DNA of 64,000 nucleotides from Rhodococcus sp. SBT000017 (lineage in GTDB: Bacteria > Actinomycetota > Actinomycetes > Mycobacteriales > Mycobacteriaceae), in assembly GCF_003688915.1 (NCBI RefSeq), contig NZ_REFU01000001.1, positions 3,968,001 through 4,032,000 of the forward strand, given 5' to 3'. The translations under genes and the position numbers were made by a program. The notes beneath the pieces were generated by a model. That model was given only the letters and a program-made list of their open reading frames with translations, ran no database searches and had not been told where the DNA came from. This document shows positions 1-64,000 of the stretch, in pieces (within the stretch, counting starts at the first letter, position 1; the number at the start of each line of letters is the position of its first letter).

Positions 1-273
1 GGTCGGCCCATCGGCGACGACCGAGAAGGCAACGGTGTCCCCGTGGTCCTTCTGGGTCGTTGCCAGCACGGTCATGGCAGCCGAGGCCAAGAACGAGACC
101 TTGCTCAGATCGACGATCAATGCAGCAGGCGTGGTGGAAATCTGTGCGTCGATCGCGCTCGACAGTGAGGGGGCCGTGGTGACGTCGAGTTCACCGGCGA
201 CCGCGATGACGGCCGCGCGCCCGTCGTTGCTGGACTGGATGGAAAATCCGGCGGTGTTCGTATCGGCTGGCAT
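1..273 (-). CDS. STAS-domain anti-sigma factor antagonist (partial, C-terminus off the window)
   Basis: The reverse strand reads from an ATG at 273 through 91 codons without a stop and leaves the window, so the C-terminus is missing. The protein has the STAS pattern: an AVIAVAGELDV strand, then a LIVDLSKVSFLASAAM loop. The serine of that loop aligns with the residue that kinase anti-sigma factors phosphorylate, but the usual preceding Asp is Ala. GGAG lies about 7 bases upstream of the start. Family role: partner-switching control of an alternative sigma factor. No anti-sigma kinase is visible in the window. Confidence 0.75.
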   Translation of the reverse strand, partial: MPADTNTAGFSIQSSNDGRAAVIAVAGELDVTTAPSLSSAIDAQISTTPAALIVDLSKVSFLASAAMTVLATTQKDHGDTVAFSVVADGPT

Positions 274-340
274 CTGCACTCCTGAATCGTTACCCGCCGC
301 GCTCGTCGACGGGGCATGCGGACCATTCAATCAGTAGGTC

Positions 341-1672
341 CTATTGGAACGTGACCTGCGTTCCTCTGAGTGCGGGAGCGCCGACCGTCGTGGTCCAGGA
401 CGGCACTGCGTCGGGCTCGATTCCCGTGGCCCCGCCGTAGACGACGGCCAAGGTCTGCTGCTCGGTGACCGAGTTCGCGTACGAGGCGGGCACGGGGGAG
501 AGCTGCGGAACCGGAAGCGACGGAATGTCCTGTTCACCGGGGTTTCTCGACGGCACCTGGTACGAGCCGTCGTTGGGGGAACTGCCCGGGTACTGCGGGA
601 AGTACTCTCCGGCCGAGCGGTCGAGCGAGGAGTAACAGGTCGGTCCGCGATTCTGCTCGAACAATCGCGGCTCGTCCTGGTTCGGTAGGTACCGACCCTT
701 CGGATTGACGAACGGCATCGAGACGTTGATGCCGGGGTACTCGTCGCCGACACCGGTGACGATCCTGCCGCGCCTGGCCCCCTCCGCGAATTGGGCGACG
801 GTGCAGTCGAGAGCCGGGGAGAACTCGGCGAGCACCTCGAGTGCTTCGCGGGAATTCGCGGCCAGCCCGATGATGTCCGCGGAGTTGGCATCGAGGAAGT
901 CGGCGGTGGTGTTGGAGGCGGATGTCAAAGACGCGTAGAGCGTCTCGAGGGCCGGGCGCTTCTCGACGACGGTATTTCCGGTGGTCCGCAGGTTGTCCAG
1001 TGCGTTGATCAACTCGGGGGCCGCATCGGCGTAGGTCTGCGAGAAGTCGGCGAGCCCGCGCAGGTCCTCCTGGATTGCGGGCAATTCGGTGTTGAGCCCG
1101 GCAAAGATGTTCTCGAGTCTGTCGATCGTGAGGCCGAGCTCTTCGCCGCGACCGCTCAGGCCCTGTGCGAGCGCGCCGAGGGTGTTCGACAGGTCCTCCG
1201 GCGGCACGGCCTGGAGCAGCGGCAACAGGCCGTCGAGCACCTGCCCTACCTCGATGGCGTTGCCGCTGCGGTCCTGCTTCAACACCGTGCCCTCGGTGAT
1301 GGGCGACCCCGGCCTGCCGTCCGGCAACTCCAACGCGACGTAGCGCTCGCCGAACAGTGTCTTCGGCAGCAGTCGCGCGGTGGCGTTCGACGGAATCATC
1401 TCGGCCATGTCCGGTTCGATGGCCAATTCCGAGGTGACGACGCCACCTGCCGTCGTCGCAGATCGCACTTCGCCGACGATCAGGCCGCGTACTTTGACAT
1501 CTGCGTTGCGGGGAAGTGCGTTGCCGACGCTGTCGGTTTCGAGGGAGACCGTCACCACGTCCTTGAACGTCTTGTTGTACGAGGTGACGCTCCACCCGAC
1601 GAACACGACGATGAGCACGACGAGAGCGATTCCGAGGAGTCGGTTCTGGACCGGCGAGGGGGAGCCGGTCAT
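341..1672 (-). CDS. MCE family protein (orphan, MceA-like)
   Basis: This 443-residue protein starts with a short cytoplasmic segment and one membrane helix (about residues 12-30, LLGIALVVLIVVFVGW). An MCE/MlaD domain follows (about 35-115, with the VKVRGLIVGEVRS signature), then a long helical region and a proline-rich tail. MCE proteins form periplasmic hexamers or tubes that carry lipids or sterols for YrbE-MceG ABC importers. Normally six mce genes follow two yrbE genes; here there is a single copy with neither beside it, so it is an orphan paralogue or a substitute subunit. A long inverted repeat lies just upstream at 1727-1788. Confidence 0.85.
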   Translation of the reverse strand: MTGSPSPVQNRLLGIALVVLIVVFVGWSVTSYNKTFKDVVTVSLETDSVGNALPRNADVKVRGLIVGEVRSATTAGGVVTSELAIEPDMAEMIPSNATARLLPKTLFGERYVALELPDGRPGSPITEGTVLKQDRSGNAIEVGQVLDGLLPLLQAVPPEDLSNTLGALAQGLSGRGEELGLTIDRLENIFAGLNTELPAIQEDLRGLADFSQTYADAAPELINALDNLRTTGNTVVEKRPALETLYASLTSASNTTADFLDANSADIIGLAANSREALEVLAEFSPALDCTVAQFAEGARRGRIVTGVGDEYPGINVSMPFVNPKGRYLPNQDEPRLFEQNRGPTCYSSLDRSAGEYFPQYPGSSPNDGSYQVPSRNPGEQDIPSLPVPQLSPVPASYANSVTEQQTLAVVYGGATGIEPDAVPSWTTTVGAPALRGTQVTFQ

Positions 1673-1726
1673 GGGTAAGTCGCAACGACAACAACAGCCA
1701 TGTCGCGAACCTTAGTGGTACACAAC

Positions 1727-1788
1727 GTCACACTTACTACCGAAGATTGGTTTGTGAGATGGACCTAGCACTTCGGTAGAAATGTGAC
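1727..1788. repeat. Two-part inverted repeat between mce and the next gene
   Basis: GTCACA (1727-1732) pairs with TGTGAC (1783-1788), and CTACCGAAG (1737-1745) pairs perfectly with CTTCGGTAG (1771-1779). The internal loops are 4 and 3 nt and the terminal loop is 25 nt. There is no T-run on either side, so an intrinsic terminator is not the obvious reading. It lies upstream of the mce start (1672) and after the stop of the preceding minus-strand gene (1803), so an operator or a weak terminator fits equally well. Confidence 0.5.
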
Positions 1789-1802
1789 AGGGACCACGAT
1801 TG

Positions 1803-2258
1803 TCAGTCGGCGATCAGCCGGGGTGCGTGGAACCAACCACCCTGCCCGCCTTCGCGCTGCCGGCCGATGACGTAAGTCCCCGGCGCGATTCCGGTGGCTC
1901 CGTGTTCGGGATGAATGAGGTATGCCGTCTGCGAGTTGGTCAGGATGCCCAGGGCCAGACCTCGGACGTCGTGCACGGGACTGGCCCACGAGCAGAAGCC
2001 ACCGTCGGCCACCAGGCTGTGCGGGTTGCCGCCTGCTGCGCTGCGCAGTAGTTCGATTCCCGTCAGCGGCACGGTCTCGCGACGCGTCTGTTCGGTGGGG
2101 ACGACTATGCCGTCGAGCAGTACGTACGGTACGACGATCAGATCGCCCTGGGCTTGCAGACCGTCGATGACGGGCACGGAGATCTCCTTGTCGAGATAGT
2201 CGAATACGTCCAAGCCGGTCAGGTCGGTCAGTGCGGACAGTGTGATGTTCGAGTTCAT
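1803..2258 (-). CDS. Hypothetical protein, 151 aa
   Basis: I do not recognise a family. The ATG at 2258 is preceded by AAGGTGAAG at good spacing, and this start removes an unlikely low-complexity extension further upstream. The protein is soluble with no signal peptide. It has a hydrophobic VIDGLQAQGDLIVVPYVLL stretch and ends in a GTYVIGRQREGGQGGWF segment. It follows the DUF6745 gene on the same strand after a 61-bp gap made of short G/T-rich repeats, so the two may be co-transcribed. Function unknown. Confidence 0.65.
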   Translation of the reverse strand: MNSNITLSALTDLTGLDVFDYLDKEISVPVIDGLQAQGDLIVVPYVLLDGIVVPTEQTRRETVPLTGIELLRSAAGGNPHSLVADGGFCSWASPVHDVRGLALGILTNSQTAYLIHPEHGATGIAPGTYVIGRQREGGQGGWFHAPRLIAD

Positions 2259-2269
2259 GTGCTTCACCT

Positions 2270-2319
2270 TGGGTGTGTTGTCGGGGTGTGTTGTCGGGGT
2301 GTGGTGTTGCGGTGTGGGG
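2270..2319. repeat. Short GT-rich tandem repeat
   Basis: The gap between the two minus-strand genes consists largely of a repeated GGGTGTGTTGTCG unit, about 13 bp, in two clean copies followed by decayed copies (GGGTGTGGTGTTGCGGTGTGGGG). It lies in the probable 5' leader of the 151-aa gene. Slippage could change the leader length. No function is evident. Confidence 0.5.
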
Positions 2320-3546
2320 TCAGGTTCTGCGGAGCAGTCGGCCGTAATCGGCACCCGCCAGACCGTAGGTCCAGCCCGCGGCGTCGACCGCGGACGAGAA
2401 CGCGCCGGGAACGCGAAGCCCGTAGCGTCGGCGCTCGCCGTCTCGCTCGCGAGAGCCGTTGACGGCAAGCAGTATTCGGCCCTCACCTCCCCAGCCCGCG
2501 GGTGTGGCGAACAGTTGCAGGGTGCAACCGGGATTGCCCGGATCGTCGTCGGTGTCGACCAGTCGCAAACCGGCTCGGTCCAGGTAGGCATCCCAGCCGA
2601 TTCGTTCTATGGCGCTTCGTCGGATCTCGACGTTGCGTTCGACGGTGATGCGCTCGACCGTCGGATCGTGGATCACCCACTTGGGAACCACGGTCCCGTT
2701 CAGGACGTGGACACCGCTGCCGTCGCCGAACTCGACCGCGGGCGAGGACGAATTGTGCAGTCGCACTTCACCGTGCACCGGATCGGGAATCGGTTCGGTG
2801 TGCAGAACCGTCGGCCGTTCGGACATCACCGCGATGTCGTCGAACGCCCACCACCATCCCGTCGATTCGACGAGGGCCGATTGAATGTCGAGAAGTTCGT
2901 TGTCCTCGTGCCCGAACGTCATGAGGCCGAAGGAGCGATAGATGTCGTAGTAGGCGACGCGATGGGCTTCCTGCTGCCCGTACCAGCTGACGGTGCCGAA
3001 GGGGTGCGGCGCGAGGGATCGGACGGCAGTGGCAACACCGTCGAAGAGGCTGGTGTGCAATGATTTTCGCACGGTTCGGCGAATGATCGGATCGGGACTG
3101 ATGCCGGCGCGGGCAGCGTCCGTCGGCGAGCGGCGTGAGACGTCGATGCGCGCTACCAGATCGCGCTGTGCATTGCGGTCGGAATAGAAGTACTGCTGCG
3201 GCCATTCGATCTGTCGTCGATCGATTCGCTGGTCCATCCGGTGCCGGGAATCGGACAGAATGGATGCGATTCGGGCTCCCACGTCTGCGTTGTTCGCCAA
3301 TGTCCTGGCGGTGATCAACTCTGCTGCGGCTGCCGGAGAGGGGACCCACACGAACTGTGGATCGGGGTGCCCAGATTTTCGATACAGCTGTGCCACTGCG
3401 GATTCCGCGGTGGTTCTATCGGAGGGGCCGGATTTCAGGCCGTAGCCGAGCCATCGATCGCGCTGCGCGCAGACCGCACGAATGCTCTCGGCGTATTCAT
3501 CGGGATTGTCACTGAATGTGCCGCGACGGGGAAATGTCGACGGCAT
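2320..3546 (-). CDS. DUF6745 domain-containing protein
   Basis: About 408 residues from an ATG at 3546. A GTG 15 bases upstream and a longer form from 3645 are also open, and no start has a convincing ribosome-binding site. The features match the DUF6745 family as I remember it: an early RDRWLGYGLKSGPSDRTTAE segment, a central WGQQEAHRVAYYD region, a VLHTEPIPDPVHG stretch, and a C-terminal AIERIGWDAYL...RRYGLRVPG segment. The family has no established biochemical role. It is followed on the same strand by the unknown 151-aa gene. Confidence 0.7.
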   Translation of the reverse strand: MPSTFPRRGTFSDNPDEYAESIRAVCAQRDRWLGYGLKSGPSDRTTAESAVAQLYRKSGHPDPQFVWVPSPAAAAELITARTLANNADVGARIASILSDSRHRMDQRIDRRQIEWPQQYFYSDRNAQRDLVARIDVSRRSPTDAARAGISPDPIIRRTVRKSLHTSLFDGVATAVRSLAPHPFGTVSWYGQQEAHRVAYYDIYRSFGLMTFGHEDNELLDIQSALVESTGWWWAFDDIAVMSERPTVLHTEPIPDPVHGEVRLHNSSSPAVEFGDGSGVHVLNGTVVPKWVIHDPTVERITVERNVEIRRSAIERIGWDAYLDRAGLRLVDTDDDPGNPGCTLQLFATPAGWGGEGRILLAVNGSRERDGERRRYGLRVPGAFSSAVDAAGWTYGLAGADYGRLLRRT

Positions 3547-3684
3547 CGGCACGGCGCTCACGTGAGGGAGGCGGTGTCCGCCTTTCCGGTTGTCATGAAG
3601 AAAAGAGTGACACGAGAATCGGATGAGCGCAAGGCGCACGTGCACGAAACTTCGTAGCAGGGGTCGAGGTTCCGCTCACGTGGG

Positions 3685-4668
3685 TCAGCCGCGCGAGCGC
3701 AGGATCAACTGGGCCGCGCTGATGTCGTCGATGACGAGGTCGGTGATCAATCCGCCGCGCAGCGCGGCGGTGAGGGCATCGAGTTTGGACGCTCCGGCGA
3801 CGATGCAGACTCGGCGCGGAACCACCTTGAGGCGATCCAGACTCGGTCCACTCGATCTGTCGTTCAACGCAATTCGGTCGTGACTGCCGTCGGAGCGCAG
3901 GAACACGGTGGCAATGTCTCCGACGACGCCGTCGCGCTGGAGCTCGGCTCGATCCTCGCGCTCGAGGTAGCCGGCGCTGTAGACGTGACTCGGAACGGCA
4001 CCGCTCATGACGCCGATGCTGAACACGGCGAGGTTCATCCGATCCTGCAGTTCGAGTACTCGCTTGATGCTGCGTTCGCGCCACAGGTGTTGCCGGGTTT
4101 CGGGGTAGTCGAAGAATGCAGGCACCGGAAATCCCTGCGCCACAGCGCCGTATGCGTCGGCGAAGGTTCGGACGATGTCGGTGGCGTAGGAGACTCCGGT
4201 GGTGCGGGTGTTCGCTGCGCCGTTGAGCTGCACGACGGTGGAGTTGTGGGTTCGTTTGGGTGCGAGCTTGCGGCTGACGGCGCTGACGGTGGTTCCCCAG
4301 GCGACGCCCATCACCATGTCGGACTCGAAGAACGATGTCAGCAGTCGGCCTGCGAAGGTGGCGACCCGATCGAGGCGTTGCAATTCGTCGACGGTTTCCG
4401 ACACGGGGACGACATGTGCACGAATGTCGTACAGATCGGCGAATGCCCGCTCGATTCGTGGTGCCTGACCGAGTGGGGTGGAGATCTTGATTTCCACCAG
4501 TCCTGATGCCCGCGCGAACGTGATGAGTCGTGAGACTGTCGAACGAGATACGCCCAGCTCACGGCCGATCGCCGCCATCGTCATGTCCTGGAAGTAGTAA
4601 AGCCGCGCGGCCTGGGTGGCGTGGCCGGTCCGCAGGTCGGATTCGGGAGTGATGTCGGGTTCGGTCAC
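3685..4668 (-). CDS. SorC/DeoR-type sugar-binding transcriptional regulator, probable regulator of glpFKD
   Basis: The N-terminal helix-turn-helix (ARLYYFQDMTMAAIGRELGV, then SRSTVSRLI) is followed by a SorC sugar-binding domain with GVAWGTTVSAVSRKL and VVQLNGA motifs. The length of about 327 residues is typical. It is transcribed divergently from glpF, which suggests control of glycerol uptake by a phosphorylated C3 or sugar ligand. A GTG at 4668 is taken as the start; an in-frame GTG at 4695 lies inside the palindrome at 4691-4704, so the shorter form is preferred. Neither has a strong ribosome-binding site. Assignment to the family is firm; the regulon is inferred from position. Confidence 0.85.
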   Translation of the reverse strand: MTEPDITPESDLRTGHATQAARLYYFQDMTMAAIGRELGVSRSTVSRLITFARASGLVEIKISTPLGQAPRIERAFADLYDIRAHVVPVSETVDELQRLDRVATFAGRLLTSFFESDMVMGVAWGTTVSAVSRKLAPKRTHNSTVVQLNGAANTRTTGVSYATDIVRTFADAYGAVAQGFPVPAFFDYPETRQHLWRERSIKRVLELQDRMNLAVFSIGVMSGAVPSHVYSAGYLEREDRAELQRDGVVGDIATVFLRSDGSHDRIALNDRSSGPSLDRLKVVPRRVCIVAGASKLDALTAALRGGLITDLVIDDISAAQLILRSRG

Positions 4669-4690
4669 CGGCACCAGTGTACGACCGAAT

Positions 4691-4725
4691 TGCACGTATG
4701 TGCATCAGCTGTGCAACGCAGTGCA
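4691..4725. promoter_or_regulatory. Candidate SorC operator cluster between the regulator and glpF
   Basis: TGCACGTATGTGCA (4691-4704) is a perfect inverted repeat with 5-bp arms. The right half GTGCA recurs at 4711-4715 and 4721-4725, giving three GTGCA units spaced 11 and 10 bp apart, which is one helical turn each. This phasing suits cooperative binding of a multimeric SorC-family regulator. It lies in the divergent promoter region about 65 bp before the glpF start. Confidence 0.6.
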
Positions 4726-4790
4726 GGACGTCTACCGTGGCAAACAGCACGCAATGTGGCGTGCATCACCAACTTCGCGGAGGCTACACA

Positions 4791-5645
4791 ATGGCTCGTA
4801 AGGAACCGGAATGGGGACTGCCGGCGCACATGGCTGCCGAGTTCGCCGGAACCATGATTCTCATTCTGTTCGGCGTCGGCGTCGTCGCGCAGGTCGTCTC
4901 GGGGGGTGAATCGGGAAGTCTCGGTGACCACGACTCGATTGCCTGGGCATGGGGCCTGGGTGTGATGTTCGGTATCTACGTTGCCGGCCGTATCACCGGC
5001 GCGCACCTCAACCCCGCGGTCACGATCACGTTCGCACTCTTCCGCGGATTCAGCTGGAAGATGGTTGCGCCGTACATTCTCGCGCAGACCGCAGGTGCCT
5101 TCGTGGCCGCACTGCTGGTGCGCTGGAACTACAACGACATGCTCAACGCCGTCGACCCGGGGCACACCACTCTCACCCAGGGGATCTTCTCGACGCTGCC
5201 CGGTAACGGAACCCTGCCGGTCAGCGTGTCCTCGGCCCTGATCGACCAGATCATCGGTACCGCGATTCTGCTGTTCCTCATTGTTGCCGTCACCGATTCT
5301 CTCGGTACCGCACCGATGGCCAACATGGCTCCGCTGATCGTCGGCCTCATCGTCGTTGCCATCGGCTTCGCCTGGGCCACCAACGCCGGATATGCGATCA
5401 ATCCGGCCCGAGATTTCGGACCTCGCCTGGCGTCGTACATCACCGGATACGGTGGAGCATGGCGTGATCAATACGGCGGCCTGTACTTCTGGGTCCCGAT
5501 CGTCGGACCTCTCGTAGGCGGACCGATTGGAGTGTTCCTGTACGACCTGCTGATCGGAAAGAACCTACGCAAGCAAGAAGGTTCGGCACCCGAACCGCCA
5601 TCACGACTCCCAGCCGACACCCAGACCACAGGAGAAAAGTCATGA
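4791..5645 (+). CDS. glpF: Glycerol facilitator / aquaglyceroporin
   Basis: A 284-residue MIP-family channel. The two NPA boxes are at about residues 74-76 (GAHLNPAVT) and 204-206 ([11 protein letters not shown]). The Asp after the second box (D208) is characteristic of glycerol-conducting rather than water-only channels. Six hydrophobic helices are visible. The ATG at 4791 has GCGGAGG 8 bases upstream. It lets glycerol equilibrate across the membrane for trapping by GlpK. It is the first gene of glpF-glpK-glpD, and its stop overlaps the glpK start (ATGA). The C-terminal tail after the last helix is charged and Pro-rich. Confidence 0.95.
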
Positions 5646-7159
5646 GCGAGTTCGAAGGAAAGTACGTCGCCGCGATCGATCAGGGAACCACGTCGTCACG
5701 GTGCATGATCTTCGACCACGCGGGCACCGTCGTCGCCGTCGATCAGAAGGAACACAAGCAGATATTTCCTCAGGCCGGCTGGGTCGAGCACGACGCGTCG
5801 GAGATCTGGGACAACGTTCGCGCCGTCGCGGCCGGTGCCATGGCCGCAGCCGACCTGACGCGCGAGGACATCGCCGCAGTCGGTATCACCAATCAGCGTG
5901 AGACGGCGCTCGTGTGGGAGCGCGAGACGGGCAAGCCGATCTACAACGCCATCGTCTGGCAGGACACCCGCACCGATCGCATCGCCACCGCGCTGGGCGG
6001 CGGCGACGCCAACAAGTACACCGCCAAGACCGGTCTGCCCCTGGCCACCTACTTCTCCGGCCCGAAGATCAAGTGGATCCTCGACAACGTCGACGGGGCA
6101 CGCGCGAAAGCCGAAGCGGGAGAACTGTGTTTCGGCAACATGGACACCTGGGTCCTGTGGAACATGACCGGCGGTACCGACGGCGGATTGCACTACACCG
6201 ATCCGACCAACGCCTCACGCACCCTGCTGATGGACCTCGACACCCTGCAGTGGGACGAGGGGATCTGCGCCGACATGGGCATTCCGATGTCGATGCTGCC
6301 CGAAATTCGATCCAGCTCCGAGGTGTACGGCACCGGCCGCGAGCGGGGACCGTTCCACGGAGTGCCGATCTCCGGCATCCTCGGCGATCAGCAGGCGGCC
6401 ACCTTCGGGCAGGCCTGCCTGTCCCCCGGTGAAGCCAAGAATACATACGGCACAGGCAATTTCGTGCTGCTCAACACCGGCACCGAAAAGGTCATGAGCA
6501 AGAACGGATTGCTGACCACGGTCTGCTACAAGATCGGCGACCAGCCGACGATCTATGCGCTCGAAGGCTCCATCGCCGTGACGGGCTCGCTCGTGCAGTG
6601 GCTCCGCGACAACCTCGGGATGATCTCTTCGGCCGCGGACATCGAAACCGACGCACGTTCGGTGGACGACAACGGCGGCGCGTACTTCGTGCCCGCATTC
6701 TCCGGGCTCTTCGCCCCGCACTGGCGCGCGGATGCCCGCGGTGCCATCGTGGGATTGACGCGGTTCGTCAACAAGGGTCATCTGGCCCGTGCCGTGCTCG
6801 AAGCCACCGCGTACCAGACGCGTGAAGTGATCGAGGCCATGAATGCGGACTCCGGTGTCGATCTCGAGGTGCTCAAGGTCGACGGCGGAATGGTCGTGAA
6901 CGAACTGCTGATGCAGTTCCAGTCCGACATCCTCAACGTCGACGTGGTGCGCCCCGTGGTGGCCGAAACCACTGCTCTCGGAGCGGCATACGCCGCCGGT
7001 CTCGCCGTAGGCTATTGGGAGAGCGAGGACGACATCCGCCAGAACTGGGCCGAGGACAAGACGTGGACCCCGTCCATGGACGAAGACCAACGGGCCAAGC
7101 TGTACGCCGGTTGGAAGAAAGCAGTAACACGTACTCTCGATTGGGTTGATGAAGAATGA
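5642..7159 (+). CDS. glpK: Glycerol kinase
   Basis: A 505-residue FGGY kinase of typical length. The N-terminal [10 protein letters not shown] phosphate loop, the [12 protein letters not shown] segment, the WQDTRT motif and the C-terminal [10 protein letters not shown] and [13 protein letters not shown] motifs are all present. It phosphorylates glycerol with ATP to sn-glycerol 3-phosphate in the cytosol. It overlaps glpF by ATGA upstream and glpD by ATGA downstream, so the three genes are translationally coupled. Confidence 0.97.
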
Positions 7160-8862
7160 GTTCCACCACAACGGCTTTGAGTCCCACCGCGCGCGCCGAT
7201 GCGATCGCACGAATGGAAGCCGAAGAGCTGGACATCCTGGTGATCGGCGGCGGCGTCGTCGGCGCGGGAACGGCGTTGGACGCAGTGACCCGCGGACTGA
7301 AGGTAGGCCTGCTCGAAGCGCGGGACTATGCGGCCGGCACGTCCAGCCGCTCCAGCAAGCTCTTCCACGGCGGTCTGCGCTATCTCGAACAGTTCAACTT
7401 CGCGTTGGTGTTCGAGGCATTGAAGGAACGGTCGCTGGTACTGAACACGCTGTGCCCGCACCTCGCTCGTCCGGTGCCGTTCATCTATCCGCTGGAGAAG
7501 GTGATCGATCGTCCGTACGTCGGGCTCGGAATCGGCGTGTACGACGTCATGGGTGCCGGACGCGGTGTCCCGAGTCACCACAAGCACCTCGGCAAGAAGA
7601 AGACGCTCGAGTCGTTCCCCTCGGGTAAGAGGTCGGCGATTCGTGGTGCGGTGAAGTTCTACGAGGGCCAGGTCGACGACGCCCGGCACACGATGATGAT
7701 CGCTCGTACCGCGGCTGCCTACGGGGCATTGTGCGCCAACAGCACTCGCGTCACCGGCTTCCTTCGGGAGGACGACAAGGTTGTCGGAGTCGTGGCCAGC
7801 GATCTCGAAACGGGCCGCTCCTTCGAGGTCCGGGCCAAGCAGGTCATCAATGCTGCCGGTGTCTGGACCGACGAGGTGCAGCAGATGGTCGGTGGCCGTG
7901 GGCAGTTCCAGGTTCGCGCCTCCAAGGGTGTGCACCTGGTGGTGCCGCGCAATCGCATCAACAGTGCCACCGGCATCATCACGCGTACCGAGAAGAGTCT
8001 GCTGTTCGTCATCCCGTGGGGCAGTCACTGGATCATCGGCACCACCGATACCGACTGGAAGCTCGATCTGGCTCACCCGGCGGCAAGCCAGAGCGACATC
8101 GACTACATCCTCGGACATGTGAACAAGTTGCTGGCCGATCCGCTGGATCGGACCGATGTGGTCGGCGTGTACGCCGGGCTTCGACCGTTGCTCTACGGCG
8201 AATCCGATTCCACCAGCACCCTTTCCCGGGAGCATGCGGTGTCCAGTCCGGTCCGCGGATTGACGGTCATCGCGGGTGGCAAGTACACCACCTACCGCGT
8301 GATGGCCAAGGATGCAGTCGATTCCGCGGTACACGGACTCGAGCGCACGGTGCCGAAGTGCGTCACCGAGAACATCCCGCTGGTTGGTGCCGACGGCTAC
8401 CTCGGCGCGTTCAATGCCCGGGCGCTCACGGCCGAACGCACCGGTATGCGCGTCTCTCGCGTCGAGCATCTGCTCGGTCGGTACGGCACTCTGATGGGTG
8501 AGTTGTTGGATCTCATCGATGCCGATCCGGAACTCGGTAAGCCTCTCGAAAGCGCACCGGAGTACCTGAAGGCCGAGGTCGTCTATGCCGCGAGTCATGA
8601 AGGCGCGCAGCATCTCGAGGACATCCTCACCCGGCGCACCCGCATCTCCATCGAGGTTCCCGATCGTGGTGAAGCGGCCGCCGACGAGGTGGCCCGGCTG
8701 GTGGCGCCCATCCTGGGATGGGACGAGCAGCACGTTGCCGAGGAGATCGAGCATTATCGGCTTCGTGTTCTGGCAGAACGGGATTCGCAGGAGCAGCCTG
8801 ATGACGATACTGCGGACGCAGCACGGCTCGGGGCACCGGATGTGCGTGCCGGGGTGAGCTGA
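7156..8862 (+). CDS. glpD: Aerobic glycerol-3-phosphate dehydrogenase
   Basis: A 568-residue FAD enzyme. The Rossmann dinucleotide motif is [22 protein letters not shown] (about residues 26-47), followed by the [19 protein letters not shown] signature of GlpD and the TDWKLD and GLRPLLYGE segments. It oxidises glycerol 3-phosphate to dihydroxyacetone phosphate and passes electrons to the quinone pool at the membrane. It is the last gene of the glp operon and is followed within 10 bp by a strong hairpin. Confidence 0.96.
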
Positions 8863-8868
8863 ACCGAG

Positions 8869-8908
8869 CAATGGCGGCGGTCCCTCGTGATGAGGACCGC
8901 CGCCATTG
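8869..8908. terminator. Bidirectional hairpin terminator between glpD and glgX
   Basis: A perfect 15-bp stem: CAATGGCGGCGGTCC (8869-8883) pairs with GGACCGCCGCCATTG (8894-8908), with a 10-nt loop. It lies between convergent genes and would stop transcripts from both sides. There is no T-run, as is common in actinobacteria. Confidence 0.8.
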
Positions 8909-8924
8909 CATTGTCGGTGCTGTA

Positions 8925-10967
8925 TCAGCCCTGCAGCAACGTGAACGAATGCTCACGAATCAGGATCGACGGACCGCCCGCCTCGTAGGCCTGATCCGGA
9001 TCACTGGACGTGGACTGAGTCCAATGCCCCTCCGGCAGAGTGAATTCCACGGTCCCGGGTGAGGCGTTGACCATCCAGGCGAACGACGCATCTCCCTCGC
9101 CTGCGCGCATGAGGACCAGGATGCTGTGTGCGTTGCCGTCGGACCAGTCCTCGTCGGACAACTTCTCGCCGTCGGCTCGGTAGAAATCGACGGTATCGGG
9201 TCCGACGCCCTCTTCCGCGGAATCGCTGTCGTGGCGGAACCACGTTGGACGTAGGGCCGGGTGCTCGGTGCGCAGCGCAATCAGGTGCGTGGTGAAGTCG
9301 ATGAGATCCTGGTCGGCTGTGCTCCAGTCGAACCAGGAAACCTCGTTGTCCTGGCAGTACGCGTTGTTGTTGCCGCCCTGCGTGCGGCCCAGTTCATCGC
9401 CGCCGAGAATCATCGGCACGCCGGCCGAAAGCAGAAGCGTCGCAAGGTGATTACGTTGCTGTCGGGCGCGCAGTGCATTGACGCCCTCGTCGTCGGTCGG
9501 GCCCTCGGCACCGCAACCCCACGAGCGATTGTCGGACTCGCCGTCCTGACTGTCCTCGCCGTTCTCCTCGTTGTGCTTCTCGTCGTAGGAGTTCAAGTCC
9601 GCCAACGTGAATCCGTCGTGTGCGGTGATGAAGTTGACGCTCGCCAACGTGGGTCGACGGGTGCTCTCGTAGACGTCGGGGCTACCGGTGACGCGCTGCG
9701 CCAGGGCCGGCAGCGCGCCGCTCTCGCCGCGCCAGAAGTCACGAACGTCGTCGCGGAACTTGCCGTTCCACTCCGACCAGCGAGCCGGGAAGCCGCCCAC
9801 CTGGTAACCCTGGGTGTCCCAGGGCTCGGCGATGAGTTTGACCGGGGCAAGAGTCGGATCCTGGTGCACCAGATCCAAGAACGCACTGTGCTTGTCCAAG
9901 CCGGAATCCTGGCGCGTCAAGGTACTTGCCAGATCGAACCGGAAGCCGTCGACGTGCATTTCCGTCACCCAGTACCGCAGGGAGTCCAGAATCAGTGCCA
10001 GTGCGGCGGGGTGACCGACGTTCAGGCTGTTGCCGGTACCGGTGGTGTCGTAGTACGCACTTCGGTCGTCGTCGACCAGTCGGTAGTGCGAGCCGTTGTC
10101 GATTCCCTTGAGCGAGAGGGTCGGTCCGAGATGGTTGCCCTCGGCGGTGTGGTTGTAGACGACGTCGAGAATGACCTCGATACCGTTCTCGTGCATGGCC
10201 TTGACCAGGGCCTTGAACTCGTCCACCTGGCCGCCGGTGTCGCCAGTGCTGCTGTACTCGTTGTGCGGGGCGAAGAAGCCGATGGAGTTGTATCCCCAGT
10301 AATTGCGTCGACCTTCTTCCAGCAGGTGTGAATCCTGGACGAATTGGTGGATCGGCAGTAGCTCGACTGCCGTGACTCCGATTCGCTTCAGATGCGCAAT
10401 TGCGGCCGGGTGGGCCAGACCTGCATAAGTTCCTCGAATATCCTCGGGTACATCAGGATTGGTTGCAGTGAAACCCTTGACGTGTACCTCGTAGACCACC
10501 GTGCGATCCAACGGTGTGCGCGGCGACTCGTCCCCGGACCAATCGAAATTCGACTGCACCGCAACCGAATACGGCATGTGCGGAGCAGAGTCCTCGTCGT
10601 TGCGGGTCTCGGGCTCGGCGTGGAGGTGGCTGAACACCGATTCGTTCCAGTCGACCTGGCCGGTGATGGCGGTGGCGTACGGGTCGAGGAGCAGCTTGGC
10701 AGAATTGTGCCGCAGGCCCGAAGCAGGATCCCATGGGCCGTCGACCCGGAGTCCGTAGCGGGCACCCGGAGTGACATCGGGAACCAGGTCGTGGAACACG
10801 TGACCGGTGCGCAGCGTCAACGGTGTTGTACTGCGCTCTGTTCCGTCGTCGTTCAATACGACCACGGACACCGAGTCCGCCGTTTCGGAGTAGACGGCAA
10901 GGTTGGCACCGTCGTGGGACAGACGCGAGACGCCCAGGGGGTACGGGAGACTTGATGAGGAGGGCAT
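8925..10967 (-). CDS. glgX: Glycogen debranching enzyme (isoamylase-type, GH13)
   Basis: 680 residues with an N-terminal CBM48/isoamylase beta domain (about 1-110) and a GH13 barrel. Catalytic motifs are visible: DVVYNHT (region I), VDGFRFDLAS with the Asp nucleophile (region II), IAEPWD with the acid/base Glu (region III) and ITAHDGFT (region IV). A GlgX-type ELGRTQGGNNNAYCQDNEVSWFDW segment follows. It hydrolyses alpha-1,6 branches of limit-dextrinised glycogen. The ATG at 10967 has only weak GGGGCGAG upstream. It is divergent from the hybrid kinase gene. The glycogen phosphorylase partner is not in the window. Confidence 0.93.
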   Translation of the reverse strand: MPSSSSLPYPLGVSRLSHDGANLAVYSETADSVSVVVLNDDGTERSTTPLTLRTGHVFHDLVPDVTPGARYGLRVDGPWDPASGLRHNSAKLLLDPYATAITGQVDWNESVFSHLHAEPETRNDEDSAPHMPYSVAVQSNFDWSGDESPRTPLDRTVVYEVHVKGFTATNPDVPEDIRGTYAGLAHPAAIAHLKRIGVTAVELLPIHQFVQDSHLLEEGRRNYWGYNSIGFFAPHNEYSSTGDTGGQVDEFKALVKAMHENGIEVILDVVYNHTAEGNHLGPTLSLKGIDNGSHYRLVDDDRSAYYDTTGTGNSLNVGHPAALALILDSLRYWVTEMHVDGFRFDLASTLTRQDSGLDKHSAFLDLVHQDPTLAPVKLIAEPWDTQGYQVGGFPARWSEWNGKFRDDVRDFWRGESGALPALAQRVTGSPDVYESTRRPTLASVNFITAHDGFTLADLNSYDEKHNEENGEDSQDGESDNRSWGCGAEGPTDDEGVNALRARQQRNHLATLLLSAGVPMILGGDELGRTQGGNNNAYCQDNEVSWFDWSTADQDLIDFTTHLIALRTEHPALRPTWFRHDSDSAEEGVGPDTVDFYRADGEKLSDEDWSDGNAHSILVLMRAGEGDASFAWMVNASPGTVEFTLPEGHWTQSTSSDPDQAYEAGGPSILIREHSFTLLQG

Positions 10968-11055
10968 GCTCGCCCCAGTACCCCCACGGAGGATGAGCGA
11001 AACGCCTGCGCACCGGGCGCTCGGCTACAATCGACGCCGAGATTGCGCCCGCCGA

Positions 11056-11076
11056 CTACCAGCGGAACGCTGGTAG
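11056..11076. promoter_or_regulatory. Perfect 21-bp palindrome upstream of the hybrid kinase
   Basis: CTACCAGCG (11056-11064), GAA, CGCTGGTAG (11068-11076): 9-bp arms with a 3-nt centre, ending 14 bases before the kinase ATG at 11091. It could be an operator in the glgX-kinase intergenic region or a tight hairpin in the kinase leader that limits ribosome access. The three-base loop does not match the paired hexaloop hairpins bound by ANTAR domains. Confidence 0.5.
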
Positions 11077-11090
11077 CGAAGGACGAGGCG

Positions 11091-13472
11091 ATGGATTCCC
11101 CACAACTCGACGGCAGTTCGGCCCGGCTGGACGAGCTGTTTCCGGGTGAGAACTCCACCGACACTCGGTTTCGCGAGATCGAGTGGACCGCGACCCCACT
11201 CGGCCCGGTGGAGCAGTGGCCACAGGAGTTGGTGACGGCCATCCGCACGGTCATGCCGTCGACGATCCCGATGTTGATCTGGTGGGGACCCGACCTCGTA
11301 CAGATCTTCAACCATACCTACACGGATTTTCTCGGCGACAAGTTTCCCGATGCTGCAGGTCAGCCGGCGCGCGAATGTTGGTCCGAAATGTGGGACTACG
11401 TCGGCGGCCTGTGCGCCCAGGTGATGGACGGCCGCGAGGCAGTGCACGGTGTTCGGCAGCTGTTTGTCATGGAGCGCTACGGATACCCGGAGGAGACGTA
11501 CTGGACCTTCTCGTACAGCCCGATCTTCGGGCCTGGTCGCACGGTGCTGGGTGTATTCGTTGCCACGACCGAGGTGACGATGCAGGTGCTCGGTGAGCGC
11601 CGTATGCGTGCGCTCCTTGCCCTGGGCTCGCTGACCGGCGACGACACCGGTGGTCCGGTCGGTATCTGCCGCGCGGCGGTCGAGGCGCTCGGCTTGGAGC
11701 CGAGCGAGTTCCCGCTGGTGGCGGCCTATCTGCGACGCGATCTCGCCGACGACGGAGAAGTCGATCACATCGCGACAGCGGGTGCAGTCGGCTTCGAGGC
11801 GGCTACCTGGGATTCTGCAGCCGTCGTCGAGGTCTCGGACGGACGCGTGCCCCGCGCCTGCGTCGAGGTGGACGGAATTGTCGCGAATGCGGTGATCGTT
11901 CCACTGACGCTGGCCGGACGCGTTCGACCCATCGGAGCCTTGTTGGTCGGAGTCGACGCACTTCGGGCCGGCGACGACTCCGCCACCTCGTTCTTCGTTG
12001 CGGTGGCCGAGCGAATGTCCACGGCGCTGACTGCCTCGCACGCTTTCGAGATGGAACGACGTCGGGTCGCGGCGCTGGCCGAGGCAGACGAGGCCAAGAC
12101 TCGACTGCTGGAGAACGTAGGGCACGAGTTTCGAACTCCCCTCACCCTGCTGGCCGGCCCGTTGGAGTGCGTGCGCGAGAGCACCACGTCGAACCTGACC
12201 GACTCGGACAGGGACTCCCTCGACGTCGTGCATCGCGCGTCGGCTCGGCTTCGGCGTCTCGTGGACGATCTGCTCGACGTCGTCAGTGCCGATGCCGGTC
12301 AGCTGCGGGCTCGGCTCGAGCCCACCGACCTGGCCGCGGTGACACGGGACTGCGCGTCGATGTTCGCGGCCGTCGCATCGGATCAGGGGTTGGAGCTCGT
12401 CATCGACGCGGCCGAGAACGGCGTGGTTCTCACCGACGGCGAGATGTGGGCGAAGGTCGTCTTCAATCTGGTCGCGAACGCCGTCAAGTACACCCCGGCA
12501 GGTCGCGTCTCCGTGCGGCTCGTCACAGACGCGGACGCGATTCGGTTGGTCGTCGCGGACACCGGTCTGGGCATCCCCGAAGACGATCTGGCTCGGATAT
12601 TCGATCGGTTCCACCGAGTCGAGCGGTCCGGTGCGCACAGCATCGAGGGGTCCGGAATCGGCCTTGCGCTCGTATCCGATCTGATAACGGCCCTGGGGGG
12701 ACGGATCGACGTCGAGAGTGAGGTCGGTGTCGGCAGTACCTTCACCGTGGTCGTGCCCCGACAGCCCGTCGAGTCGGCCGCGGCCGTGGACCTACCGGTC
12801 GCCGCTGCCGACTCGGTGTCGGCGATCTTCGCCCCGCACGACACGGCATCGGTCACCGTCGATCGCGCGGACATCCTGCTCGTCGAAGACAACATCGACA
12901 TGCGCAACTACCTCGTCCGGCTCATGACTGACGAGGGCTGGACCATCACGACGGCGGGTGACGTGGAGTCTGCACTCGAGCACGCGCGCTCGACGGCACC
13001 GGGGCTGGTGCTGACCGACGTCTTGCTTCCCGGCCGCAGCGGCCTGGAACTGGTGGACGACATTCGACGCGACGCCGCACTGCAGCGAGTTCCGGTGATC
13101 CTGCTGACCGCGCGAGCGGGTACCGACTTCGTGCTCGACGGCTTGAGCCGCGGTGCCGACGACTACATCGTCAAACCGTTCCACGATCGTGAGTTGGTGG
13201 CCCGCGTTCGAGTACACCTCGAGCTCTCCCGCATGCGCGAACAACTGATCGAGGAAAGCGACAACCAAACGGCGACGCTGCGCAACGCTCTCGATACCCG
13301 CGCCGCCATCGGCCGAGCCGTCGGAATCCTGATGTCGGTCTATCGCATCGACGCCGACGCGGCCTTCGCGCAGCTGACCGAGCTGTCGCAGAACACCAAC
13401 CGCAAAGCTCGAGACCTGGCGGTGATGATCGCCGACGACTTCACCGCCGGACTCAGCAGCGACGGTCAGTGA
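11091..13472 (+). CDS. Hybrid sensor histidine kinase with REC and C-terminal ANTAR domain
   Basis: 793 residues. Order: PAS-like sensor (about 25-165), GAF-like region (175-315), HisKA with phospho-acceptor His in ENVGHEFRTPLT (H345), HATPase with N box (NLVANAVKY), G1 (DTGLGIP) and G2 (GSGIGLALV), receiver (593-712) with acidic LLVED, phospho-acceptor D643 (LTDVLLPG) and K695. A final 60-residue segment (about 730-785, RAAIGRAVGILM then SQNTNRKARDLAVMI) looks like an ANTAR RNA-binding domain. ANTAR proteins act as antiterminators, so the output may be RNA binding. There are no membrane helices, so sensing is cytoplasmic. The ATG at 11091 has AAGGACGAGG upstream. Confidence 0.88.
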   Translation: MDSPQLDGSSARLDELFPGENSTDTRFREIEWTATPLGPVEQWPQELVTAIRTVMPSTIPMLIWWGPDLVQIFNHTYTDFLGDKFPDAAGQPARECWSEMWDYVGGLCAQVMDGREAVHGVRQLFVMERYGYPEETYWTFSYSPIFGPGRTVLGVFVATTEVTMQVLGERRMRALLALGSLTGDDTGGPVGICRAAVEALGLEPSEFPLVAAYLRRDLADDGEVDHIATAGAVGFEAATWDSAAVVEVSDGRVPRACVEVDGIVANAVIVPLTLAGRVRPIGALLVGVDALRAGDDSATSFFVAVAERMSTALTASHAFEMERRRVAALAEADEAKTRLLENVGHEFRTPLTLLAGPLECVRESTTSNLTDSDRDSLDVVHRASARLRRLVDDLLDVVSADAGQLRARLEPTDLAAVTRDCASMFAAVASDQGLELVIDAAENGVVLTDGEMWAKVVFNLVANAVKYTPAGRVSVRLVTDADAIRLVVADTGLGIPEDDLARIFDRFHRVERSGAHSIEGSGIGLALVSDLITALGGRIDVESEVGVGSTFTVVVPRQPVESAAAVDLPVAAADSVSAIFAPHDTASVTVDRADILLVEDNIDMRNYLVRLMTDEGWTITTAGDVESALEHARSTAPGLVLTDVLLPGRSGLELVDDIRRDAALQRVPVILLTARAGTDFVLDGLSRGADDYIVKPFHDRELVARVRVHLELSRMREQLIEESDNQTATLRNALDTRAAIGRAVGILMSVYRIDADAAFAQLTELSQNTNRKARDLAVMIADDFTAGLSSDGQ

Positions 13473-13846
13473 TTGCGACGGTAGTTCTCGCGCTCGCGTT
13501 CCATCTCGGCCGTCTTCTTGGCGCTCTTCAGATCGGCCGGTAATCCGTGGATCTCGAGGCGACGAGCGCGATTCTGGTCCATGTAGGCGGCGGTGTAGAA
13601 CAGCGCAAGCAGCAGACTCAGCAGCACCATCGAGGCGCGTAGCCAGATCGCCCCGGGAAACAGGACGAAGAAACCGATGAAGATCGGCAGGAAGGGAATC
13701 ATCGACCGCAGGATGTGACGCGGCGTCGCTCCCGGCCCGACGAGATCGCGTCGAACCCAGTCCTGTTGTGAATCCGGCAGTTTGCGGCCGAGGACGGCGT
13801 AGGCCAGCCATTGGCCGAAGGACGGACGGTTGCGGTCCTTTTTCAT
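13466..13846 (-). CDS. DUF5313 family membrane protein
   Basis: 126 residues with two membrane helices (about residues 47-65 and 69-90). The N-terminal QWLAYAVLGRKLPDSQQDWV and RRDLVGPGATPRHI segments match DUF5313, an actinobacterial family with no known function. The charged C-terminal tail is rich in Arg, Glu and Lys. The ATG overlaps the stop of the MarR gene upstream (ATGA, 13843-13846), so the two are translationally coupled. The membrane protein is therefore probably expressed under the redox-type regulator. Confidence 0.85.
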   Translation of the reverse strand: MKKDRNRPSFGQWLAYAVLGRKLPDSQQDWVRRDLVGPGATPRHILRSMIPFLPIFIGFFVLFPGAIWLRASMVLLSLLLALFYTAAYMDQNRARRLEIHGLPADLKSAKKTAEMERERENYRRNH

Positions 13847-14295
13847 GACAGTGCTCCTGCTGCGATGGCTGCGTCGTTGACACGGGTGAGGACGCGGCGC
13901 AGCTCGTCCAGCTCGGACAGAGACGCGCCGAGCTTGTCCACGACGGCGGGCGGGATTTTTTCGGCCTTGCTTCTCAGTGCCGCCCCGGCCGGGGTGAGCG
14001 CGACGAGTAAGACGCGTTCGTCCTCGGCGCTGCGAGTGCGAGTGAGCAATCCCATCGATTCCAGACGCTTGAGCAGCGGTGAGAGCGTAGGGGAGTCGAG
14101 TTGCAACGTCGATCCGATGGCTTTGACCGACATCGGCGACTCGCCCCACAGTGCCAGCATCACCAGATACTGCGGATGCGTCAGCCCCATCGGCTCGAGT
14201 AGCGGCCGATACACCGACAGCACAGCACGGTTGGCGACGGCGAGTGCGAAGCAGACCTGCCGATCGAGTGCGAGCGGGTCCTCGGTGGTGGTCAC
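13843..14295 (-). CDS. MarR family transcriptional regulator, OhrR-like
   Basis: 150 residues. The N-terminal DRQVCFALAVANRAVLSVYRP segment aligns with the OhrR peroxide sensor, including the single reactive Cys near residue 15 that forms the sensing sulfenate. The winged-helix follows (THPQYLVMLALWGE, then SVKAIGSTLQLDSPTLSPLLKRLE, then the DERVLLVALT wing). No ohr reductase is adjacent; the coupled partner is DUF5313. The GTG at 14295 is the start. A perfect inverted repeat lies at 14318-14346, 23 bp upstream, and is the likely autoregulatory operator. Confidence 0.85.
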   Translation of the reverse strand: MTTTEDPLALDRQVCFALAVANRAVLSVYRPLLEPMGLTHPQYLVMLALWGESPMSVKAIGSTLQLDSPTLSPLLKRLESMGLLTRTRSAEDERVLLVALTPAGAALRSKAEKIPPAVVDKLGASLSELDELRRVLTRVNDAAIAAGALS

Positions 14296-14317
14296 CTGGA
14301 CCAGGCTAGCAGATTTG

Positions 14318-14346
14318 GTTAGTGCCCTAATGATTCGTGCACTAAC
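14318..14346. promoter_or_regulatory. Candidate MarR/OhrR operator
   Basis: GTTAGTGC (14318-14325) and GCACTAAC (14339-14346) are perfect 8-bp inverted arms separated by 13 bp. A second near-palindrome, TTAGTGCCCTAA (14319-14330), overlaps the left arm. The placement just upstream of the marR-like gene and in the divergent region before the esterase suits autoregulation. Confidence 0.6.
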
Positions 14347-14540
14347 AATCTCGCCCGGTTCCAGGGTTGCGTCCGAAAGGTGTTGCGAAACAGGGGATTG
14401 GCTTCGAAGGTGGCGTGCAGGCAGAGTTCCGGTCGGTCCGATTCGGTGAACATCGCATTCGACGTTTCATCCCGTCCGAACGTGTGCGATGCTCCGTGTC
14501 GATTCGCTGTTTCCCACGGACACATCCCGAGAGGATCGCC

Positions 14541-15518
14541 ATGCGTCGTCGACGCATCTTCACCCCGTTCGTCGTCGCCGCGGCGCTGTCGTTGACCTCC
14601 CTCGGTGTGGCTGCCGCCGATCCAGTCGAGTCTGCGGCTCGCATCGTCGACACCGCGATCGCGTCCGACACCCTGCGCACGCTGAGCGTGGACTCGCCTG
14701 CCATGGGCGGCGTCGTCAACGTACAGGTGTTGACCCCGGCCGTGAAGGCGGGATCTCGTCCGACGCTGTACATGCTCAGCGGTATCGGTGAAGAGGATCC
14801 GAACAACAGCATGTGGCTGCGCAAAGGTGGTGCAGCCGAGTTCTTCGCCGACAAGAACGTCAACGTCGTACTGCCGCTGGCCGGCCCCGGCAGCTTCTAC
14901 ACCGACTGGCAACGCGACGATCCGAAACTCGGCCGGTATCGGTGGGAGACGTTCCTGACCGAGGAACTGCCACCGCTGATCGACGCAGCCGTGGACGGCA
15001 ATGGACGCAACGCGATCGCGGGCCTGTCGATGGGTGCTCAATCGGCCATGATGCTGGCCGCACGTAACCCGGATGTCTACTCCGGGGTGGCGTCGTACAG
15101 TGGGTGCTTCGCATCCTCGGAACCGTTGGGCCAGGCGAGTATTCGAGCCATCGTCGGAGCCTTCGGTGGGAATGCCGACAACATGTGGGGCGGACCTCTC
15201 GATCCTGCCTGGGCGGAGCACGATTCGGTCGTCAACGCCGAGAGTCTGCGCGGCACCGACGTCTATGTGTCGGTCGGAACCGGCGCTCCTGGACGGCACG
15301 AAAGCTTCGACAGCGCATCAGCATTGGATGTGGTGGTGGTCGGCGGTGCCATCGAGGTCGGCGCGAACTACTGCACCCACCGACTTGCGGACCGACTCGA
15401 TCAGTTGAACATCCCGGCGACCTTCGACTTCACCGAGACCGGAACCCACTCGTGGCCGTACTGGGTGGACCAGCTGCCCAAGAGTTGGCCGACGCTGGCG
15501 GGTTCGCTGGGGATCTGA
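14541..15518 (+). CDS. Secreted esterase of the antigen 85 / mycolyltransferase-like family
   Basis: 325 residues with an N-terminal signal peptide (RRRR, hydrophobic core, AAA cleavage near residue 26). The alpha/beta hydrolase core has the nucleophile elbow GLSMGAQ and a C-terminal GTHSWPYW catalytic His. The overall layout resembles corynomycolyl transferases and the Esterase D/Ag85 family, which move mycolates onto trehalose or arabinogalactan outside the membrane. A plain carboxylesterase cannot be excluded. The ATG at 14541 has GAGAGGA upstream. The 245-bp gap before it holds the MarR operator and nothing else I recognise. Confidence 0.8.
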   Translation: MRRRRIFTPFVVAAALSLTSLGVAAADPVESAARIVDTAIASDTLRTLSVDSPAMGGVVNVQVLTPAVKAGSRPTLYMLSGIGEEDPNNSMWLRKGGAAEFFADKNVNVVLPLAGPGSFYTDWQRDDPKLGRYRWETFLTEELPPLIDAAVDGNGRNAIAGLSMGAQSAMMLAARNPDVYSGVASYSGCFASSEPLGQASIRAIVGAFGGNADNMWGGPLDPAWAEHDSVVNAESLRGTDVYVSVGTGAPGRHESFDSASALDVVVVGGAIEVGANYCTHRLADRLDQLNIPATFDFTETGTHSWPYWVDQLPKSWPTLAGSLGI

Positions 15519-15558
15519 CGTTCTCGGTTTCGGTCCGAGTTCCATTCGGCGCTGAATT

Positions 15559-16347
15559 TCACTGAGAAGGTGCGAGTCCGAGACGTACGAGTTCGTCCAG
15601 GGGTTCGCGGATGGAGCAGGTGCCGAACGATGCGAACGCACGCTGCCCCTCGATCCCGGCCACAAGCCCGGCGAGGACGTCCGCGTCGCGGATTGCCAGG
15701 ATCTTCTCGAGCTCGCCGACGCGTGCGCCACTGTGCGCGGCCTGCGCCGCGAGTAGGACGTTGAGGAAGCCGTGCTGCTCTAACCCGTTGTCCAGGTTGG
15801 TGCTACGAGCTGCGCGGTGGACGCCGGCAGTGGTTTTGAAGTGAACCTCACGCTGCGCTGCCTCATAGATGGACGCGGCGAGTTCCTGCTCATTGGGGTG
15901 CAGGTCGGCGGTGGTGCCGCCTGTCCTGAATGTAGCGCGATACCCGAATTCGTCGACGGCGTCGAAGATGGCGTCCCGCCGGGAGTCTCGGGGTAATTCG
16001 ACGTAGATCTCGATGTCTTGGGTGATGCTGCGCAGTGCATCGATGTTCGTGCCGTCCGGTACTGAGACTTCGATTGCCACCACGGTGACCCCTGCCGTGC
16101 GGTCGGCCGCACGCAGACCTGCCTCCACACTGGCGGGGCCGGCGGGTGCGGTCAGCATCACCTCCATCCGTGCACCCAGGTCGAGTTCTGTCACTCGATT
16201 CATGGGAACGACCAGCGGTCCAACCAGATCTGCGAACGTACTGGCTCGGTATTCGAGATGCTGCTGCACAGCCACATCGAGAGGCGCGTTACCAGGTGGG
16301 AAGACTGCGGCGTCGTCGCAGAGGCGACGGAACAGAGGAGGGATCAT
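15559..16347 (-). CDS. Hypothetical protein, about 262 aa, conserved actinobacterial type
   Basis: I do not recognise a named domain. The sequence starts MIPPLFRRLCDDAAVFPPG, has alternating alpha/beta character (TVVAIEVSVP, IEIYVELP), and a late TTAGVHRA and EQHGFLNVLLAA region, suggesting a TIM-barrel-like fold. The ATG at 16347 has GGGAG upstream; a GTG at 16392 adds 15 polar residues and is less likely. There are no membrane segments. It stands alone between the esterase (convergent) and a small membrane protein (divergent). Function unknown. Confidence 0.7.
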   Translation of the reverse strand: MIPPLFRRLCDDAAVFPPGNAPLDVAVQQHLEYRASTFADLVGPLVVPMNRVTELDLGARMEVMLTAPAGPASVEAGLRAADRTAGVTVVAIEVSVPDGTNIDALRSITQDIEIYVELPRDSRRDAIFDAVDEFGYRATFRTGGTTADLHPNEQELAASIYEAAQREVHFKTTAGVHRAARSTNLDNGLEQHGFLNVLLAAQAAHSGARVGELEKILAIRDADVLAGLVAGIEGQRAFASFGTCSIREPLDELVRLGLAPSQ

Positions 16348-16497
16348 CGGTTCGGCGTTCTCCCGTTGGCTGCTGGTCGACTCGTCGGACACGGGCGAGC
16401 ATCGGGATCAACTCTAGTCAAGAACCTGGTGGTCGAATACCTGCGTCGAAGTCCACCACGCGGCTCGATCAATTTCGGTGTGGGCCATGATGGACCC

Positions 16498-16707
16498 ATG
16501 AGCTCGAAGAACCTGTTCGGTGGCCCGCGCACCCTGTTGATCGTGGCAGCAGTGGTCATCGTGATCGCACTCGTCGCTGCCGCCGCGACGCTGATCGTTC
16601 GCGCCGTGCTCGGACCGCCCGAGGGTGAGAACAAGTTCGAGATTCAGGGCTACGCCGTGGTGCAGGTCGATCCCCAGGTCAACGACCTCGCGCTCGCCAC
16701 ACGTTAG
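16498..16707 (+). CDS. Small single-helix membrane protein, hypothetical
   Basis: 69 residues with one strong membrane helix (about 13-38, LLIVAAVVIVIALVAAAATLIV) and a short polar C-terminal tail of about 30 residues outside the helix. The ATG at 16498 is the start. It is divergent from the 262-aa gene, and its 3' end overlaps the convergent 133-aa gene by 29 bp. No family recognised. Confidence 0.55.
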   Translation: MSSKNLFGGPRTLLIVAAVVIVIALVAAAATLIVRAVLGPPEGENKFEIQGYAVVQVDPQVNDLALATR

Positions 16708-17080
16708 CCGACTCCACGGCGACTCGAGGGTCGTGTGTCTGTTGAAAGTTTCGCCCGCCGCGGGCGAACGTCTGCAGTGTGGCGGCGGGTACCTCGTGGT
16801 CGGGAACGGGTTCGCCGGTCCACTCGCAGTCTCGGAAGAAGATCATGTTCGACGCCACCGCGTCGGCGCTGCGATCTTCGCGCATTGGGCCGGAAATTCG
16901 GCCGAGGAAGTACTCGCCACGTGCGGTGCGCGTCCAGACGAAGGACCCATCCGGAACCTGCTCGAAGCGCTCGACCCGTCGTAACGATCGTTCGTCGTCG
17001 GCCGCCATGCCGCAGAGTCCGTAGGTGAGGGCGCGCTCGACGCCGTCCGGCATCGGTGCGCGATAGACAGCATCGGGCAT
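16679..17080 (-). CDS. Hypothetical protein, 133 aa
   Basis: The ATG at 17080 begins MPDAVYRAPMPDGVERALTY. The protein is soluble, with a GSFVWTRTARGEYFLGRISGP strand-rich core and a polar tail (TFARGGRNFQQTHDPRVAV). I do not recognise a family. The frame stays open for another 97 codons upstream, but that stretch has poor coding character, so the short form is used. It overlaps the small membrane gene at their 3' ends. Confidence 0.55.
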   Translation of the reverse strand: MPDAVYRAPMPDGVERALTYGLCGMAADDERSLRRVERFEQVPDGSFVWTRTARGEYFLGRISGPMREDRSADAVASNMIFFRDCEWTGEPVPDHEVPAATLQTFARGGRNFQQTHDPRVAVESANVWRARGR

Positions 17081-17296
17081 GCAGTCGAGCCTAGGGCCCG
17101 AGGGGTGTACATGCCGATTGGTCTGGTGCGCGATGTTCCCGAATAGCGCTTTCAGCACGGCGTCAGCTTCGGGTCGGCGGGTGGGATATCGACCGAGCCG
17201 ATCACCCTCGCTACCGGTGTGTGACGGGTCGATTTCACGATCACGACGGACACTCCCGACCTGCCCGGTGGTGGCCGCGTCGACGCCGTACGGCAC

Positions 17297-17370
17297 TGAC
17301 GTGAGCGTCCACAATTCGCTCCCACAAACGGGAAAAGGTGTTTCAGCACCAATAGTGGACGCTGAGGTCA
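17297..17370. repeat. Inverted-repeat element, 74 bp
   Basis: TGACGTGAGCGTCCAC (17297-17312) and GTGGACGCTGAGGTCA (17355-17370) are inverted with 14 of 16 positions matching; the inner nine (AGCGTCCAC/GTGGACGCT) are perfect. The 42-bp centre is A/T-richer than the surroundings. The layout resembles a REP or miniature palindromic element, but no second copy was seen here. Confidence 0.45.
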
Positions 17371-17433
17371 CCCCAGTGGGGTTCGGTCCCGACCGGCTGG
17401 TCCGACGTTGTCGTCAATCGACTCGAGTGGTAA

Positions 17434-17447
17434 GTTGAAGGTTCAAC
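17434..17447. promoter_or_regulatory. Palindromic operator candidate upstream of the dioxygenase
   Basis: GTTGAAGGTTCAAC is a perfect palindrome with 6-bp arms, 22 bp before the dioxygenase ATG. TTGAA-N2-TTCAA is the style of site used by winged-helix repressors such as MarR proteins. No such regulator gene is adjacent. Confidence 0.5.
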
Positions 17448-17469
17448 CTAGGCACTCGAAGGACTCGCG

Positions 17470-18351
17470 ATGACATCCGTGATCAACCCGCCGATCGCGG
17501 GAGCAGCGTTCGACGCGTTTCTTGCCGATACCCCGCCCGCGAGCCGGTCGCAGCAGATGTGGACCCCGAGCGACGGGCCGATGCCCGCCCTCTACATCAG
17601 CCACGGCGCACCCCCGGTTTTCGACGACGCACTCTGGATAGACCAGCTGTTCACGTGGTCGCAGTCGATGCCCAAGCCCAAGGCGATCCTCATCGTCAGC
17701 GCGCACTGGGAAGAGGCTCCGCTGAGCCTGTCCGCGTCGGCGGCCGCAACCCCGCTGGTCTACGACTTCGGCGGCTTCGCCCAGCGCTACTACTCGATGG
17801 AATACCGGACGCCCGACGCCGAGGCCTTGGCCGCTCGGATTGCCGCTGCCATCCCGGCGTCGGAAAATTTGCACCGCCACACCTCTCGCGGACTCGATCA
17901 CGGTGCCTGGGTTCCGCTGAAGGTGATGTACCCGTACGCGGATGTTCCCGTTCTGCAATTGAGCCTGCCGACGCATGCTCCCGACCGGCTGATGGCGATA
18001 GGTGCTGCGCTGAAAGAGCTTCGCGCCGAGGGGGTCTTGGTCATCGGATCGGGATTCATGACGCACGGGTTGCCGTTCCTGTCCCGCGAGAACTTCACCA
18101 CCAACACGGTCCCGACGTGGTCCGAGGATTTCGACCTCTGGGCGGCCGACGCGTTGGCGCGCGGTGACGTCGGAACGCTGGCGGACTTCCGCAGCGCGGC
18201 ACCGGGAATGCCCTATGCCCACCCGACCGTCGAACACTTCACGCCACTGTTCGTCACGCTCGGTGCCGCCGAGAACCCGGAAGCCTCGGTGACCACGGCC
18301 ATCACCGGCTTCCAATTCGGCTTGGCGAAGCGGTCTTTCTCAGTGGTGTAA
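17470..18351 (+). CDS. Class III extradiol ring-cleavage dioxygenase (DODA-type)
   Basis: 293 residues of the LigB/4,5-DOPA dioxygenase family. Metal-ligand and active-site histidines are visible in ALYISHGAPP, ILIVSAHWEE, RGLDHGAWVPL and GSGFMTHGL. Members open catechols or related aromatics with a non-haem metal and O2; the exact substrate cannot be read from sequence. The ATG at 17470 is preceded by GAAGGA. The N-terminal 35 residues before ALYISHG are longer than in many homologues. It is monocistronic as far as can be seen. Confidence 0.88.
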   Translation: MTSVINPPIAGAAFDAFLADTPPASRSQQMWTPSDGPMPALYISHGAPPVFDDALWIDQLFTWSQSMPKPKAILIVSAHWEEAPLSLSASAAATPLVYDFGGFAQRYYSMEYRTPDAEALAARIAAAIPASENLHRHTSRGLDHGAWVPLKVMYPYADVPVLQLSLPTHAPDRLMAIGAALKELRAEGVLVIGSGFMTHGLPFLSRENFTTNTVPTWSEDFDLWAADALARGDVGTLADFRSAAPGMPYAHPTVEHFTPLFVTLGAAENPEASVTTAITGFQFGLAKRSFSVV

Positions 18352-18452
18352 CCGGCAGGCGATGCTGGTTGTAGTTGGAATCGGCTCACTTCTGATTCTT
18401 TTTCGATTCGGGGATTGTTATCCACGCCACTTCGCTCTACAGTTCTGAGCAC

Positions 18453-18478
18453 CATCTCGGACATCGGTGTCCAAGATG
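18453..18478. promoter_or_regulatory. Near-perfect palindrome upstream of the lipase
   Basis: CATCTCGGACA (18453-18463) and TGTCCAAGATG (18468-18478) are inverted around TCGG, with a single C/A mismatch in the 11-bp arms. It lies 76 bp before the lipase start, within the promoter gap. It could be the operator of the TetR regulator encoded after the lipase. Confidence 0.4.
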
Positions 18479-18553
18479 GACGGATGCGCTGTACGAACCG
18501 TCGCCGGGCGCGCGTCCTGTGGATCCCGTCCTCCGGCGCGAAGGAGTACACCC

Positions 18554-19966
18554 GTGTCTTCTGCCCGCTCTTGGACGCTGCGTACAGCGATCAGCGTGAT
18601 GACCGCCGCTGCGGCTTTTGCTGCCATGACGACGCCCGCTGCTGCTGCACCCGATGCGAGCGAGGTGGACATTCAGCCGCCTCTGGCGCCGTTCACGTGG
18701 CCGAAGATTCCGGAGTTCGACACCGACTTCTACGTTCCGCCCGCCGACGTTGTGGCCGCAGCCGCGCCGGGCCAGATCATCGCTGCCCGGCCGGTCGAAC
18801 TGGCCACTCTCAACGTCATTCCCACGCAGGTCGACGCGTGGCAGTTGTCGTTCCGGTCCAACAATGGTCGCGACGAGCCTGTCGCTGCGGTGACCACGGT
18901 CATCAAGCCACGTGGCGTCGCCGCGGCATCGCGGCCCTTGATATCCATTCAGTTGGCCGAGGATTCTCTCGCCGCCTACTGCGCGCCGTCATATGCGATG
19001 CGGGCGGGTGCGATTCCCTGGCCGGTCACAGGTGCGGTGACGTCGGGTGCGCAATTCCTCGAGGTGCAAGCAGCATTGGCGCAGGGCTGGGCGGTATCGG
19101 TACCTGATCATCAAGGTCCGAACAACTCGTTCGCCGCAGGGCCGGTCGCCGGTCGGATCACACTCGACGGCATCAGAGCGGCCGAGAACTTCGCGCCGAT
19201 GCAGTTGGCCGGTGAGGCCACGAAGGTGGGAATGAGCGGCTACTCGGGAGGCGCGATAGCGACCGGACACGCAGCCGAACTGGCCGGAAGTTACGCTCCG
19301 GAACTCGACATCGTCGGAGTCACCGAGGGCGGAACCCCCGCGGAGCTCGGGGCGCTGGTGGACAACGCGAACAACACACTCGGCGCGGGCATCGTCGCTG
19401 CCGGGGTCATCGGTGCCAGTCGAGAAGATCCCGAGTTGGCCGACTTCATCGACGAACACATCGATCCACTCGGCCGGGCATTGTTCGCGGCGAAGGACAA
19501 TCTCTGTGTCGGCTACAGCTCGGCGCTGCTGCCGTTCGTCAATCTGAAGGGCTTCCTCCACACCGAGGGCGACCCGATTCAACAACCAGTGGTGAAGAAG
19601 GCGCTGTCCGCGATGCAGCTCGGCGGCACCACACCGGACATGCCGCTCTACGTCTACCATTCCAACCCGGATTGGTTGGTGCCGATCGGGCCGGTCAATG
19701 CGATGGTCGATTCGTATTGCAGCCGTCCTGGTGCCGATGTCACGTACACCCGCGACCATTTCAGTGAGCACATCACCCTGGAGCTGATCGCCTTTCCGAG
19801 TGCAGTGTTGTGGATGCGCGATCGATTTGCCGGCGTTCCCGTGGAGCCGGGTTGCCGAACGAACGATGTCGGCTCGATGGCGCTCGACACGAGTGCGCAC
19901 CCGCTCTTCGTCGATGCAGTAGGCGAGATAATCGCCGGACTGTTCGGTAAGCCGATCGGGTCGTGA
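18554..19966 (+). CDS. Secreted lipase (LIP family, inner-region type)
   Basis: 470 residues from a GTG at 18554 with AAGGAG 7 bases upstream. A signal peptide with a hydrophobic core and PAAAA cleavage region (about residue 30) is followed by a mature domain starting PPLAPFTWPKIPEFD. The nucleophile elbow is GMSGYSGGA; a late HSNPDWLVP and DHFSEHITL supply candidate Asp and His. This matches secretory triacylglycerol lipases of Rhodococcus and Mycobacterium. Four cysteines allow disulfides, which suits an exported enzyme. The TetR gene 54 bp downstream is a likely regulator. Confidence 0.88.
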   Translation: MSSARSWTLRTAISVMTAAAAFAAMTTPAAAAPDASEVDIQPPLAPFTWPKIPEFDTDFYVPPADVVAAAAPGQIIAARPVELATLNVIPTQVDAWQLSFRSNNGRDEPVAAVTTVIKPRGVAAASRPLISIQLAEDSLAAYCAPSYAMRAGAIPWPVTGAVTSGAQFLEVQAALAQGWAVSVPDHQGPNNSFAAGPVAGRITLDGIRAAENFAPMQLAGEATKVGMSGYSGGAIATGHAAELAGSYAPELDIVGVTEGGTPAELGALVDNANNTLGAGIVAAGVIGASREDPELADFIDEHIDPLGRALFAAKDNLCVGYSSALLPFVNLKGFLHTEGDPIQQPVVKKALSAMQLGGTTPDMPLYVYHSNPDWLVPIGPVNAMVDSYCSRPGADVTYTRDHFSEHITLELIAFPSAVLWMRDRFAGVPVEPGCRTNDVGSMALDTSAHPLFVDAVGEIIAGLFGKPIGS

Positions 19967-20020
19967 GGGAACCGATCAGTGGACGGGAGCCGACGGTGTC
20001 GCCGGCGGTAGACTCCGGCG

Positions 20021-20662
20021 GTGACTGTCGCCGACGACCAGGGCCGCATCTACGCGGGACAATCGTCCGCCGCGAGGAAGGCCGATCGTCGCGCACGGTT
20101 CTTGCACGCCGGGATCGAGGTCATCGGGGTACGCGGGTACGCCGCCACTTCGGTGGCGGACATCTGCGCTGCAGCCGGTCTGGCCCGCAGTCAGTTCTAC
20201 GGCGAGTTCGCCAACCGTGAGGCGCTGCTCGTGGACGTCTATGACCTGATCCAAGACGATGCGCTTTCTGCAGTCGTCGCCGCACTCGACGAACAGGTCG
20301 ACCGTGACCGACGCTCGCTGGTCGTAGCTGCGATGACGGCTTTGGTCGGATCGATCGGCGGTGACCCACGACGAGCGCGGATTTCCTATCTCGAGATGCT
20401 GGGTGTCAGCGATGCCGTCGAACAGCACCGGACGCGCCGTCGTGCTCAGTGGGTGCAGTTCTTCGAGAACACCCTGCGCTCGGAGGTCGGTTCCGATTTC
20501 GTGCCGCCCGGTGGATACCGTTTGGCCGCAACGGCATTCCTCGGTGCTCTCACCGAGATCGTCTCCGACTGGTCCCGTACTGCTCCTCCTCGTCCACCCA
20601 TCGAGCACATCGTGGACACGATGGTTGCCGTTCTGGGAGCCTTCGTTCCGGACCTGAACTGA
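20021..20662 (+). CDS. TetR family transcriptional regulator
   Basis: 213 residues. The N-terminal helix-turn-helix is typical (FLHAGIEVIGVRGYAATSVADICAAAGLARSQFYGEFANREALL, about residues 28-70). The C-terminal ligand domain is all-helical and ends PPIEHIVDTMVAVLGAF. The GTG at 20021 is assumed as start. It sits between the secreted lipase and the CoA-transferase, both on the same strand, and could control either. The ligand is unknown. Confidence 0.88.
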   Translation: MTVADDQGRIYAGQSSAARKADRRARFLHAGIEVIGVRGYAATSVADICAAAGLARSQFYGEFANREALLVDVYDLIQDDALSAVVAALDEQVDRDRRSLVVAAMTALVGSIGGDPRRARISYLEMLGVSDAVEQHRTRRRAQWVQFFENTLRSEVGSDFVPPGGYRLAATAFLGALTEIVSDWSRTAPPRPPIEHIVDTMVAVLGAFVPDLN

Positions 20663-20693
20663 CCCGCAGCTCGTCGCGCAATACAGTGGACCG

Positions 20694-21230
20694 ATGACAC
20701 CTGCCACCGGTCCCCTCGCAGGCCTCGTGGTCGCGGACTTCTCCCGCGTGCTCGCCGGCCCGTACGCGACGATGATGCTCGGCGACATGGGTGCCGACGT
20801 GATCAAGATCGAACGACCCGGAACCGGTGACGACACCCGATCGTGGGGTCCCCCGTACGACTCCGCCGGTACGGCAACGTATTTCAACTCGGTCAATCGC
20901 AACAAGACGTCGAGGTTCATAGATCTGCAGTCCGAGAGCGGTGTAGCCGAGGCGCGCGAAATTGTTTCGGGTGCGGACATCGTGATCGAGAACTTCCGCG
21001 CCGGTACGATGGACCGTCTGGGTCTGGGCTATTCGGCTGTGTCGCAATCCAACCGGGGGCTGATCTACTGCTCGATCTCTGGTTTCGGCACCGGGGGAGG
21101 AGCTGCGCTCCCCGGGTACGACCTGGTAGTCCAAGCCGTCGGTGGGCTCATGAGCGTCACCGGCCCCGACGGCTCGACGCCGACGAAAGTGGGTGTGGCG
21201 ATGGTCGACATCGTCACCGGGCTGCATTGA
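20694..21230 (+). pseudogene. CaiB/BaiF family CoA-transferase, 5' part (interrupted by IS3)
   Basis: 178 codons of a class III CoA-transferase: LAGLVVADFSRVLAGPYATMMLGDMGADVIKIERPG is the family N-terminus, and the catalytic region's VIENFRAGTMDRLGLGY and LIYCSISGFG are present. The reading frame ends at TGA supplied by the first bases of the insertion element (21228-21230). Removing the element and one copy of the CAT duplication joins this part in frame to 22523-23098, restoring a 369-residue protein of normal length. The truncated product lacks the C-terminal half and should be inactive. Confidence 0.93.
21225..21227. repeat. Target-site duplication (CAT), left copy
   Basis: CAT directly before the TGAGG left end of the element; the same CAT follows the right end at 22520-22522. 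Three bases is the normal IS3-family duplication. Confidence 0.85.
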
Positions 21231-21256
21231 GGTTCCCCCCGAAAAGTGGACAGTGG

Positions 21257-22135
21257 TCACGCGGCCATGATTGGCGCGTTCAGTGACTGTTCATAATTGT
21301 GGGGGCTGAGCATCCCGATTGTGGAGTGCCGACGTCGAGTGTTGTAGAAGTTCATCCAGTTGTCAACTGCAGCAACCAATTCGGTCCTGTACGCGAACGT
21401 GTGTCGGTAGTAGTACTCGTGCTTGAACGTCGACCACAAGCTTTCTGCGCCGGCGTTGTCCCAGCAAATCCCGGTCTCGCCCATCGAACGCCTCAACCCG
21501 TACCGTTCGCACGCCTGCTTCATGATTGCAGCGGTGTATTGAGTTCCCCTGTCCGAGTGCATGATCGTGCCTGCAACATCACCTCCGCGTTCGGCGACAG
21601 CCATGTCCAGAGCTTCGAGGACGAGCTCGGTGCGCATGTGATCGGCCACCGCCCACCCGAGGACTTTCTTCGAGTGCTCGTCCTTGATCGCGCACAGGTA
21701 CATATCGCCCTCGCCGCAGGTCAGGTACGTGATATCCGAGGTCCACACCGCGTCGAGGCGACCCTGATCGAACCGGCGCTGCACCAGATCCTCGGGGAAC
21801 GAGGCGAACGGATCGACTACGGTGGTGCGGACCTTGAACGTGCGTGGGCTGATCCCGACGACACCGAGGGAGCGCATGATCGTCGCGACGGTCTTCTCGG
21901 TGATCACCTCGCCTCGATCGCGGAGTTCGGCGGTGATGCGAGGCGACCCGTACACCCCTTTCGACTCCCGGTGTATGTCGAGGATCTTCACCTCCAGATC
22001 TGCACGTCGCTGCTGCCGCTGCGCCAATCTGGTTGTCACACTGCGTCCTTGGTGCTTGTAGAATCCGGATGTCGACACCTCGAGCAGGCGTGCCATCCGG
22101 GCAACGGCGGAATTCGCGTACTCCGCGGCCATCAA
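21257..22135 (-). CDS. IS3-family transposase OrfB (DDE integrase domain)
   Basis: 292 residues from the first Met. It begins with an HTH_21-like segment (EVSTSGFYKHQ) and has the rve catalytic core: first Asp in DAVWTSDITYL, second Asp in GTIMHSDRGTQY, Glu in AESLWSTFKHE 35 residues later. The C-terminus NWMNFYNTRRRHSTIGMLSP is typical. It is probably made mostly as an OrfAB fusion by -1 frameshifting at the end of orfA rather than from its own start, because the frame is open upstream into orfA. Confidence 0.93.
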   Translation of the reverse strand: MMAAEYANSAVARMARLLEVSTSGFYKHQGRSVTTRLAQRQQRRADLEVKILDIHRESKGVYGSPRITAELRDRGEVITEKTVATIMRSLGVVGISPRTFKVRTTVVDPFASFPEDLVQRRFDQGRLDAVWTSDITYLTCGEGDMYLCAIKDEHSKKVLGWAVADHMRTELVLEALDMAVAERGGDVAGTIMHSDRGTQYTAAIMKQACERYGLRRSMGETGICWDNAGAESLWSTFKHEYYYRHTFAYRTELVAAVDNWMNFYNTRRRHSTIGMLSPHNYEQSLNAPIMAA

Positions 22136-22146
22136 CGCGTAGAGCT

Positions 22147-22452
22147 CTACTTTTGTTGATTGGCTGCGAAGTACGCGGACGCTTTTTTCAGGAACGCAAT
22201 ATCTTTCTCCTGCTCGGAGACCTGCCGGCGCAACCGCGCCAGCTCGGTGCGTTCGGCAGCCGTGAGCGGCTGATCACCCGATGCTGCGGCGGCCTCGATC
22301 CGCCGGCGTTCGTCGGCGACCCAACGCCCGAGCAATCCTTCGTTGATACCCAGTTCACGGGCGACCTCGGCAATGGTGCGGCCGGAATCGATCACCCTCC
22401 GGGCGGCCTCGACCTTGTACTCGGTCGTGAACGACCTGCGTTTGCGGGACAT
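22147..22452 (-). CDS. IS3-family OrfA (helix-turn-helix subunit)
   Basis: 101 residues: SRKRRSFTTEYKVEAARRVI, an HTH (RTIAEVARELGINEGLLGRWV), then a leucine-zipper-like coiled coil (LRRQVSEQEKDIAFLKKASAYF). It recognises the element ends and oligomerises with OrfB. An A6G run at 22182-22188 near its 3' end, in codons for LKKA, is the likely slippage site giving OrfAB; orfB is in the -1 frame. Confidence 0.93.
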   Translation of the reverse strand: MSRKRRSFTTEYKVEAARRVIDSGRTIAEVARELGINEGLLGRWVADERRRIEAAAASGDQPLTAAERTELARLRRQVSEQEKDIAFLKKASAYFAANQQK

Positions 22453-22519
22453 GAGGACATCCTTCCAGCGGAACCCATGGTCCCGCTATCGCGGTGTCCA
22501 CCATCCGGGGGGAACCTCA

Positions 22520-23098
22520 CATGCGCTCAGCGGAATCCTTGCCGCACTGCATCATCGATCGAAGACCGGTGAGGGTCAGCAGGTGCACACCTCGCTCATG
22601 GCGTCGGTGCTGTCCGCACTGAGCAACCAGTCGGCGGCCTATCTCGGGGCCGGCGTCGTGCCCGTCCCGATGGGGAACAAGCATCCCTCGCTCGTGCCGT
22701 ACGAGGTGTTCGAGACTGCCGACCGACCGTTGGCATTGGCCGTGGGCAACGACCGACAATTCTCGGAGCTGACGGACGTGCTGAAAATCCCGGAATTGGC
22801 TACGGACGAACGCTTCTCGTCCAACTCGGCGCGCGTCGAACACCGAGATCAGTTGGTCGACATCCTGAACTCGACGCTACAAACGCGGTCCGCCGACGAA
22901 TGGTACCGAGAACTGATGGCCCGCAACGTTCCCGCGGGGCCGGTCAATTCCATGGACGAGGCGTTTGCCTTCGCGGAATCGCTCGGTCTCGAACCGCGAG
23001 TCCAGGTGCCGGGAGCGGTGGCCGAGGGCGTCCGAAATCCGGTGGATTTTTCGGCCACCCCGGTGAACTATCGGCTGCCGCCCCCTGTGCTCGGGTAG
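22520..23098 (+). pseudogene. CaiB/BaiF family CoA-transferase, 3' part
   Basis: It starts with the right copy of the CAT duplication and continues in frame as HALSGILAALHHRSKTGEG to the stop at 23098. It contains the family's VHTSLMASVLSAL, the small-domain VGNDRQF segment, and the closing NPVDFSATPVNYRLPPP motif. It has no own start with a ribosome-binding site, so it is unlikely to be made as a separate protein. Confidence 0.92.
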
Positions 23099-23103
23099 TG
23101 GGC

Positions 23104-23181
23104 CTGCAACTCCCGCTCCACTCCGGGCCGTAACTCGGCGATTCCCCGGTCTGCAGCACCGGAGTGGAGCAACCGTTGCAG
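23104..23181. repeat. Long imperfect hairpin between convergent genes
   Basis: GCTCCACTCCGG (23115-23126) pairs perfectly with CCGGAGTGGAGC (23159-23170). Outside a 4-nt internal loop, CTGCAAC (23104-23110) pairs with GTTGCAG (23175-23181). It lies between the CoA-transferase stop and the SIMPL-protein stop, so it can act as a bidirectional terminator. The right arm is identical over 12 bp to a sequence at 37190-37201, which suggests a repetitive element. Confidence 0.6.
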
Positions 23182-23198
23182 CAGCAACTCACTCTGTC

Positions 23199-23945
23199 CT
23201 AGTTCAACGCCCACTTCACCGACACGGACACGCTGACGGTCTGCTGTCCCGGTTCGATAGGTACTGCTGTGTCGAACGAAGCGGACTCGCGTGAGGCCAT
23301 CGGTTGCTCCTGGCCGGTGATCGACTCCGTGATCGACAGAACATCGCCGAGTTCTCCGCCTGCGAGCGACGCATACTGCTCGGCGCGCGCGCGGGCGTCG
23401 GCGAACGCCCTAGACCGGGCATCGGAGATCAGCTCGGAATCATCGTCGATCTTGAAGGAGACCCCGGAGATCCGAGTCGCGTTGCCGCCGGCCGATGTGG
23501 CATCACCCAGAACTGCGGACGCCTTCGACAGGTCGCGAACCGTAACCTGCAAGGTGTTGGTGGCCTGATATCCGGAGATGGCCGAGGTGCCGCCCGGCAG
23601 TGCACCCGAGTACTGCGGATCGATCGACACCTGTTGAGTCTGGATGTCCTCGCGAGCGACACCGGCTGCGATGACCGCGTCCGTCACCTCGGTGACCGCA
23701 GCATTCGCCTCTTCGATGGCGGCGGTGACGTCCTCGGCCGTGGCCTGAACGCCGATCTGGGTCGTCAACGTGTCCGGTGCACCCTGGACTTCTCCGACGC
23801 CGTTGACGTTCACTCCGGGAGGTCCCTCGGCGGACGTGGTCGCGGGACTGCTGCAGCCCGCAGTCAGGGCTACGGCCAGCACCAGTGCCGATGCGCAGGA
23901 TCCGACCATCCATCTGTTTCGACTCACCGCCGTAGTGTCCACCAT
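23199..23945 (-). CDS. SIMPL domain (DUF541) lipoprotein
   Basis: 248 residues from ATG 23945 (a GTG at 23927 gives a tidier signal peptide). A lipoprotein signal ends at LAVALTAGCSS with the lipobox Cys near residue 31. A SIMPL domain follows (VNVNGVGEVQGAPDTLTTQIGV; TAAIEEANAAVTEVTDAVIAAGV; REDIQTQQVSIDPQY; ARARAEQYASLAGGELGDVLSI). Family role is poorly defined; it is an extracytoplasmic protein linked to oxidative stress in some bacteria. It lies 20 bp after the YceI gene on the same strand, so they form a likely two-gene operon. Confidence 0.88.
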   Translation of the reverse strand: MVDTTAVSRNRWMVGSCASALVLAVALTAGCSSPATTSAEGPPGVNVNGVGEVQGAPDTLTTQIGVQATAEDVTAAIEEANAAVTEVTDAVIAAGVAREDIQTQQVSIDPQYSGALPGGTSAISGYQATNTLQVTVRDLSKASAVLGDATSAGGNATRISGVSFKIDDDSELISDARSRAFADARARAEQYASLAGGELGDVLSITESITGQEQPMASRESASFDTAVPIEPGQQTVSVSVSVKWALN

Positions 23946-23965
23946 TGCAGGTGAATTGGAAAGGC

Positions 23966-24517
23966 TCAGGGTTTGCGATACTCGGCGTCGAACGTCACGG
24001 TGACTTCGTCCACCACCTTCATGGCTCCGAACATCTGCGAATACGGGGTGATCTTGTAATCCGACTGACGCACAGTGGTTTCGGACCCGATCTTCCATCG
24101 ATCGCCGAGGTCGGTGACGTCGACATCGACGGTGATCTCCCTCGTCACGCCGTGTATCTCGGCCGTGCCTGCCAGCCGAAATCCGGCGTCGACGGCGGTG
24201 ATCTCCGTCGAACGGAATCGAATCGATGGATATGTGCCGGCGTCGAAGCTCTTGAGCGCGTTGGCTTTCGCCACGATCTTCTCCGGTCCGATCAACGGCG
24301 TCAGTCCACCCTCGCCGTGGACGACATCGAGGGAACTCACCTCGGCGGTCAAGGTGACCGCGGTAGGTGCGTCCCCAGCCCACTCGACCGTCGCAGTCCA
24401 GGAGGTCACCGCAATCGTGAGGCGATGCCCCATCTTGGATGCCTTTCCTGCGACATCCGTCCGAACAGCCAACTGCCCGCCGTCCGATGCGTCGAGCGTC
24501 CAGGTCGCGGTAGTCAT
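23966..24517 (-). CDS. YceI family protein (cytoplasmic form)
   Basis: 183 residues from ATG 24517. It has the YceI lipocalin-like pattern: TWTLDASDGGQLAVRTDVAGKASKMGHRLTI at the start, SFDAGTYPSIRFRST in the middle, and AEIHGVTREITVDVDV near the end. YceI proteins hold isoprenoids or lipids in a beta barrel. There is no signal peptide, unlike the second YceI protein at 40.4 kb. It is upstream of the SIMPL lipoprotein gene and divergent from the dihydroxyacetone kinase. Confidence 0.87.
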   Translation of the reverse strand: MTTATWTLDASDGGQLAVRTDVAGKASKMGHRLTIAVTSWTATVEWAGDAPTAVTLTAEVSSLDVVHGEGGLTPLIGPEKIVAKANALKSFDAGTYPSIRFRSTEITAVDAGFRLAGTAEIHGVTREITVDVDVTDLGDRWKIGSETTVRQSDYKITPYSQMFGAMKVVDEVTVTFDAEYRKP

Positions 24518-24582
24518 GCCCCGACTGTATCCGTCCCGCAGAACCGACGAAGGGACGCACCGCAGGTGGTTAGGGTGGAGGC

Positions 24583-26229
24583 ATGTTCTCCAATTCCCCT
24601 CGAACATTCGTCGCCGACGCCCTCCGCGGCTTCGTCGCCGCCACCGACGACATCGCCTGGCATGCCGACCCCGGCTACCTGACGCGTCGCTATCGCATCT
24701 CCGACGGCCAGGTCGCCTTGCTCTCCGGTGGGGGATCCGGTCACGAGCCGCTGCACGCCGGCTTCATCGGCCGCGGCATGCTCACCGGCGCGTGCCCGGG
24801 CCTGGTGTTCACCTCACCCAACGCCCTCCAGGTGCACGAGGCATCCAAGGCGGTGGACTCCGGCGGCGGCGTGGTGCACATCGTGAAGAACTACACCGGT
24901 GACGTGATGAACTTCAAGATCGCCCGAGAGTTGTTGCAGGAGGACGGCATTGTCGCCGACGTCGTTCTCGTCGACGACGACGTGGCCAGCGAGAGCGAGG
25001 ACGGCCCGGGTCGCCGCGGCACCGCAGCGACCATCGTCGTCGAAAAGGTTTGCGGCGCAGCGGCAGAACGTGGCGACAGCCTGCAGGCGGTGGTTGCGCT
25101 GGGGCGTCGAACCGCGGAGAACGCACGCAGCATGGCCGTCGCGATGAATCCGCCGACGCTTCCGGGCGCCGATGCTCCCTCGTTCGACCTCCCCTCGGAG
25201 GAAATCGAACTCGGCATCGGCATCCACGGAGAACGTGGCACCGACCGAGTGCCAGGGCTTCCCGCACAGGAGATCGTCGCGAAACTGACCGATCCCATCG
25301 TGGACTCGCTCGGCTTGAGCTCGGGCGAATCGGTGATCGCGGTGGTCAACGGGCTCGGGGCAACGCACCCGCTCGAGCTGCATCTGTTGTTCGGTGAACT
25401 CTCGGAATACCTGCACGGCAAAGGGATCGAGATCTCCCGCTCGCTCGTCGGCAGCTTCGTCACCGCGCTCAACATGGGCGGAGCCTCCATCACCCTCGTT
25501 CGCGCAGACGACGAATTGCTCGAACTCTGGGACGCACCCACCGACGCTCCCGGCTGGCCCAACGCCCACAGCCGTGGCGTGAAGCCGGTGGCCGAACGCG
25601 GCGGCTTCGGGCCCTCGTTCGAGCCCTCCGACACCGGAGAGGTGTCGGCGTTCGCATCGAAGTGGATCGGGACATGGGCGCAGCGGGTACTCGACGAAGA
25701 ACCGGCCCTGACCGACCTGGACCGCAAGGCAGGCGACGGCGACTTCGGAACCAACATGGTGGCCGCACTCGAACAGCTCGATCTGGATGCCGTCAAGGAA
25801 ACCTATTCGGCAGCAACGGTATTCGAGGCAGTGTCCGAGGCCTACCTCGGCCACGCGGGCGGTACCTCCGGCGCGCTGTTCGGCATCTGGTTCCGCCAGT
25901 TCTACCGGACGATGCTGGAATCCGAGCCGGATCTCGCGGCTATCGGACGGGCCGCGCGGGCAGGCCTCGACAGCATCACCGAACTCGGTGGCGCACGGGT
26001 GGGCGACAAGACGATGGTCGACGCCATCGCCCCTGCCGTCGATGCACTCGAGAAAGGCGGCGGCACCCTGCAGCAGGCCGCCGACGCCGCGAAAACCGGA
26101 GCCGAATCGACGAAGGACATCACCGCCAACCGCGGCCGCGCCAGCTACGTCGGTGAGGCCGCGCGAGGCGTCGTCGATCCTGGCGCACTGGTCATGGCCT
26201 GGTTCTTCGAGGCGGCAGCTTCTAGCTGA
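24583..26229 (+). CDS. Fused ATP-dependent dihydroxyacetone kinase (DhaK-DhaL)
   Basis: 548 residues. The DhaK domain (about 1-330) has the substrate loop LSGGGSGHEP and the His that binds dihydroxyacetone covalently in LGIGIHGERG (H215). The DhaL domain (about 350-548) has the ADP/Mg loop DRKAGDGDFGTNM with three Asp ligands (385-391 region) and GGTSGALFG. It converts dihydroxyacetone to dihydroxyacetone phosphate using ATP, with no PTS partner needed for a fused form. GGTGGAGG lies upstream of ATG 24583. Its 3' end overlaps the convergent msrC by 8 bp. It complements the glpFKD route to the same product. Confidence 0.92.
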   Translation: MFSNSPRTFVADALRGFVAATDDIAWHADPGYLTRRYRISDGQVALLSGGGSGHEPLHAGFIGRGMLTGACPGLVFTSPNALQVHEASKAVDSGGGVVHIVKNYTGDVMNFKIARELLQEDGIVADVVLVDDDVASESEDGPGRRGTAATIVVEKVCGAAAERGDSLQAVVALGRRTAENARSMAVAMNPPTLPGADAPSFDLPSEEIELGIGIHGERGTDRVPGLPAQEIVAKLTDPIVDSLGLSSGESVIAVVNGLGATHPLELHLLFGELSEYLHGKGIEISRSLVGSFVTALNMGGASITLVRADDELLELWDAPTDAPGWPNAHSRGVKPVAERGGFGPSFEPSDTGEVSAFASKWIGTWAQRVLDEEPALTDLDRKAGDGDFGTNMVAALEQLDLDAVKETYSAATVFEAVSEAYLGHAGGTSGALFGIWFRQFYRTMLESEPDLAAIGRAARAGLDSITELGGARVGDKTMVDAIAPAVDALEKGGGTLQQAADAAKTGAESTKDITANRGRASYVGEAARGVVDPGALVMAWFFEAAASS

Positions 26230-26707
26230 TCGAACCGAGAAAGACCTGCGCGATCGCTTCGAGGCCGGCCTGATCGTCGGCGTCGAAGCGGTCCGGTACC
26301 GGGCTGTCCAGATCGAACACACCGATCAGGGTCTCGCCCTGGTACAGCGGTACGACGACCTCGGAGCGAGTGTTGGCATCGCACGCGATGTGGCCCGGGA
26401 AGGCATGGACGTCGGCGACGCGTTGCGTCTCTCGGGTGGTCGCTGCGGCGCCGCAGACACCCTTGCTCAGAGCGATGCGCACGCAGGCGGGCTGACCCTG
26501 AAACGGCCCGACCACCAGTTCGGTGCCGTCGTACAGGTAGAATCCGACCCAATTGACCTCGGGCAGAGCGTGATACACCAGCGCAGACAGGTTGGCGGCG
26601 TTGGCGACGAGGTTCGATTCCTCGAACACCAGGCCACGTGCCTGCTCGGTGAGCTGCTGGTACTGCTCTACCTTGGAACCGTCGAGTTCGGTTGCGGTGA
26701 AGGACAT
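26222..26707 (-). CDS. msrC: Free methionine-(R)-sulfoxide reductase (GAF domain)
   Basis: 161 residues forming a single GAF domain. The three family cysteines are at 75 (QPACVRI), 85 (KGVCGAAA) and 109 (GHIACDANTRSE), matching the catalytic and resolving positions of fRMsr. NWVGFYLYDGTELVVGPFQG is diagnostic. It reduces free methionine-R-sulfoxide in the cytosol. Its start overlaps the 3' end of the DUF998 gene by 40 bp on the same strand, implying co-expression. Confidence 0.92.
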   Translation of the reverse strand: MSFTATELDGSKVEQYQQLTEQARGLVFEESNLVANAANLSALVYHALPEVNWVGFYLYDGTELVVGPFQGQPACVRIALSKGVCGAAATTRETQRVADVHAFPGHIACDANTRSEVVVPLYQGETLIGVFDLDSPVPDRFDADDQAGLEAIAQVFLGSIS

Positions 26708-27372
26708 ACGCCGAGTCTAAGCGCACACCCCAGCACCACCAGATACGCCGACATGCCGCCCACCTGAACGCGTTGGGCAACACCGAGGCCGTGGTCGCCG
26801 GGAAGATTGTCGGCGATCAGCAGCCACGCGGTGGCCAGTGTCGTGACGATCAGGACAGCCAGGCCGAGCGTGCGAAGCAGCGGGTAGAGCCGGTAGCGGA
26901 ACGCGGCCACCGTGAACGCGATCATGACGGTGAAGATCGCGAACACCGCGACGGTGCTGGTCAGGGCGTGGAGATGGTGGAGTTGGGGAAACAATCCGCT
27001 CGGCTCGATCGGGCAACTCGGATCGTCGGCCGCCACACACTCGAGGGGGAGTTTCGCGTCGGCGATGGTCGCGATACCGAAGATGCCCGACGCCACCCAA
27101 CCGGTGACGACAAGCCGTCGACGCGGGGTTGCGAGGAAGCCGAGAATCGCGGCGAGAATCATCAGTGAACCCGTGACGACGTCTGCGGTGGAGAAGAATT
27201 CGCGGTACGGCTGATCGCGGGCGTCCAGTTCGCTGAGGAACGATGTGGTCGGGTCGAGACCGGTGTCGAGGAAGAATTCGGCCACCCACGCGGAGTACAG
27301 CAGTCCGGCGAGGATCAAGCAGATCGCCGCTACGACGCGTCGGATATCCACGCCTTCAGTTCTCGAACGCAC
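26668..27372 (-). CDS. DUF998 family integral membrane protein
   Basis: About 234 residues (GTG at 27372; a GTG at 27351 is an alternative). Six hydrophobic helices are visible. The family loop TTSFLSELDARDQPYREFF follows the first helix, and two cysteines (LECVAADDPSCP) lie in an external loop. DUF998 proteins have no firmly known function. It starts 9 bp after the lipoprotein stop and overlaps msrC, so lipoprotein-DUF998-msrC look like one transcript. Confidence 0.82.
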   Translation of the reverse strand: MRSRTEGVDIRRVVAAICLILAGLLYSAWVAEFFLDTGLDPTTSFLSELDARDQPYREFFSTADVVTGSLMILAAILGFLATPRRRLVVTGWVASGIFGIATIADAKLPLECVAADDPSCPIEPSGLFPQLHHLHALTSTVAVFAIFTVMIAFTVAAFRYRLYPLLRTLGLAVLIVTTLATAWLLIADNLPGDHGLGVAQRVQVGGMSAYLVVLGCALRLGVCPSPQPNSTVPR

Positions 27373-27381
27373 CGACCAAGG

Positions 27382-28425
27382 CTATCCAGTCAGTACACCG
27401 GCGGCTGCCACCGCCAGTGCTGTCGCGGACTCGCAATCGTCGGCAAGGACGGACAGTGTGGGAACCGTGCGGGCAAAGCGCGCGGCAGTGTCGTCGTTCT
27501 CGGGCATGCCGAGCACGGGGTTGCCCAACACGATGTCAGCGAAGCACGACGAATCCAGGGCGCGTGTGTCGACGGTGTAGCCGCCCTGCCGGACGGTCTC
27601 GCTGTCCGTCGAACGCAGATCGGCATCGACGTAGGTGAGCGTGACGTCGAGCATCACCAGGTTGTCCTCGAACGTCGACGAGGATGCAGTGAAGTGGCAT
27701 CGGTACGGAGCGGCGGGGGGGTTCCACCGGCCCACCGTCCACGTCGCGGGCAGGTGTTCGAGGACGGCACACGGATCTTTCATGGCCAGCGGGAGGTTGT
27801 ACTTGGAATCGGCCCGCAAGGGTGGGTCTTTCAGCAGGCCGAGTGCGGTTTCGGCGACGGTTGTCGCCGCAGCACACGCGTCCGCGTCGGCGCGGTAGAC
27901 GTCGATCGTGGCAAAACTACGACCGGATTCGGTGAGGAAGCCGTCCATGGCCCCCGGGGTGGCACCGTCGAACTCGTCGCGAAGCGGAAAGCTGATGCGG
28001 CACGACCCTCGCGAGGAGTCTTCGAGGAACACCTGCTCGCCACCGATCGTGATCTGCTCGAAGCGAGGATCGTCCGGCGTCGGCTGATATCCGTTCAGAT
28101 CGATCGAGACGGAGTCGGTGGCGCTCGATTTCGCGGGCTTCAGGCTGGCCGAGCACGTGCTCAATTCGCCGTCGGGCCGCAGCTGCACCACTGCGCCCAA
28201 GGGCGCGAGGTCGTCCTCGGTGAGAAAACCGCAGGGGTCGAGGCCGCGTACGAACGCCGCCGAGTCCGCGAGGTACCGGTCTGCGTCGGACATCTCGAAC
28301 CCGTACCTGTTCTGTGGCGACGAACTGCCTGCGGGGAACGCATTGCCCAGCAGGACCACCGCGCATCCGCTCGTCGATACCGACATCGCCAGCGCCACCG
28401 CCGCGAGCAACCAATTTCTACGCAC
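27382..28425 (-). CDS. Lipoprotein, DUF3558-like
   Basis: 347 residues with a lipoprotein signal peptide and lipobox VSTSGCAV (Cys near residue 21). The mature protein has two similar halves, each opening with a DPC motif (GLDPCGFLTEDDL and MKDPCAVLEHLP) and containing paired cysteines, resembling tandem DUF3558 domains of mycolata surface lipoproteins. Function unknown. It lies 62 bp after vsr and just before DUF998 on the same strand. Confidence 0.75.
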   Translation of the reverse strand: MRRNWLLAAVALAMSVSTSGCAVVLLGNAFPAGSSSPQNRYGFEMSDADRYLADSAAFVRGLDPCGFLTEDDLAPLGAVVQLRPDGELSTCSASLKPAKSSATDSVSIDLNGYQPTPDDPRFEQITIGGEQVFLEDSSRGSCRISFPLRDEFDGATPGAMDGFLTESGRSFATIDVYRADADACAAATTVAETALGLLKDPPLRADSKYNLPLAMKDPCAVLEHLPATWTVGRWNPPAAPYRCHFTASSSTFEDNLVMLDVTLTYVDADLRSTDSETVRQGGYTVDTRALDSSCFADIVLGNPVLGMPENDDTAARFARTVPTLSVLADDCESATALAVAAAGVLTG

Positions 28426-28487
28426 CGTTTCCCCCGACCTCGAATCAACCGATCATGGGGTTGGACGCGCGGGGGCTTGAGATGGTT

Positions 28488-28904
28488 TCAGGCTCCAGAG
28501 AGTTCGTCGACCACGCGGTCGGCTGCTACGGCGGGGTCCTCGTGTTCCCAGATGCGCACCACGCGCCAGCCCTCCGCGAGGAGCTTGGCGTCGGTGTCTC
28601 GATCGCGGGCGACGTTCGCGGCCAGCTTGTCGGCCCACCACTGCGCGTTGTTGCGGGGCTTGGTCGCGTGCACCGGGCAGCTGTGCCAGAAGCAGCCGTC
28701 GACGTAGACCGCAACCTTGCGTTTGGGAAAGACCAGATCTGCTCGACGCCTCATGCCCTTCAACGGAGCACGATCGACGAAATAGCGAAGACCTCGACGG
28801 TGCAGCGCCTGCCGCAGCGCCACCTCGGGTTTGGTGTCGCGGCGCTTCTGCTTGCTCAGCCGCGCACTGGTCTTGGCGTCGGTGGCGGGCCGGTCTGCGC
28901 TCAC
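28488..28904 (-). CDS. Very-short-patch-repair-type endonuclease (Vsr)
   Basis: 138 residues from a GTG at 28904 that overlaps the methyltransferase stop (GTGA). The Vsr fold motifs are present: RRDTKPEVALRQALHRRGLRY, RRADLVFPKRKVAVYVDGCFWH with the catalytic Asp and CFWH zinc/active-site region, the NNAQWWADKLAANVARDRD helix, and GWRVVRIWEHED. Vsr nicks next to T:G mismatches made by deamination of 5-methylcytosine. Coupling to a C5 methyltransferase is the expected context. A restriction role cannot be excluded from sequence. Confidence 0.92.
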   Translation of the reverse strand: MSADRPATDAKTSARLSKQKRRDTKPEVALRQALHRRGLRYFVDRAPLKGMRRRADLVFPKRKVAVYVDGCFWHSCPVHATKPRNNAQWWADKLAANVARDRDTDAKLLAEGWRVVRIWEHEDPAVAADRVVDELSGA

Positions 28905-30064
28905 ACCGGAACCCGCTCGGCGTACCCGCCCATACGCTCGAGATGGGCGTCGAGGTCGTCGAGAAAGCCTGGTGCGAAGCGAAGATTGCCGGTTCGTGCC
29001 CGCTTGAGGAACCCGGCGGTGGCTCTCGCGGAGAGCAGCTTCGCGTCGTCCAGGAAATCGATCAGGTCCTCGTAGGGCTCGTGCACCGGCATGGTCGATA
29101 CCGTCACCTTGAATGTCGTCCGATCGCGTCCCCACGCTGCAGTCGGCCAGGCCTGACCAGGTAGCAGAGCCAGATCCTTCGATGCGTCGTACGGCTTCGG
29201 GTCGTCGAGCGCCCTCGCCGCCCATGACGCCATCCGCACACTGACGGCATTGCCGACGAGCTTCCACCGATGTCCGCTGCGGACGCCGGGCTGCTGGACG
29301 GCAGGCAGCGTCCACTCCGGATCGAAGCCCTGCAGACGCTCGGCACCGATGATGCCGGGAGTGACGATCTCTCCGGACGGCAACCGAACCGCCGGGGGAC
29401 TGGCGATGCCGAGGGAAGATCCGCCCTTGAGTGTCGGGACCGCGTTGACCGCCCAGCCCAGGCCGCGGATGCCCTCGGTCCAGTAGAAGCCGCACGGCTG
29501 CGTGGCGGGATCGCCGTCGGGCAGCGGGCCTGCATCCTGCGAGAACAGCACCTCCCGCGGATCGTCGGTGCGCGAGGCCAGCATCACCACGCGCTGGCGA
29601 CGCTGCGGCAGACCGAACGCCCGGGCGTCGACGACGCGGTAGGCCCACATGTACCCGAGGTCCTCGAGCGCGTCGGTGATGTGGCGCATGGCGGCCCCGC
29701 GTCCGAGCTGCAGCATGAACGGCACGTTCTCCATCAGCAGCCAGCGCGGACCGCGTCGACGCGAGACCAGCCGAAACACCTCGTCCACCAAACCGGAACG
29801 GGCACCGGTGATGCCCGCGGTGCGTCCGGCCTGAGACAGGTCCTGACACGGGAAGCCGGCTGCGACCAGTTCGGTGTCGGCGGGCAGGCTCCGGAGAGTG
29901 GTGACATCGGTGTGCAGGGGTATCTCGGGCATCCGCGCGCGCAGGACGGCCCCAGCTCCCGGATCGATCTCGCACAGCAACTGCGTCGTCCACCCTGCAT
30001 CGGCCAACCCCAGCTCGAGCCCGCCGATCCCCGCGAACAACCCGACCATCGACCGTGTGCTCAC
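28901..30064 (-). CDS. DNA (cytosine-5-)-methyltransferase
   Basis: 387 residues from GTG 30064 with GAGAGAAGGG upstream. C5-methyltransferase motifs in order: I (MVGLFAGIGGLELGL, AdoMet binding), IV (AAGFPCQDLSQAG, catalytic Cys73), VI (LLMENVP), VIII (QRRQRVVML), then a target-recognition stretch and X (LVGNAVSVRMASW). A C-terminal extension of about 100 residues after motif X is unusual and unrecognised. The target sequence cannot be read. No restriction endonuclease other than Vsr is adjacent; the gene upstream is an ABC exporter on the other strand. Confidence 0.93.
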   Translation of the reverse strand: MSTRSMVGLFAGIGGLELGLADAGWTTQLLCEIDPGAGAVLRARMPEIPLHTDVTTLRSLPADTELVAAGFPCQDLSQAGRTAGITGARSGLVDEVFRLVSRRRGPRWLLMENVPFMLQLGRGAAMRHITDALEDLGYMWAYRVVDARAFGLPQRRQRVVMLASRTDDPREVLFSQDAGPLPDGDPATQPCGFYWTEGIRGLGWAVNAVPTLKGGSSLGIASPPAVRLPSGEIVTPGIIGAERLQGFDPEWTLPAVQQPGVRSGHRWKLVGNAVSVRMASWAARALDDPKPYDASKDLALLPGQAWPTAAWGRDRTTFKVTVSTMPVHEPYEDLIDFLDDAKLLSARATAGFLKRARTGNLRFAPGFLDDLDAHLERMGGYAERVPV

Positions 30065-30125
30065 GTGTGCCCTTCTCTCGCCCGACGGCCCTACGTTACT
30101 CGAGAGTCGGTGACGGCTCGTGCAC

Positions 30126-30156
30126 TTGACCTCGACCACGCTCGAGGTTTCACACT
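30126..30156 (+). promoter_or_regulatory. MerR/SoxR-type promoter box upstream of the first ABC exporter
   Basis: ACCTCGA (30129-30135), CCACGC, TCGAGGT (30142-30148) is a perfect 7-bp inverted repeat placed between a TTGACC -35 (30126-30131) and a weak CACACT -10 (30151-30156). The 19-bp spacing is the over-long spacer bound by MerR-family activators, and CCTCGA-N6-TCGAGG resembles a SoxR box. It points toward the exporter genes at 30238. No merR-type gene is in the window. Confidence 0.55.
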
Positions 30157-30237
30157 GGAATGCGAGGGCCGAAAAATCGGTTGGAAACTGAGCCTGTGCA
30201 ATGAAATCATTCGAGCACAGCAATAAGGAGAAGAACT

Positions 30238-32031
30238 GTGTCTACGGGTGTGCTCGATCCCGAAACCCGAACCCTCGATCAGCCATACCCGGACACCGCG
30301 AAGCCGCCCAGCTCACTGCGCCGTTTCGCGCCGTTTCTGCTGCCGTACAAGTGGTTCTACATCGCCTCGATCGTGGTCTCGCTGATCGCCACCATGACCG
30401 GGCTGGTGATTCCGCTGGTGATGCAACGCGTCATCGACGGCCCCATCACCGATGGCAATTTCTCTGCTGTCTGGTGGCCTGCGGCATTCGTCCTGTTGCT
30501 CGGCACCATCGATGCACTCGGCATCTGGGTTCGCCGCTACCTGGTCTCCCGCCCGTCGAGTCAGTTCGAGATTTCAGCGCGTGCAACGGTATTCGACAAA
30601 TTGCAGCGACTGTCGGTCTCGGCTCACGAGAGCTGGGAATCGGGTCAGCTGCTCTCGCGTGCCATCGCAGACCTCGGTTCGCTGCGGCGGTTCATGGCCT
30701 TCATCGGCCCGTTCATCATCATCAACGCCGTGACACTGGTCGTGGGCATCGGCGTATTGCTGGTGCAGTCCTGGCAATTGGGGCTGATCATGCTGGTGAC
30801 GTCGGTACCGCTGGTGATCGCCTGCACCAAGTTCGAGACGCTCTATCGCGTTGTGGCCCGTGACGCTCAGGATCAGGCAGGCGACGTCACGACGACGGTC
30901 GAGGAATCCATCCAGGGCATTCGCGTCCTCAAGGCGTTCGGCCGAAGTGCGCACTTGGGCAAGCAGTTTCTGCGTCAGGCCCGAACACTGCGGGGCACCG
31001 AGCTGAAGAAGGTGCGCTACCTGGCGATCATCTGGGCGGTGATCGTCGGGCTGCAGCCGATCACCATCGGCGCGATCCTGGCTGTGGGTACGTATTCGAT
31101 CGTGCAGGGCACCATGACGGTCGGCACGCTCGTCGCGGCCATTGCCATCGTCGCCTTCCTGCTGTGGCCGATCGAATCCTTCGGGTATCTCCTGGCCGAG
31201 CTGAACAACGCACGCACGGCGGCAGATCGGTACTGGGAAATCATGGATACTCCCGAAACCGTGACCGATCCGGACAATCCCGTCGAATTGCCCGAAAGAA
31301 TCCGTGGCCGAGTGCAATTCGATCGCGTCGGATTCACCTTTCCCGACGCGTCGTCGCCGCTGCTCACCGACGTCAGCTTCGTCATCGAGCCGGGGGAGAC
31401 CGTCGCGCTGGTCGGCAACACCGGTAGTGGAAAGACTGCGCTGACGAACCTCGTCCCTCGGCTGTTCGACGCCACAGAGGGCTCCATCACCATCGACGGT
31501 ATCGACGTGGCCTCGATGCGGTTGGCCGATCTGCGCTCGATCGTCACGGTGGCGTTCGAGGATCCGGTGCTGTTCTCGGCCAGTGCGCGCGAGAACATCG
31601 CGCTCGGTTCGCCCGACGCGACCGATGCCGAGATTGCCGAGGCGTTGGATATCGCGCACGCAACGGATTTCGTCGAGCAGTTGCCCTGGGGCCTGGCCAC
31701 CCGCATCGGTGAGCAGGGCATGAGTCTGTCCGGTGGGCAGCGGCAGCGGCTCGCGTTGGCGCGGGCGGTGCTGGGCAAACCGCGGGTGCTGGTGCTCGAC
31801 GACCCGCTGTCTGCGCTCGACGTGGACACCGAAGCCAAAGTGCAGAAGGAATTGCGGCGCGTGTTGGCGCACTCGACGACAGTGCTGGTAGCGCACCGGC
31901 CGTCGACCGCTGCGTTGGCCGACCGCGTGCTGTATCTCGAGAACGGAAGAATTGTGGAGCAGGGAACACACGAGGGACTGCTGGCGACGTCGCCGCGGTA
32001 CCGCGAGGTGATGGGGTCGATTCATGGCTGA
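30238..32031 (+). CDS. ABC exporter half-transporter (permease-ATPase fusion), first subunit of pair 1
   Basis: 597 residues from GTG 30238 with AAGGAG upstream. Six membrane helices (about 30-330) precede the nucleotide-binding domain: Walker A LVGNTGSGKTALT, Q-loop region VAFEDPVLFS, signature LSGGQRQRLALARA, Walker B VLVLDDPLSALD and H-loop VAHRP. The residue after Walker B is Asp instead of the catalytic Glu, so this subunit carries the degenerate site of a heterodimeric exporter. Its 3' end overlaps the partner gene by 8 bp. The substrate is unknown (drug, lipid or peptide). Confidence 0.92.
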   Translation: MSTGVLDPETRTLDQPYPDTAKPPSSLRRFAPFLLPYKWFYIASIVVSLIATMTGLVIPLVMQRVIDGPITDGNFSAVWWPAAFVLLLGTIDALGIWVRRYLVSRPSSQFEISARATVFDKLQRLSVSAHESWESGQLLSRAIADLGSLRRFMAFIGPFIIINAVTLVVGIGVLLVQSWQLGLIMLVTSVPLVIACTKFETLYRVVARDAQDQAGDVTTTVEESIQGIRVLKAFGRSAHLGKQFLRQARTLRGTELKKVRYLAIIWAVIVGLQPITIGAILAVGTYSIVQGTMTVGTLVAAIAIVAFLLWPIESFGYLLAELNNARTAADRYWEIMDTPETVTDPDNPVELPERIRGRVQFDRVGFTFPDASSPLLTDVSFVIEPGETVALVGNTGSGKTALTNLVPRLFDATEGSITIDGIDVASMRLADLRSIVTVAFEDPVLFSASARENIALGSPDATDAEIAEALDIAHATDFVEQLPWGLATRIGEQGMSLSGGQRQRLALARAVLGKPRVLVLDDPLSALDVDTEAKVQKELRRVLAHSTTVLVAHRPSTAALADRVLYLENGRIVEQGTHEGLLATSPRYREVMGSIHG

Positions 32032-33847
32032 GCAAACCGCAGCGGCAGATTGGCGCGGCGTCGGCGGCGAGGAATCGGAGGTCGACGCAACCGGAAACCT
32101 GGTGCTGGCCGGGCGTTCTCGCCGGTTGCTCGCCTCGTTGGTGCGGCCGTACAAGAAGCAGGCCCTGCTGTCCTTCCTGATCATTCTGGTCGACAACATC
32201 ACCTACGTCGCCGGTCCATTGTTCATCGCCTATGCACTGGACAACGGTGTCGGCGCTGCAGCACAGGGTGATTGGACTCCGTTGATGTGGGCGATCGGCG
32301 GCTACACCGGCTTCGGTCTGCTCGGGATGCTCACCACCTACGCCTTTCTCACCGTCTCCGGTCGGCTGAGCCAGAACATCCTCTACGACCTGCGCGGACG
32401 GGTGTTCGACCATGCCCAGAAGCTGAGCCTGTCTTTCCACGAGAATTACACCTCGGGACGGCTGATCTCGCGTCTGACCAGTGATGTCGAATCTCTGCAG
32501 ACACTGCTCGAGAGCGCGCTCAACGACGCCCTGACCGCCATCCTGTCGATGGTGTCGATCGCGATCATCCTGGTGTATCTCGACGTTCCGATGGCGATGA
32601 TCGTGCTGGCCGGATTCGTGCCACTGGTTCTCGTCACCCGGTGGTCGCAGCGCCGACAACGCCAGGGATACCGTCGAACACGGGTGGCGATCGCCCGCGT
32701 CGTGGTCCACTTCGTCGAATCCATGGGCGGCATCCGCGCCGTGCAGGTGTTCCGGCGCGAGGGCCGCAACGACGACATTCTCAACACCGAGGATTCGGAG
32801 TATCGCGACGCCACCACCGCAGCGCTGCGCGGTATGGCGAGCTACACCGGCATCGTGCGCTGGATCGGCAACGTCACGCTCGCGATCATCCTGGTGTTCG
32901 GTAGCTGGCGAGTGATCAACGGCCACATGGACATCGGTGTGCTCGCGGCCTACGTGCTGTATCTGCGCCGGTTCTACGGACCGCTCGACGAGTTGGCGAT
33001 GGTCTTCAACGCCTACCAGTCCGCCGCCGCTGCCCTGGAGAAGATCTCCGGTGTGCTCGAGGAGGAACCGTCGGTGACGGCACCGAAGAACCCCGTGGAG
33101 ATCGGAACGGCGAAGGGCGACATCACGTTCGACGACGTGCACTTCTCCTACGGCCCCGAACGCGTCGTGCTACCGGAATTCTCGCTGCACGTACCCGCCG
33201 GACAGGTAGTCGCGATGGTCGGAGCCACCGGAGCGGGTAAGTCGACACTGGCAAAGCTGTTGGCGCGCTTCTACGATCCGACGGCCGGAGCCGTCCGACT
33301 CGACGGCGTCGACATGCGGCAGATCAGCGACGAGGATCTGCGGCGCAACGTCGTGATGGTGACACAGGAGTCGTTCCTGTTCTCCGGTTCGGTGGCAGAC
33401 AACATCCGACTCGGCCGCCCGACCGCGACCGATGCGGAGGTGCGGGCAGCGGCGGACGCCGTCGGACTGACGGAGTTCATCGCGTCGCTACCGGAGGGAA
33501 TCGACACGGACGTGCGCAAGCGCGGAGGCCGATTGTCCTCGGGCCAAAGGCAATTGGTGGCCTTCGCTCGGGTGTTCCTCGCCGCACCGTCGGTGATCGT
33601 GCTGGACGAGGCAACTTCGAGCCTGGACATCCCGAGCGAGCGGCTGGTGCAGCGCGCGCTCGAGACCATCCTGCAGGGACGAACGGCGCTGATCATCGCG
33701 CACCGCCTCTCGACGGTGGCCATCGCAGATCGGGTACTCGTCATGGCCGACGGAAACATCGTCGAAGACGGAACCCCCGAGGACCTCATCGCTGGGGAGG
33801 GACGCTTCGCGCACCTGCACGAGGAGTGGGAGGACTCGCTCGTCTAA
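32024..33847 (+). CDS. ABC exporter half-transporter, second subunit of pair 1
   Basis: 607 residues with six helices (about 40-330) and an ATPase domain: Walker A MVGATGAGKSTLAKLL, Q-loop MVTQESFLFSG, signature RLSSGQRQLVAFARV, Walker B VIVLDEATSSLD with catalytic Glu, H-loop IAHRLST. The consensus catalytic Glu complements the degenerate partner, as in heterodimeric exporters; the signature has LSSGQ rather than LSGGQ. It overlaps the first subunit's end by 8 bp. The 3' end overlaps a convergent small gene by 4 bp. Confidence 0.93.
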   Translation: MAEQTAAADWRGVGGEESEVDATGNLVLAGRSRRLLASLVRPYKKQALLSFLIILVDNITYVAGPLFIAYALDNGVGAAAQGDWTPLMWAIGGYTGFGLLGMLTTYAFLTVSGRLSQNILYDLRGRVFDHAQKLSLSFHENYTSGRLISRLTSDVESLQTLLESALNDALTAILSMVSIAIILVYLDVPMAMIVLAGFVPLVLVTRWSQRRQRQGYRRTRVAIARVVVHFVESMGGIRAVQVFRREGRNDDILNTEDSEYRDATTAALRGMASYTGIVRWIGNVTLAIILVFGSWRVINGHMDIGVLAAYVLYLRRFYGPLDELAMVFNAYQSAAAALEKISGVLEEEPSVTAPKNPVEIGTAKGDITFDDVHFSYGPERVVLPEFSLHVPAGQVVAMVGATGAGKSTLAKLLARFYDPTAGAVRLDGVDMRQISDEDLRRNVVMVTQESFLFSGSVADNIRLGRPTATDAEVRAAADAVGLTEFIASLPEGIDTDVRKRGGRLSSGQRQLVAFARVFLAAPSVIVLDEATSSLDIPSERLVQRALETILQGRTALIIAHRLSTVAIADRVLVMADGNIVEDGTPEDLIAGEGRFAHLHEEWEDSLV

Positions 33848-34191
33848 GTCCACGGGGTGATCGGCGGCTTGACCCACATGATCTTCTCGTCCGCGTGCTG
33901 GGGCGTCGCACCGTCGTGTCCCGGGTGCTCGGCCGCCCAGGCGGATTTACGGTCGAGCAACTCGGCCACGATGGTCCACGTCTCCATCGTGCTCGGCGGG
34001 TGCAGATCGGCAGCGCGGGCGAGTTTGCGGCGGACGGCGTCGGTGAGGTCGAGCAGCTCGGCACCGGTGATTCCGCGATCCCACACGTAGCGCGCCAGAG
34101 CTTTCGCCTTGTCCTGTCGACTCTTCGCAGCCTGCTCGGAGTGCGCGAAATCGAACTGCCCGCCGCCGGTGTTCTCTGTCGTCACGGGCAC
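33844..34191 (-). CDS. Hypothetical protein, about 115 aa
   Basis: A small acidic-to-neutral soluble protein. GTG at 34191 or at 34185 could start it. It is helical (AAKSRQDKAKALARYVWDRG, GAELLDLTDAVRRKLARAA) with a C-terminal KIMWVKPPITPW. I do not recognise a family. It is divergent from the glycolipid-binding-domain gene and convergent with the ABC exporter. Confidence 0.65.
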   Translation of the reverse strand: MPVTTENTGGGQFDFAHSEQAAKSRQDKAKALARYVWDRGITGAELLDLTDAVRRKLARAADLHPPSTMETWTIVAELLDRKSAWAAEHPGHDGATPQHADEKIMWVKPPITPWT

Positions 34192-34262
34192 AACCTTAGT
34201 GAACTGCGAGAAAAGGCACGTCCGCTTGATCTTCTGGGGGCCTCGTCGCCTACCGTAGGTGG

Positions 34263-34889
34263 GTGATCACTCAAGCATCGGGTGCAGAGCAAGTCTCCAT
34301 CCCCGCGACCGACTCCACAGACGCGAAATCCTGGCCCTCGATCCTCACGTGGCGAGCGCATGACGTTCCCCGTATGGAATCGGTGCGGGTCCAGCTCTCG
34401 GGCAACCGCATCAAGGCTGCCGGACGCATCATCGGTGCCGCGTGCAGCGATCACCCCGCCTTCAGCGCGTCCTACGACCTGGTGACCGACGAATACGGCG
34501 TCACCAAGAGGCTCTCGGTGCGCACCTCGCTCGCGTCCGGTGACCGGCAGGCCTCCGTCAGCCGCGACGACGAGGGCTACTGGATGGTCGAGAACAGCAC
34601 CAGCCATCAGCGCTCGACCTACAGCGGAGCGCTCGACGTCGACATGGTGCTCAGCCCGTTCTTCAACACTCTGCCGATCCGTCGATTCGGTCTGCACACC
34701 CAGGTCCAGGACCTCGAGGTGCCCACGGTGTACGTGAACCTGCTCGACCTCAGCATCCAGGAAGCCACGCTGACCTACAGCAGTGGTTCCGAGGGTATCC
34801 ACGTCATCTCGCCGGTCTCCACGTCGTCGGTCAGGGTCGACGCCGACGGCTTCGTGCTCGACTATCCGGGACTGGCCGAGCGGATCTGA
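34263..34889 (+). CDS. Putative glycolipid-binding domain protein (DUF1089)
   Basis: 208 residues from GTG 34263. ILTWRAHDVPRMESVRVQLSGNRIKAAGRII at the N-terminus and the beta-rich YDLVTDEYGVTKRLSVRT, DVDMVLSPFFNTLPIRRF and YVNLLDLSI segments match the putative glycolipid-binding family (DUF1089). There is no signal peptide. The role is not established. Its 3' end overlaps tyrA, which is convergent, by 28 bp. Confidence 0.82.
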   Translation: MITQASGAEQVSIPATDSTDAKSWPSILTWRAHDVPRMESVRVQLSGNRIKAAGRIIGAACSDHPAFSASYDLVTDEYGVTKRLSVRTSLASGDRQASVSRDDEGYWMVENSTSHQRSTYSGALDVDMVLSPFFNTLPIRRFGLHTQVQDLEVPTVYVNLLDLSIQEATLTYSSGSEGIHVISPVSTSSVRVDADGFVLDYPGLAERI

Positions 34890-35815
34890 CGCACGACGCC
34901 ACCGCGTCGACCCGCGTCCTGCAGCTTCTCCCGCCAGCCCGGTTCGCCCGGGGTGATGTCGGTGATCTCGAAGCGCTGATGCTGCTCGTACTGCAGACGC
35001 GCTGCGTTTCCGGCGTCGACCAGCGTTTTCGTCGAACCTTCGTCCAGTTCTTCCCGCGCTGCGGTGAGCGCATGCACCGCTTCGTCGAGCGCGGTTCGGA
35101 GAGCGGCGGCGTTGCCCTCGGTCATCGCCCGGACGAGATTCGGCGACGACGACGCCACCCGCGTCCCGTCCCGGAACGAGCCCGCAGCCAGGCCGAGCGC
35201 GAGTGGTCCGCCGTCCGCTCCCACGATTGCCAGTGCTTCGGCCAGCAGATGCGGTAGATGAGAAATTCTGGCAACAGCGCGGTCGTGTTCGACGCTCTCG
35301 GCCGGCACCACCACCGAACCGCAGTCGAGGGCGAGCTGGGCCACCCGAACCCACACGTCGGCGTCGACTCCCGGGTCGGTTGTCACCACCCACACCGCGT
35401 CGGTGAACAGTGTCGGATCGGTGGCCGACCACCCCGACTGATTGGTGCCCGCCATGGGATGTCCACCGACATAGCGAGCCTGTAGTCCGCGAGTGGCCAC
35501 GGCAGCGGCGACCTCGGCCTTGACGCTGACGACATCGGTGATCGGAGCCGCGGGCGCATGCTCGGCGACGGCCGCCAGAACGGAGTCGACGGCAGGCATC
35601 GGGACGGCGACGACGATCAACGCGTCCTGTGCTGCGGCCCTGCTCAGCGCTGCTGCCAGGTCGGTACCGACGTCGTAGCCATCGGTGGTGGCACCGGCGA
35701 TCGCGTCGGCCGATCGGTTCCATCCCCACACCTGACGGCCCGCGTCGTGGGCCGCGCGCAGGATCGACCCACCGATCAGTCCGAGACCCAGAACGCACAC
35801 CGAAGAAGAAGTCAC
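34862..35815 (-). CDS. tyrA: Prephenate dehydrogenase
   Basis: 317 residues from GTG 35815. The NAD(P) Rossmann motif is VCVLGLGLIGGSILRAA at the N-terminus. The TyrA signature follows: ITDVVSVKAEV, GGHPMAGTNQSGW with the catalytic His, and HDRAVARISHLPHLLAEAL. It oxidatively decarboxylates prephenate to 4-hydroxyphenylpyruvate in tyrosine synthesis. No chorismate mutase or ACT domain is fused. It is divergent from the tadA pair, as in related genomes. Confidence 0.93.
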   Translation of the reverse strand: MTSSSVCVLGLGLIGGSILRAAHDAGRQVWGWNRSADAIAGATTDGYDVGTDLAAALSRAAAQDALIVVAVPMPAVDSVLAAVAEHAPAAPITDVVSVKAEVAAAVATRGLQARYVGGHPMAGTNQSGWSATDPTLFTDAVWVVTTDPGVDADVWVRVAQLALDCGSVVVPAESVEHDRAVARISHLPHLLAEALAIVGADGGPLALGLAAGSFRDGTRVASSSPNLVRAMTEGNAAALRTALDEAVHALTAAREELDEGSTKTLVDAGNAARLQYEQHQRFEITDITPGEPGWREKLQDAGRRGGVVRQIRSASPG

Positions 35816-35896
35816 CCGATCAGATTGGCACAGGTGGGTGACGTCGACGGGAGGTGGACTTCGAATACCGGCCCCTACCGGACTACCGTTGCGCGC

Positions 35897-36436
35897 ATGG
35901 CCGCACAGCGCGCGAACAACAACCGCGCATCCGCACCGGAATACGACGACCTCGAGGGATTCGGCGTTGCAGTTGTCCGAGAGGAAGGCAAGTGGACCGT
36001 CACGCCGCTGTCCGACGACGCATTGACCAGCCTGTCGGCGGCAGAGACCGAACTGCGTGAACTGCGCAGCTCGGGAGCCGTGTTCGGACTGCTCGACGTG
36101 GACGAGGAATTCTTCGTCATCCTGCGTCCCGCACCGAACGGCACCCGACTCCTGCTGTCCGACGCGGTCGCCGCAGTGGACTACGAAATCGCCGCGGACG
36201 TTCTCGACGCATTGAACATCGAGATCCCCGACGTCGACCCCGACGAACTCGACGACATCGAACCCTACGAAGAAGGCGACCTCGCGCTGCTCGCCGACCT
36301 CGGACTACCCGAAGCCGTCCTCGGCATCATCGTCGCCGAGACCGACGACTACCCAGACGAGCAGCTGCAGTCCATCGCTGAACGACTGGGCTTCGAGGAC
36401 GAGTTCGCCGCAGCGGTGAACAAGCTGCGGCGGTAA
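35897..36436 (+). CDS. tRNA adenosine deaminase-associated protein
   Basis: 179 residues, strongly acidic in its C-terminal half (DVDPDELDDIEPYEEGD). The N-terminal EDLEGFGVAVVREEGKWTVTPL-like region matches the family of proteins encoded directly before tadA in actinobacteria. The ATG at 35897 leaves 3 bp between its stop and tadA. The function is not proven; the family name rests on the conserved neighbourhood. Confidence 0.88.
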   Translation: MAAQRANNNRASAPEYDDLEGFGVAVVREEGKWTVTPLSDDALTSLSAAETELRELRSSGAVFGLLDVDEEFFVILRPAPNGTRLLLSDAVAAVDYEIAADVLDALNIEIPDVDPDELDDIEPYEEGDLALLADLGLPEAVLGIIVAETDDYPDEQLQSIAERLGFEDEFAAAVNKLRR

Positions 36437-36439
36437 CCG

Positions 36440-36895
36440 ATGCCGGTGTCCGACGCGGACATGATCCGCGCAGCGCTGTCGGCTGCGGCCGAGGCATCGG
36501 ATGCCGACGTCCCCGTCGGAGCCGTCGTGTTCGACGCCTCGGGACGTGAGATCGCCCGGGCCTGCAATGCGCGGGAGGTGTCGGGCGATCCCACCGGACA
36601 TGCGGAAGTGATCGCACTGCGTCGAGCAGCGGCTGTCCACGGGGACGGCTGGCGACTCGAAGGCTGCACCCTGGCCGTCACGTTGGAACCCTGCACGATG
36701 TGCGCCGGGGCGTTGGTGCTGGCCCGCGTCGGAGCGGTGGTGTTCGGGGCCTGGGAACCCAAGACTGGAGCCGTCGGCTCGCTGTGGGACGTCGTGCGAG
36801 ACCGTCGACTCACCCACAGACCACAGGTTCGCGGTGGCGTACTGGAAGCCGAATGCGCCAAAGTGTTGACCACGTTCTTCGCTCGCCAGAGATAA
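36440..36895 (+). CDS. tadA: tRNA-specific adenosine deaminase
   Basis: 151 residues. Zinc site: GHAEVIAL (His ligand and proton-shuttle Glu) and the EPCTMCAGAL motif with two Cys ligands. VPVGAVVFD and KTGAVGSLWDV are typical. It converts A34 to inosine in the wobble position of tRNA-Arg(ACG). It follows its associated protein by 3 bp, so they are one operon. Confidence 0.94.
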   Translation: MPVSDADMIRAALSAAAEASDADVPVGAVVFDASGREIARACNAREVSGDPTGHAEVIALRRAAAVHGDGWRLEGCTLAVTLEPCTMCAGALVLARVGAVVFGAWEPKTGAVGSLWDVVRDRRLTHRPQVRGGVLEAECAKVLTTFFARQR

Positions 36896-36988
36896 CGATC
36901 TCGTCACACGGTGGCCCCGATGTCCACTTTTGTGGAGGGTGGAGGGCAGGCGCAAAGAAGCGCTCCAACCTCTGCGAAGGAGAGAACT

Positions 36989-37186
36989 ATGGGAATCGGC
37001 GACAAGATCTCGAACAAGTCCGAAGACCTCGGCGGCAAGGCCAAAGAAGCCGCAGGTTCGGCCACCGGAGACAGGGACCTCGAAGCAGAAGGCAAGGGCG
37101 ACCAGGCCTCGGCAGCAGTCAAGGACGGCGTCGAGAAGGTCAAGGACGCGGCCTCGAACATCAAGGACAAGCTCACCGGCAACTAG
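36989..37186 (+). CDS. CsbD family stress protein
   Basis: 65 residues, very rich in Lys, Asp, Ala and Gly: GDKISNKSEDLGGKAKEAAG, then DLEAEGKGDQASAAVKDG. This is the CsbD-like pattern of small hydrophilic general-stress proteins. The ATG at 36989 has GAAGGAGAG 5 bases upstream, a very strong site, suggesting high expression. It stands alone between tadA and tRNA-Ser. I could not pick a sigma-factor promoter with confidence. Confidence 0.9.
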   Translation: MGIGDKISNKSEDLGGKAKEAAGSATGDRDLEAEGKGDQASAAVKDGVEKVKDAASNIKDKLTGN

Positions 37187-37191
37187 TCGCC

Positions 37192-37262
37192 GGAGTGGAG
37201 CCTGCGGAATGACCAATGGATTTGCGCGCTGAGCAGGCGATTTAGCCTCAGGCCGTCATTCC
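37192..37262. repeat. REP-like element between csbD and tRNA-Ser
   Basis: It begins GGAGTGGAGCC followed by GCGGAATGACC (37192-37214), nearly the same as a segment inside the NRPS gene at 57701-57723 (21 of 23 bases). GGAATGAC (37206-37213) is inverted as GTCATTCC (37255-37262), giving 8-bp arms around a 41-nt loop. The first 12 bases from 37190 also equal the right arm of the hairpin at 23159-23170. Confidence 0.5.
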
Positions 37263-37264
37263 GG

Positions 37265-37270
37265 TACAGT
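37265..37270 (+). promoter_or_regulatory. Candidate -10 box of tRNA-Ser
   Basis: TACAGT ends 7 bases before the mature 5' end of the tRNA, the right distance for a -10 element with a very short leader. TTTAGC about 19 bp further upstream is a poor -35. Confidence 0.4.
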
Positions 37271-37277
37271 CTTCTGC

Positions 37278-37368
37278 GGTGGCGTGTCCGAGCGGCCTAA
37301 GGAGCACGCCTCGAAAGCGTGTGACGGGTAATCCCCGTCCGAGGGTTCAAATCCCTCCGCCACCGCCA
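37278..37368 (+). tRNA. tRNA-Ser (anticodon CGA), CCA encoded
   Basis: Acceptor stem GGTGGCG (37278-37284) pairs with CGCCACC (37358-37364), followed by discriminator G and an encoded CCA (37366-37368). The anticodon loop is CTCGAAA with anticodon CGA, decoding UCG. The long variable arm (GACGGGTAATCCCCGTC) is characteristic of serine tRNA, and the T arm is GAGGGTTCAAATCCCTC. Confidence 0.96.
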
Positions 37369-37371
37369 AAG

Positions 37372-37406
37372 CTCCCCACCTGTTCACACAGGTGGGGAGT
37401 TTTTTT
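37372..37406 (+). terminator. Rho-independent terminator after tRNA-Ser
   Basis: CTCCCCACCTG (37372-37382) pairs with CAGGTGGGGAG (37389-37399) around a 6-nt loop and is followed by seven T. This is a canonical intrinsic terminator and the clearest one in the window. Confidence 0.95.
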
Positions 37407-37459
37407 GTGCGCTACGTGAGGGTGGGGGCAGCGGCCGGGGTGTGCGGCCGGGGTCTTGT

Positions 37460-37565
37460 CGCAAACGCGCGCGCATTCGTGGGACGCGTTCGGATTTGCT
37501 ATTGATGCGGGGTCTATTTCGCGCGCACCTAGCAAGTGCGCGCGCGTTTGCGGGATCACTGGGGC
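37460..37565. repeat. Palindromic repeat unit, copy 1 (106 bp)
   Basis: Outer arms CGCAAACGCGCGCGCA (37460-37475) and its exact inverse (37537-37552). Inner arms CGCGCGCAC (37520-37528) and GTGCGCGCG (37536-37544) with a 7-nt loop. The inner right arm overlaps the outer right arm, so the two hairpins exclude each other. About 94% identical to copy 2. Confidence 0.85.
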
Positions 37566-37654
37566 GGGAGCACCGGGCGGAAGTGGGCGTACTCAGGAGT
37601 TCACGGGTGCTGGTTCATGGGTGCAGGGTTTCGGTCCTCCGCGGCTGAGTCTGG

Positions 37655-37760
37655 CGCAAACGCGCGCGCATTCGTCAGATGCGTTCGGATTTGCTTTCGA
37701 TGCGGGGTCTATTTCGCGCGCACTTAGCAAGTGCGCGCGCGTTTGCGGGATCACTGGGGC
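37655..37760. repeat. Palindromic repeat unit, copy 2 (106 bp)
   Basis: Same length and layout as copy 1 with about six substitutions, all between or outside the arms; the 16-bp outer arms (37655-37670 and 37732-37747) and the inner arms are identical to copy 1. Conservation of the arms over the centre points to selection for, or spread through, the structure. Confidence 0.85.
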
Positions 37761-37820
37761 CGGGGCGGGATCGGCGGGGCCAGGGCGGGATCACTGGGGC
37801 CCGGGCGGGATCACCGGGGC
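37745..37820. repeat. 20-bp tandem repeat, four units
   Basis: GCGGGATCACTGGGGC-type units start at 37745, 37765, 37785 and 37805, an exact 20-bp period, the last unit partial. The first unit overlaps the end of palindromic copy 2. Unit 2 carries GGCG for ACTG. A likely variable-number locus. Confidence 0.75.
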
Positions 37821-37846
37821 GCACCGAACCCCAGCGACTCAGACGC

Positions 37847-38302
37847 TCAGCACTCTCCCGCACCGGCGGCGTCGAGTCCCCGCAGAATTTCGTTCTGATC
37901 GCCGGGCGGTACGTCGTTCCAGCTGGGCGCGGTGGTCATTTCGTTGCGCAGACCCTCGACGGATGCGGCGCGATCGGAGATTCCGGTCTGCTCCAGCGCA
38001 TCGATGGACGGCAGAAACTGCGTGCAGGTCTGCTGGTAGAGCGCTTCGCCGGTGACGCCTGAGGTCGCGTCGGTCGGGGCCGCGGGCTCGGCCGCAGGCG
38101 GTACCTCGGAAACAGGAGCGGGCGCGGGCGCAGGTGCTTCGACCGTGGTGCTGGTCGGGTCCGTGGTGGAGGCGACAGCAGATGTGGTCGTAGCCGCGGC
38201 GGGTGTGCTCGACGCTTCCTCGGTCGACGGGTCGTTGCTACATCCGGCAACCGAGACGGCGACGATCAGCCCGAGCAATCCGGTCGCGATTTTTCCGTTC
38301 AT
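37847..38302 (-). CDS. Small lipoprotein with Thr/Ala/Pro-rich linker, hypothetical
   Basis: 151 residues from ATG 38302. A lipoprotein signal (GLLGLIVAVSVAGCSND, Cys near residue 21) is followed by a low-complexity Ser/Thr/Ala/Pro linker (about 25-75) and a C-terminal domain with two cysteines (QQTCTQFLP and the last residue Cys) that may form a disulfide. The last 60 residues look helical. No family recognised. It lies 23 bp after the alpha/beta hydrolase stop on the same strand. Confidence 0.75.
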   Translation of the reverse strand: MNGKIATGLLGLIVAVSVAGCSNDPSTEEASSTPAAATTTSAVASTTDPTSTTVEAPAPAPAPVSEVPPAAEPAAPTDATSGVTGEALYQQTCTQFLPSIDALEQTGISDRAASVEGLRNEMTTAPSWNDVPPGDQNEILRGLDAAGAGEC

Positions 38303-38325
38303 CGCAACTGTGTACCACCTGCGGC

Positions 38326-39240
38326 TCACAGCAGCGTTTGCGCACGTCCGGTAATGGTGCTCAGCGCCGTCGACCAGGCGAGGTTCTTCGGGTCGAGAAA
38401 CGCTCCGTGTCCGGCGCCGGGCAGCACGACGAGCTCGGGGTCGGTGCTGCCCGCCTTCGTGGCGGCGTCGACGTAGACGCGGCTCTGGTTCACCGAGACG
38501 GTTCGGTCGGCGTCACCGTGCAGCGCGGTCAGTGGAACGTCGAGTGGGAGGTATTCGATGGGTGAGGCGATCTTGTAGCGTCCGGGCACCTCGTTCGGCA
38601 TACCGCCGAGGAAGGCAGGCACGAACTTGTCGCCGCCGATGTCGGCTGCTCGTTTCATGTCGAAGACGCCGGCCATGATGGTGGCGCTGCGTGGTCGGAT
38701 CTTCGGTTCTGCTCCCGGTGCGTCGACCGGCATGAGGTGTCGAGCCGCCACCCATGCGGCGAGTTGGCCGCCGGCCGAATGTCCGGCGACGTGGACGCGA
38801 TCGAGATCGAGCCGCCCGTCTGCTGCACCCTGTACGACGGTTGCCAGTGCCTCGGTGGCGTCGTCGACGTCGGAGAGGGTGTTGGCCCAGTTGTTCGGGC
38901 CACGCCGATACTCGACGTTCCACACGGCGATGCCCTCGTCGGCGATGGCCGTCGACATCTGCTGGAAGTACGACAGGTCGAGATCTTCCTGCCATCCGCC
39001 GCCATGAATCATCACCACCACCGGGAGCGAGGTGGCGTTGTTGTCGGGGAGGTAGAGGTCGCCGATGTTGTCCGGTTCGTACCCGTACTTCAGTCGGATG
39101 GGATCCCCGGCCGGGCCCGATACCGGCTGCAGCGCAGCCGAATACGTCTCGGCGGTACTCGGTGATGAGTCGGTGTCGGCCGAACTGCAGCCGACCAACG
39201 CGACCGTCAGCAGACCGGAGAGGAAATGACGACGATTCAC
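38326..39240 (-). CDS. Exported alpha/beta hydrolase (BD-FAE / esterase type), Tat lipoprotein
   Basis: 304 residues from GTG 39240, which overlaps the PHP gene stop (GTGA). The N-terminus NRRHFLSGLLTVALVGCSS combines a twin-arginine motif with a lipobox. The hydrolase core has the oxyanion HGGGW, nucleophile AGHSAGGQ, a late Asp in HGDADRTV and His in GAGHGAF, as in kynurenine-formamidase/feruloyl-esterase-like enzymes. The substrate is unknown; a kynurenine formamidase role is conceivable by family but unlikely because it is exported. Confidence 0.85.
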   Translation of the reverse strand: MNRRHFLSGLLTVALVGCSSADTDSSPSTAETYSAALQPVSGPAGDPIRLKYGYEPDNIGDLYLPDNNATSLPVVVMIHGGGWQEDLDLSYFQQMSTAIADEGIAVWNVEYRRGPNNWANTLSDVDDATEALATVVQGAADGRLDLDRVHVAGHSAGGQLAAWVAARHLMPVDAPGAEPKIRPRSATIMAGVFDMKRAADIGGDKFVPAFLGGMPNEVPGRYKIASPIEYLPLDVPLTALHGDADRTVSVNQSRVYVDAATKAGSTDPELVVLPGAGHGAFLDPKNLAWSTALSTITGRAQTLL

Positions 39241-40256
39241 GCGCGCTGCGCCGTCCACTCGAGCAGTTCGGCAAGGGGCCACGTGTTGATCACACGCTCG
39301 GCAGGCACACCCTGCGCTTCGGCGCGGACGCAGCCGTAGCCCTGCCAGTCGAGCTGCCCGGGCGCATGCGCGTCGGTGTCGATGGAGAACAGGCAGCCGC
39401 GTTCGAGGGCGATGTCGATCAGTCGCTCGGGGGGATCCTGGCGCTCGGGTCTGGCATTGATCTCCACTGCGGTGCCGAACTGGCGGCAGCCCTCGAACAC
39501 CACGGGGGCGTCGAACGTCGATTCGGGCCTGGTGCCGCGGCCACCCTCGACGAGCCGTCCGGTGCAGTGGCCGAGGACGTCGACATGCGGGTTGGCGATG
39601 GCGGTGACCATGCGCTTGGTCATGGTCTTGGAGTCGGCTCGCAGGTTGGAGTGCACGCTGGCCACCACCACGTCCAGCTCGGCGAGCAGGCCCTCGTCCT
39701 GGTCGAGCGATCCGTCGTCGAGAATGTCGACTTCGATTCCGGTGAGGATGCGGAACGGCGCGAGCCGCTCGTTGAGCTCGGCGATCACATCGAGCTGTGC
39801 ACGCAGGCGCTCGGCGGTGAGGCCGTTGGCAACCTTGAGGCGCGGGGAATGATCGGTCAGAGCGCAGTATTCGTGGCCGAGCCGCGCGGCGGTGCGCATC
39901 ATTTCCTCGATTCCGCTGCCGCCGTCGGACCAGTTGGAATGGGTGTGCAGATCACCCTTCAATGCGCCGCGAAGTTCGTTGTCTCCGATGGGTTCTGCCG
40001 CGTCGCGTTGCTCGCGGAGGTAATCCGGGACGTCCTGGGTCAGAGCCTGGCGAATGATCAGCGAGGTCTTGGCTCCGATACCGGTCAGCGAGGACCAGCT
40101 GTCTGCCTTCTCGTGCTCGGATCGTTGTGCGGGCGTGAGGGATTCGACGACATCTGCTGCCCGACGGTAGGCCTTGACGCGATGGGTGTCCGAGCGGGAG
40201 CGTTCGAGCCAGAAGCCGATCTCTCGAAGTGCGTCCACCGGATCCATGCGGTCCAT
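39237..40256 (-). CDS. PHP-domain protein with N-terminal helix-hairpin-helix region
   Basis: About 339 residues from ATG 40256 (ATG 40247 and an upstream start at 40277 are possible). The N-terminal 100 residues (FWLERSRSDTHRVKAYRRAAD; LTGIGAKTSLIIRQAL) resemble the HhH part of family X polymerases. The C-terminal PHP domain has the metal ligands in KGDLHTHSNWSDG, ALTDHSPRL, ILTGIEVDIL, VVASVHSN, LGHCTGR and SIDTDAHAPGQ. Probable metal-dependent phosphoesterase acting on DNA or a nucleotide; no polymerase catalytic domain is present. It overlaps the hydrolase start by 4 bp. Confidence 0.85.
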   Translation of the reverse strand: MDRMDPVDALREIGFWLERSRSDTHRVKAYRRAADVVESLTPAQRSEHEKADSWSSLTGIGAKTSLIIRQALTQDVPDYLREQRDAAEPIGDNELRGALKGDLHTHSNWSDGGSGIEEMMRTAARLGHEYCALTDHSPRLKVANGLTAERLRAQLDVIAELNERLAPFRILTGIEVDILDDGSLDQDEGLLAELDVVVASVHSNLRADSKTMTKRMVTAIANPHVDVLGHCTGRLVEGGRGTRPESTFDAPVVFEGCRQFGTAVEINARPERQDPPERLIDIALERGCLFSIDTDAHAPGQLDWQGYGCVRAEAQGVPAERVINTWPLAELLEWTAQRA

Positions 40257-40367
40257 TGTGCCTGGCGGTACCGACACGTGTTCACGGGGTAAACGGACAA
40301 AACTCTCAGGGAGTTACCAGGTCGCTCACTCCCCATGGGCTTGAAGCTGCAACTACCATCGGCAGTC

Positions 40368-41057
40368 ATGACCAAGAAATGGTGGATCGTAGGAATAGTT
40401 GTCGTCGCCGTGGTGGCGCTGGGGCTGTACTTCGGCCCCAAGATCTATGCATCGCTCCAGGAAGACGACGCACCGGCAGCATCGGTGTCCACCTCGGGCG
40501 CGCAGGCCGCCAGCACCGAGAGCATCGATGGACGGTGGATCGTCACTCCAGGTGACGCTGCCAACGCGACCGCCGCGGGCTACACCGTCGACGAGCTGCT
40601 CAACGGGTCCGATGTCACCGTCGTCGGGTCGACGACCGAGGTCGCAGGCAACGTCGTCATCGCCGACGACACCCTCACAGAGGGGCAGGTGGTCGTCATG
40701 ACCAACTCGATCAGCACCGACAGTGATCGACGTGACGGCCAGTTCCGCGGCAACATCTTCGACACTGCCACCTACCCGACGGCGACGTTCAACATCGACT
40801 CGCCGATCGATCTGTCCTCGCTGCCCAAGGACGGCACCACCGAAACCGTCACCGCCGAGGGCACATTGACGCTCAAGGATCAGACGCGTCCGGTCTCGGT
40901 GGAGATGGAGGTGCTGCAGTCCGGTGACACGCTCATCGCGTCGGGCGCAATTCCGACCACGTGGACCGACTACGGCATCGAACCGCCGTCGCTCGGCTTC
41001 GTCACCGTGGAGGGCTCGGGAACCGTCGACTTCCTGATCAATCTGAGTCAGCAGTAG
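40368..41057 (+). CDS. YceI family protein, membrane-anchored
   Basis: 229 residues from ATG 40368. One N-terminal helix (about 5-25, WWIVGIVVVAVVALGLYF) anchors it, and a YceI domain follows outside (IDGRWIVTPG; NIFDTATYPTATFNIDSPI; TAEGTLTLKDQTRPVSVEMEV). The YceI fold binds isoprenoid or other lipids. It is the second YceI gene of the window. Its 3' end overlaps the convergent desaturase-like gene by 20 bp. Confidence 0.87.
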   Translation: MTKKWWIVGIVVVAVVALGLYFGPKIYASLQEDDAPAASVSTSGAQAASTESIDGRWIVTPGDAANATAAGYTVDELLNGSDVTVVGSTTEVAGNVVIADDTLTEGQVVVMTNSISTDSDRRDGQFRGNIFDTATYPTATFNIDSPIDLSSLPKDGTTETVTAEGTLTLKDQTRPVSVEMEVLQSGDTLIASGAIPTTWTDYGIEPPSLGFVTVEGSGTVDFLINLSQQ

Positions 41058-41943
41058 CGCGTTCTCTCGCGGCCCCGGGCGTCCATCCCGGCGGTCCGAC
41101 GAGATATCCGACGCGTTCCTTCCATGACCGCGATGCCGCAACATCCCGCGCGATGTTGCGGTATTCGTGTGTCTGGAGGGTCCAGATGTTGAACGTGTCG
41201 ACGGGCTTGGTGAGGCCGTAGTTGGGGCGCTCGACCTCCTCGGCGTAGGTACCGAACAGGCGGTCCCAGATGATGAGGATGCCGCCGTAGTTCTTGTCCA
41301 GATACTGAGGATCGCGGCCGTGATGGACGCGATGGTGCGAGGGCGTGTTGAAGACGAACTCGAACGGACGCGGCAGCCGGTCGATGCGCTCGGTGTGTAC
41401 CCAGAATTGGTAGACGAGGTTGATCGAGAAGCCGACGAACACCATCCACGGCGGCATGCCCAGCAGTGGGAGCGGAAGCCACATGATGACCTCGCCGCTG
41501 TTGTTCCACTTCTGTCGCAGCGCCGCCGCGAAGTTGAAGTACTCGCTCGAATGATGGGCCTGATGCGTCGCCCAGATCAGTCGGGTTCGATGCGCGATGC
41601 GGTGATAGCCGTAGAACAGCAGGTCGACGCCCAGGATCAGGATCACCCACGTGTACCAGGCGTCGGCCGGGAGATGCCACGGCGCCACGTAGACGTAGAT
41701 CGCCGTGTAGCCGACTAGGGCGAGCGCCTTCCATGCCGTGGTGGTCGCGATGGACACCAGTCCCATGCTCAGGCTGGAGCGCGCATCCCTGCCGGAATAG
41801 CTACCGCGTTCACCGTCTTCGAGCTTCGCGGCCGCAATCCATTCGATTGCCAGCAGCAGTGCGAACGCGGGAATGGCCAGCGCGACGGGATCGCGCAGCG
41901 GTTCGGGCAGTGCATTCCACGCCGAACCGATCCAGTCGCTCAT
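41038..41943 (-). CDS. Sterol desaturase / fatty acid hydroxylase superfamily membrane enzyme
   Basis: 301 residues from ATG 41943 with GGGAGGTTCG upstream. The di-iron histidine clusters are present: GYHRIAHR, THQAHHSSE and SHHRVHHGRD, with NYGG and a late RNIARD. About four membrane helices. It hydroxylates or desaturates a lipid using O2; the substrate cannot be told. It is divergent from the SOUL haem-binding gene. Confidence 0.9.
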   Translation of the reverse strand: MSDWIGSAWNALPEPLRDPVALAIPAFALLLAIEWIAAAKLEDGERGSYSGRDARSSLSMGLVSIATTTAWKALALVGYTAIYVYVAPWHLPADAWYTWVILILGVDLLFYGYHRIAHRTRLIWATHQAHHSSEYFNFAAALRQKWNNSGEVIMWLPLPLLGMPPWMVFVGFSINLVYQFWVHTERIDRLPRPFEFVFNTPSHHRVHHGRDPQYLDKNYGGILIIWDRLFGTYAEEVERPNYGLTKPVDTFNIWTLQTHEYRNIARDVAASRSWKERVGYLVGPPGWTPGAARERATADSD

Positions 41944-42052
41944 CGAACCTCCCGCGTGACAGTGAGAGGTTGAGTGTAACGCTGTCTGCCCAGTTTCCCA
42001 CGGCTCGTACCGTGGAGGGGCGCACACATCGGTCGAGAGAGCGGAATCGGAC

Positions 42053-42688
42053 TTGTTGCAGAAAATTGCGTCCACGGTCGGGCAGGTGGGCGAGTCCGTG
42101 TTGAGTGTCGTTGGCATTCGAGTCGGTACCGAGGAGCCGCCGCACACGAGCCGTCGACTGACCGATGCGGTGGAGATCCGTCGCTACGAACCACGCATCG
42201 CGGCGCAGACCACGGTCGACGCCGATGAGGACGAGGCACGCCAGGAGGGTTTCCGTCGCCTGGCCCGGTACATATTCGGCGGAAACGGGGACAAGCAAAA
42301 GGTTGCAATGACCGCTCCCGTCAGTCAGTCGTCCGCAGGCTCGAAGAAGATTGCGATGACTGCCCCTGTGTCGAGCACGCCCGGCAGCACCGGCTGGGTC
42401 GTCCGGTTCTTCATGCCGTCCGAGTGGACGATGGACACGCTGCCCACGCCCGACGACGACCGTGTGACGTTGACGGAGGTCCCGGCGGAGACGGTGGCCG
42501 TGTTGCGTTTCAGCGGGGGCCGCGGCCGGGGCGACGTCGAACCACAGATGGCTGCGTTGACGGAAGCGTTGCGTGCACACGGCATCGAGATGCTCGGTGA
42601 GCCGATGACCTGGTTCTACGATCCTCCGTGGACCTTGCCGCCACTGCGTCGCAACGAGGTGGTCGTGGCGATACCGGAAGGTTCCTGA
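42053..42688 (+). CDS. SOUL family haem-binding protein
   Basis: 211 residues from TTG 42053 (a TTG one codon later is equivalent), with GAGAG upstream. The SOUL fold is shown by VEIRRYEPRIAAQTTV, the two repeated KIAMTAPVS segments typical of the family, VRFFMPSEWTMDTLP, and the closing GEPMTWFYDPPWTLPPLRRNEV. Such proteins bind haem or tetrapyrroles. The cellular role is unknown. It is 60 bp upstream of the Rrf2 regulator gene. Confidence 0.88.
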   Translation: MLQKIASTVGQVGESVLSVVGIRVGTEEPPHTSRRLTDAVEIRRYEPRIAAQTTVDADEDEARQEGFRRLARYIFGGNGDKQKVAMTAPVSQSSAGSKKIAMTAPVSSTPGSTGWVVRFFMPSEWTMDTLPTPDDDRVTLTEVPAETVAVLRFSGGRGRGDVEPQMAALTEALRAHGIEMLGEPMTWFYDPPWTLPPLRRNEVVVAIPEGS

Positions 42689-42718
42689 CACGTTGGGGCA
42701 TTCCGGCAACTGCTCGCT

Positions 42719-42744
42719 AATTCCCTACTGCAATGGTAGGAATT
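42719..42744. promoter_or_regulatory. Rrf2 operator candidate
   Basis: AATTCC(C)TAC (42719-42728) and GTAGGAATT (42736-42744) are inverted around 7 nt, with one extra C in the left arm. It ends 4 bp before the GTG start of the Rrf2 gene, a position suited to autorepression. Confidence 0.55.
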
Positions 42745-42748
42745 TAAC

Positions 42749-43207
42749 GTGCACATCACGGCCAAGGCGGACTATGCGGTTCGGACGCTCGTCGAACTCG
42801 CGGCGGTCGGTGGACAGCGGCCCGCGAAGGCAGAGGCGCTGGCCATGGCTCAGGGCATACCGCACAAGTTTCTCGAATCGGTGCTCTCGGATCTGCGTCG
42901 CGCAGATCTGGTGTGCAGTAGGAGGGGGCCCGACGGCGGCTACTGGCTGGCGCGCGAGGCGTCGGACATTTCTGTTGCCGATGTGATGAGGGCCGTCGAG
43001 GGCCCGTTGGCGTCGGTGCGCGGTCAGCGGCCCGAGGATGCGGAGTACTTCGGTCCGGCCGAGCCGCTCACTCGGGTGTGGCTGGCGGTGCGTGTCAATC
43101 TGCGGGCGGTGCTCGAGGCGGTGTCGCTGGCGGACATCGTCGAGAACGATCTCCCGGACTTCGTCGGAGAGTTGATCAGCGAGCCGACCGCGTGGGCACG
43201 TCGATGA
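42749..43207 (+). CDS. Rrf2 family transcriptional regulator (no Fe-S cysteine cluster)
   Basis: 152 residues from GTG 42749. The winged helix is typical: ITAKADYAVRTLVELA, IPHKFLESVLSDLRRADLV, RRGPDGGYWLAR. Only one Cys is present, so the three-cysteine iron-sulfur site of IscR/NsrR is absent; sensing must be by another means. A palindrome abuts the start. Possible targets are the neighbouring SOUL and desaturase genes. Confidence 0.88.
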   Translation: MHITAKADYAVRTLVELAAVGGQRPAKAEALAMAQGIPHKFLESVLSDLRRADLVCSRRGPDGGYWLAREASDISVADVMRAVEGPLASVRGQRPEDAEYFGPAEPLTRVWLAVRVNLRAVLEAVSLADIVENDLPDFVGELISEPTAWARR

Positions 43208-43263
43208 GCTGAGTCACATCCATTGCCAGCTGTGGCGCGATCGACAAAAGTGTACTCCACTGC

Positions 43264-43285
43264 AAACTTGCAGAACAGTGCAAGT
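43264..43285. promoter_or_regulatory. TetR operator candidate upstream of the efflux pair
   Basis: AACTTGCA (43264-43271), GAACAG, TGCAAGTT (43278-43285): perfect 8-bp arms, 17 bp before the TetR start. Expected to be the autorepression site controlling TetR and the MMPL gene together. Confidence 0.65.
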
Positions 43286-43302
43286 TCCGTAGGTTGGTAA
43301 GC

Positions 43303-43971
43303 GTGACTTCTCCGACGGGCCTTCGTGATCTGAAGAAGGCCGCCACCCGCGACGCCCTCGGCATGGCCGCCGTGCGTCTGGGCAAGGAGCACGGCTTCGA
43401 CGCGGTCACCGCCGACGCCATCGCGCACGAAGCGGGAGTCTCCACCCGCACGTTCCACAACTACTTCTCCAACAAGGAAGAAGCAGTACTTCACCACATC
43501 GAAGTGTCTGCACTCGAATGGTTCGAGCTCCTGCGCGCCAGGCCGTCGACCGAACCGATCTGGGACTCGTTGCGGCACATCGCAATCAACCTCGTCGCGG
43601 ACCCCGGCCGGGATCTGGACGACACCTTCGCGGCAGCGCGGCTGATCGAGGCCAACCCTGCCCTGATGGCGCGCAAGCTCGAAATGCACCAATCGCTGAC
43701 CCGCAAGCTCGGCGAGGCCATCGCCGAGCGAACCGGCACCGATATCGACACCGACCTCTACCCCAACCTGCTCCAGATGGCCGTCGGTGGTGCCGTCACC
43801 GCAGCACTGAACATCTGGGTCACCGACTCCGCCGGCGCATCGACACCGAGGGCCCTCATCGAGAACGCCTTCGATCAACTCCGAGCCGGGTTGCCCGAGC
43901 CCAAGGGTCGTTCCGCAGGCTCCACTCCCGAACCCAACACCCCCACGTCCGAACCCAACCGAGGAGCTTGA
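43303..43971 (+). CDS. TetR family regulator of the MMPL exporter
   Basis: About 222 residues from GTG 43303. HTH: GLRDLKKAATRDALGMAAVRLG, then EHGFDAVTADAIAHEAGVSTRTFHNYFSNKEEAV. An all-helical ligand domain follows, and a Pro/Ser/Thr-rich tail (about 195-222) is unusual. It is followed after 2 bp by the MMPL gene, so the two form an operon, and it has a palindrome directly upstream. The ligand is likely a lipid or drug exported by the partner. Confidence 0.9.
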   Translation: MTSPTGLRDLKKAATRDALGMAAVRLGKEHGFDAVTADAIAHEAGVSTRTFHNYFSNKEEAVLHHIEVSALEWFELLRARPSTEPIWDSLRHIAINLVADPGRDLDDTFAAARLIEANPALMARKLEMHQSLTRKLGEAIAERTGTDIDTDLYPNLLQMAVGGAVTAALNIWVTDSAGASTPRALIENAFDQLRAGLPEPKGRSAGSTPEPNTPTSEPNRGA

Positions 43972-43973
43972 CA

Positions 43974-46262
43974 GTGGCCACCTATCTCTACCGAATCGGA
44001 AGATTCGCGTACCGACGCAAGGGCATCGTCCTCGGACTGTGGCTGGCGATTCTGGTTCTCGCCGGAGTGGGCGCTGCGACGCTGTCCGGCCCCACCGCCA
44101 ACTCGTTCAACATCCCGGGCACACCGGCGCAGGCCGCACTCGACCTGCAGGAGGAGCGCTTCGGCAACGCCGAGGATCCGCTCACCGCAGTCAACGCCGA
44201 GTACGTGTTCCAGGCACCCGACGGGCAGACGCTGGACACCCCGCAGTACACCTCGGCCATCGATGCCACCATCGCCGAGATCGAGAAGGTGGACGCCGCG
44301 AAGCCCGCGGAAGGTGCTCCGCCGCTGGCGAATCCGGTCGCTGCGAATCAGTCGACCATCGAGCGATACACCGAGGCGGCAGCGGAGGCAGGTACCCCGG
44401 CCGACGAGGTTGCAGCCGACGCCGCAGCCACTTCACCGCTGAGCCCCGACGGCAACGTCGGAACGGTCACCGTGCCGATCAACGTCGAGCTCGCCGACGT
44501 CACCGACCAGATCCGAACCGAACTCGACGAGGCCGCACAGCCGGCCCGTGACGCCGGATTGACCGTCCTGCTCGGCGGAACCGTCGCGCAGGACACCGCC
44601 CCGCCCGGCGGAACGTCGGAACTCGTCGGTCTGGCCGTGGCCGCCGTCGTGCTGCTCATCATGTTCGGATCCGCCGCAGCCGCCAGCCTGCCGCTCATCA
44701 CCGCCATCGTCGGAATCGGCATCTCGAGCCTGGCGATCACCACCGCATCCGGCTTCGCCGACCTGTCGACGTTCACACCGGTGCTCGCCATCATGATCGG
44801 TCTGGCCGTCGCGATCGACTACTCCCTGTTCATTCTGGCTCGCTACAGACACGAGCTGACGCTCACCGACGACCGTGAGGAAGCCGTCGGCCGGTCGGTG
44901 GGAACGGCAGGCTCGGCCGTCGTGTTCGCCGGTGCCACCGTGCTCATCGCCCTCGTCGCACTGCGCGTCGTCGGCATTCCGTTCCTGTCGCAGATGGGTC
45001 TGGCAGCCGGATTCGCAGTGTTCATCGCGGTCCTCATCGCACTGACATTCCTTCCCGCCATGCTCGGCCTCTACAAGAACAAGGCCTTCGCGGGCAAGAT
45101 CAAGTTCGTCAACACTGCCGACCCGGAATCTCCCGATGCCAAGCCCACCAACGGACTTCGGTGGGCCAGGTTCCTGGTCAAGCGGCCCGCGGTGGGACTC
45201 ATCGGCGGCATCGTTCTGCTCGGCGTCATCGCAGGCCCGGCCACCGGACTGTCGCTGGCTCTGCCATCGATCGCCACGTCGGATCCGTCCACACCCGCGC
45301 GTCAGGCCTACGACATCGTCGACGAGGGCTTCGGACCGGGACGCAACGGACCTCTGCTCGTCATCGCCGACGCGTCGAACGTGGCCGAGGCCGATCGGAC
45401 GGCGTCGTTCGGCAAGGTCGTCGAGGCCGTCGTCGAGCAGTCGGACGTCACGAACGCGCAGATCATCGCCGTCAACCCGGCCGGTGACACCGCGCAGATT
45501 CTCGTCACGCCGTCGTCCTCGCCGAACAGTGAGCAGACGAAGGACTTGGTGGCGAACCTGCGGGACGCCGAACCGGGCGTGCAGGCCAGCGACGGCGTCT
45601 CCTACGGCGTCACCGGACAGACGGCGCTCGAGTTGGACGTCTCCGAACGACTGCAGGACGCGTTGATTCCGTACCTGGCAGTGGTCGTCGGCCTGGCCTT
45701 CGTGTTGCTGATGCTGGTGTTCCGCTCCATCCTGGTGCCGCTGACCGCAACGCTGGGCTTCCTGCTCAGCGTGCTCGCAACCTTCGGTGCCACGGTGTTC
45801 ATCTTCCAAGAGGGTGGGCTCGGCCTGATCTCCAATCCGCAGCCGATCGTCAGCTTCATGCCGATCTTCCTGATCGGTGTCGTGTTCGGCCTGGCGATGG
45901 ACTACCAGGTGTTCCTCGTCTCGCGAATGCGTGAGGAGTTCGTCCACGGAGCCGCCGCCAAGGATGCCGTCGTCAACGGCTTCAAGTACGGCGCACGCGT
46001 GGTCACCTCTGCAGCGATCATCATGATCTCGGTGTTCGCCGCGTTCATCGCCGAGCCGGACTCGTTCATCAAGTCCATCGGATTCGCGCTCGCCGCCGCC
46101 GTGTTCTTCGACGCGTTCGTCGTGCGCATGGTGCTGATTCCGTCCGTGATGGCGCTGCTCGGCGACAAGGCCTGGTGGCTGCCGAAGTGGCTGGACAAGG
46201 TTCTGCCGGATGTCGACATCGAAGGTGCCAAGCTGAAGACGGCACCGGAGAAGACCGCGTAA
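43974..46262 (+). CDS. MMPL/RND family transporter
   Basis: 762 residues from GTG 43974 with GAGGAG upstream. Duplicated layout: helix 1 (about 15-35), a large external loop, helices 2-6, then the same again. The proton-relay Asp-Tyr pairs lie in GLAVAIDYSLFILARYR and GVVFGLAMDYQVFLVSRMREE. MMPL proteins export lipids, siderophores or drugs with the proton gradient. It lacks the long C-terminal domain of the lipid-exporting MmpL3 type. Co-transcribed with the upstream TetR gene. Confidence 0.92.
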   Translation: MATYLYRIGRFAYRRKGIVLGLWLAILVLAGVGAATLSGPTANSFNIPGTPAQAALDLQEERFGNAEDPLTAVNAEYVFQAPDGQTLDTPQYTSAIDATIAEIEKVDAAKPAEGAPPLANPVAANQSTIERYTEAAAEAGTPADEVAADAAATSPLSPDGNVGTVTVPINVELADVTDQIRTELDEAAQPARDAGLTVLLGGTVAQDTAPPGGTSELVGLAVAAVVLLIMFGSAAAASLPLITAIVGIGISSLAITTASGFADLSTFTPVLAIMIGLAVAIDYSLFILARYRHELTLTDDREEAVGRSVGTAGSAVVFAGATVLIALVALRVVGIPFLSQMGLAAGFAVFIAVLIALTFLPAMLGLYKNKAFAGKIKFVNTADPESPDAKPTNGLRWARFLVKRPAVGLIGGIVLLGVIAGPATGLSLALPSIATSDPSTPARQAYDIVDEGFGPGRNGPLLVIADASNVAEADRTASFGKVVEAVVEQSDVTNAQIIAVNPAGDTAQILVTPSSSPNSEQTKDLVANLRDAEPGVQASDGVSYGVTGQTALELDVSERLQDALIPYLAVVVGLAFVLLMLVFRSILVPLTATLGFLLSVLATFGATVFIFQEGGLGLISNPQPIVSFMPIFLIGVVFGLAMDYQVFLVSRMREEFVHGAAAKDAVVNGFKYGARVVTSAAIIMISVFAAFIAEPDSFIKSIGFALAAAVFFDAFVVRMVLIPSVMALLGDKAWWLPKWLDKVLPDVDIEGAKLKTAPEKTA

Positions 46263-46281
46263 TTCTCGACTGCGGCCGGTC

Positions 46282-46351
46282 GGCCGAAGATTGCCCGCAA
46301 CACTCGAAAAACGGAGAGACTGTTATCCATGTGTACGAGTAATCTTCGGCC
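46282..46351 (+). promoter_or_regulatory. Long inverted repeat over an upstream ORF, before ABC exporter pair 2
   Basis: GGCCGAAGATT (46282-46292) pairs perfectly with AATCTTCGGCC (46341-46351), and ACTCG (46302-46306) with CGAGT (46336-46340), leaving a 9-nt bulge on the 5' side and a 29-nt loop. The 3' side covers codons 3-8 of the upstream ORF and ends 3 bases before the exporter's ATG. A translation-sensitive leader structure is the best reading; a DNA operator is the alternative. Confidence 0.6.
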
Positions 46352-46361
46352 ATCATGCTGA
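46329..46361 (+). CDS. Upstream ORF / leader peptide, 10 codons
   Basis: ATG at 46329 with GGAGAG 10 bases upstream reads MCTSNLRPSC and stops at 46361, overlapping the exporter's ATG (46355). The exporter start itself has no ribosome-binding site, so its translation probably depends on ribosomes that translate this ORF. Cys occurs at positions 2 and 10. The small size means it may be only a regulatory device. Confidence 0.5.
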   Translation: MCTSNLRPSC

Positions 46362-48085
46362 TCCCCCTGCTGCGCACGTATCTGGCTCCGTACAAGATGC
46401 CGATCGTCGCGCTGATTCTGCTCCAACTGGTGGCCACGCTGGCGGCACTGTTCCTGCCCAGCCTCAATGCCGACATCATCGACAAGGGCGTCACCACCGG
46501 CGACACGGGCTACATCCTCTCGGCCGGCGGAGTGATGCTGATGGTCTCGGCGGTGCAGATCATCAGCTCGGTGGCCGCGGTGTTCATCGGGGCTCGCACG
46601 GCCATGACTGTCGGACGTGACCTGCGCGGTTCGATCCTGCACCGCGTCGGTACATTCTCGGCTCGAGAGGTCGGCCAGTTCGGTGCGCCGTCGCTGATCA
46701 CCCGCAACACCAATGACGTTCAGCAGGTGCAGTTGGTGATCGTCATGGGGTTCACCATCGTGGTGATGGCCCCGATCATGTGCGTCGGCGGCATCGTGAT
46801 GTCGCTGCGCGAGGACCTCGGGTTGTCCTGGATCCTGATGATCGCGGTGCCCGGGCTCGCGATCTCCATGGGCCTGATCATCATCAAGATGGTGCCGGCG
46901 TTCCGCTCGATGCAGAAGCGTATCGACGCAGTCAATCGTGTGCTGCGTGAGCAGATCACCGGAATCCGCGTGGTACGAGCGTTCGTTCGCGAGGATTTCG
47001 AGATCGACCGGTTCGGAGCGGCCAACACCGCACTCACCGACACTGCTCTCCGCGTCGGACGGCTCATGGCCCTGATGTTCCCGACGGTCATGCTCATCAG
47101 CAACGTCACCAGTGTTGCCGTCATCTGGTTCGGCGGCCACGCGATCGATGACGGCACAATGCAGATCGGCTCTCTCACAGCACTTCTGAGCTACATCATG
47201 CTGATCCTCATGTCGGTGATGATGGCCTCGTTCATCGCGATGATGGTTCCCCGCGCGTCGGTGTGCGCCGATCGCATCAGCGAGGTACTCGCCACCGAAT
47301 CCTCGGTCGTGTTGCCCCGCGAGCCCAAGACGTTCGCGTCCTCGCCGGGAACCGTCGAGCTCGTGAACGCCGAATTCTCTTTCCCCGGAGCCGAATATCC
47401 GGTGCTGTGCGGGGTGAACCTCACCGCCGAGGCCGGCAAGGTCACCGCCATCATCGGCGGCACCGGCTCGGGAAAGTCCACTCTCGTCAACCTGATTCCG
47501 CGACTCATCGACGTCACCGGCGGTGAGGTGCGCATCGGCGGAGTCGACATCCGCGAACTCGATCTGGACCTGCTGCGCTCGGAGATCGGTCTGATCCCGC
47601 AGAAGCCGTACCTGTTCTCGGGCACCATCGCGAGCAACCTGCGCTACGGCAAATCCGACGCCACCGACGAAGAACTGTGGGAGGCACTCGAGATCGCCCA
47701 GGGAGCCGACTTCGTTCGCGCCATGCCCGAGGGATTGGAAACGCCCGTCGCCCAGGGCGGTACGACGGTCTCCGGCGGTCAGCGGCAACGCCTCGCCATC
47801 GCCCGCGCGTTGGTCCGCAAACCGAGCATCTATCTGTTCGACGACTCGTTCTCCGCACTGGACCTCACCACCGACGCCAATCTGCGCGCGGCTCTGAAGG
47901 CAGTGACGCGAGATGCATGCATGATCGTTGTCGCTCAACGCGTCTCGACCATCATAGACGCCGATCAGATACTCGTACTAGACGACGGAAAGCCGGTAGG
48001 TGTGGGTACCCACGACCAATTGATGGCCGATTGCCCCACCTACGCCGAGATCGTCGACTCGCAGCACGCCGTGGGTGCACTGTGA
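46355..48085 (+). CDS. ABC exporter half-transporter, first subunit of pair 2 (Rv1273c-like)
   Basis: 576 residues. Six helices (about 15-310), beginning MLIPLLRTYLAPYKMPIVAL, then ATPase: Walker A IIGGTGSGKSTLVNL, Q-loop LIPQKPYLFSG, signature TVSGGQRQRLAIARA, Walker B IYLFDDSFSALD, and a Q in place of the H-loop His (VVAQRVST). Asp replaces the catalytic Glu and the H-loop is lost, so this is the non-hydrolysing half of a heterodimer. The layout and N-terminus resemble mycobacterial Rv1273c. It overlaps the partner gene by GTGA. Confidence 0.92.
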   Translation: MLIPLLRTYLAPYKMPIVALILLQLVATLAALFLPSLNADIIDKGVTTGDTGYILSAGGVMLMVSAVQIISSVAAVFIGARTAMTVGRDLRGSILHRVGTFSAREVGQFGAPSLITRNTNDVQQVQLVIVMGFTIVVMAPIMCVGGIVMSLREDLGLSWILMIAVPGLAISMGLIIIKMVPAFRSMQKRIDAVNRVLREQITGIRVVRAFVREDFEIDRFGAANTALTDTALRVGRLMALMFPTVMLISNVTSVAVIWFGGHAIDDGTMQIGSLTALLSYIMLILMSVMMASFIAMMVPRASVCADRISEVLATESSVVLPREPKTFASSPGTVELVNAEFSFPGAEYPVLCGVNLTAEAGKVTAIIGGTGSGKSTLVNLIPRLIDVTGGEVRIGGVDIRELDLDLLRSEIGLIPQKPYLFSGTIASNLRYGKSDATDEELWEALEIAQGADFVRAMPEGLETPVAQGGTTVSGGQRQRLAIARALVRKPSIYLFDDSFSALDLTTDANLRAALKAVTRDACMIVVAQRVSTIIDADQILVLDDGKPVGVGTHDQLMADCPTYAEIVDSQHAVGAL

Positions 48086-50016
48086 CCGCGCAGGTGGAGA
48101 AGACGGAAGAGGAGGACACCGCCCCCGTCGCCAAAACTGTGAAGCCGGGAACCAAGGCCCGCGACTTCAAGGGCTCGTTCAAGCGACTGATCGGCCTGCT
48201 CGCTCCCGAGCGAGTGTTCCTGACGATCATGCTGGCGTTCGGTATCGCCAGCACCGTGCTGACCGTCGCCGCGCCCAGCGTCCTCGGACACGCCACGGAC
48301 CTCATTTTCAACGGTGTCGTCGGCCGCGAGCTCGATCCGGGTCTGACCAGAGAACAGGCCATCGACCAGCTGCGGGCGGAGGGGAACGACTCCGTCGCAG
48401 ATCTGGTGTCCGGGACGGACCTGACTCCAGGAGCCGGAATCGACTTCGGCGCAGTGGGAACCGTGCTGATGTGGGTACTGGTTCTGTATGTGCTGTCTGC
48501 GGTGCTGGCCTGGGCGCAGGGATACATCCTCAACATCGCGCTGCAGCGTCGAATCCTGTTGCTGCGCGGCAGCGTCGAAGCGAAGGTGCATCGATTGCCG
48601 CTGAAGTACTTCGACAACAATGCTCGCGGCGAGACGCTGAGCCGCGTCACCAACGACATCGACAACGTCTCGACCAGCCTGCAGCAGACGCTGAGTCAGT
48701 TGATCACCGGCATTCTCACCGTCCTGGGCATCCTCGGCGTCATGATCTGGATCTCGCCGCTGCTGGCTCTCGTTGCGGTGCTGACCATTCCGGCGTCGTT
48801 CGCGGTCACCGCCGTCATCGCCAAGCGTTCGCAGCCGCACTTCGTCGCGCAGTGGAAGCACACCGGCAAGCTGAACGCGCAGATCGAAGAGACGTACACG
48901 GGCCACGAGATCGTCAAGGCCTTCGGTCGTCAGGCGGACGTGGAACGCGAATTCGGCGATCGCAACGAGAAGCTGTTCCAGTCGAGCTTCCGGGCGCAGT
49001 TCATCTCCGGCATGATCATGCCCGTCATCATGTTCCTCGGGAACATCAACTACGTGGTCATCGCCGTGGTCGGCGGGCTGCGGGTCGCGTCGGGCACACT
49101 CACGCTCGGTGAGGTGCAGGCGTTCATCCAGTACTCGCGTCAGTTCACGCAACCGCTCACCCAGGTGGGTGCGATGGTGAACCTGGTCCAGTCGGGTGTC
49201 GCGTCGGCCGAGCGTATCTTCGAGGTCCTCGACGCCGAGGAAGAAGACGCCGACCCCGCCGATGCGGTACGGCCCACCGAGCGCCGAGGACGCGTCGAAT
49301 TCGACAACGTCTCGTTCGGCTACTCTCCCGACCGCCCGCTCATCGAGAACCTCTCGCTGGTGGCCGATCCCGGGCATCTGGTCGCGATCGTCGGACCGAC
49401 CGGCGCGGGCAAGACCACCCTGGTGAACCTCATCATGCGGTTCTACGAGATCGATTCCGGCCGAATCACCCTCGACGGCGTCGACACCAGGAAGATGACC
49501 CGCGAGGAACTTCGGGCTCGCACCGGAATGGTGCTGCAGGACACCTGGCTGTTCGGCGGAACCATTCGCGACAACATCGCTTACGGAGACCCGAGTGCCA
49601 GCGAGGAGGAAATCCTCGAGGCCGCGCGAGTGAGCTACGTCGATCGCTTCGTCCACTCGTTGCCCGACGGCTACGACACGATCATCGACGAGGAGGGCAA
49701 CAACGTCAGCGCCGGTGAGAAGCAGCTCATCACCATCGCCCGTGCCTTCCTGGCCAAGCCGCTGATTCTCATCCTCGACGAGGCCACCAGCTCGGTCGAC
49801 ACCCGTACCGAACTGCTGGTGCAGAAGGCCACCGCGAAGCTGCGCACCGATCGCACCAGTTTCGTGATCGCGCACAGGCTTTCGACCATCCGCGACGCGG
49901 ACACCATCGTGGTGATGGAGAACGGCAGCATCGTCGAGCAGGGTAATCACGAGGAACTGCTCGCGGCCAAGGGTGCCTACTTCCGCCTCAATGCGGCTGG
50001 CGCCGCAGTGGCATGA
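48082..50016 (+). CDS. ABC exporter half-transporter, second subunit of pair 2 (Rv1272c-like)
   Basis: 644 residues from GTG 48082 overlapping the first subunit stop. An extended cytoplasmic N-terminus (about 1-45) precedes six helices with a large extracellular insertion between helices 1 and 2 (GVVGRELDPGLTREQAIDQL onward). The ATPase has Walker A IVGPTGAGKTTLVNL, Q-loop MVLQDTWLFGG, signature NVSAGEKQLITIARA, Walker B ILILDEATSSVD and H-loop IAHRLST, with the catalytic Glu present. Substrate unknown; the mycobacterial relatives are linked to lipid export. Confidence 0.92.
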   Translation: MTAQVEKTEEEDTAPVAKTVKPGTKARDFKGSFKRLIGLLAPERVFLTIMLAFGIASTVLTVAAPSVLGHATDLIFNGVVGRELDPGLTREQAIDQLRAEGNDSVADLVSGTDLTPGAGIDFGAVGTVLMWVLVLYVLSAVLAWAQGYILNIALQRRILLLRGSVEAKVHRLPLKYFDNNARGETLSRVTNDIDNVSTSLQQTLSQLITGILTVLGILGVMIWISPLLALVAVLTIPASFAVTAVIAKRSQPHFVAQWKHTGKLNAQIEETYTGHEIVKAFGRQADVEREFGDRNEKLFQSSFRAQFISGMIMPVIMFLGNINYVVIAVVGGLRVASGTLTLGEVQAFIQYSRQFTQPLTQVGAMVNLVQSGVASAERIFEVLDAEEEDADPADAVRPTERRGRVEFDNVSFGYSPDRPLIENLSLVADPGHLVAIVGPTGAGKTTLVNLIMRFYEIDSGRITLDGVDTRKMTREELRARTGMVLQDTWLFGGTIRDNIAYGDPSASEEEILEAARVSYVDRFVHSLPDGYDTIIDEEGNNVSAGEKQLITIARAFLAKPLILILDEATSSVDTRTELLVQKATAKLRTDRTSFVIAHRLSTIRDADTIVVMENGSIVEQGNHEELLAAKGAYFRLNAAGAAVA

Positions 50017-50018
50017 AT

Positions 50019-51953
<1,935 letters not shown>

Positions 51954-52093
51954 GGGGTTCACCTTAGGACACCGGGGCCTCGCGGCAATGGACGTGTCGG
52001 AGGCAACTGCAATGATCTTCGACGCGGGATATGTGTCGATCGCGCACAATGGACGAAGACGTCAGAATGCGCCCCAGTGAGAAGGTGATAGCC

Positions 52094-52909
52094 GTGACCA
52101 CTCAGTTCGAGTTTCGACTGAAGGGAGTGACTGCACCTGAGGGCGAGCTGGATGCCAACGACCTGATTGCTCTCGTAATGGGTCTCAAGGCAGTTGCTAT
52201 GAGCATCGGCCGAGGCGAGACCGATGCCGATCGGCTCGGCCGCGCACCCTCACGAGTGCACCGTGTCGCCGATCTTGTCATCGGGTTGGCCCCTGGCAGC
52301 ACCAAACTTCTTGTTCGCCGCGCGGGAGCTGGTGCGGACGCGTTGGATTTCGATCTGGCAGACGAGGAAGGCTTCGACGCAACATTCCAGAAGTTGGTGG
52401 AATCGATCGGTCTCGACCATCGGCCAGACTGGGTGAGTGATTCGCTTTCGAACGCGGCCGGTGAATTGGTATCGGCGCTTCGCCGCGCTGCCCCGGAGGT
52501 CGAGTTCAAAGCCGATGGACTGACTGTGCAGACATTCGATACGGCTGCACTTCGACCCGAGACCTGGCAGGTCGCAACTGGCGTGTCGACCGAACTCCGC
52601 ACCTTCATCGGACGCCTGTATTCGGCGAACCTACACACGCACCGCTTTCAGGTGGAGGATGACGCCGGTAACCAAGTCGCTCTCCCCGATGTGGCCGACG
52701 ACTCGGGACTCGGTCCATTGCTCGGCAGGTACGTGACCGTGACCGGTAGCCCGGAAGCCGACGCGGGCGGACAGTTGAAGAGGCTGTTGAATGCCAGGAT
52801 CGTTGCCCTTCCCGAAGCAGTAGCAGAGACAGGTGTTCCCGACCCGGTCTCCCTCGGAGACATCTTGGCTGCTGCCTCCGGTATCGAGTCCGGGGGATCG
52901 ACGGGGTGA
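52094..52909 (+). CDS. Hypothetical protein, 271 aa, coupled to a PIN nuclease
   Basis: GTG 52094 has GAGAAGGTGA upstream. N-terminal EFRLKGVTAPEGELDANDLIALVMGLKAVAMSIGRGE, a middle helical part (FDATFQKLVESIGL; NAAGELVSALRRA), and a C-terminal beta-rich OB-like part (ELRTFIGRLYSANLHTHRFQV; GRYVTVTGSP). I do not recognise a family, and no DNA-binding HTH or AbrB-type antitoxin motif is visible. Its stop overlaps a 15-codon ORF that in turn overlaps the PIN gene, so it looks like the upstream partner of a two-component module. Confidence 0.7.
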   Translation: MTTQFEFRLKGVTAPEGELDANDLIALVMGLKAVAMSIGRGETDADRLGRAPSRVHRVADLVIGLAPGSTKLLVRRAGAGADALDFDLADEEGFDATFQKLVESIGLDHRPDWVSDSLSNAAGELVSALRRAAPEVEFKADGLTVQTFDTAALRPETWQVATGVSTELRTFIGRLYSANLHTHRFQVEDDAGNQVALPDVADDSGLGPLLGRYVTVTGSPEADAGGQLKRLLNARIVALPEAVAETGVPDPVSLGDILAAASGIESGGSTG

Positions 52910-52953
52910 GCGACGATGAAGCTGACGCATTCTTTGCGGCTATCGGGCTATGA
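52906..52953 (+). CDS. Micro-ORF of 15 codons bridging the unknown gene and the PIN gene
   Basis: GTG 52906 overlaps the upstream stop (GTGA), reads MSDDEADAFFAAIGL, and its TGA (52951-52953) overlaps the PIN gene's ATG (52950). Two four-base overlaps in a row suggest ribosomes pass from gene to gene by termination-reinitiation. It may be a peptide or only a coupling device. There is no separate ribosome-binding site for the PIN gene. Confidence 0.45.
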   Translation: MSDDEADAFFAAIGL

Positions 52954-53393
52954 CCCGGTCCTCTAGCCGGGCTGCTGTTCTCGTTGATACCGACGTGTTC
53001 AGCATCCTGTACATCGACCCGGTCAAGGCTGCGAATCGTGGCCTTCCTGTCGAACAACTCCGTGCACAACTGGCTGGACTTCAGGTTGTGATTGCCTTCC
53101 AGACGAGGGCAGAGGTACTCGCGGGAGCGATGGTGGGCAGTTGGGGTGAGCGCAAATTGGCCGACACCCGGGCAAAGCTCGACTCGGCTCCTACGATTTC
53201 GATCGACAGTGGAGTCGTGGATGCTTACGCGTCTTTGACCGCTGCATGCAGGCGTGTAGGCCATGCGCTGCACGACAAGATTCACACCGGTGATCGTTGG
53301 ATCGCAGCATGCGCGATCTCGAAGGAGGTGCCGTTGCTGAGCCTGGACGGCATCTATGCGGGAGCGCCGGACTTGGCTCTGCTCGGAGGTTGA
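52950..53393 (+). CDS. PIN-domain protein (VapC-like ribonuclease)
   Basis: 147 residues. Acidic PIN residues are in place: AAVLVDTDVFSIL (first Asp pair), FQTRAEVLAGA (Glu), KIHTGDRWIAACAI (Asp) and PLLSLDGIYAG (Asp). This is the metal-dependent RNase fold used by VapC toxins. A canonical VapB antitoxin is not encoded upstream; instead a 271-aa protein precedes it through a micro-ORF. It could be a toxin with an unusual partner or a housekeeping PIN protein. Confidence 0.85.
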   Translation: MTRSSSRAAVLVDTDVFSILYIDPVKAANRGLPVEQLRAQLAGLQVVIAFQTRAEVLAGAMVGSWGERKLADTRAKLDSAPTISIDSGVVDAYASLTAACRRVGHALHDKIHTGDRWIAACAISKEVPLLSLDGIYAGAPDLALLGG

Positions 53394-53438
53394 GCGGCCG
53401 CCTCGCACGGGCACACACCGGATCGGAGCGTACGGTGG

Positions 53439-53457
53439 TACTACCGACTGTGTAGTA
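53439..53457. promoter_or_regulatory. TACTAC/GTAGTA inverted repeat upstream of the NRPS
   Basis: TACTAC (53439-53444) and GTAGTA (53452-53457), 7 bp apart, 26 bp before the NRPS ATG. The half-sites equal those of BlaI/MecI operators, although the spacing is 3 bp longer than in the classical site. Confidence 0.45.
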
Positions 53458-53482
53458 GAAGATTTGCCCTGGGGGGAACACC

Positions 53483-56400
53483 ATGTCCGACGACGCCCTA
53501 CCTGTGAGTTCGTCCCAGGCCGACATCTGGATTGCCCAACAGTTCATGCCGGACGTGCCCTTCACCATTGCGTACTACGTCGACATCATCGGCGCTGTGG
53601 ACCTCGATGTGCTGTTCGAGTGTGGCAGTCGAGCGCATCGAGAGTTCTCGTCGTCGACGATGCGAATCATCGAGGTCGACGGCACCCCGATGCAGCGGTT
53701 CGAGCCTCGGGAGACCGAATCGGTCGAGATCCTCGACTTCCGCGGCCGCGACCGTCCGGCCGATGCGGCCACGCAGTGGATGAACGACGATTGCCGCACG
53801 CCCTTCTCCATGGACAGTCAGCTCGTGCGGTTGCGGGTCCTTCGAGTCGGCGACGATCGAGTGTTCTGGTACACCCGAGCCCATCACATCGCGCTCGACG
53901 GGTATGCCTCCATGAAGGTGCTCGAGCGGGCGGCGGCCCTGTATGCCGCCGCGTCTGGTGGCGTCGAGCCTGCGGCCATCGATCCGACGACCCCGGCCGC
54001 GCTTGTCGCCGAGGACGAGCGCTACCGCACCTCCACCCGCGCACGACGTGATCGAGCGCATTGGGAGTCGACCGACCTGGGATATGCCGAGCCCCTCGGC
54101 CGGACTGCTCGGCCCGCGTCGGTGCCGATCGTCGTCGGCGAGGATCGTACGGTTTCTCCGACCGCCCCGGGGCATGCGACGTCGACGGTGGTGATCGCGG
54201 CATTCGCCGCGTACCTGGCGCGTATGAACGACACCGACGACGTGGATCTGTCGTTGCCGGTCTCGGCGCGGCCGACAGCGATGTTGCGCCGGGCCGGGTC
54301 CTCGCTGTCGCATGTGGTGCCGTTGCGGTTGCCGGGCGTCGGATCGGCGACGGTGAACAACGTGATCAAGTCCACCGAGGTGGCCATCGGTGCCGTGCTC
54401 CGGCATCAGCGCAGCAGACCGCCGGCATCCGAGAGTGGACATGCGCTGCGCGCAGGGCGTTTCGGGCCGACGATCAACGTGATGATGTTCGCGAACACTG
54501 TGGCCATCGGCGAGTTCGACGGTGAGATCGACATTCTGACCACGGGCCCGGTGTCGGACCTCGCCGTCAACATCTACCCCGGTCGGGGTGGAGAGCGGCC
54601 GCGCATCGACTTCGAGGCCAACTCGACCGTCTACACGCCGAGCGACCTCGCTCGCCACCACCAACGGTTTCTGCACTTTCTCGACCGTTTTGCCGAATCC
54701 GACTGCGGTGACACGGCAGTGGCAGACCTCGACCTGTTCCTGCCCGACGAGTCCCGTACGACCCCCGCGTCGGTGGGCGCGGCCGCGGCTGAGCAGGGAT
54801 CACTGAACGACGTGTTCTCGGCGGCAATCGCGGAGCACGGCAATCGAATTGCCATCCAGGACGCCGGCGCCTCGATCACCTACGGAGAACTGGCCGCAAG
54901 AGTCGACGCACTCGCATCCACCTTGAACGCCCGAGCAATCGGCACAGAGGACCGGGTCGCCGTGCGCGTCGGCCGATCCGTCGAGGGCGTCGTCGCGTTC
55001 TGGGCGATCGCACGAGTGGGTGCGGTGTACGTCCCGGTCGACCCGAATCACCCCCGCGAACGCGCAGAGTTCGTGCTGCGTGACAGCGGAGCGGTGTTGG
55101 GCCTGTGCACCGGAGGCACCGAGTTGGGTGAGGTGGAGTGGCTGACCGTCGATGGCGTTCTCGCAGAAAGAGACTCGAACGATGTCGCCGCGACGACCGC
55201 ACCGCACAACGCTGCGTACGTCATCTACACCTCCGGATCCACCGGCACCCCCAAGGGTGTAGTCGTCACCCACAACGGTATCGGCGCTCTGGTGCAACAG
55301 ATTCGGAGCAGCTACGACCTGAACGTCGAGTCCCGAGTCTGTCACCTTGCCTCGCCCGGATTCGACACGGCCATTGTCGAGGTGTTGGCCGCAGCGACAG
55401 CAGGTGCGGCAGTGGTGATCGCGCCGCCGGACAGCTACGGCGGCGCGGAACTGTCGGAACTGATTGCTCGGCAGGCGGTTACGCATCTGCTGATCACACC
55501 CTCGGCGCTGGCCACGTTGAATCCCGAAGCACTGGCGGGCGTCGGGACGATCATCATCGGCGGCGAAGCAGCACCGCAGGATACGGTCGACCGCTGGTCG
55601 GTGGGTCGACGACTGCTCAACGCCTACGGCCCCACCGAGACGACCTGCAGTGTCACGATGACCGCCCCATTGCACCCGGGCAGCGCGGACGGAATCGGTC
55701 GAGCCATGGTGGGAGCGGTGATTCACCTCCTCGATCGCACGCTGCGACCTGTTCCGTCGGGTGCGGTCGGCGAAATCTACATCGAGACGCCCGGCGTCGC
55801 GCGCGGATATCTCGGTCGCACCCTGGAAACAGCAGCGCGCTTCGTCGCGAACCCGTTCAGCAGCAGCGGGAGTTGGATGTTCCGCAGTGGAGATCGGGCG
55901 CGTCTGCGCGGCGACGGAACGCTGGAGTTCCTCGGCCGCATCGACGATCAGATCAAGATCCGGGGAAATCGCGTCGAACTGGGCGAGATCGACGCAGCGC
56001 TGCGGGCGTGGCCGGAGGTCGCTGCGGCGTCATCGGCATTGCGCCGCAGTCACACTGGGGACATGCGTATCGATGGTTACGTCGTTGCCGCGAACAGCGA
56101 ACACGTGCTCGACACCGAGCACATTCGCAAGGATCTTGCCGGGCGATTGCCTGCCCACATGGTGCCGGCGACGATCTCGATTCTCGACGAGATTCCGCTG
56201 ACGATCAATCGTAAGGTCGATCGCGGCGCACTTCCTGTTCCGAGCCTGACCGCTCCGACGACCGGCCCTCCGGTCGAGCCGTCCGGTGCCACCGAGGAGA
56301 TGGTGGCGGCAGCGTTCGTACGCGTCCTCGGCAGGGACGGTATCGATTGCGCTGCGTCGTTCTTCGATCTCGGAGGTGACTCACTGGCCGCGACCAGAGT

Positions 56401-57907
56401 CGTGTCGGCGGTGCGGGCCGAGGAATCGGTGGACATCGGTGTGCGAGACCTCGTCGAGGCCCCGTCCGTTCAGGCTTTGGCGGCGCTGATCGATACGCGT
56501 TGCCATGTTGGACTGCAACAGAATTCGCGGCCCGAACGAGGTATGTCGCAGGCCGTGGCCGCGATTCCGCTGGCTCCGCAGCAACGCCACATCGATCGAA
56601 GTGCTCAGTTACCGCTGTCCAACCTGCCGTTCACGGTCGCGATTTCCGGGGAGTTCCACGCCGCGGCAGCCTCGCAGGCGTTGACCGATCTGATCGAGCG
56701 ACACAGCACTCTGCGGACGCGCTACCCGGACCTCGATGGGGTTCCGGCTCAGGTCGTCGAGTCGGATTCTGCTGCGGTGACACCGAATCTCGACGTTGTC
56801 GACTTCGATGACGCCGCGGTGACGCAGACCCTGCAGCACCCCTTCGACGTGCGCACCGAGTTCCCGATCCGCGCTCGCCTGTTCGCCGTAGCGCCCGATC
56901 ACCACGTGCTGGCGTGCGCCGTTCACCACATCGCAGCGGACGGGTGGTCTCTCGGGCTGCTGGCGTCGGATTTCGTACTGGCTTATCAGACCAGGATGGC
57001 CGGCAGTGCACCGTCATGGTCCGAATTACCCTTGCAGTACGCCGATTACAGCGTCTGGGCCGCCGATCGGGATGTATCGGCCGACATCGAGTTCTGGCGC
57101 GCGGAACTCGCAGGTGTCCCCAACAGCACCGGGTTGCCGTTGGACCGGCCACGTACACAGGAGTGGGATTTCTCCGGTGCGCGCACATCGCTTCGCTTCG
57201 ATGCACCCGCCACGGAGAAAATGACCGATCTTGCCCAGCGTTGCGGGACAGGACGATTCACCGTGCTACGCGCAGCACTGCTGATTCTGCTCGCGGAGGT
57301 GACAGACTCCACCGATATCGTCGTCGGGACCCCGGTTGCCGGACGCGACGATCCGAGGCTCGAGCAGGTGGTCGGTACCTTCACCAACACCGTCGCGATC
57401 CGGACGGACATCGCGTCCGCTTCGACCGTCGACGACGTCGTGCAGGCGGCGCGGGCGAGCGAACTGCGGGCCTTCGATCATGCAGCGGTGCCGTTCGAGG
57501 ATGTCGTCGCTGCCATCGCTCCTGACTCGACGGATGCGCGTCATCCGATTTTCCAGGTGGCACTGTCGTTGGATGTCTTCACCGCCGCAACGCTCGAACT
57601 TGGGGACACGCGTGTCGAGATCACGCCCCGACCGATCGACATCGCGAAATGCGACCTCCATCTTCACGTCACCGAACGGCGGGACGACCAAGGGAAGACA
57701 GGAGTGGAGCCCGCGGAACGACCCAGGGGCGCTATCTGTACGGAGATCGATATCGTCTATCCCACAGCATTGTTCGACGCGAATACCGTTGTCGCGCTGG
57801 GACGGAGTCTCGAGCAGGTCGTGTATGCGATGGTCGCAGAACCCGACTCGGCGTGGCGGGATCTGGCAGCCCTCGATCCATCCATGCAACTACTACACAA
57901 CGTGTAG
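53483..57907 (+). CDS. Non-ribosomal peptide synthetase, C-A-PCP-C
   Basis: 1474 residues. First condensation domain (about 1-420, RAHHIALDG at 132-140); adenylation domain (about 435-930: YTSGSTGTPKG, NAYGPTETT, SGDRARLRGDG, INRKVDR); carrier domain with FFDLGGDSLAATRV (phosphopantetheine Ser); second condensation domain to the end (CAVHHIAADGWS). No thioesterase, reductase or MbtH-like gene is present. A hand alignment to the GrsA pocket gives a tentative code DTVLIGACS, not one I can assign. ATG 53483 has GGGGGG upstream. A REP-like segment lies inside the second C domain (57701-57723). Confidence 0.93.
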   Translation: MSDDALPVSSSQADIWIAQQFMPDVPFTIAYYVDIIGAVDLDVLFECGSRAHREFSSSTMRIIEVDGTPMQRFEPRETESVEILDFRGRDRPADAATQWMNDDCRTPFSMDSQLVRLRVLRVGDDRVFWYTRAHHIALDGYASMKVLERAAALYAAASGGVEPAAIDPTTPAALVAEDERYRTSTRARRDRAHWESTDLGYAEPLGRTARPASVPIVVGEDRTVSPTAPGHATSTVVIAAFAAYLARMNDTDDVDLSLPVSARPTAMLRRAGSSLSHVVPLRLPGVGSATVNNVIKSTEVAIGAVLRHQRSRPPASESGHALRAGRFGPTINVMMFANTVAIGEFDGEIDILTTGPVSDLAVNIYPGRGGERPRIDFEANSTVYTPSDLARHHQRFLHFLDRFAESDCGDTAVADLDLFLPDESRTTPASVGAAAAEQGSLNDVFSAAIAEHGNRIAIQDAGASITYGELAARVDALASTLNARAIGTEDRVAVRVGRSVEGVVAFWAIARVGAVYVPVDPNHPRERAEFVLRDSGAVLGLCTGGTELGEVEWLTVDGVLAERDSNDVAATTAPHNAAYVIYTSGSTGTPKGVVVTHNGIGALVQQIRSSYDLNVESRVCHLASPGFDTAIVEVLAAATAGAAVVIAPPDSYGGAELSELIARQAVTHLLITPSALATLNPEALAGVGTIIIGGEAAPQDTVDRWSVGRRLLNAYGPTETTCSVTMTAPLHPGSADGIGRAMVGAVIHLLDRTLRPVPSGAVGEIYIETPGVARGYLGRTLETAARFVANPFSSSGSWMFRSGDRARLRGDGTLEFLGRIDDQIKIRGNRVELGEIDAALRAWPEVAAASSALRRSHTGDMRIDGYVVAANSEHVLDTEHIRKDLAGRLPAHMVPATISILDEIPLTINRKVDRGALPVPSLTAPTTGPPVEPSGATEEMVAAAFVRVLGRDGIDCAASFFDLGGDSLAATRVVSAVRAEESVDIGVRDLVEAPSVQALAALIDTRCHVGLQQNSRPERGMSQAVAAIPLAPQQRHIDRSAQLPLSNLPFTVAISGEFHAAAASQALTDLIERHSTLRTRYPDLDGVPAQVVESDSAAVTPNLDVVDFDDAAVTQTLQHPFDVRTEFPIRARLFAVAPDHHVLACAVHHIAADGWSLGLLASDFVLAYQTRMAGSAPSWSELPLQYADYSVWAADRDVSADIEFWRAELAGVPNSTGLPLDRPRTQEWDFSGARTSLRFDAPATEKMTDLAQRCGTGRFTVLRAALLILLAEVTDSTDIVVGTPVAGRDDPRLEQVVGTFTNTVAIRTDIASASTVDDVVQAARASELRAFDHAAVPFEDVVAAIAPDSTDARHPIFQVALSLDVFTAATLELGDTRVEITPRPIDIAKCDLHLHVTERRDDQGKTGVEPAERPRGAICTEIDIVYPTALFDANTVVALGRSLEQVVYAMVAEPDSAWRDLAALDPSMQLLHNV
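57893..57907. promoter_or_regulatory. CTACAC-AAC-GTGTAG palindrome at the NRPS 3' end
   Basis: A perfect 15-bp palindrome formed by the last five codons of the NRPS gene, 51 bp before the DUF2231 start. It shares the CTAC/GTAG core with the repeat upstream of the NRPS. It could be a second operator for DUF2231-VIT. Confidence 0.35.
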
Positions 57908-57958
57908 CATGTGTTGTGCGTGAGGTGCACGCGACTTTCCAAGCCAGGGGGAGAACGC

Positions 57959-58435
57959 ATGTCCACCTTCAACGGCCTACCGGCCCACATTCTTCTCGTT
58001 CACTTCATCGTGGTGCTGGCACCGTTGACCGCGCTGCTCGCCATCACGGCCAGTATCTGGACCGGTGTGCGCAGCCGTCTCGTGTGGCTCATCGCAGCCC
58101 TGGCGGTGTTCACGTTGGTGTTGACGCCGCTGACGACCGAGGCAGGCGAGTGGCTCGAGAAGCGCGTCCCCGAGACCGCTGCGGTCGAACAGCACGCCGA
58201 GATCGGCGACTGGATGATCTTCTTCTCCGTCGGTCTTGTGGTCGTCGCCGCGGCGCTCGTGTTCCTGCATGTACGTGAGCGTCGGGGCAATACCCCCGTG
58301 CGCTGGCAGTCGATTGCGGTGGTGGTCTTGGCTGTGCTGATCGGAGCGACCACAATCATCCAGGTGTACAGAATCGGTGAGTCCGGCGCGCGCGCCGCAT
58401 GGGATGACGTGTCAGCGACGGCCGTCGATGAGTGA
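57959..58435 (+). CDS. DUF2231 family membrane protein
   Basis: 158 residues from ATG 57959 with GGGGGAG upstream. Four membrane helices: LLVHFIVVLAPLTALLAITASIW, LVWLIAALAVFTLVLTPLT, WMIFFSVGLVVVAAALVFL and IAVVVLAVLIGATTIIQVY. FNGLPAHILLVHF with its His is the DUF2231 signature; members are predicted haem or metal-associated membrane proteins. Its 3' end overlaps the VIT gene by 8 bp. Whether it belongs with the NRPS functionally is unclear. Confidence 0.87.
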   Translation: MSTFNGLPAHILLVHFIVVLAPLTALLAITASIWTGVRSRLVWLIAALAVFTLVLTPLTTEAGEWLEKRVPETAAVEQHAEIGDWMIFFSVGLVVVAAALVFLHVRERRGNTPVRWQSIAVVVLAVLIGATTIIQVYRIGESGARAAWDDVSATAVDE

Positions 58436-59147
58436 GCCCGAGCCGGGCCTGCACGAGCACGAACCGCACGGTGATCTGTCTGGCCGGCTGAACTGGCTGC
58501 GGGCAGGCGTGTTGGGTGCGAACGACGGCATCGTCTCCACTGCCGGCCTGGTCGTCGGTGTCGCAGCCGCCACCACCGACACAGGGGCGCTGCTCACAGC
58601 TGGTGTTGCGGGGCTCGTCGCGGGTGCTGTCTCCATGGCGCTCGGGGAGTACGTCTCGGTGAGCACGCAGCGTGACGCCGAACGATCCCTGTTGATCAAG
58701 GAGCGGCGGGAGCTGGCCGAGGAACCCGAGGAGGAGTTGGCCGAGCTGGCTGCGCTCTACGAGGCCAAGGGGCTGTCGACGGAGACTGCGCAGAAAGTTG
58801 CGCAGGAACTGACCGACCACGATCCGTTTGCCGCACACGTGGATGTCGAGTTGGGAATCGACCCGGACGCGCTGACCAATCCGTGGCAGGCGGCCGCGTC
58901 GTCGGCGGTGTCGTTCGTCAGTGGCGCGCTGCTGCCGCTACTGTCCATCCTGCTGTTTTCCGCGTCGCTGCGCGTCCCGGTGACATTCGTCGTGGTACTG
59001 GTAGCTCTGGCACTGACCGGAAGTATCAGCGCACGTCTCGGCGGTGCGCCTGCTCGGCCGGCAGTGAGCCGGGTCGTCATCGGTGGTGCAATCGCGATGG
59101 CCGTCACCTATGCGATCGGCCAACTCGCGGGCGTCGCGGGTATCTGA
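58428..59147 (+). CDS. VIT1/CCC1-type iron or manganese transporter
   Basis: 239 residues. WLRAGVLGANDGIVSTAGLVVGV is the family's first-helix signature, followed by AGLVAGAVSMALGEYVSVSTQRDAE. A cytosolic metal-binding helical hairpin (about 80-145) is rich in Glu (LAEEPEEELAELAALYEAKGL), and three more helices end the protein. It moves Fe2+ or Mn2+ out of the cytosol, normally in exchange for protons. It overlaps the DUF2231 gene, so the two are coupled. Confidence 0.92.
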   Translation: MSEPEPGLHEHEPHGDLSGRLNWLRAGVLGANDGIVSTAGLVVGVAAATTDTGALLTAGVAGLVAGAVSMALGEYVSVSTQRDAERSLLIKERRELAEEPEEELAELAALYEAKGLSTETAQKVAQELTDHDPFAAHVDVELGIDPDALTNPWQAAASSAVSFVSGALLPLLSILLFSASLRVPVTFVVVLVALALTGSISARLGGAPARPAVSRVVIGGAIAMAVTYAIGQLAGVAGI

Positions 59148-59149
59148 GA

Positions 59150-60031
59150 TCAGCGGAAGATCGAGGTGGCGGCTTCTCCGGTTTCGGGGGCCACTACATC
59201 TTGAACGACATCGAACAGTGCCGTGGATATGACGGTGAACGCGAGGATCAGCACCAGCCCGGCCGCGAGGATTCCGCGATCATGGCGGTGCCGTGGTGGT
59301 TCGCTCAGCGCTTGCACGCGGCGTACGACGTCGCCGCCGGTACTGGCGAGCGTGCGGGTTCCATGGTCGAGTTGTTTCCGAAGCAAGGCGGTTCTGGCGA
59401 TGGCAGACAACGTGTCTCGCCGGCCGAGAGACGCTGCGCTCTCGTCTGCCTGACGCTCCGCCGCGTGCCGGACTTTCGAGGGCACCGGCCGAAGAATGGG
59501 ATTCAGTCGAGCCGCGATTTCACACATCTGGATCCACACGCTGTGGCGATGTCGTAGGTGCGCGCGCTCGTGCTCGACCACCGCGCGTAATTCGTTGTCC
59601 GACAGAGCCTCAGCGAGGCCGGTGGTGATCACGACGGCGCCTCCGCCGGAGGGAACGGCGAAGGCGTCGGGAACCTCGGAGTCGACCACGACGATGCCGC
59701 CCGTCGCCCGCGCCTCGTCGCCGAATTCGGATGCGATCGACGCGCCGACGGCGACGCGTCGAACATGGCGGGCGACCTCGACCACACGCCAGAACATCCA
59801 CGCGGAAATGATGATTCCCACCGCTGTCCAGGCAATCTCACCTGACGCCAGCAGCACCGCAGCGAGCGCGCACATGGACGCCGCCACGGAGAATGCGGTC
59901 ACCATCGACAGGATGGGCAACAGGACGACGGCGGTCGACGGATTGAGTCGACGGTCGAGTTGATCGGCTCCGAATCCCAGCAGCAGCGACAGCGCCCACG
60001 GCAGCACGGCAACGACCAGGAGCAGGGTCAT
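59150..60031 (-). CDS. M56 family (BlaR1-like) membrane metallopeptidase
   Basis: 293 residues. Four membrane helices (first at 1-20, last near 255-275) with the zinc protease motif VVEHERAHLRHRHSVW (HExxH) after the second pair, and a downstream QADESAA segment that supplies the third ligand. In BlaR1/MecR1 systems such proteases inactivate the BlaI repressor on a cell-envelope signal; this one lacks a C-terminal penicillin-binding sensor domain. Its start overlaps the BlaI-like gene (ATGA). Confidence 0.9.
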   Translation of the reverse strand: MTLLLVVAVLPWALSLLLGFGADQLDRRLNPSTAVVLLPILSMVTAFSVAASMCALAAVLLASGEIAWTAVGIIISAWMFWRVVEVARHVRRVAVGASIASEFGDEARATGGIVVVDSEVPDAFAVPSGGGAVVITTGLAEALSDNELRAVVEHERAHLRHRHSVWIQMCEIAARLNPILRPVPSKVRHAAERQADESAASLGRRDTLSAIARTALLRKQLDHGTRTLASTGGDVVRRVQALSEPPRHRHDRGILAAGLVLILAFTVISTALFDVVQDVVAPETGEAATSIFR

Positions 60032-60405
60032 GGGTGTTGCTCGGCTGCGTCCGACTTGGCCAGCAGTTCGCGCAGCGTCGCCTCGTCCTCGGGGTCTAGT
60101 GCGGCCACGAAGCTGGCCAGTACGTCTGCGCGTTCGGCTCTGGCACCGAGTTCGGTGCGCATCCGCATCGCGGCCCGAAGCGCGGGGATCTCGTCGACCG
60201 GGGCGTTGAGGGTGTAGACGAAGGACCGCCCGCGCCGCTCGCGATCGACCAGGCCTTTGCCGTGCAGGCGCACCAGAGCGGTCATGACCGTGGTGTGGGC
60301 GAGATCGGAGCCAAGGTGCTCGCGGGCTTGGGCCACCGAGAGTTCCGTGTGCTCGCCGAGCAACTCGAGGATCGACTCCTCCAACTGTCCGGACGCTCTA
60401 CGCAC
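60028..60405 (-). CDS. BlaI/MecI/CopY family transcriptional repressor
   Basis: 125 residues. Winged helix: LEESILELLGEHTELSVAQAREHLGSDLAHTTVMTALVRLHGKGLVDRERRGRSFVYTLNAP, then a C-terminal dimerisation and cleavage region. It pairs with the M56 protease in the usual order, repressor first. A 35-bp inverted repeat upstream (60475-60509) may be its operator. Possible further targets are the NRPS-DUF2231-VIT genes convergent with it. Confidence 0.92.
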   Translation of the reverse strand: MRRASGQLEESILELLGEHTELSVAQAREHLGSDLAHTTVMTALVRLHGKGLVDRERRGRSFVYTLNAPVDEIPALRAAMRMRTELGARAERADVLASFVAALDPEDEATLRELLAKSDAAEQHP

Positions 60406-60474
60406 TGCGATTCCTCACTCGAGTCGGTACTTCGAGGATAGGCGACGGGTGGCGTTCACGAAACCGGTCTATGT

Positions 60475-60509
60475 CGTATTACTGGCGGGCGGCACAATGA
60501 TGTAATACG
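60475..60509. promoter_or_regulatory. CGTATTAC/GTAATACG inverted repeat between blaI-like gene and kynA
   Basis: Perfect 8-bp arms (60475-60482 and 60502-60509) separated by 19 bp, in the divergent promoter region of the BlaI-type gene and tryptophan dioxygenase. It may bind the BlaI-type repressor or a kyn regulator; it lies 36 bp before the kynA start. Confidence 0.5.
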
Positions 60510-60544
60510 CTGGCTTCACCAGCCCATCACCTCGAGGACCAGCC

Positions 60545-61399
60545 ATGAGCGTCGAAGGCAATACCCGCGCGATAGAGAAGACCGTCGTCACCGACTTCAG
60601 CGACCGTATGAGTTACGGCGCGTACCTGGACCTCGACACGTTGCTCAGCGCCCAGAAGCCGGTGAGCACCCCCGAGCATCACGACGAACTGCTGTTCATC
60701 ATTCAGCACCAGACCACCGAACTGTGGCTCAAGCTGGTACTGCACGAGACCCTGGCCGCGCGAGCAGCTCTCGATGCCGACGACATCGGTACCGCGCTGA
60801 AATGTGTGGCCCGGGTCAAGCACATCCAGAAGACGTTGACCGAGCAGTGGTCGGTACTGGCCACACTGACGCCGACGGAGTACTCGCAGTTCCGTGATTT
60901 TCTCGGCAACTCGTCGGGCTTTCAGTCGTATCAGTACCGGGCGGTGGAGTTCGTGCTGGGCAACAAGAATGCGGGCATGCTGACGGTCTTCGAGTCCGAT
61001 CCGGCTGCTTATGAACAGCTTTCGACTCTGTTGTATCAACCGAGCCTCTACGATGCCTTCTGGCAGTCGCTGGCGCGGCAGGGGTACGACGTACCGGCAT
61101 CAGCGCTCGATCGCGATGTCACCGCGGCATACACGTTCAACGAGGACCTGATGCCGCTGATCAAGTTCGTCTACGAAAACCACACCGAACATTGGGCGGT
61201 GTACGAGGCCTTCGAAGAGTTCGTCGATCTCGAGGAGAACTTCCAGCTGTGGCGCTTCCGTCATATGCGTACGGTGCTGCGAACCATCGGAATGAAGAGC
61301 GGGACGGGAGGATCGAGTGGCGTCGGATTCCTGCAGAAGGCACTCGAACTCACCTTCTTTCCCGAATTACTCGCTGTGAGAACGGAAATCGGACGATGA
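60545..61399 (+). CDS. kynA: Tryptophan 2,3-dioxygenase
   Basis: 284 residues of the haem dioxygenase family. Signature segments: MSYGAYLDLDTLLSAQKP, HHDELLFIIQHQTTELWLKL (distal His), FLGNSSGFQSYQYR and the C-terminal FRHMRTVLRTIGMKSGTGGSSGVGFL with the proximal haem His in the RHMRTV run. It opens the indole ring of L-tryptophan to N-formylkynurenine. ATG 60545. The stop overlaps the kynU start, so they are coupled. Confidence 0.95.
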   Translation: MSVEGNTRAIEKTVVTDFSDRMSYGAYLDLDTLLSAQKPVSTPEHHDELLFIIQHQTTELWLKLVLHETLAARAALDADDIGTALKCVARVKHIQKTLTEQWSVLATLTPTEYSQFRDFLGNSSGFQSYQYRAVEFVLGNKNAGMLTVFESDPAAYEQLSTLLYQPSLYDAFWQSLARQGYDVPASALDRDVTAAYTFNEDLMPLIKFVYENHTEHWAVYEAFEEFVDLEENFQLWRFRHMRTVLRTIGMKSGTGGSSGVGFLQKALELTFFPELLAVRTEIGR

Positions 61400-62607
61400 T
61401 GGAACGCGTAGACGAACTCGACGCCCAGGATCCGCTCCGGAGCTACCGCGACAAGTTCCTCGGCAGTGACGATCCGTCGATCAGCGCATATCTCGACGGC
61501 AACTCGCTGGGCCGGCCCACCAAGGCCAGCGTCGAACGGATCAACACCTTCATGACGCAGGCCTGGGGTGGACGTTTGATCCGTGGTTGGGACGAGCAGT
61601 GGTTCGATCTCCCCGTCACCATCGGCGACGCCCTGGCCGACGCCACCCTGGGGGCCGCGTCCGGTCAGACCACCATCGGCGATTCGACGACGGTATTGCT
61701 GTACAAACTGGCGCGGGCGGCGATTGCCATGCGGCCGGGCCGCACCGAGATCGTCATCGACCGTGACAACTTTCCGACCGATCGATACTTGCTCGAAGGC
61801 ATTGCAGCAGAGCTGAATATGACCCTGCGGTGGATCGAGACTGACCGCCGCGGTGGTATCGAACCGGAACAACTCGCCGAGGTGGTGGGGGAGAACACCG
61901 CCTTGGTGGTGATCACCCATGTCGCCTACCGTTCCGGCTTCCTCGTCGACGTGGCCGAGGCGACGCGCATCACGCACGCTGCCGGAGCTTTGATGCTGCT
62001 GGACGTGTGCCACTCCGTTGGATCGGTACCGCTCGAACTCGATTCCTGGGGAGTGGATCTGGCCGTCGGGTGCACCTACAAATACCTCAACGGAGGCCCG
62101 GGATCACCGGCCTTCGCGTACGTGCGCAGTGATCTTCAAGGCGATTTCGTCCAACCGATCTGGGGCTGGATGGGTCGCGCCGATCCGTTCGAGATGGCGC
62201 AGGGTTACGTTCCGGCACAGGGTATTCGACGCGTCATCAGCGGCACGCCGTCGGTGTTCGGGATGATTGCGATGCAGGACACCATCGAGATGATCGCCGA
62301 GGTGGGGATGGACGCGATACGCGCGAAGTCCGTCGCACTCACCGAATACGCCCTCGAACTCGTCCGCGAGATGCTGATACCGCTCGGGGTGGAGATCGCC
62401 TCACCCGAGGACTCGAATCGACGCGGCGGTCACGTCACCATCGACCATCCCGAGTTCAAGGCGATCACCGCTCGCCTGTGGGAGCAGGGCGTCATCCCGG
62501 ATTACCGCGCTCCGCAGGGTATTCGCCTGGGATTGAGCCCTCTCAGTACCTCGTACCGAGAGGTGTATCTGGGAATCGTGGCGATCCGTGACGAACTCCG
62601 CGCCTAG
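61396..62607 (+). CDS. kynU: Kynureninase
   Basis: 403 residues from ATG 61396 (a second ATG follows directly). PLP enzyme of the class V aminotransferase fold: YLDGNSLGRPTKAS at the N-terminus, LLDVCHSVGSVPLEL with the PLP-binding Asp, and the Schiff-base Lys in AVGCTYKYLNGGPGSPAF. It cleaves kynurenine to anthranilate and alanine. The kynurenine formamidase needed between kynA and kynU is not adjacent. Confidence 0.95.
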   Translation: MMERVDELDAQDPLRSYRDKFLGSDDPSISAYLDGNSLGRPTKASVERINTFMTQAWGGRLIRGWDEQWFDLPVTIGDALADATLGAASGQTTIGDSTTVLLYKLARAAIAMRPGRTEIVIDRDNFPTDRYLLEGIAAELNMTLRWIETDRRGGIEPEQLAEVVGENTALVVITHVAYRSGFLVDVAEATRITHAAGALMLLDVCHSVGSVPLELDSWGVDLAVGCTYKYLNGGPGSPAFAYVRSDLQGDFVQPIWGWMGRADPFEMAQGYVPAQGIRRVISGTPSVFGMIAMQDTIEMIAEVGMDAIRAKSVALTEYALELVREMLIPLGVEIASPEDSNRRGGHVTIDHPEFKAITARLWEQGVIPDYRAPQGIRLGLSPLSTSYREVYLGIVAIRDELRA

Positions 62608-63424
62608 CACTGCCGGGGCCATCCTCGACGACTTCGACTCTCGTCCGGGAAGCGCCACCTCGTTGGTGCGTACCGTGCTCGGGGCCTACATTCGCCCCCT
62701 CGGCGGGTGGTTCGCCATCGCCGATTTCGTCGTCTGGATGGACGCACTCGGAGTGCCACCGGAGAGCACGCGCATCGCGGTGGCCAGGTTGAAGAAGAAG
62801 GGCGTCGTCGCATCGAGTAATCGAGACGGCCGCACCGGCTATCGCATCACCGAGCAGGCCGACGCCATGTTCGCGCGCGGCGACGGTCGGATCTTCGGGT
62901 TCCGGCGGATGGCAGACGGCGATCCGTTTCGGCTCATCTCGTTCACCATCCCCGAGACCCAACGCGCCGCGCGCCACCAACTGAGGCGTCGACTCACCGG
63001 AATAGGCTGCGGCACAGTCTCGCCCGGTCTGTGGATCGCACCCGAATACCTCGCGGGTGAGGCGGGCGACATCATCGACGCGTTGGAGTTGTCGGAGTAC
63101 GTGACGAGCTTCGTCGCCTCCGAGGTAGCGCCACCCGCCTCACTGCGTCAGAGCGCCGCCCAGTGGTGGGACCTGGCGGGCATCGCCGATCGGCACCGGG
63201 CATTCCTGGCCACCTACGACTCCGATGTCCCGGCCGAAGATACTCGCGACGCGTTCGTCACGTTCGTGCCGCTGCTCGACGAGTGGCGAGTCATCCCCTA
63301 CGTCGACCCGGGCCTCCCGCCGTCCATGACACCGGAGGACTGGCCGGGAACCCGGGCCGTCGAGAGCTTCGAGGCAGCGCGAGAGCGCTATCTCGAGGTC
63401 AGTCGAGAATGGGTCGCGAGCTAA
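62588..63424 (+). CDS. PaaX-family transcriptional regulator
   Basis: 278 residues from GTG 62588, inside the 3' end of kynU (20-bp overlap). An N-terminal winged helix (TVLGAYIRPLGGWFAIADFVVWMDAL, then STRIAVARLKKKGVVASSNRDGRTGYRIT) and the central PaaX domain (FRLISFTIPETQRAARHQLRRRLTGIGCGTVSPGLWIAP) are clear. PaaX proteins repress aromatic-catabolism genes and release DNA on binding an acyl-CoA intermediate. The overlap with kynU suggests it regulates the kyn genes or anthranilate use. Confidence 0.9.
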   Translation: MTNSAPSTAGAILDDFDSRPGSATSLVRTVLGAYIRPLGGWFAIADFVVWMDALGVPPESTRIAVARLKKKGVVASSNRDGRTGYRITEQADAMFARGDGRIFGFRRMADGDPFRLISFTIPETQRAARHQLRRRLTGIGCGTVSPGLWIAPEYLAGEAGDIIDALELSEYVTSFVASEVAPPASLRQSAAQWWDLAGIADRHRAFLATYDSDVPAEDTRDAFVTFVPLLDEWRVIPYVDPGLPPSMTPEDWPGTRAVESFEAARERYLEVSREWVAS

Positions 63425-64000
63425 CTGCTCTGGTACGACGGTTCGCGCTTCTTGATGTACGAGATGACGCGGTACGTGATGGGAAGGACGAGGACCTCGA
63501 CGAGTGTCTTCCACAGGAATCCGACAACGACGTAGTTGATGAAGTCGGTCCACGTGCTGATGCCGATGACGCCGGCGGCGATGGCGCAGAAGATCAACGT
63601 GTCGAAGAATTCGCCGACGACGGTCGAGCCGATCAGGCGCGCCCACAGGTGCTTTTCCTTGGTGCGTTCCTTGATCTTGACCAGGACGTAGGAGTTGAGC
63701 AGCTGGCCGACGGCAAAGCCGGCGAGACCGGCGAGGACGAGTCGGGGGACGACACCGACAACGGTTTCGAGTGCCTCTTGGTTCTCGTAGAACGAGGCGG
63801 CGGGAAGTTCGATGGCGATCCAGAAGCACACCGAGGTGAGGATCAGGGAGCCGAAACCGAGGTAGATCGCGCGGCGTGCGGCCTTGAAGCCGTAGACCTC
63901 GCTGAGGACGTCGCCGAGGATGTAGGCGAGGGGGAACAGGAAGAATGCGCCGTCGGTATTGATCGGCAGGATCTGCAGTGGTCCGAGCATGACGTCGGAG
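63421..64000 (-). CDS. Queuosine precursor transporter (YhhQ/QPTR family), partial at the N-terminus
   Basis: The frame is open to the right edge of the window, so the first residues are missing; 193 codons are visible. Six helices with FLFPLAYILGDVLSEVYGFKAARRAIYLGF at the start, AGLAGFAVGQLLNSYVLVKIKERTKEKHLWARLIGSTVVGEFFDTLIFC in the middle (family charge pattern), and a Lys/Arg tail. The family takes up queuine or preQ precursors. It ends 4 bp inside the convergent PaaX gene. With tgt at 50.1 kb it makes a salvage route. Confidence 0.9.
   Translation of the reverse strand, partial: SDVMLGPLQILPINTDGAFFLFPLAYILGDVLSEVYGFKAARRAIYLGFGSLILTSVCFWIAIELPAASFYENQEALETVVGVVPRLVLAGLAGFAVGQLLNSYVLVKIKERTKEKHLWARLIGSTVVGEFFDTLIFCAIAAGVIGISTWTDFINYVVVGFLWKTLVEVLVLPITYRVISYIKKREPSYQSS

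What the first reader, a model, noticed from the sequence alone, without database searches (positions are those of the whole stretch)
46282..46361. Possible ribosome-controlled leader: upstream ORF inside a long inverted repeat before a heterodimeric ABC exporter
A 10-codon ORF (MCTSNLRPSC, 46329-46361) with its own GGAGAG site overlaps the exporter ATG at 46355, which has none. The ORF's codons 3-8 form the 3' side of a long stem (46282-46292/46341-46351 plus 46302-46306/46336-46340). Ribosome progress on the ORF would open the stem and deliver ribosomes to the exporter. B. subtilis bmrCD, also a heterodimeric ABC exporter, is known to be controlled by a leader-peptide attenuator, so stalling-based induction is plausible. 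I know of no described case in this lineage.
Basis: partly seen in the sequence, partly recalled or inferred. Interest (0 to 1): 0.75.

Follow-up and report, generated by a model that had tools for sequence, protein, structure and literature searches.

The report
Hairpin, mini-gene and promoter before exporter
In one group of Rhodococcus-like bacteria, a short stretch before an export-pump gene has been kept almost unchanged because it appears to combine an RNA hairpin, a ten-codon mini-gene that feeds ribosomes to the pump, and the pump's own start-of-transcription signal; the idea that it senses antibiotics is not supported.

Summary
The 11-bp stem (46282-46292/46341-46351), GGAGAG site, 10-codon ORF (46329-46361) and its overlap with an exporter ATG lacking a ribosome site are all there. 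The element is strongly conserved in 30 of 37 genomes of the genus (one seen only in part). It was not found in the 7 sister genomes; outgroup loci gave only weak, doubtful matches. ATG is kept in 29 of 30 (GTG in one), GGAG in 30 of 30.

The 3' arm is also the exporter's likely ancestral promoter: TANNNT nine bases before the start in 29 of 30, and far above chance in outgroups. So some mRNA probably starts near 46352, without ORF or stem. Stalling-based induction is not supported: no terminator, no second ribosome site, and a stalled ribosome would crowd the exporter start.

Best reading: on mRNA running in from the MMPL gene, the stem hides the exporter start; translating the ORF opens it and hands ribosomes on by termination-reinitiation; a near-leaderless mRNA bypasses this. 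Separately, 27 outgroup orthologues carry unrelated, predicted leaderless mini-ORFs ending at the same overlap.

A new variant of a known kind, inferred from sequence alone.

The parts
43294..43971 (+). TetR-family regulator gene, first gene of the probable operon; start codon uncertain
   Evidence: ORF list; NCBIfam match to MftR-type TetR, 90 bits, below its cut-off of 225
43974..46262 (+). MMPL/RND-type transporter gene; its mRNA would run into the leader
   Evidence: queried from 43968; a match to this protein ends 28-125 nt before the exporter start in 36 of 37 genus loci; the 37th, L104, has only 56 nt of upstream sequence
46282..46292 (+). 5' arm of main stem, GGCCGAAGATT
   Evidence: recognisable in 29 of 30 clade members, the 30th (L104) being too short to tell; one base shorter in L103; 0.91 changes per site
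46293..46306 (+). fast-changing segment that still extends the stem in shifting registers
46313..46318 (+). GGAGAG, candidate Shine-Dalgarno site of the upstream ORF
   Evidence: GGAG in 30 of 30 though in two registers (read by eye from the alignment)
46316..46323 (+). near-invariant GAGACTGT: part of the ribosome site and/or the -35 region (18-base spacer to the -10 in the window)
   Evidence: 0.12 changes per site
46329..46361 (+). 10-codon upstream ORF MCTSNLRPSC, stop overlapping the exporter start (ATGCTGA)
   Evidence: ATG 29 of 30, GTG 1 of 30
46340..46345 (+). TAATCT, predicted -10 element of the exporter's own near-leaderless promoter
   Evidence: TANNNT nine bases before the start in 29 of 30 clade and 37 of 149 outgroup loci
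46341..46351 (+). 3' arm of main stem, AATCTTCGGCC
46352..46352 (+). predicted transcription start of the near-leaderless exporter mRNA (A in 22, G in 8 of 30)
   Evidence: inference from usual -10 spacing (recalled); base counts
46355..48085 (+). ABC exporter subunit 1 (Rv1273c-type; Walker B ends in DD)
   Evidence: best solved relative 8wcw chain A, E 2.8e-205
48082..50016 (+). ABC exporter subunit 2, GTGA overlap with subunit 1
   Evidence: 8wcw chain B, E 1.2e-244

Best explanation
A clade-specific cis-regulatory element with two mRNA classes. (1) On mRNA that runs in from the TetR-MMPL genes, the 5' arm pairs with the bases just before the exporter AUG. That AUG has no ribosome site, so it is masked. 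Ribosomes load on the 10-codon ORF, whose GGAG lies in the apical part, open the stem as they translate, terminate at UGA overlapping AUG and reinitiate on the exporter. (2) The 3' arm is also the ancestral -10 region of the exporter; mRNA starting near 46352 has neither ORF nor 5' arm and is read directly. Shown by comparison: conservation, pairing, clade limits, promoter motif. Inferred: transcription of the leader, translation of the ORF, reinitiation, activity of the promoter, any regulation.
For: Conserved blocks at 0.12-0.91 changes per site against 5.77 at 210 fourfold sites. Stem: 86.3% of cells paired against 33-42% when slid; covariation score reached by 3 of 500 shuffles, cells paired by 6 of 500; one pair A-U to G-C in five genomes and G-U in a sixth. 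Single-side changes in the main stem give G-U ten times and A-C twice, as expected for plus-strand RNA (my tally; binomial p 0.019). Start-proximal bases at least 80% paired with fold z below -2 in 28 of 29 clade members, 0 of 7 sisters, 1 of 149 outgroup loci. A and T of the ORF's ATG are unpaired in the window's predicted fold, yet show 1 and 0 changes, and that change gives GTG. Promoter: TANNNT 7-10 bases before the start in 54 of 149 outgroup loci against a shuffled mean of 3.5, maximum 9, over 200 shuffles. No terminator-like hairpin in the last 120 bases before the exporter in 37 of 37 genus loci by my scan (L104: 56 bases), while 10 of 13 outgroup loci with MMPL upstream have one. 27 of 31 predicted leaderless mini-ORFs upstream of outgroup exporters end at the same overlap.
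Against: No expression data. Two of the five covariation measures are not above shuffles: pairs changed on both sides (350 of 500 shuffles as high) and further pair types (235 of 500). The G-U bias weakens to p 0.083 with a prior of 0.6, and to about 0.055 (8 to 2, worked by hand) if the two neighbouring changes in L107 and the shared one in L082 and L094 each count once. The inner helix is about as stable on the minus strand (mean z -1.48 against -1.31), so it does not prove plus-strand RNA. Four single-genome changes break main-stem pairs and L103 lacks one base of the arm. GAGACTGT is more conserved than a ribosome site needs and sits where a -35 element would. In the window's fold two G of GGAGAG are paired in a small apical hairpin. 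GGAG to ATG spacing (9-12 bases) is long. The hairpin arose once, so 30 genomes are one origin. Peptide residues are mostly fixed by the stem or the exporter start.
Confidence: 0.45

Rival explanations
1. Promoter and operator only. The conserved blocks are the -35/-10 of a near-leaderless exporter promoter plus a DNA inverted repeat bound by a regulator; the ORF and RNA hairpin are by-products.
For: TANNNT position; GAGACTGT 17-18 bases upstream of it; main-stem palindrome is DNA-symmetric; inner helix about equally stable on both strands.
Against: Inter-arm spacing varies 45-49 bases, though this alone is not decisive; inner complementarity shifts register with bulges; G-U changes outnumber A-C ten to two (p 0.019-0.083); no second strong copy of the element in 37 genomes; conserved, unpaired A and T of the ORF start codon.
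Confidence: 0.28
2. Static translational coupling. The ORF and stem only set a fixed exporter output on the polycistronic mRNA; the promoter-like hexamer is inactive and nothing is regulated.
For: Stop/start overlap in 30 of 30; coupled mini-ORFs recur in outgroups; coupled small ORFs are over-represented in mycobacteria (PMC4633059, passages read).
Against: A conserved stem over the start is not needed for plain coupling; -10 kept in 29 of 30.
Confidence: 0.15
3. Ribosome-stalling attenuator induced by antibiotics or amino-acid shortage.
For: An ORF inside a stem before a multidrug-type heterodimeric exporter.
Against: No terminator; no exporter ribosome site to expose; a stalled ribosome would cover or crowd the exporter start; no sign of selection on the peptide apart from the start codon, and Cys2 is His in one genome.
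Confidence: 0.06
4. Processing or stability hairpin separating MMPL and exporter mRNA levels.
For: Position between two genes; no terminator-like hairpin in the genus.
Against: Does not explain the conserved ORF start, the GGAG motif or the close abutment of the stem to the start codon.
Confidence: 0.06

Closest known systems
uPPE2-ppe2 of Mycobacterium tuberculosis (PMC11260477; abstract and passages read)
   Same: Short out-of-frame upstream ORF with a ribosome site, downstream gene without one, overlapping stop and start, structured leader; expression shown there to depend on the upstream ORF, mainly by termination-reinitiation
   Different: There a B12 riboswitch controls the ORF and the overlap is AUGA; here no aptamer is known, the overlap is AUGCUGA, and the stem 3' arm doubles as a likely promoter
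Coupled small ORFs on leaderless mycobacterial mRNAs (PMC4633059; passages read)
   Same: Mini-ORFs ending at the next gene's start; in the example shown there the peptide sequence is not conserved; -10 just upstream
   Different: There RTGA overlap and leaderless start; the window's ORF is not leaderless and lies in a hairpin. The 27 outgroup mini-ORFs resemble this class but overlap by seven bases
bmrB-bmrCD of Bacillus subtilis (PMC4191407; abstract and passages read)
   Same: Leader ORF with stems before a heterodimeric ABC exporter
   Different: bmrB carries a predicted terminator and antiterminator and bmrCD responds to ribosome-targeting antibiotics; no terminator is seen here, and the response is untested
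MsRv1273c/72c exporter (PMC12038006; passages read)
   Same: Exporter proteins are close relatives: best solved match 8wcw, a code that occurs once in that paper (count only)
   Different: The passages I read do not deal with leader control

Membership tests
Termination-reinitiation coupled uORF (uPPE2-like) | uORF stop overlaps downstream start | tested here: met
   ATGCTGA in 30 of 30
Termination-reinitiation coupled uORF (uPPE2-like) | downstream gene lacks its own ribosome site, uORF has one | tested here: met
   alignment read by eye: no GGAG-like motif in the 20 bases before the exporter ATG; GGAG before the uORF in 30 of 30, with long spacing
Termination-reinitiation coupled uORF (uPPE2-like) | uORF translated and needed for downstream expression | not testable with these tools
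   needs ribosome profiling or reporters
Ribosome-mediated transcription attenuator (bmrB) | intrinsic terminator with competing antiterminator | tested here: not met
   0 terminator-like sites in 46150-46500; none in the last 120 bases of 37 genus loci by my scan
Ribosome-mediated transcription attenuator (bmrB) | induction by ribosome-targeting antibiotics | not testable with these tools
   no expression data
Translational attenuator (ermC type, recalled) | stalled ribosome frees a downstream ribosome site | tested here: not met
   no such site before the exporter; its start lies within reach of a ribosome on the ORF (geometry, footprint recalled)
Near-leaderless actinobacterial promoter | -10 TANNNT (consensus recalled) just upstream of the start codon | tested here: met
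   29 of 30; outgroups above shuffles
Near-leaderless actinobacterial promoter | mapped transcription start | not testable with these tools
   no mapped start for this clade in the listings or passages that I saw
Known Rfam RNA family | score above gathering threshold | tested here: not met
   six matches, none reaching its gathering score
DNA operator of a regulon | further copies of the whole element in the genome | tested here: not met
   model R1: one strong site in 29 of 37 genomes (82-104 bits); other listed hits are the same site on the opposite strand or two weak ones at 27.3 bits. Single arms were not searched for

The most novel reading that the evidence does not exclude
The hairpin is an origin filter for mRNA: the same 20 bases act as promoter in DNA and as lock in read-through RNA, so the exporter is read freely from its own promoter's mRNA but only through a mini-ORF when the mRNA comes from the TetR-MMPL operon. 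It appeared in a lineage that has no terminator between the two units, where 10 of 13 outgroup loci with the same neighbour have one.
Probability: 0.3. Interest if true: 0.7.

Novelty: new variant of a known kind. Interest (0 to 1): 0.5.

Why it matters
If right, it shows how a bacterium can keep two transport units adjacent without a terminator: one short sequence is promoter, RNA lock and mini-gene at once. It also suggests that mini-ORFs ending at the exporter start have arisen more than once ahead of this exporter type, giving a natural series for studying ribosome hand-over at a seven-base overlap. It would correct a tempting but unsupported reading as an antibiotic sensor.

Tried and rejected
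Tried: Rfam (nothing at gathering score). Sigma-70 and terminator scans (neither found by those consensus rules). BLAST of the leader in 401 family genomes: 25 strong matches (E below 1e-10), all in the genus; it missed five clade members known, so it is not very sensitive; the other listed matches (E about 0.0005 to 1; the list is cut) look like chance, some touching exporter starts. Covariance model over 154 outgroup and 7 sister loci: 16 weak hits (14.6-27.4 bits against 82-104 in the clade), none in the sisters; 7 of the 16 lie at the exporter start in sense (L008, L016, L167, L179, L182, L191, L196), the best being L167, 27.4 bits, E 0.0021. I read these as the shared promoter sequence with at most a short local stem, not as the same hairpin, but homology is not excluded. 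Strand test on the variable segment: not decisive. Coding test of the ORF by codon position: changes at third and other positions are about equal by eye, so no coding signal beyond the start codon. Papers: searches gave nothing on this leader in the listings. Rejected as less likely: DNA operator (kept as a rival), bmrB-type attenuator, ermC-type attenuator.

Rows dropped: L104 has only 56 bases upstream and was left out of the alignment (29 of 30 used) and. Of 154 outgroup loci 5 with identical upstream sequence were dropped (149); one search used 144 of 149 and one search used 140, where the start codon could be placed. Loci are related by descent, so counts are not independent; named and unnamed loci may include the same species. 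Shuffles kept base make-up only.

Full report
WHAT IS THERE. The window comes from a genome of the Rhodococcoides (Rhodococcus fascians) group, judged from 83-91% identical exporter genes in named records. The gene order is Rrf2-type regulator (42749-43207), TetR-type regulator (43294-43971), MMPL-type transporter (43974-46262), leader, two ABC exporter subunits (46355-48085 and 48082-50016). Both exporter subunits match entry 8wcw best among solved structures, a code that occurs in the paper on M. smegmatis MsRv1273c/72c; subunit 1 ends its Walker B motif in DD where subunit 2 has DE, read, as expected for a degenerate site. Only 1 of 200 shuffles folds as well as the leader.

CONSERVATION. 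All 37 genomes of the genus that were searched have the exporter. In 30 the leader is kept, one of them (L104) seen only from base -56 on; 7 lack it. On a tree of the exporter gene the 30 form one clade, support 1.0. Inferred changes per site: 7.29 in 46265-46281, 0.91 in the 5' arm, 4.64 in 46293-46306, 0.12 in 46316-46323, 2.6 in 46324-46328, 0.33 in the ORF's start codon, 0.55 in 46335-46354, against 5.77 at 210 fourfold sites of the exporter. This is strong purifying selection on discrete blocks, not general closeness of the genomes.

RNA PAIRING. In 29 aligned leaders (25 distinct rows) the named structure keeps 86.3% of cells paired against 33-42% when slid by one to three columns; the covariation score 0.106 is reached by 3 of 500 shuffles, cells paired by 6 of 500, but the number of pairs changed on both sides (1) and of further pair types (13) are reached by 350 and 235 of 500. 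One pair (46290/46343) changes from A-U to G-C in five related genomes and is G-U in a sixth. Tallying single-side changes in the 11-bp stem, ten give G-U and two give A-C; two more break pairs in other ways. DNA symmetry predicts equal numbers: p 0.019, or 0.083 with a less favourable prior, or about 0.055 if changes that may be one event are counted once (8 to 2, by hand). The inner helix changes register between species, yet the variable segment adds stability over its own shuffles (mean z -1.48 in 14 representatives); the minus strand gives -1.31, so this shows pairing but not strand. Start-proximal pairing with z below -2 occurs in 28 of 29 clade members, 0 of 7 sisters and 1 of 149 outgroup loci.

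THE ORF. ATG is kept in 29 of 30 and is GTG in the other; GGAG is kept in 30 of 30, in two registers. A46329 and T46330 are unpaired in the window's fold and next to a changing stretch, but show one and no changes. Beyond that the peptide is constrained by the stem and the exporter start, and I see no separate coding signal. Cys2 is His in one genome.

THE PROMOTER. Outgroup orthologues often show GGTAACCTTCG-like sequence directly before the start. TANNNT lies 7-10 bases before the start in 54 of 149 distinct outgroup loci (37 at nine bases), against a shuffled mean of 3.5 and maximum of 9; in the clade it lies at nine bases in 29 of 30, in the sister group in 1 of 7. In the window this is TAATCT 46340-46345 inside the 3' arm. 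T46340, a third codon position that is bulged in the predicted fold of part of the clade, is invariant in 30 of 30, which fits a -10 element. The same region therefore carries a likely promoter whose mRNA would lack the ORF.

CONTEXT. Of 94 outgroup loci given to (some with little flank), 18 have an Rrf2-type gene like that of the window directly upstream of the exporter, and 13 have an MMPL gene there; 10 of these 13 (two named Rhodococcus among the 13, the rest unnamed) have an intrinsic-terminator-like hairpin in between, the genus loci none in their last 120 bases (37 of 37). Read-through is therefore likely in the window's genus, though not shown.

RECURRING MINI-ORFS. Of 144 outgroup loci, 31 have no TANNNT 5-12 bases before the exporter but do have an ATG or GTG 5-9 bases after a TANNNT further upstream; in 27 of the 31 this mini-ORF (4-16 codons) is in the same frame as the window's and ends in the TGA that overlaps the exporter start; 3 are in the exporter's frame and 1 is in the third frame. 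The peptides differ. Coupled small ORFs were described for mycobacteria in general (PMC4633059, passages read) with a four-base overlap. This supports ribosome hand-over as a recurring feature of this exporter's start, but these mini-ORFs are predicted to be leaderless and are not shown to be homologous to the window's ORF.

MECHANISM. On read-through mRNA the stem covers the 11 bases before AUCAUG; with no ribosome site of its own the exporter would depend on ribosomes arriving from the ORF. The uPPE2-ppe2 case in M. tuberculosis shows that such a relay works (PMC11260477, abstract and passages). Stalling-based induction is unlikely: the exporter AUG is 26 bases from the ORF AUG, within reach of a stalled ribosome; no terminator is present, whereas bmrCD control works through one (PMC4191407, abstract and passages).

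VERDICT. Real, well conserved and, from its conservation, functional; most likely a coupled uORF in a hairpin with an embedded promoter. How it is regulated, if at all, is unknown. Searches of the held papers listed nothing on this leader by title or start of abstract; most subscription journals are not in that library.

Noticed in passing
outgroup loci L007, L022, L024, L026, L027, L029, L041, L046, L160, L168, L177, L180, L190, L194, L195, L197, L199, L200, L202, L207, L211, L212, L213, L215, L218, L222, L223: Predicted leaderless mini-ORFs of 4-16 codons ending at the seven-base overlap with the exporter start, with differing peptides.
   Followed up: partly
L111, L112, L113, L115 (sister genomes): Upstream ORFs in the same overlapping frame, starting near the MMPL stop; in L111-L113 they can be read from MTCTHH or MNCTHH.
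   Followed up: partly
window 43265-43286: Inverted repeat AACTTGCA-N6-TGCAAGTT before the TetR gene, a likely operator for its own operon (seen by eye).
   Followed up: no
L007, L154, L156, L157, L158, L161, L163, L165, L166, L170: Terminator-like hairpin between MMPL and exporter, not found in the window's genus.
   Followed up: partly
L008, L016, L167, L179, L182, L191, L196 upstream of the exporter: Weak hits of the hairpin model at the exporter start, and short inverted repeats around the -10 element such as GGCTACC/GGTAGCC in L008.
   Followed up: no
window 46316-46323: GAGACTGT is the most conserved block of the leader and is explained fully neither by a ribosome site nor by a standard -35 element.
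   Followed up: partly
L082 and L094 leaders: The two leaders share several changes although their exporter genes sit apart on the tree, which suggests exchange of the leader by recombination.
   Followed up: no
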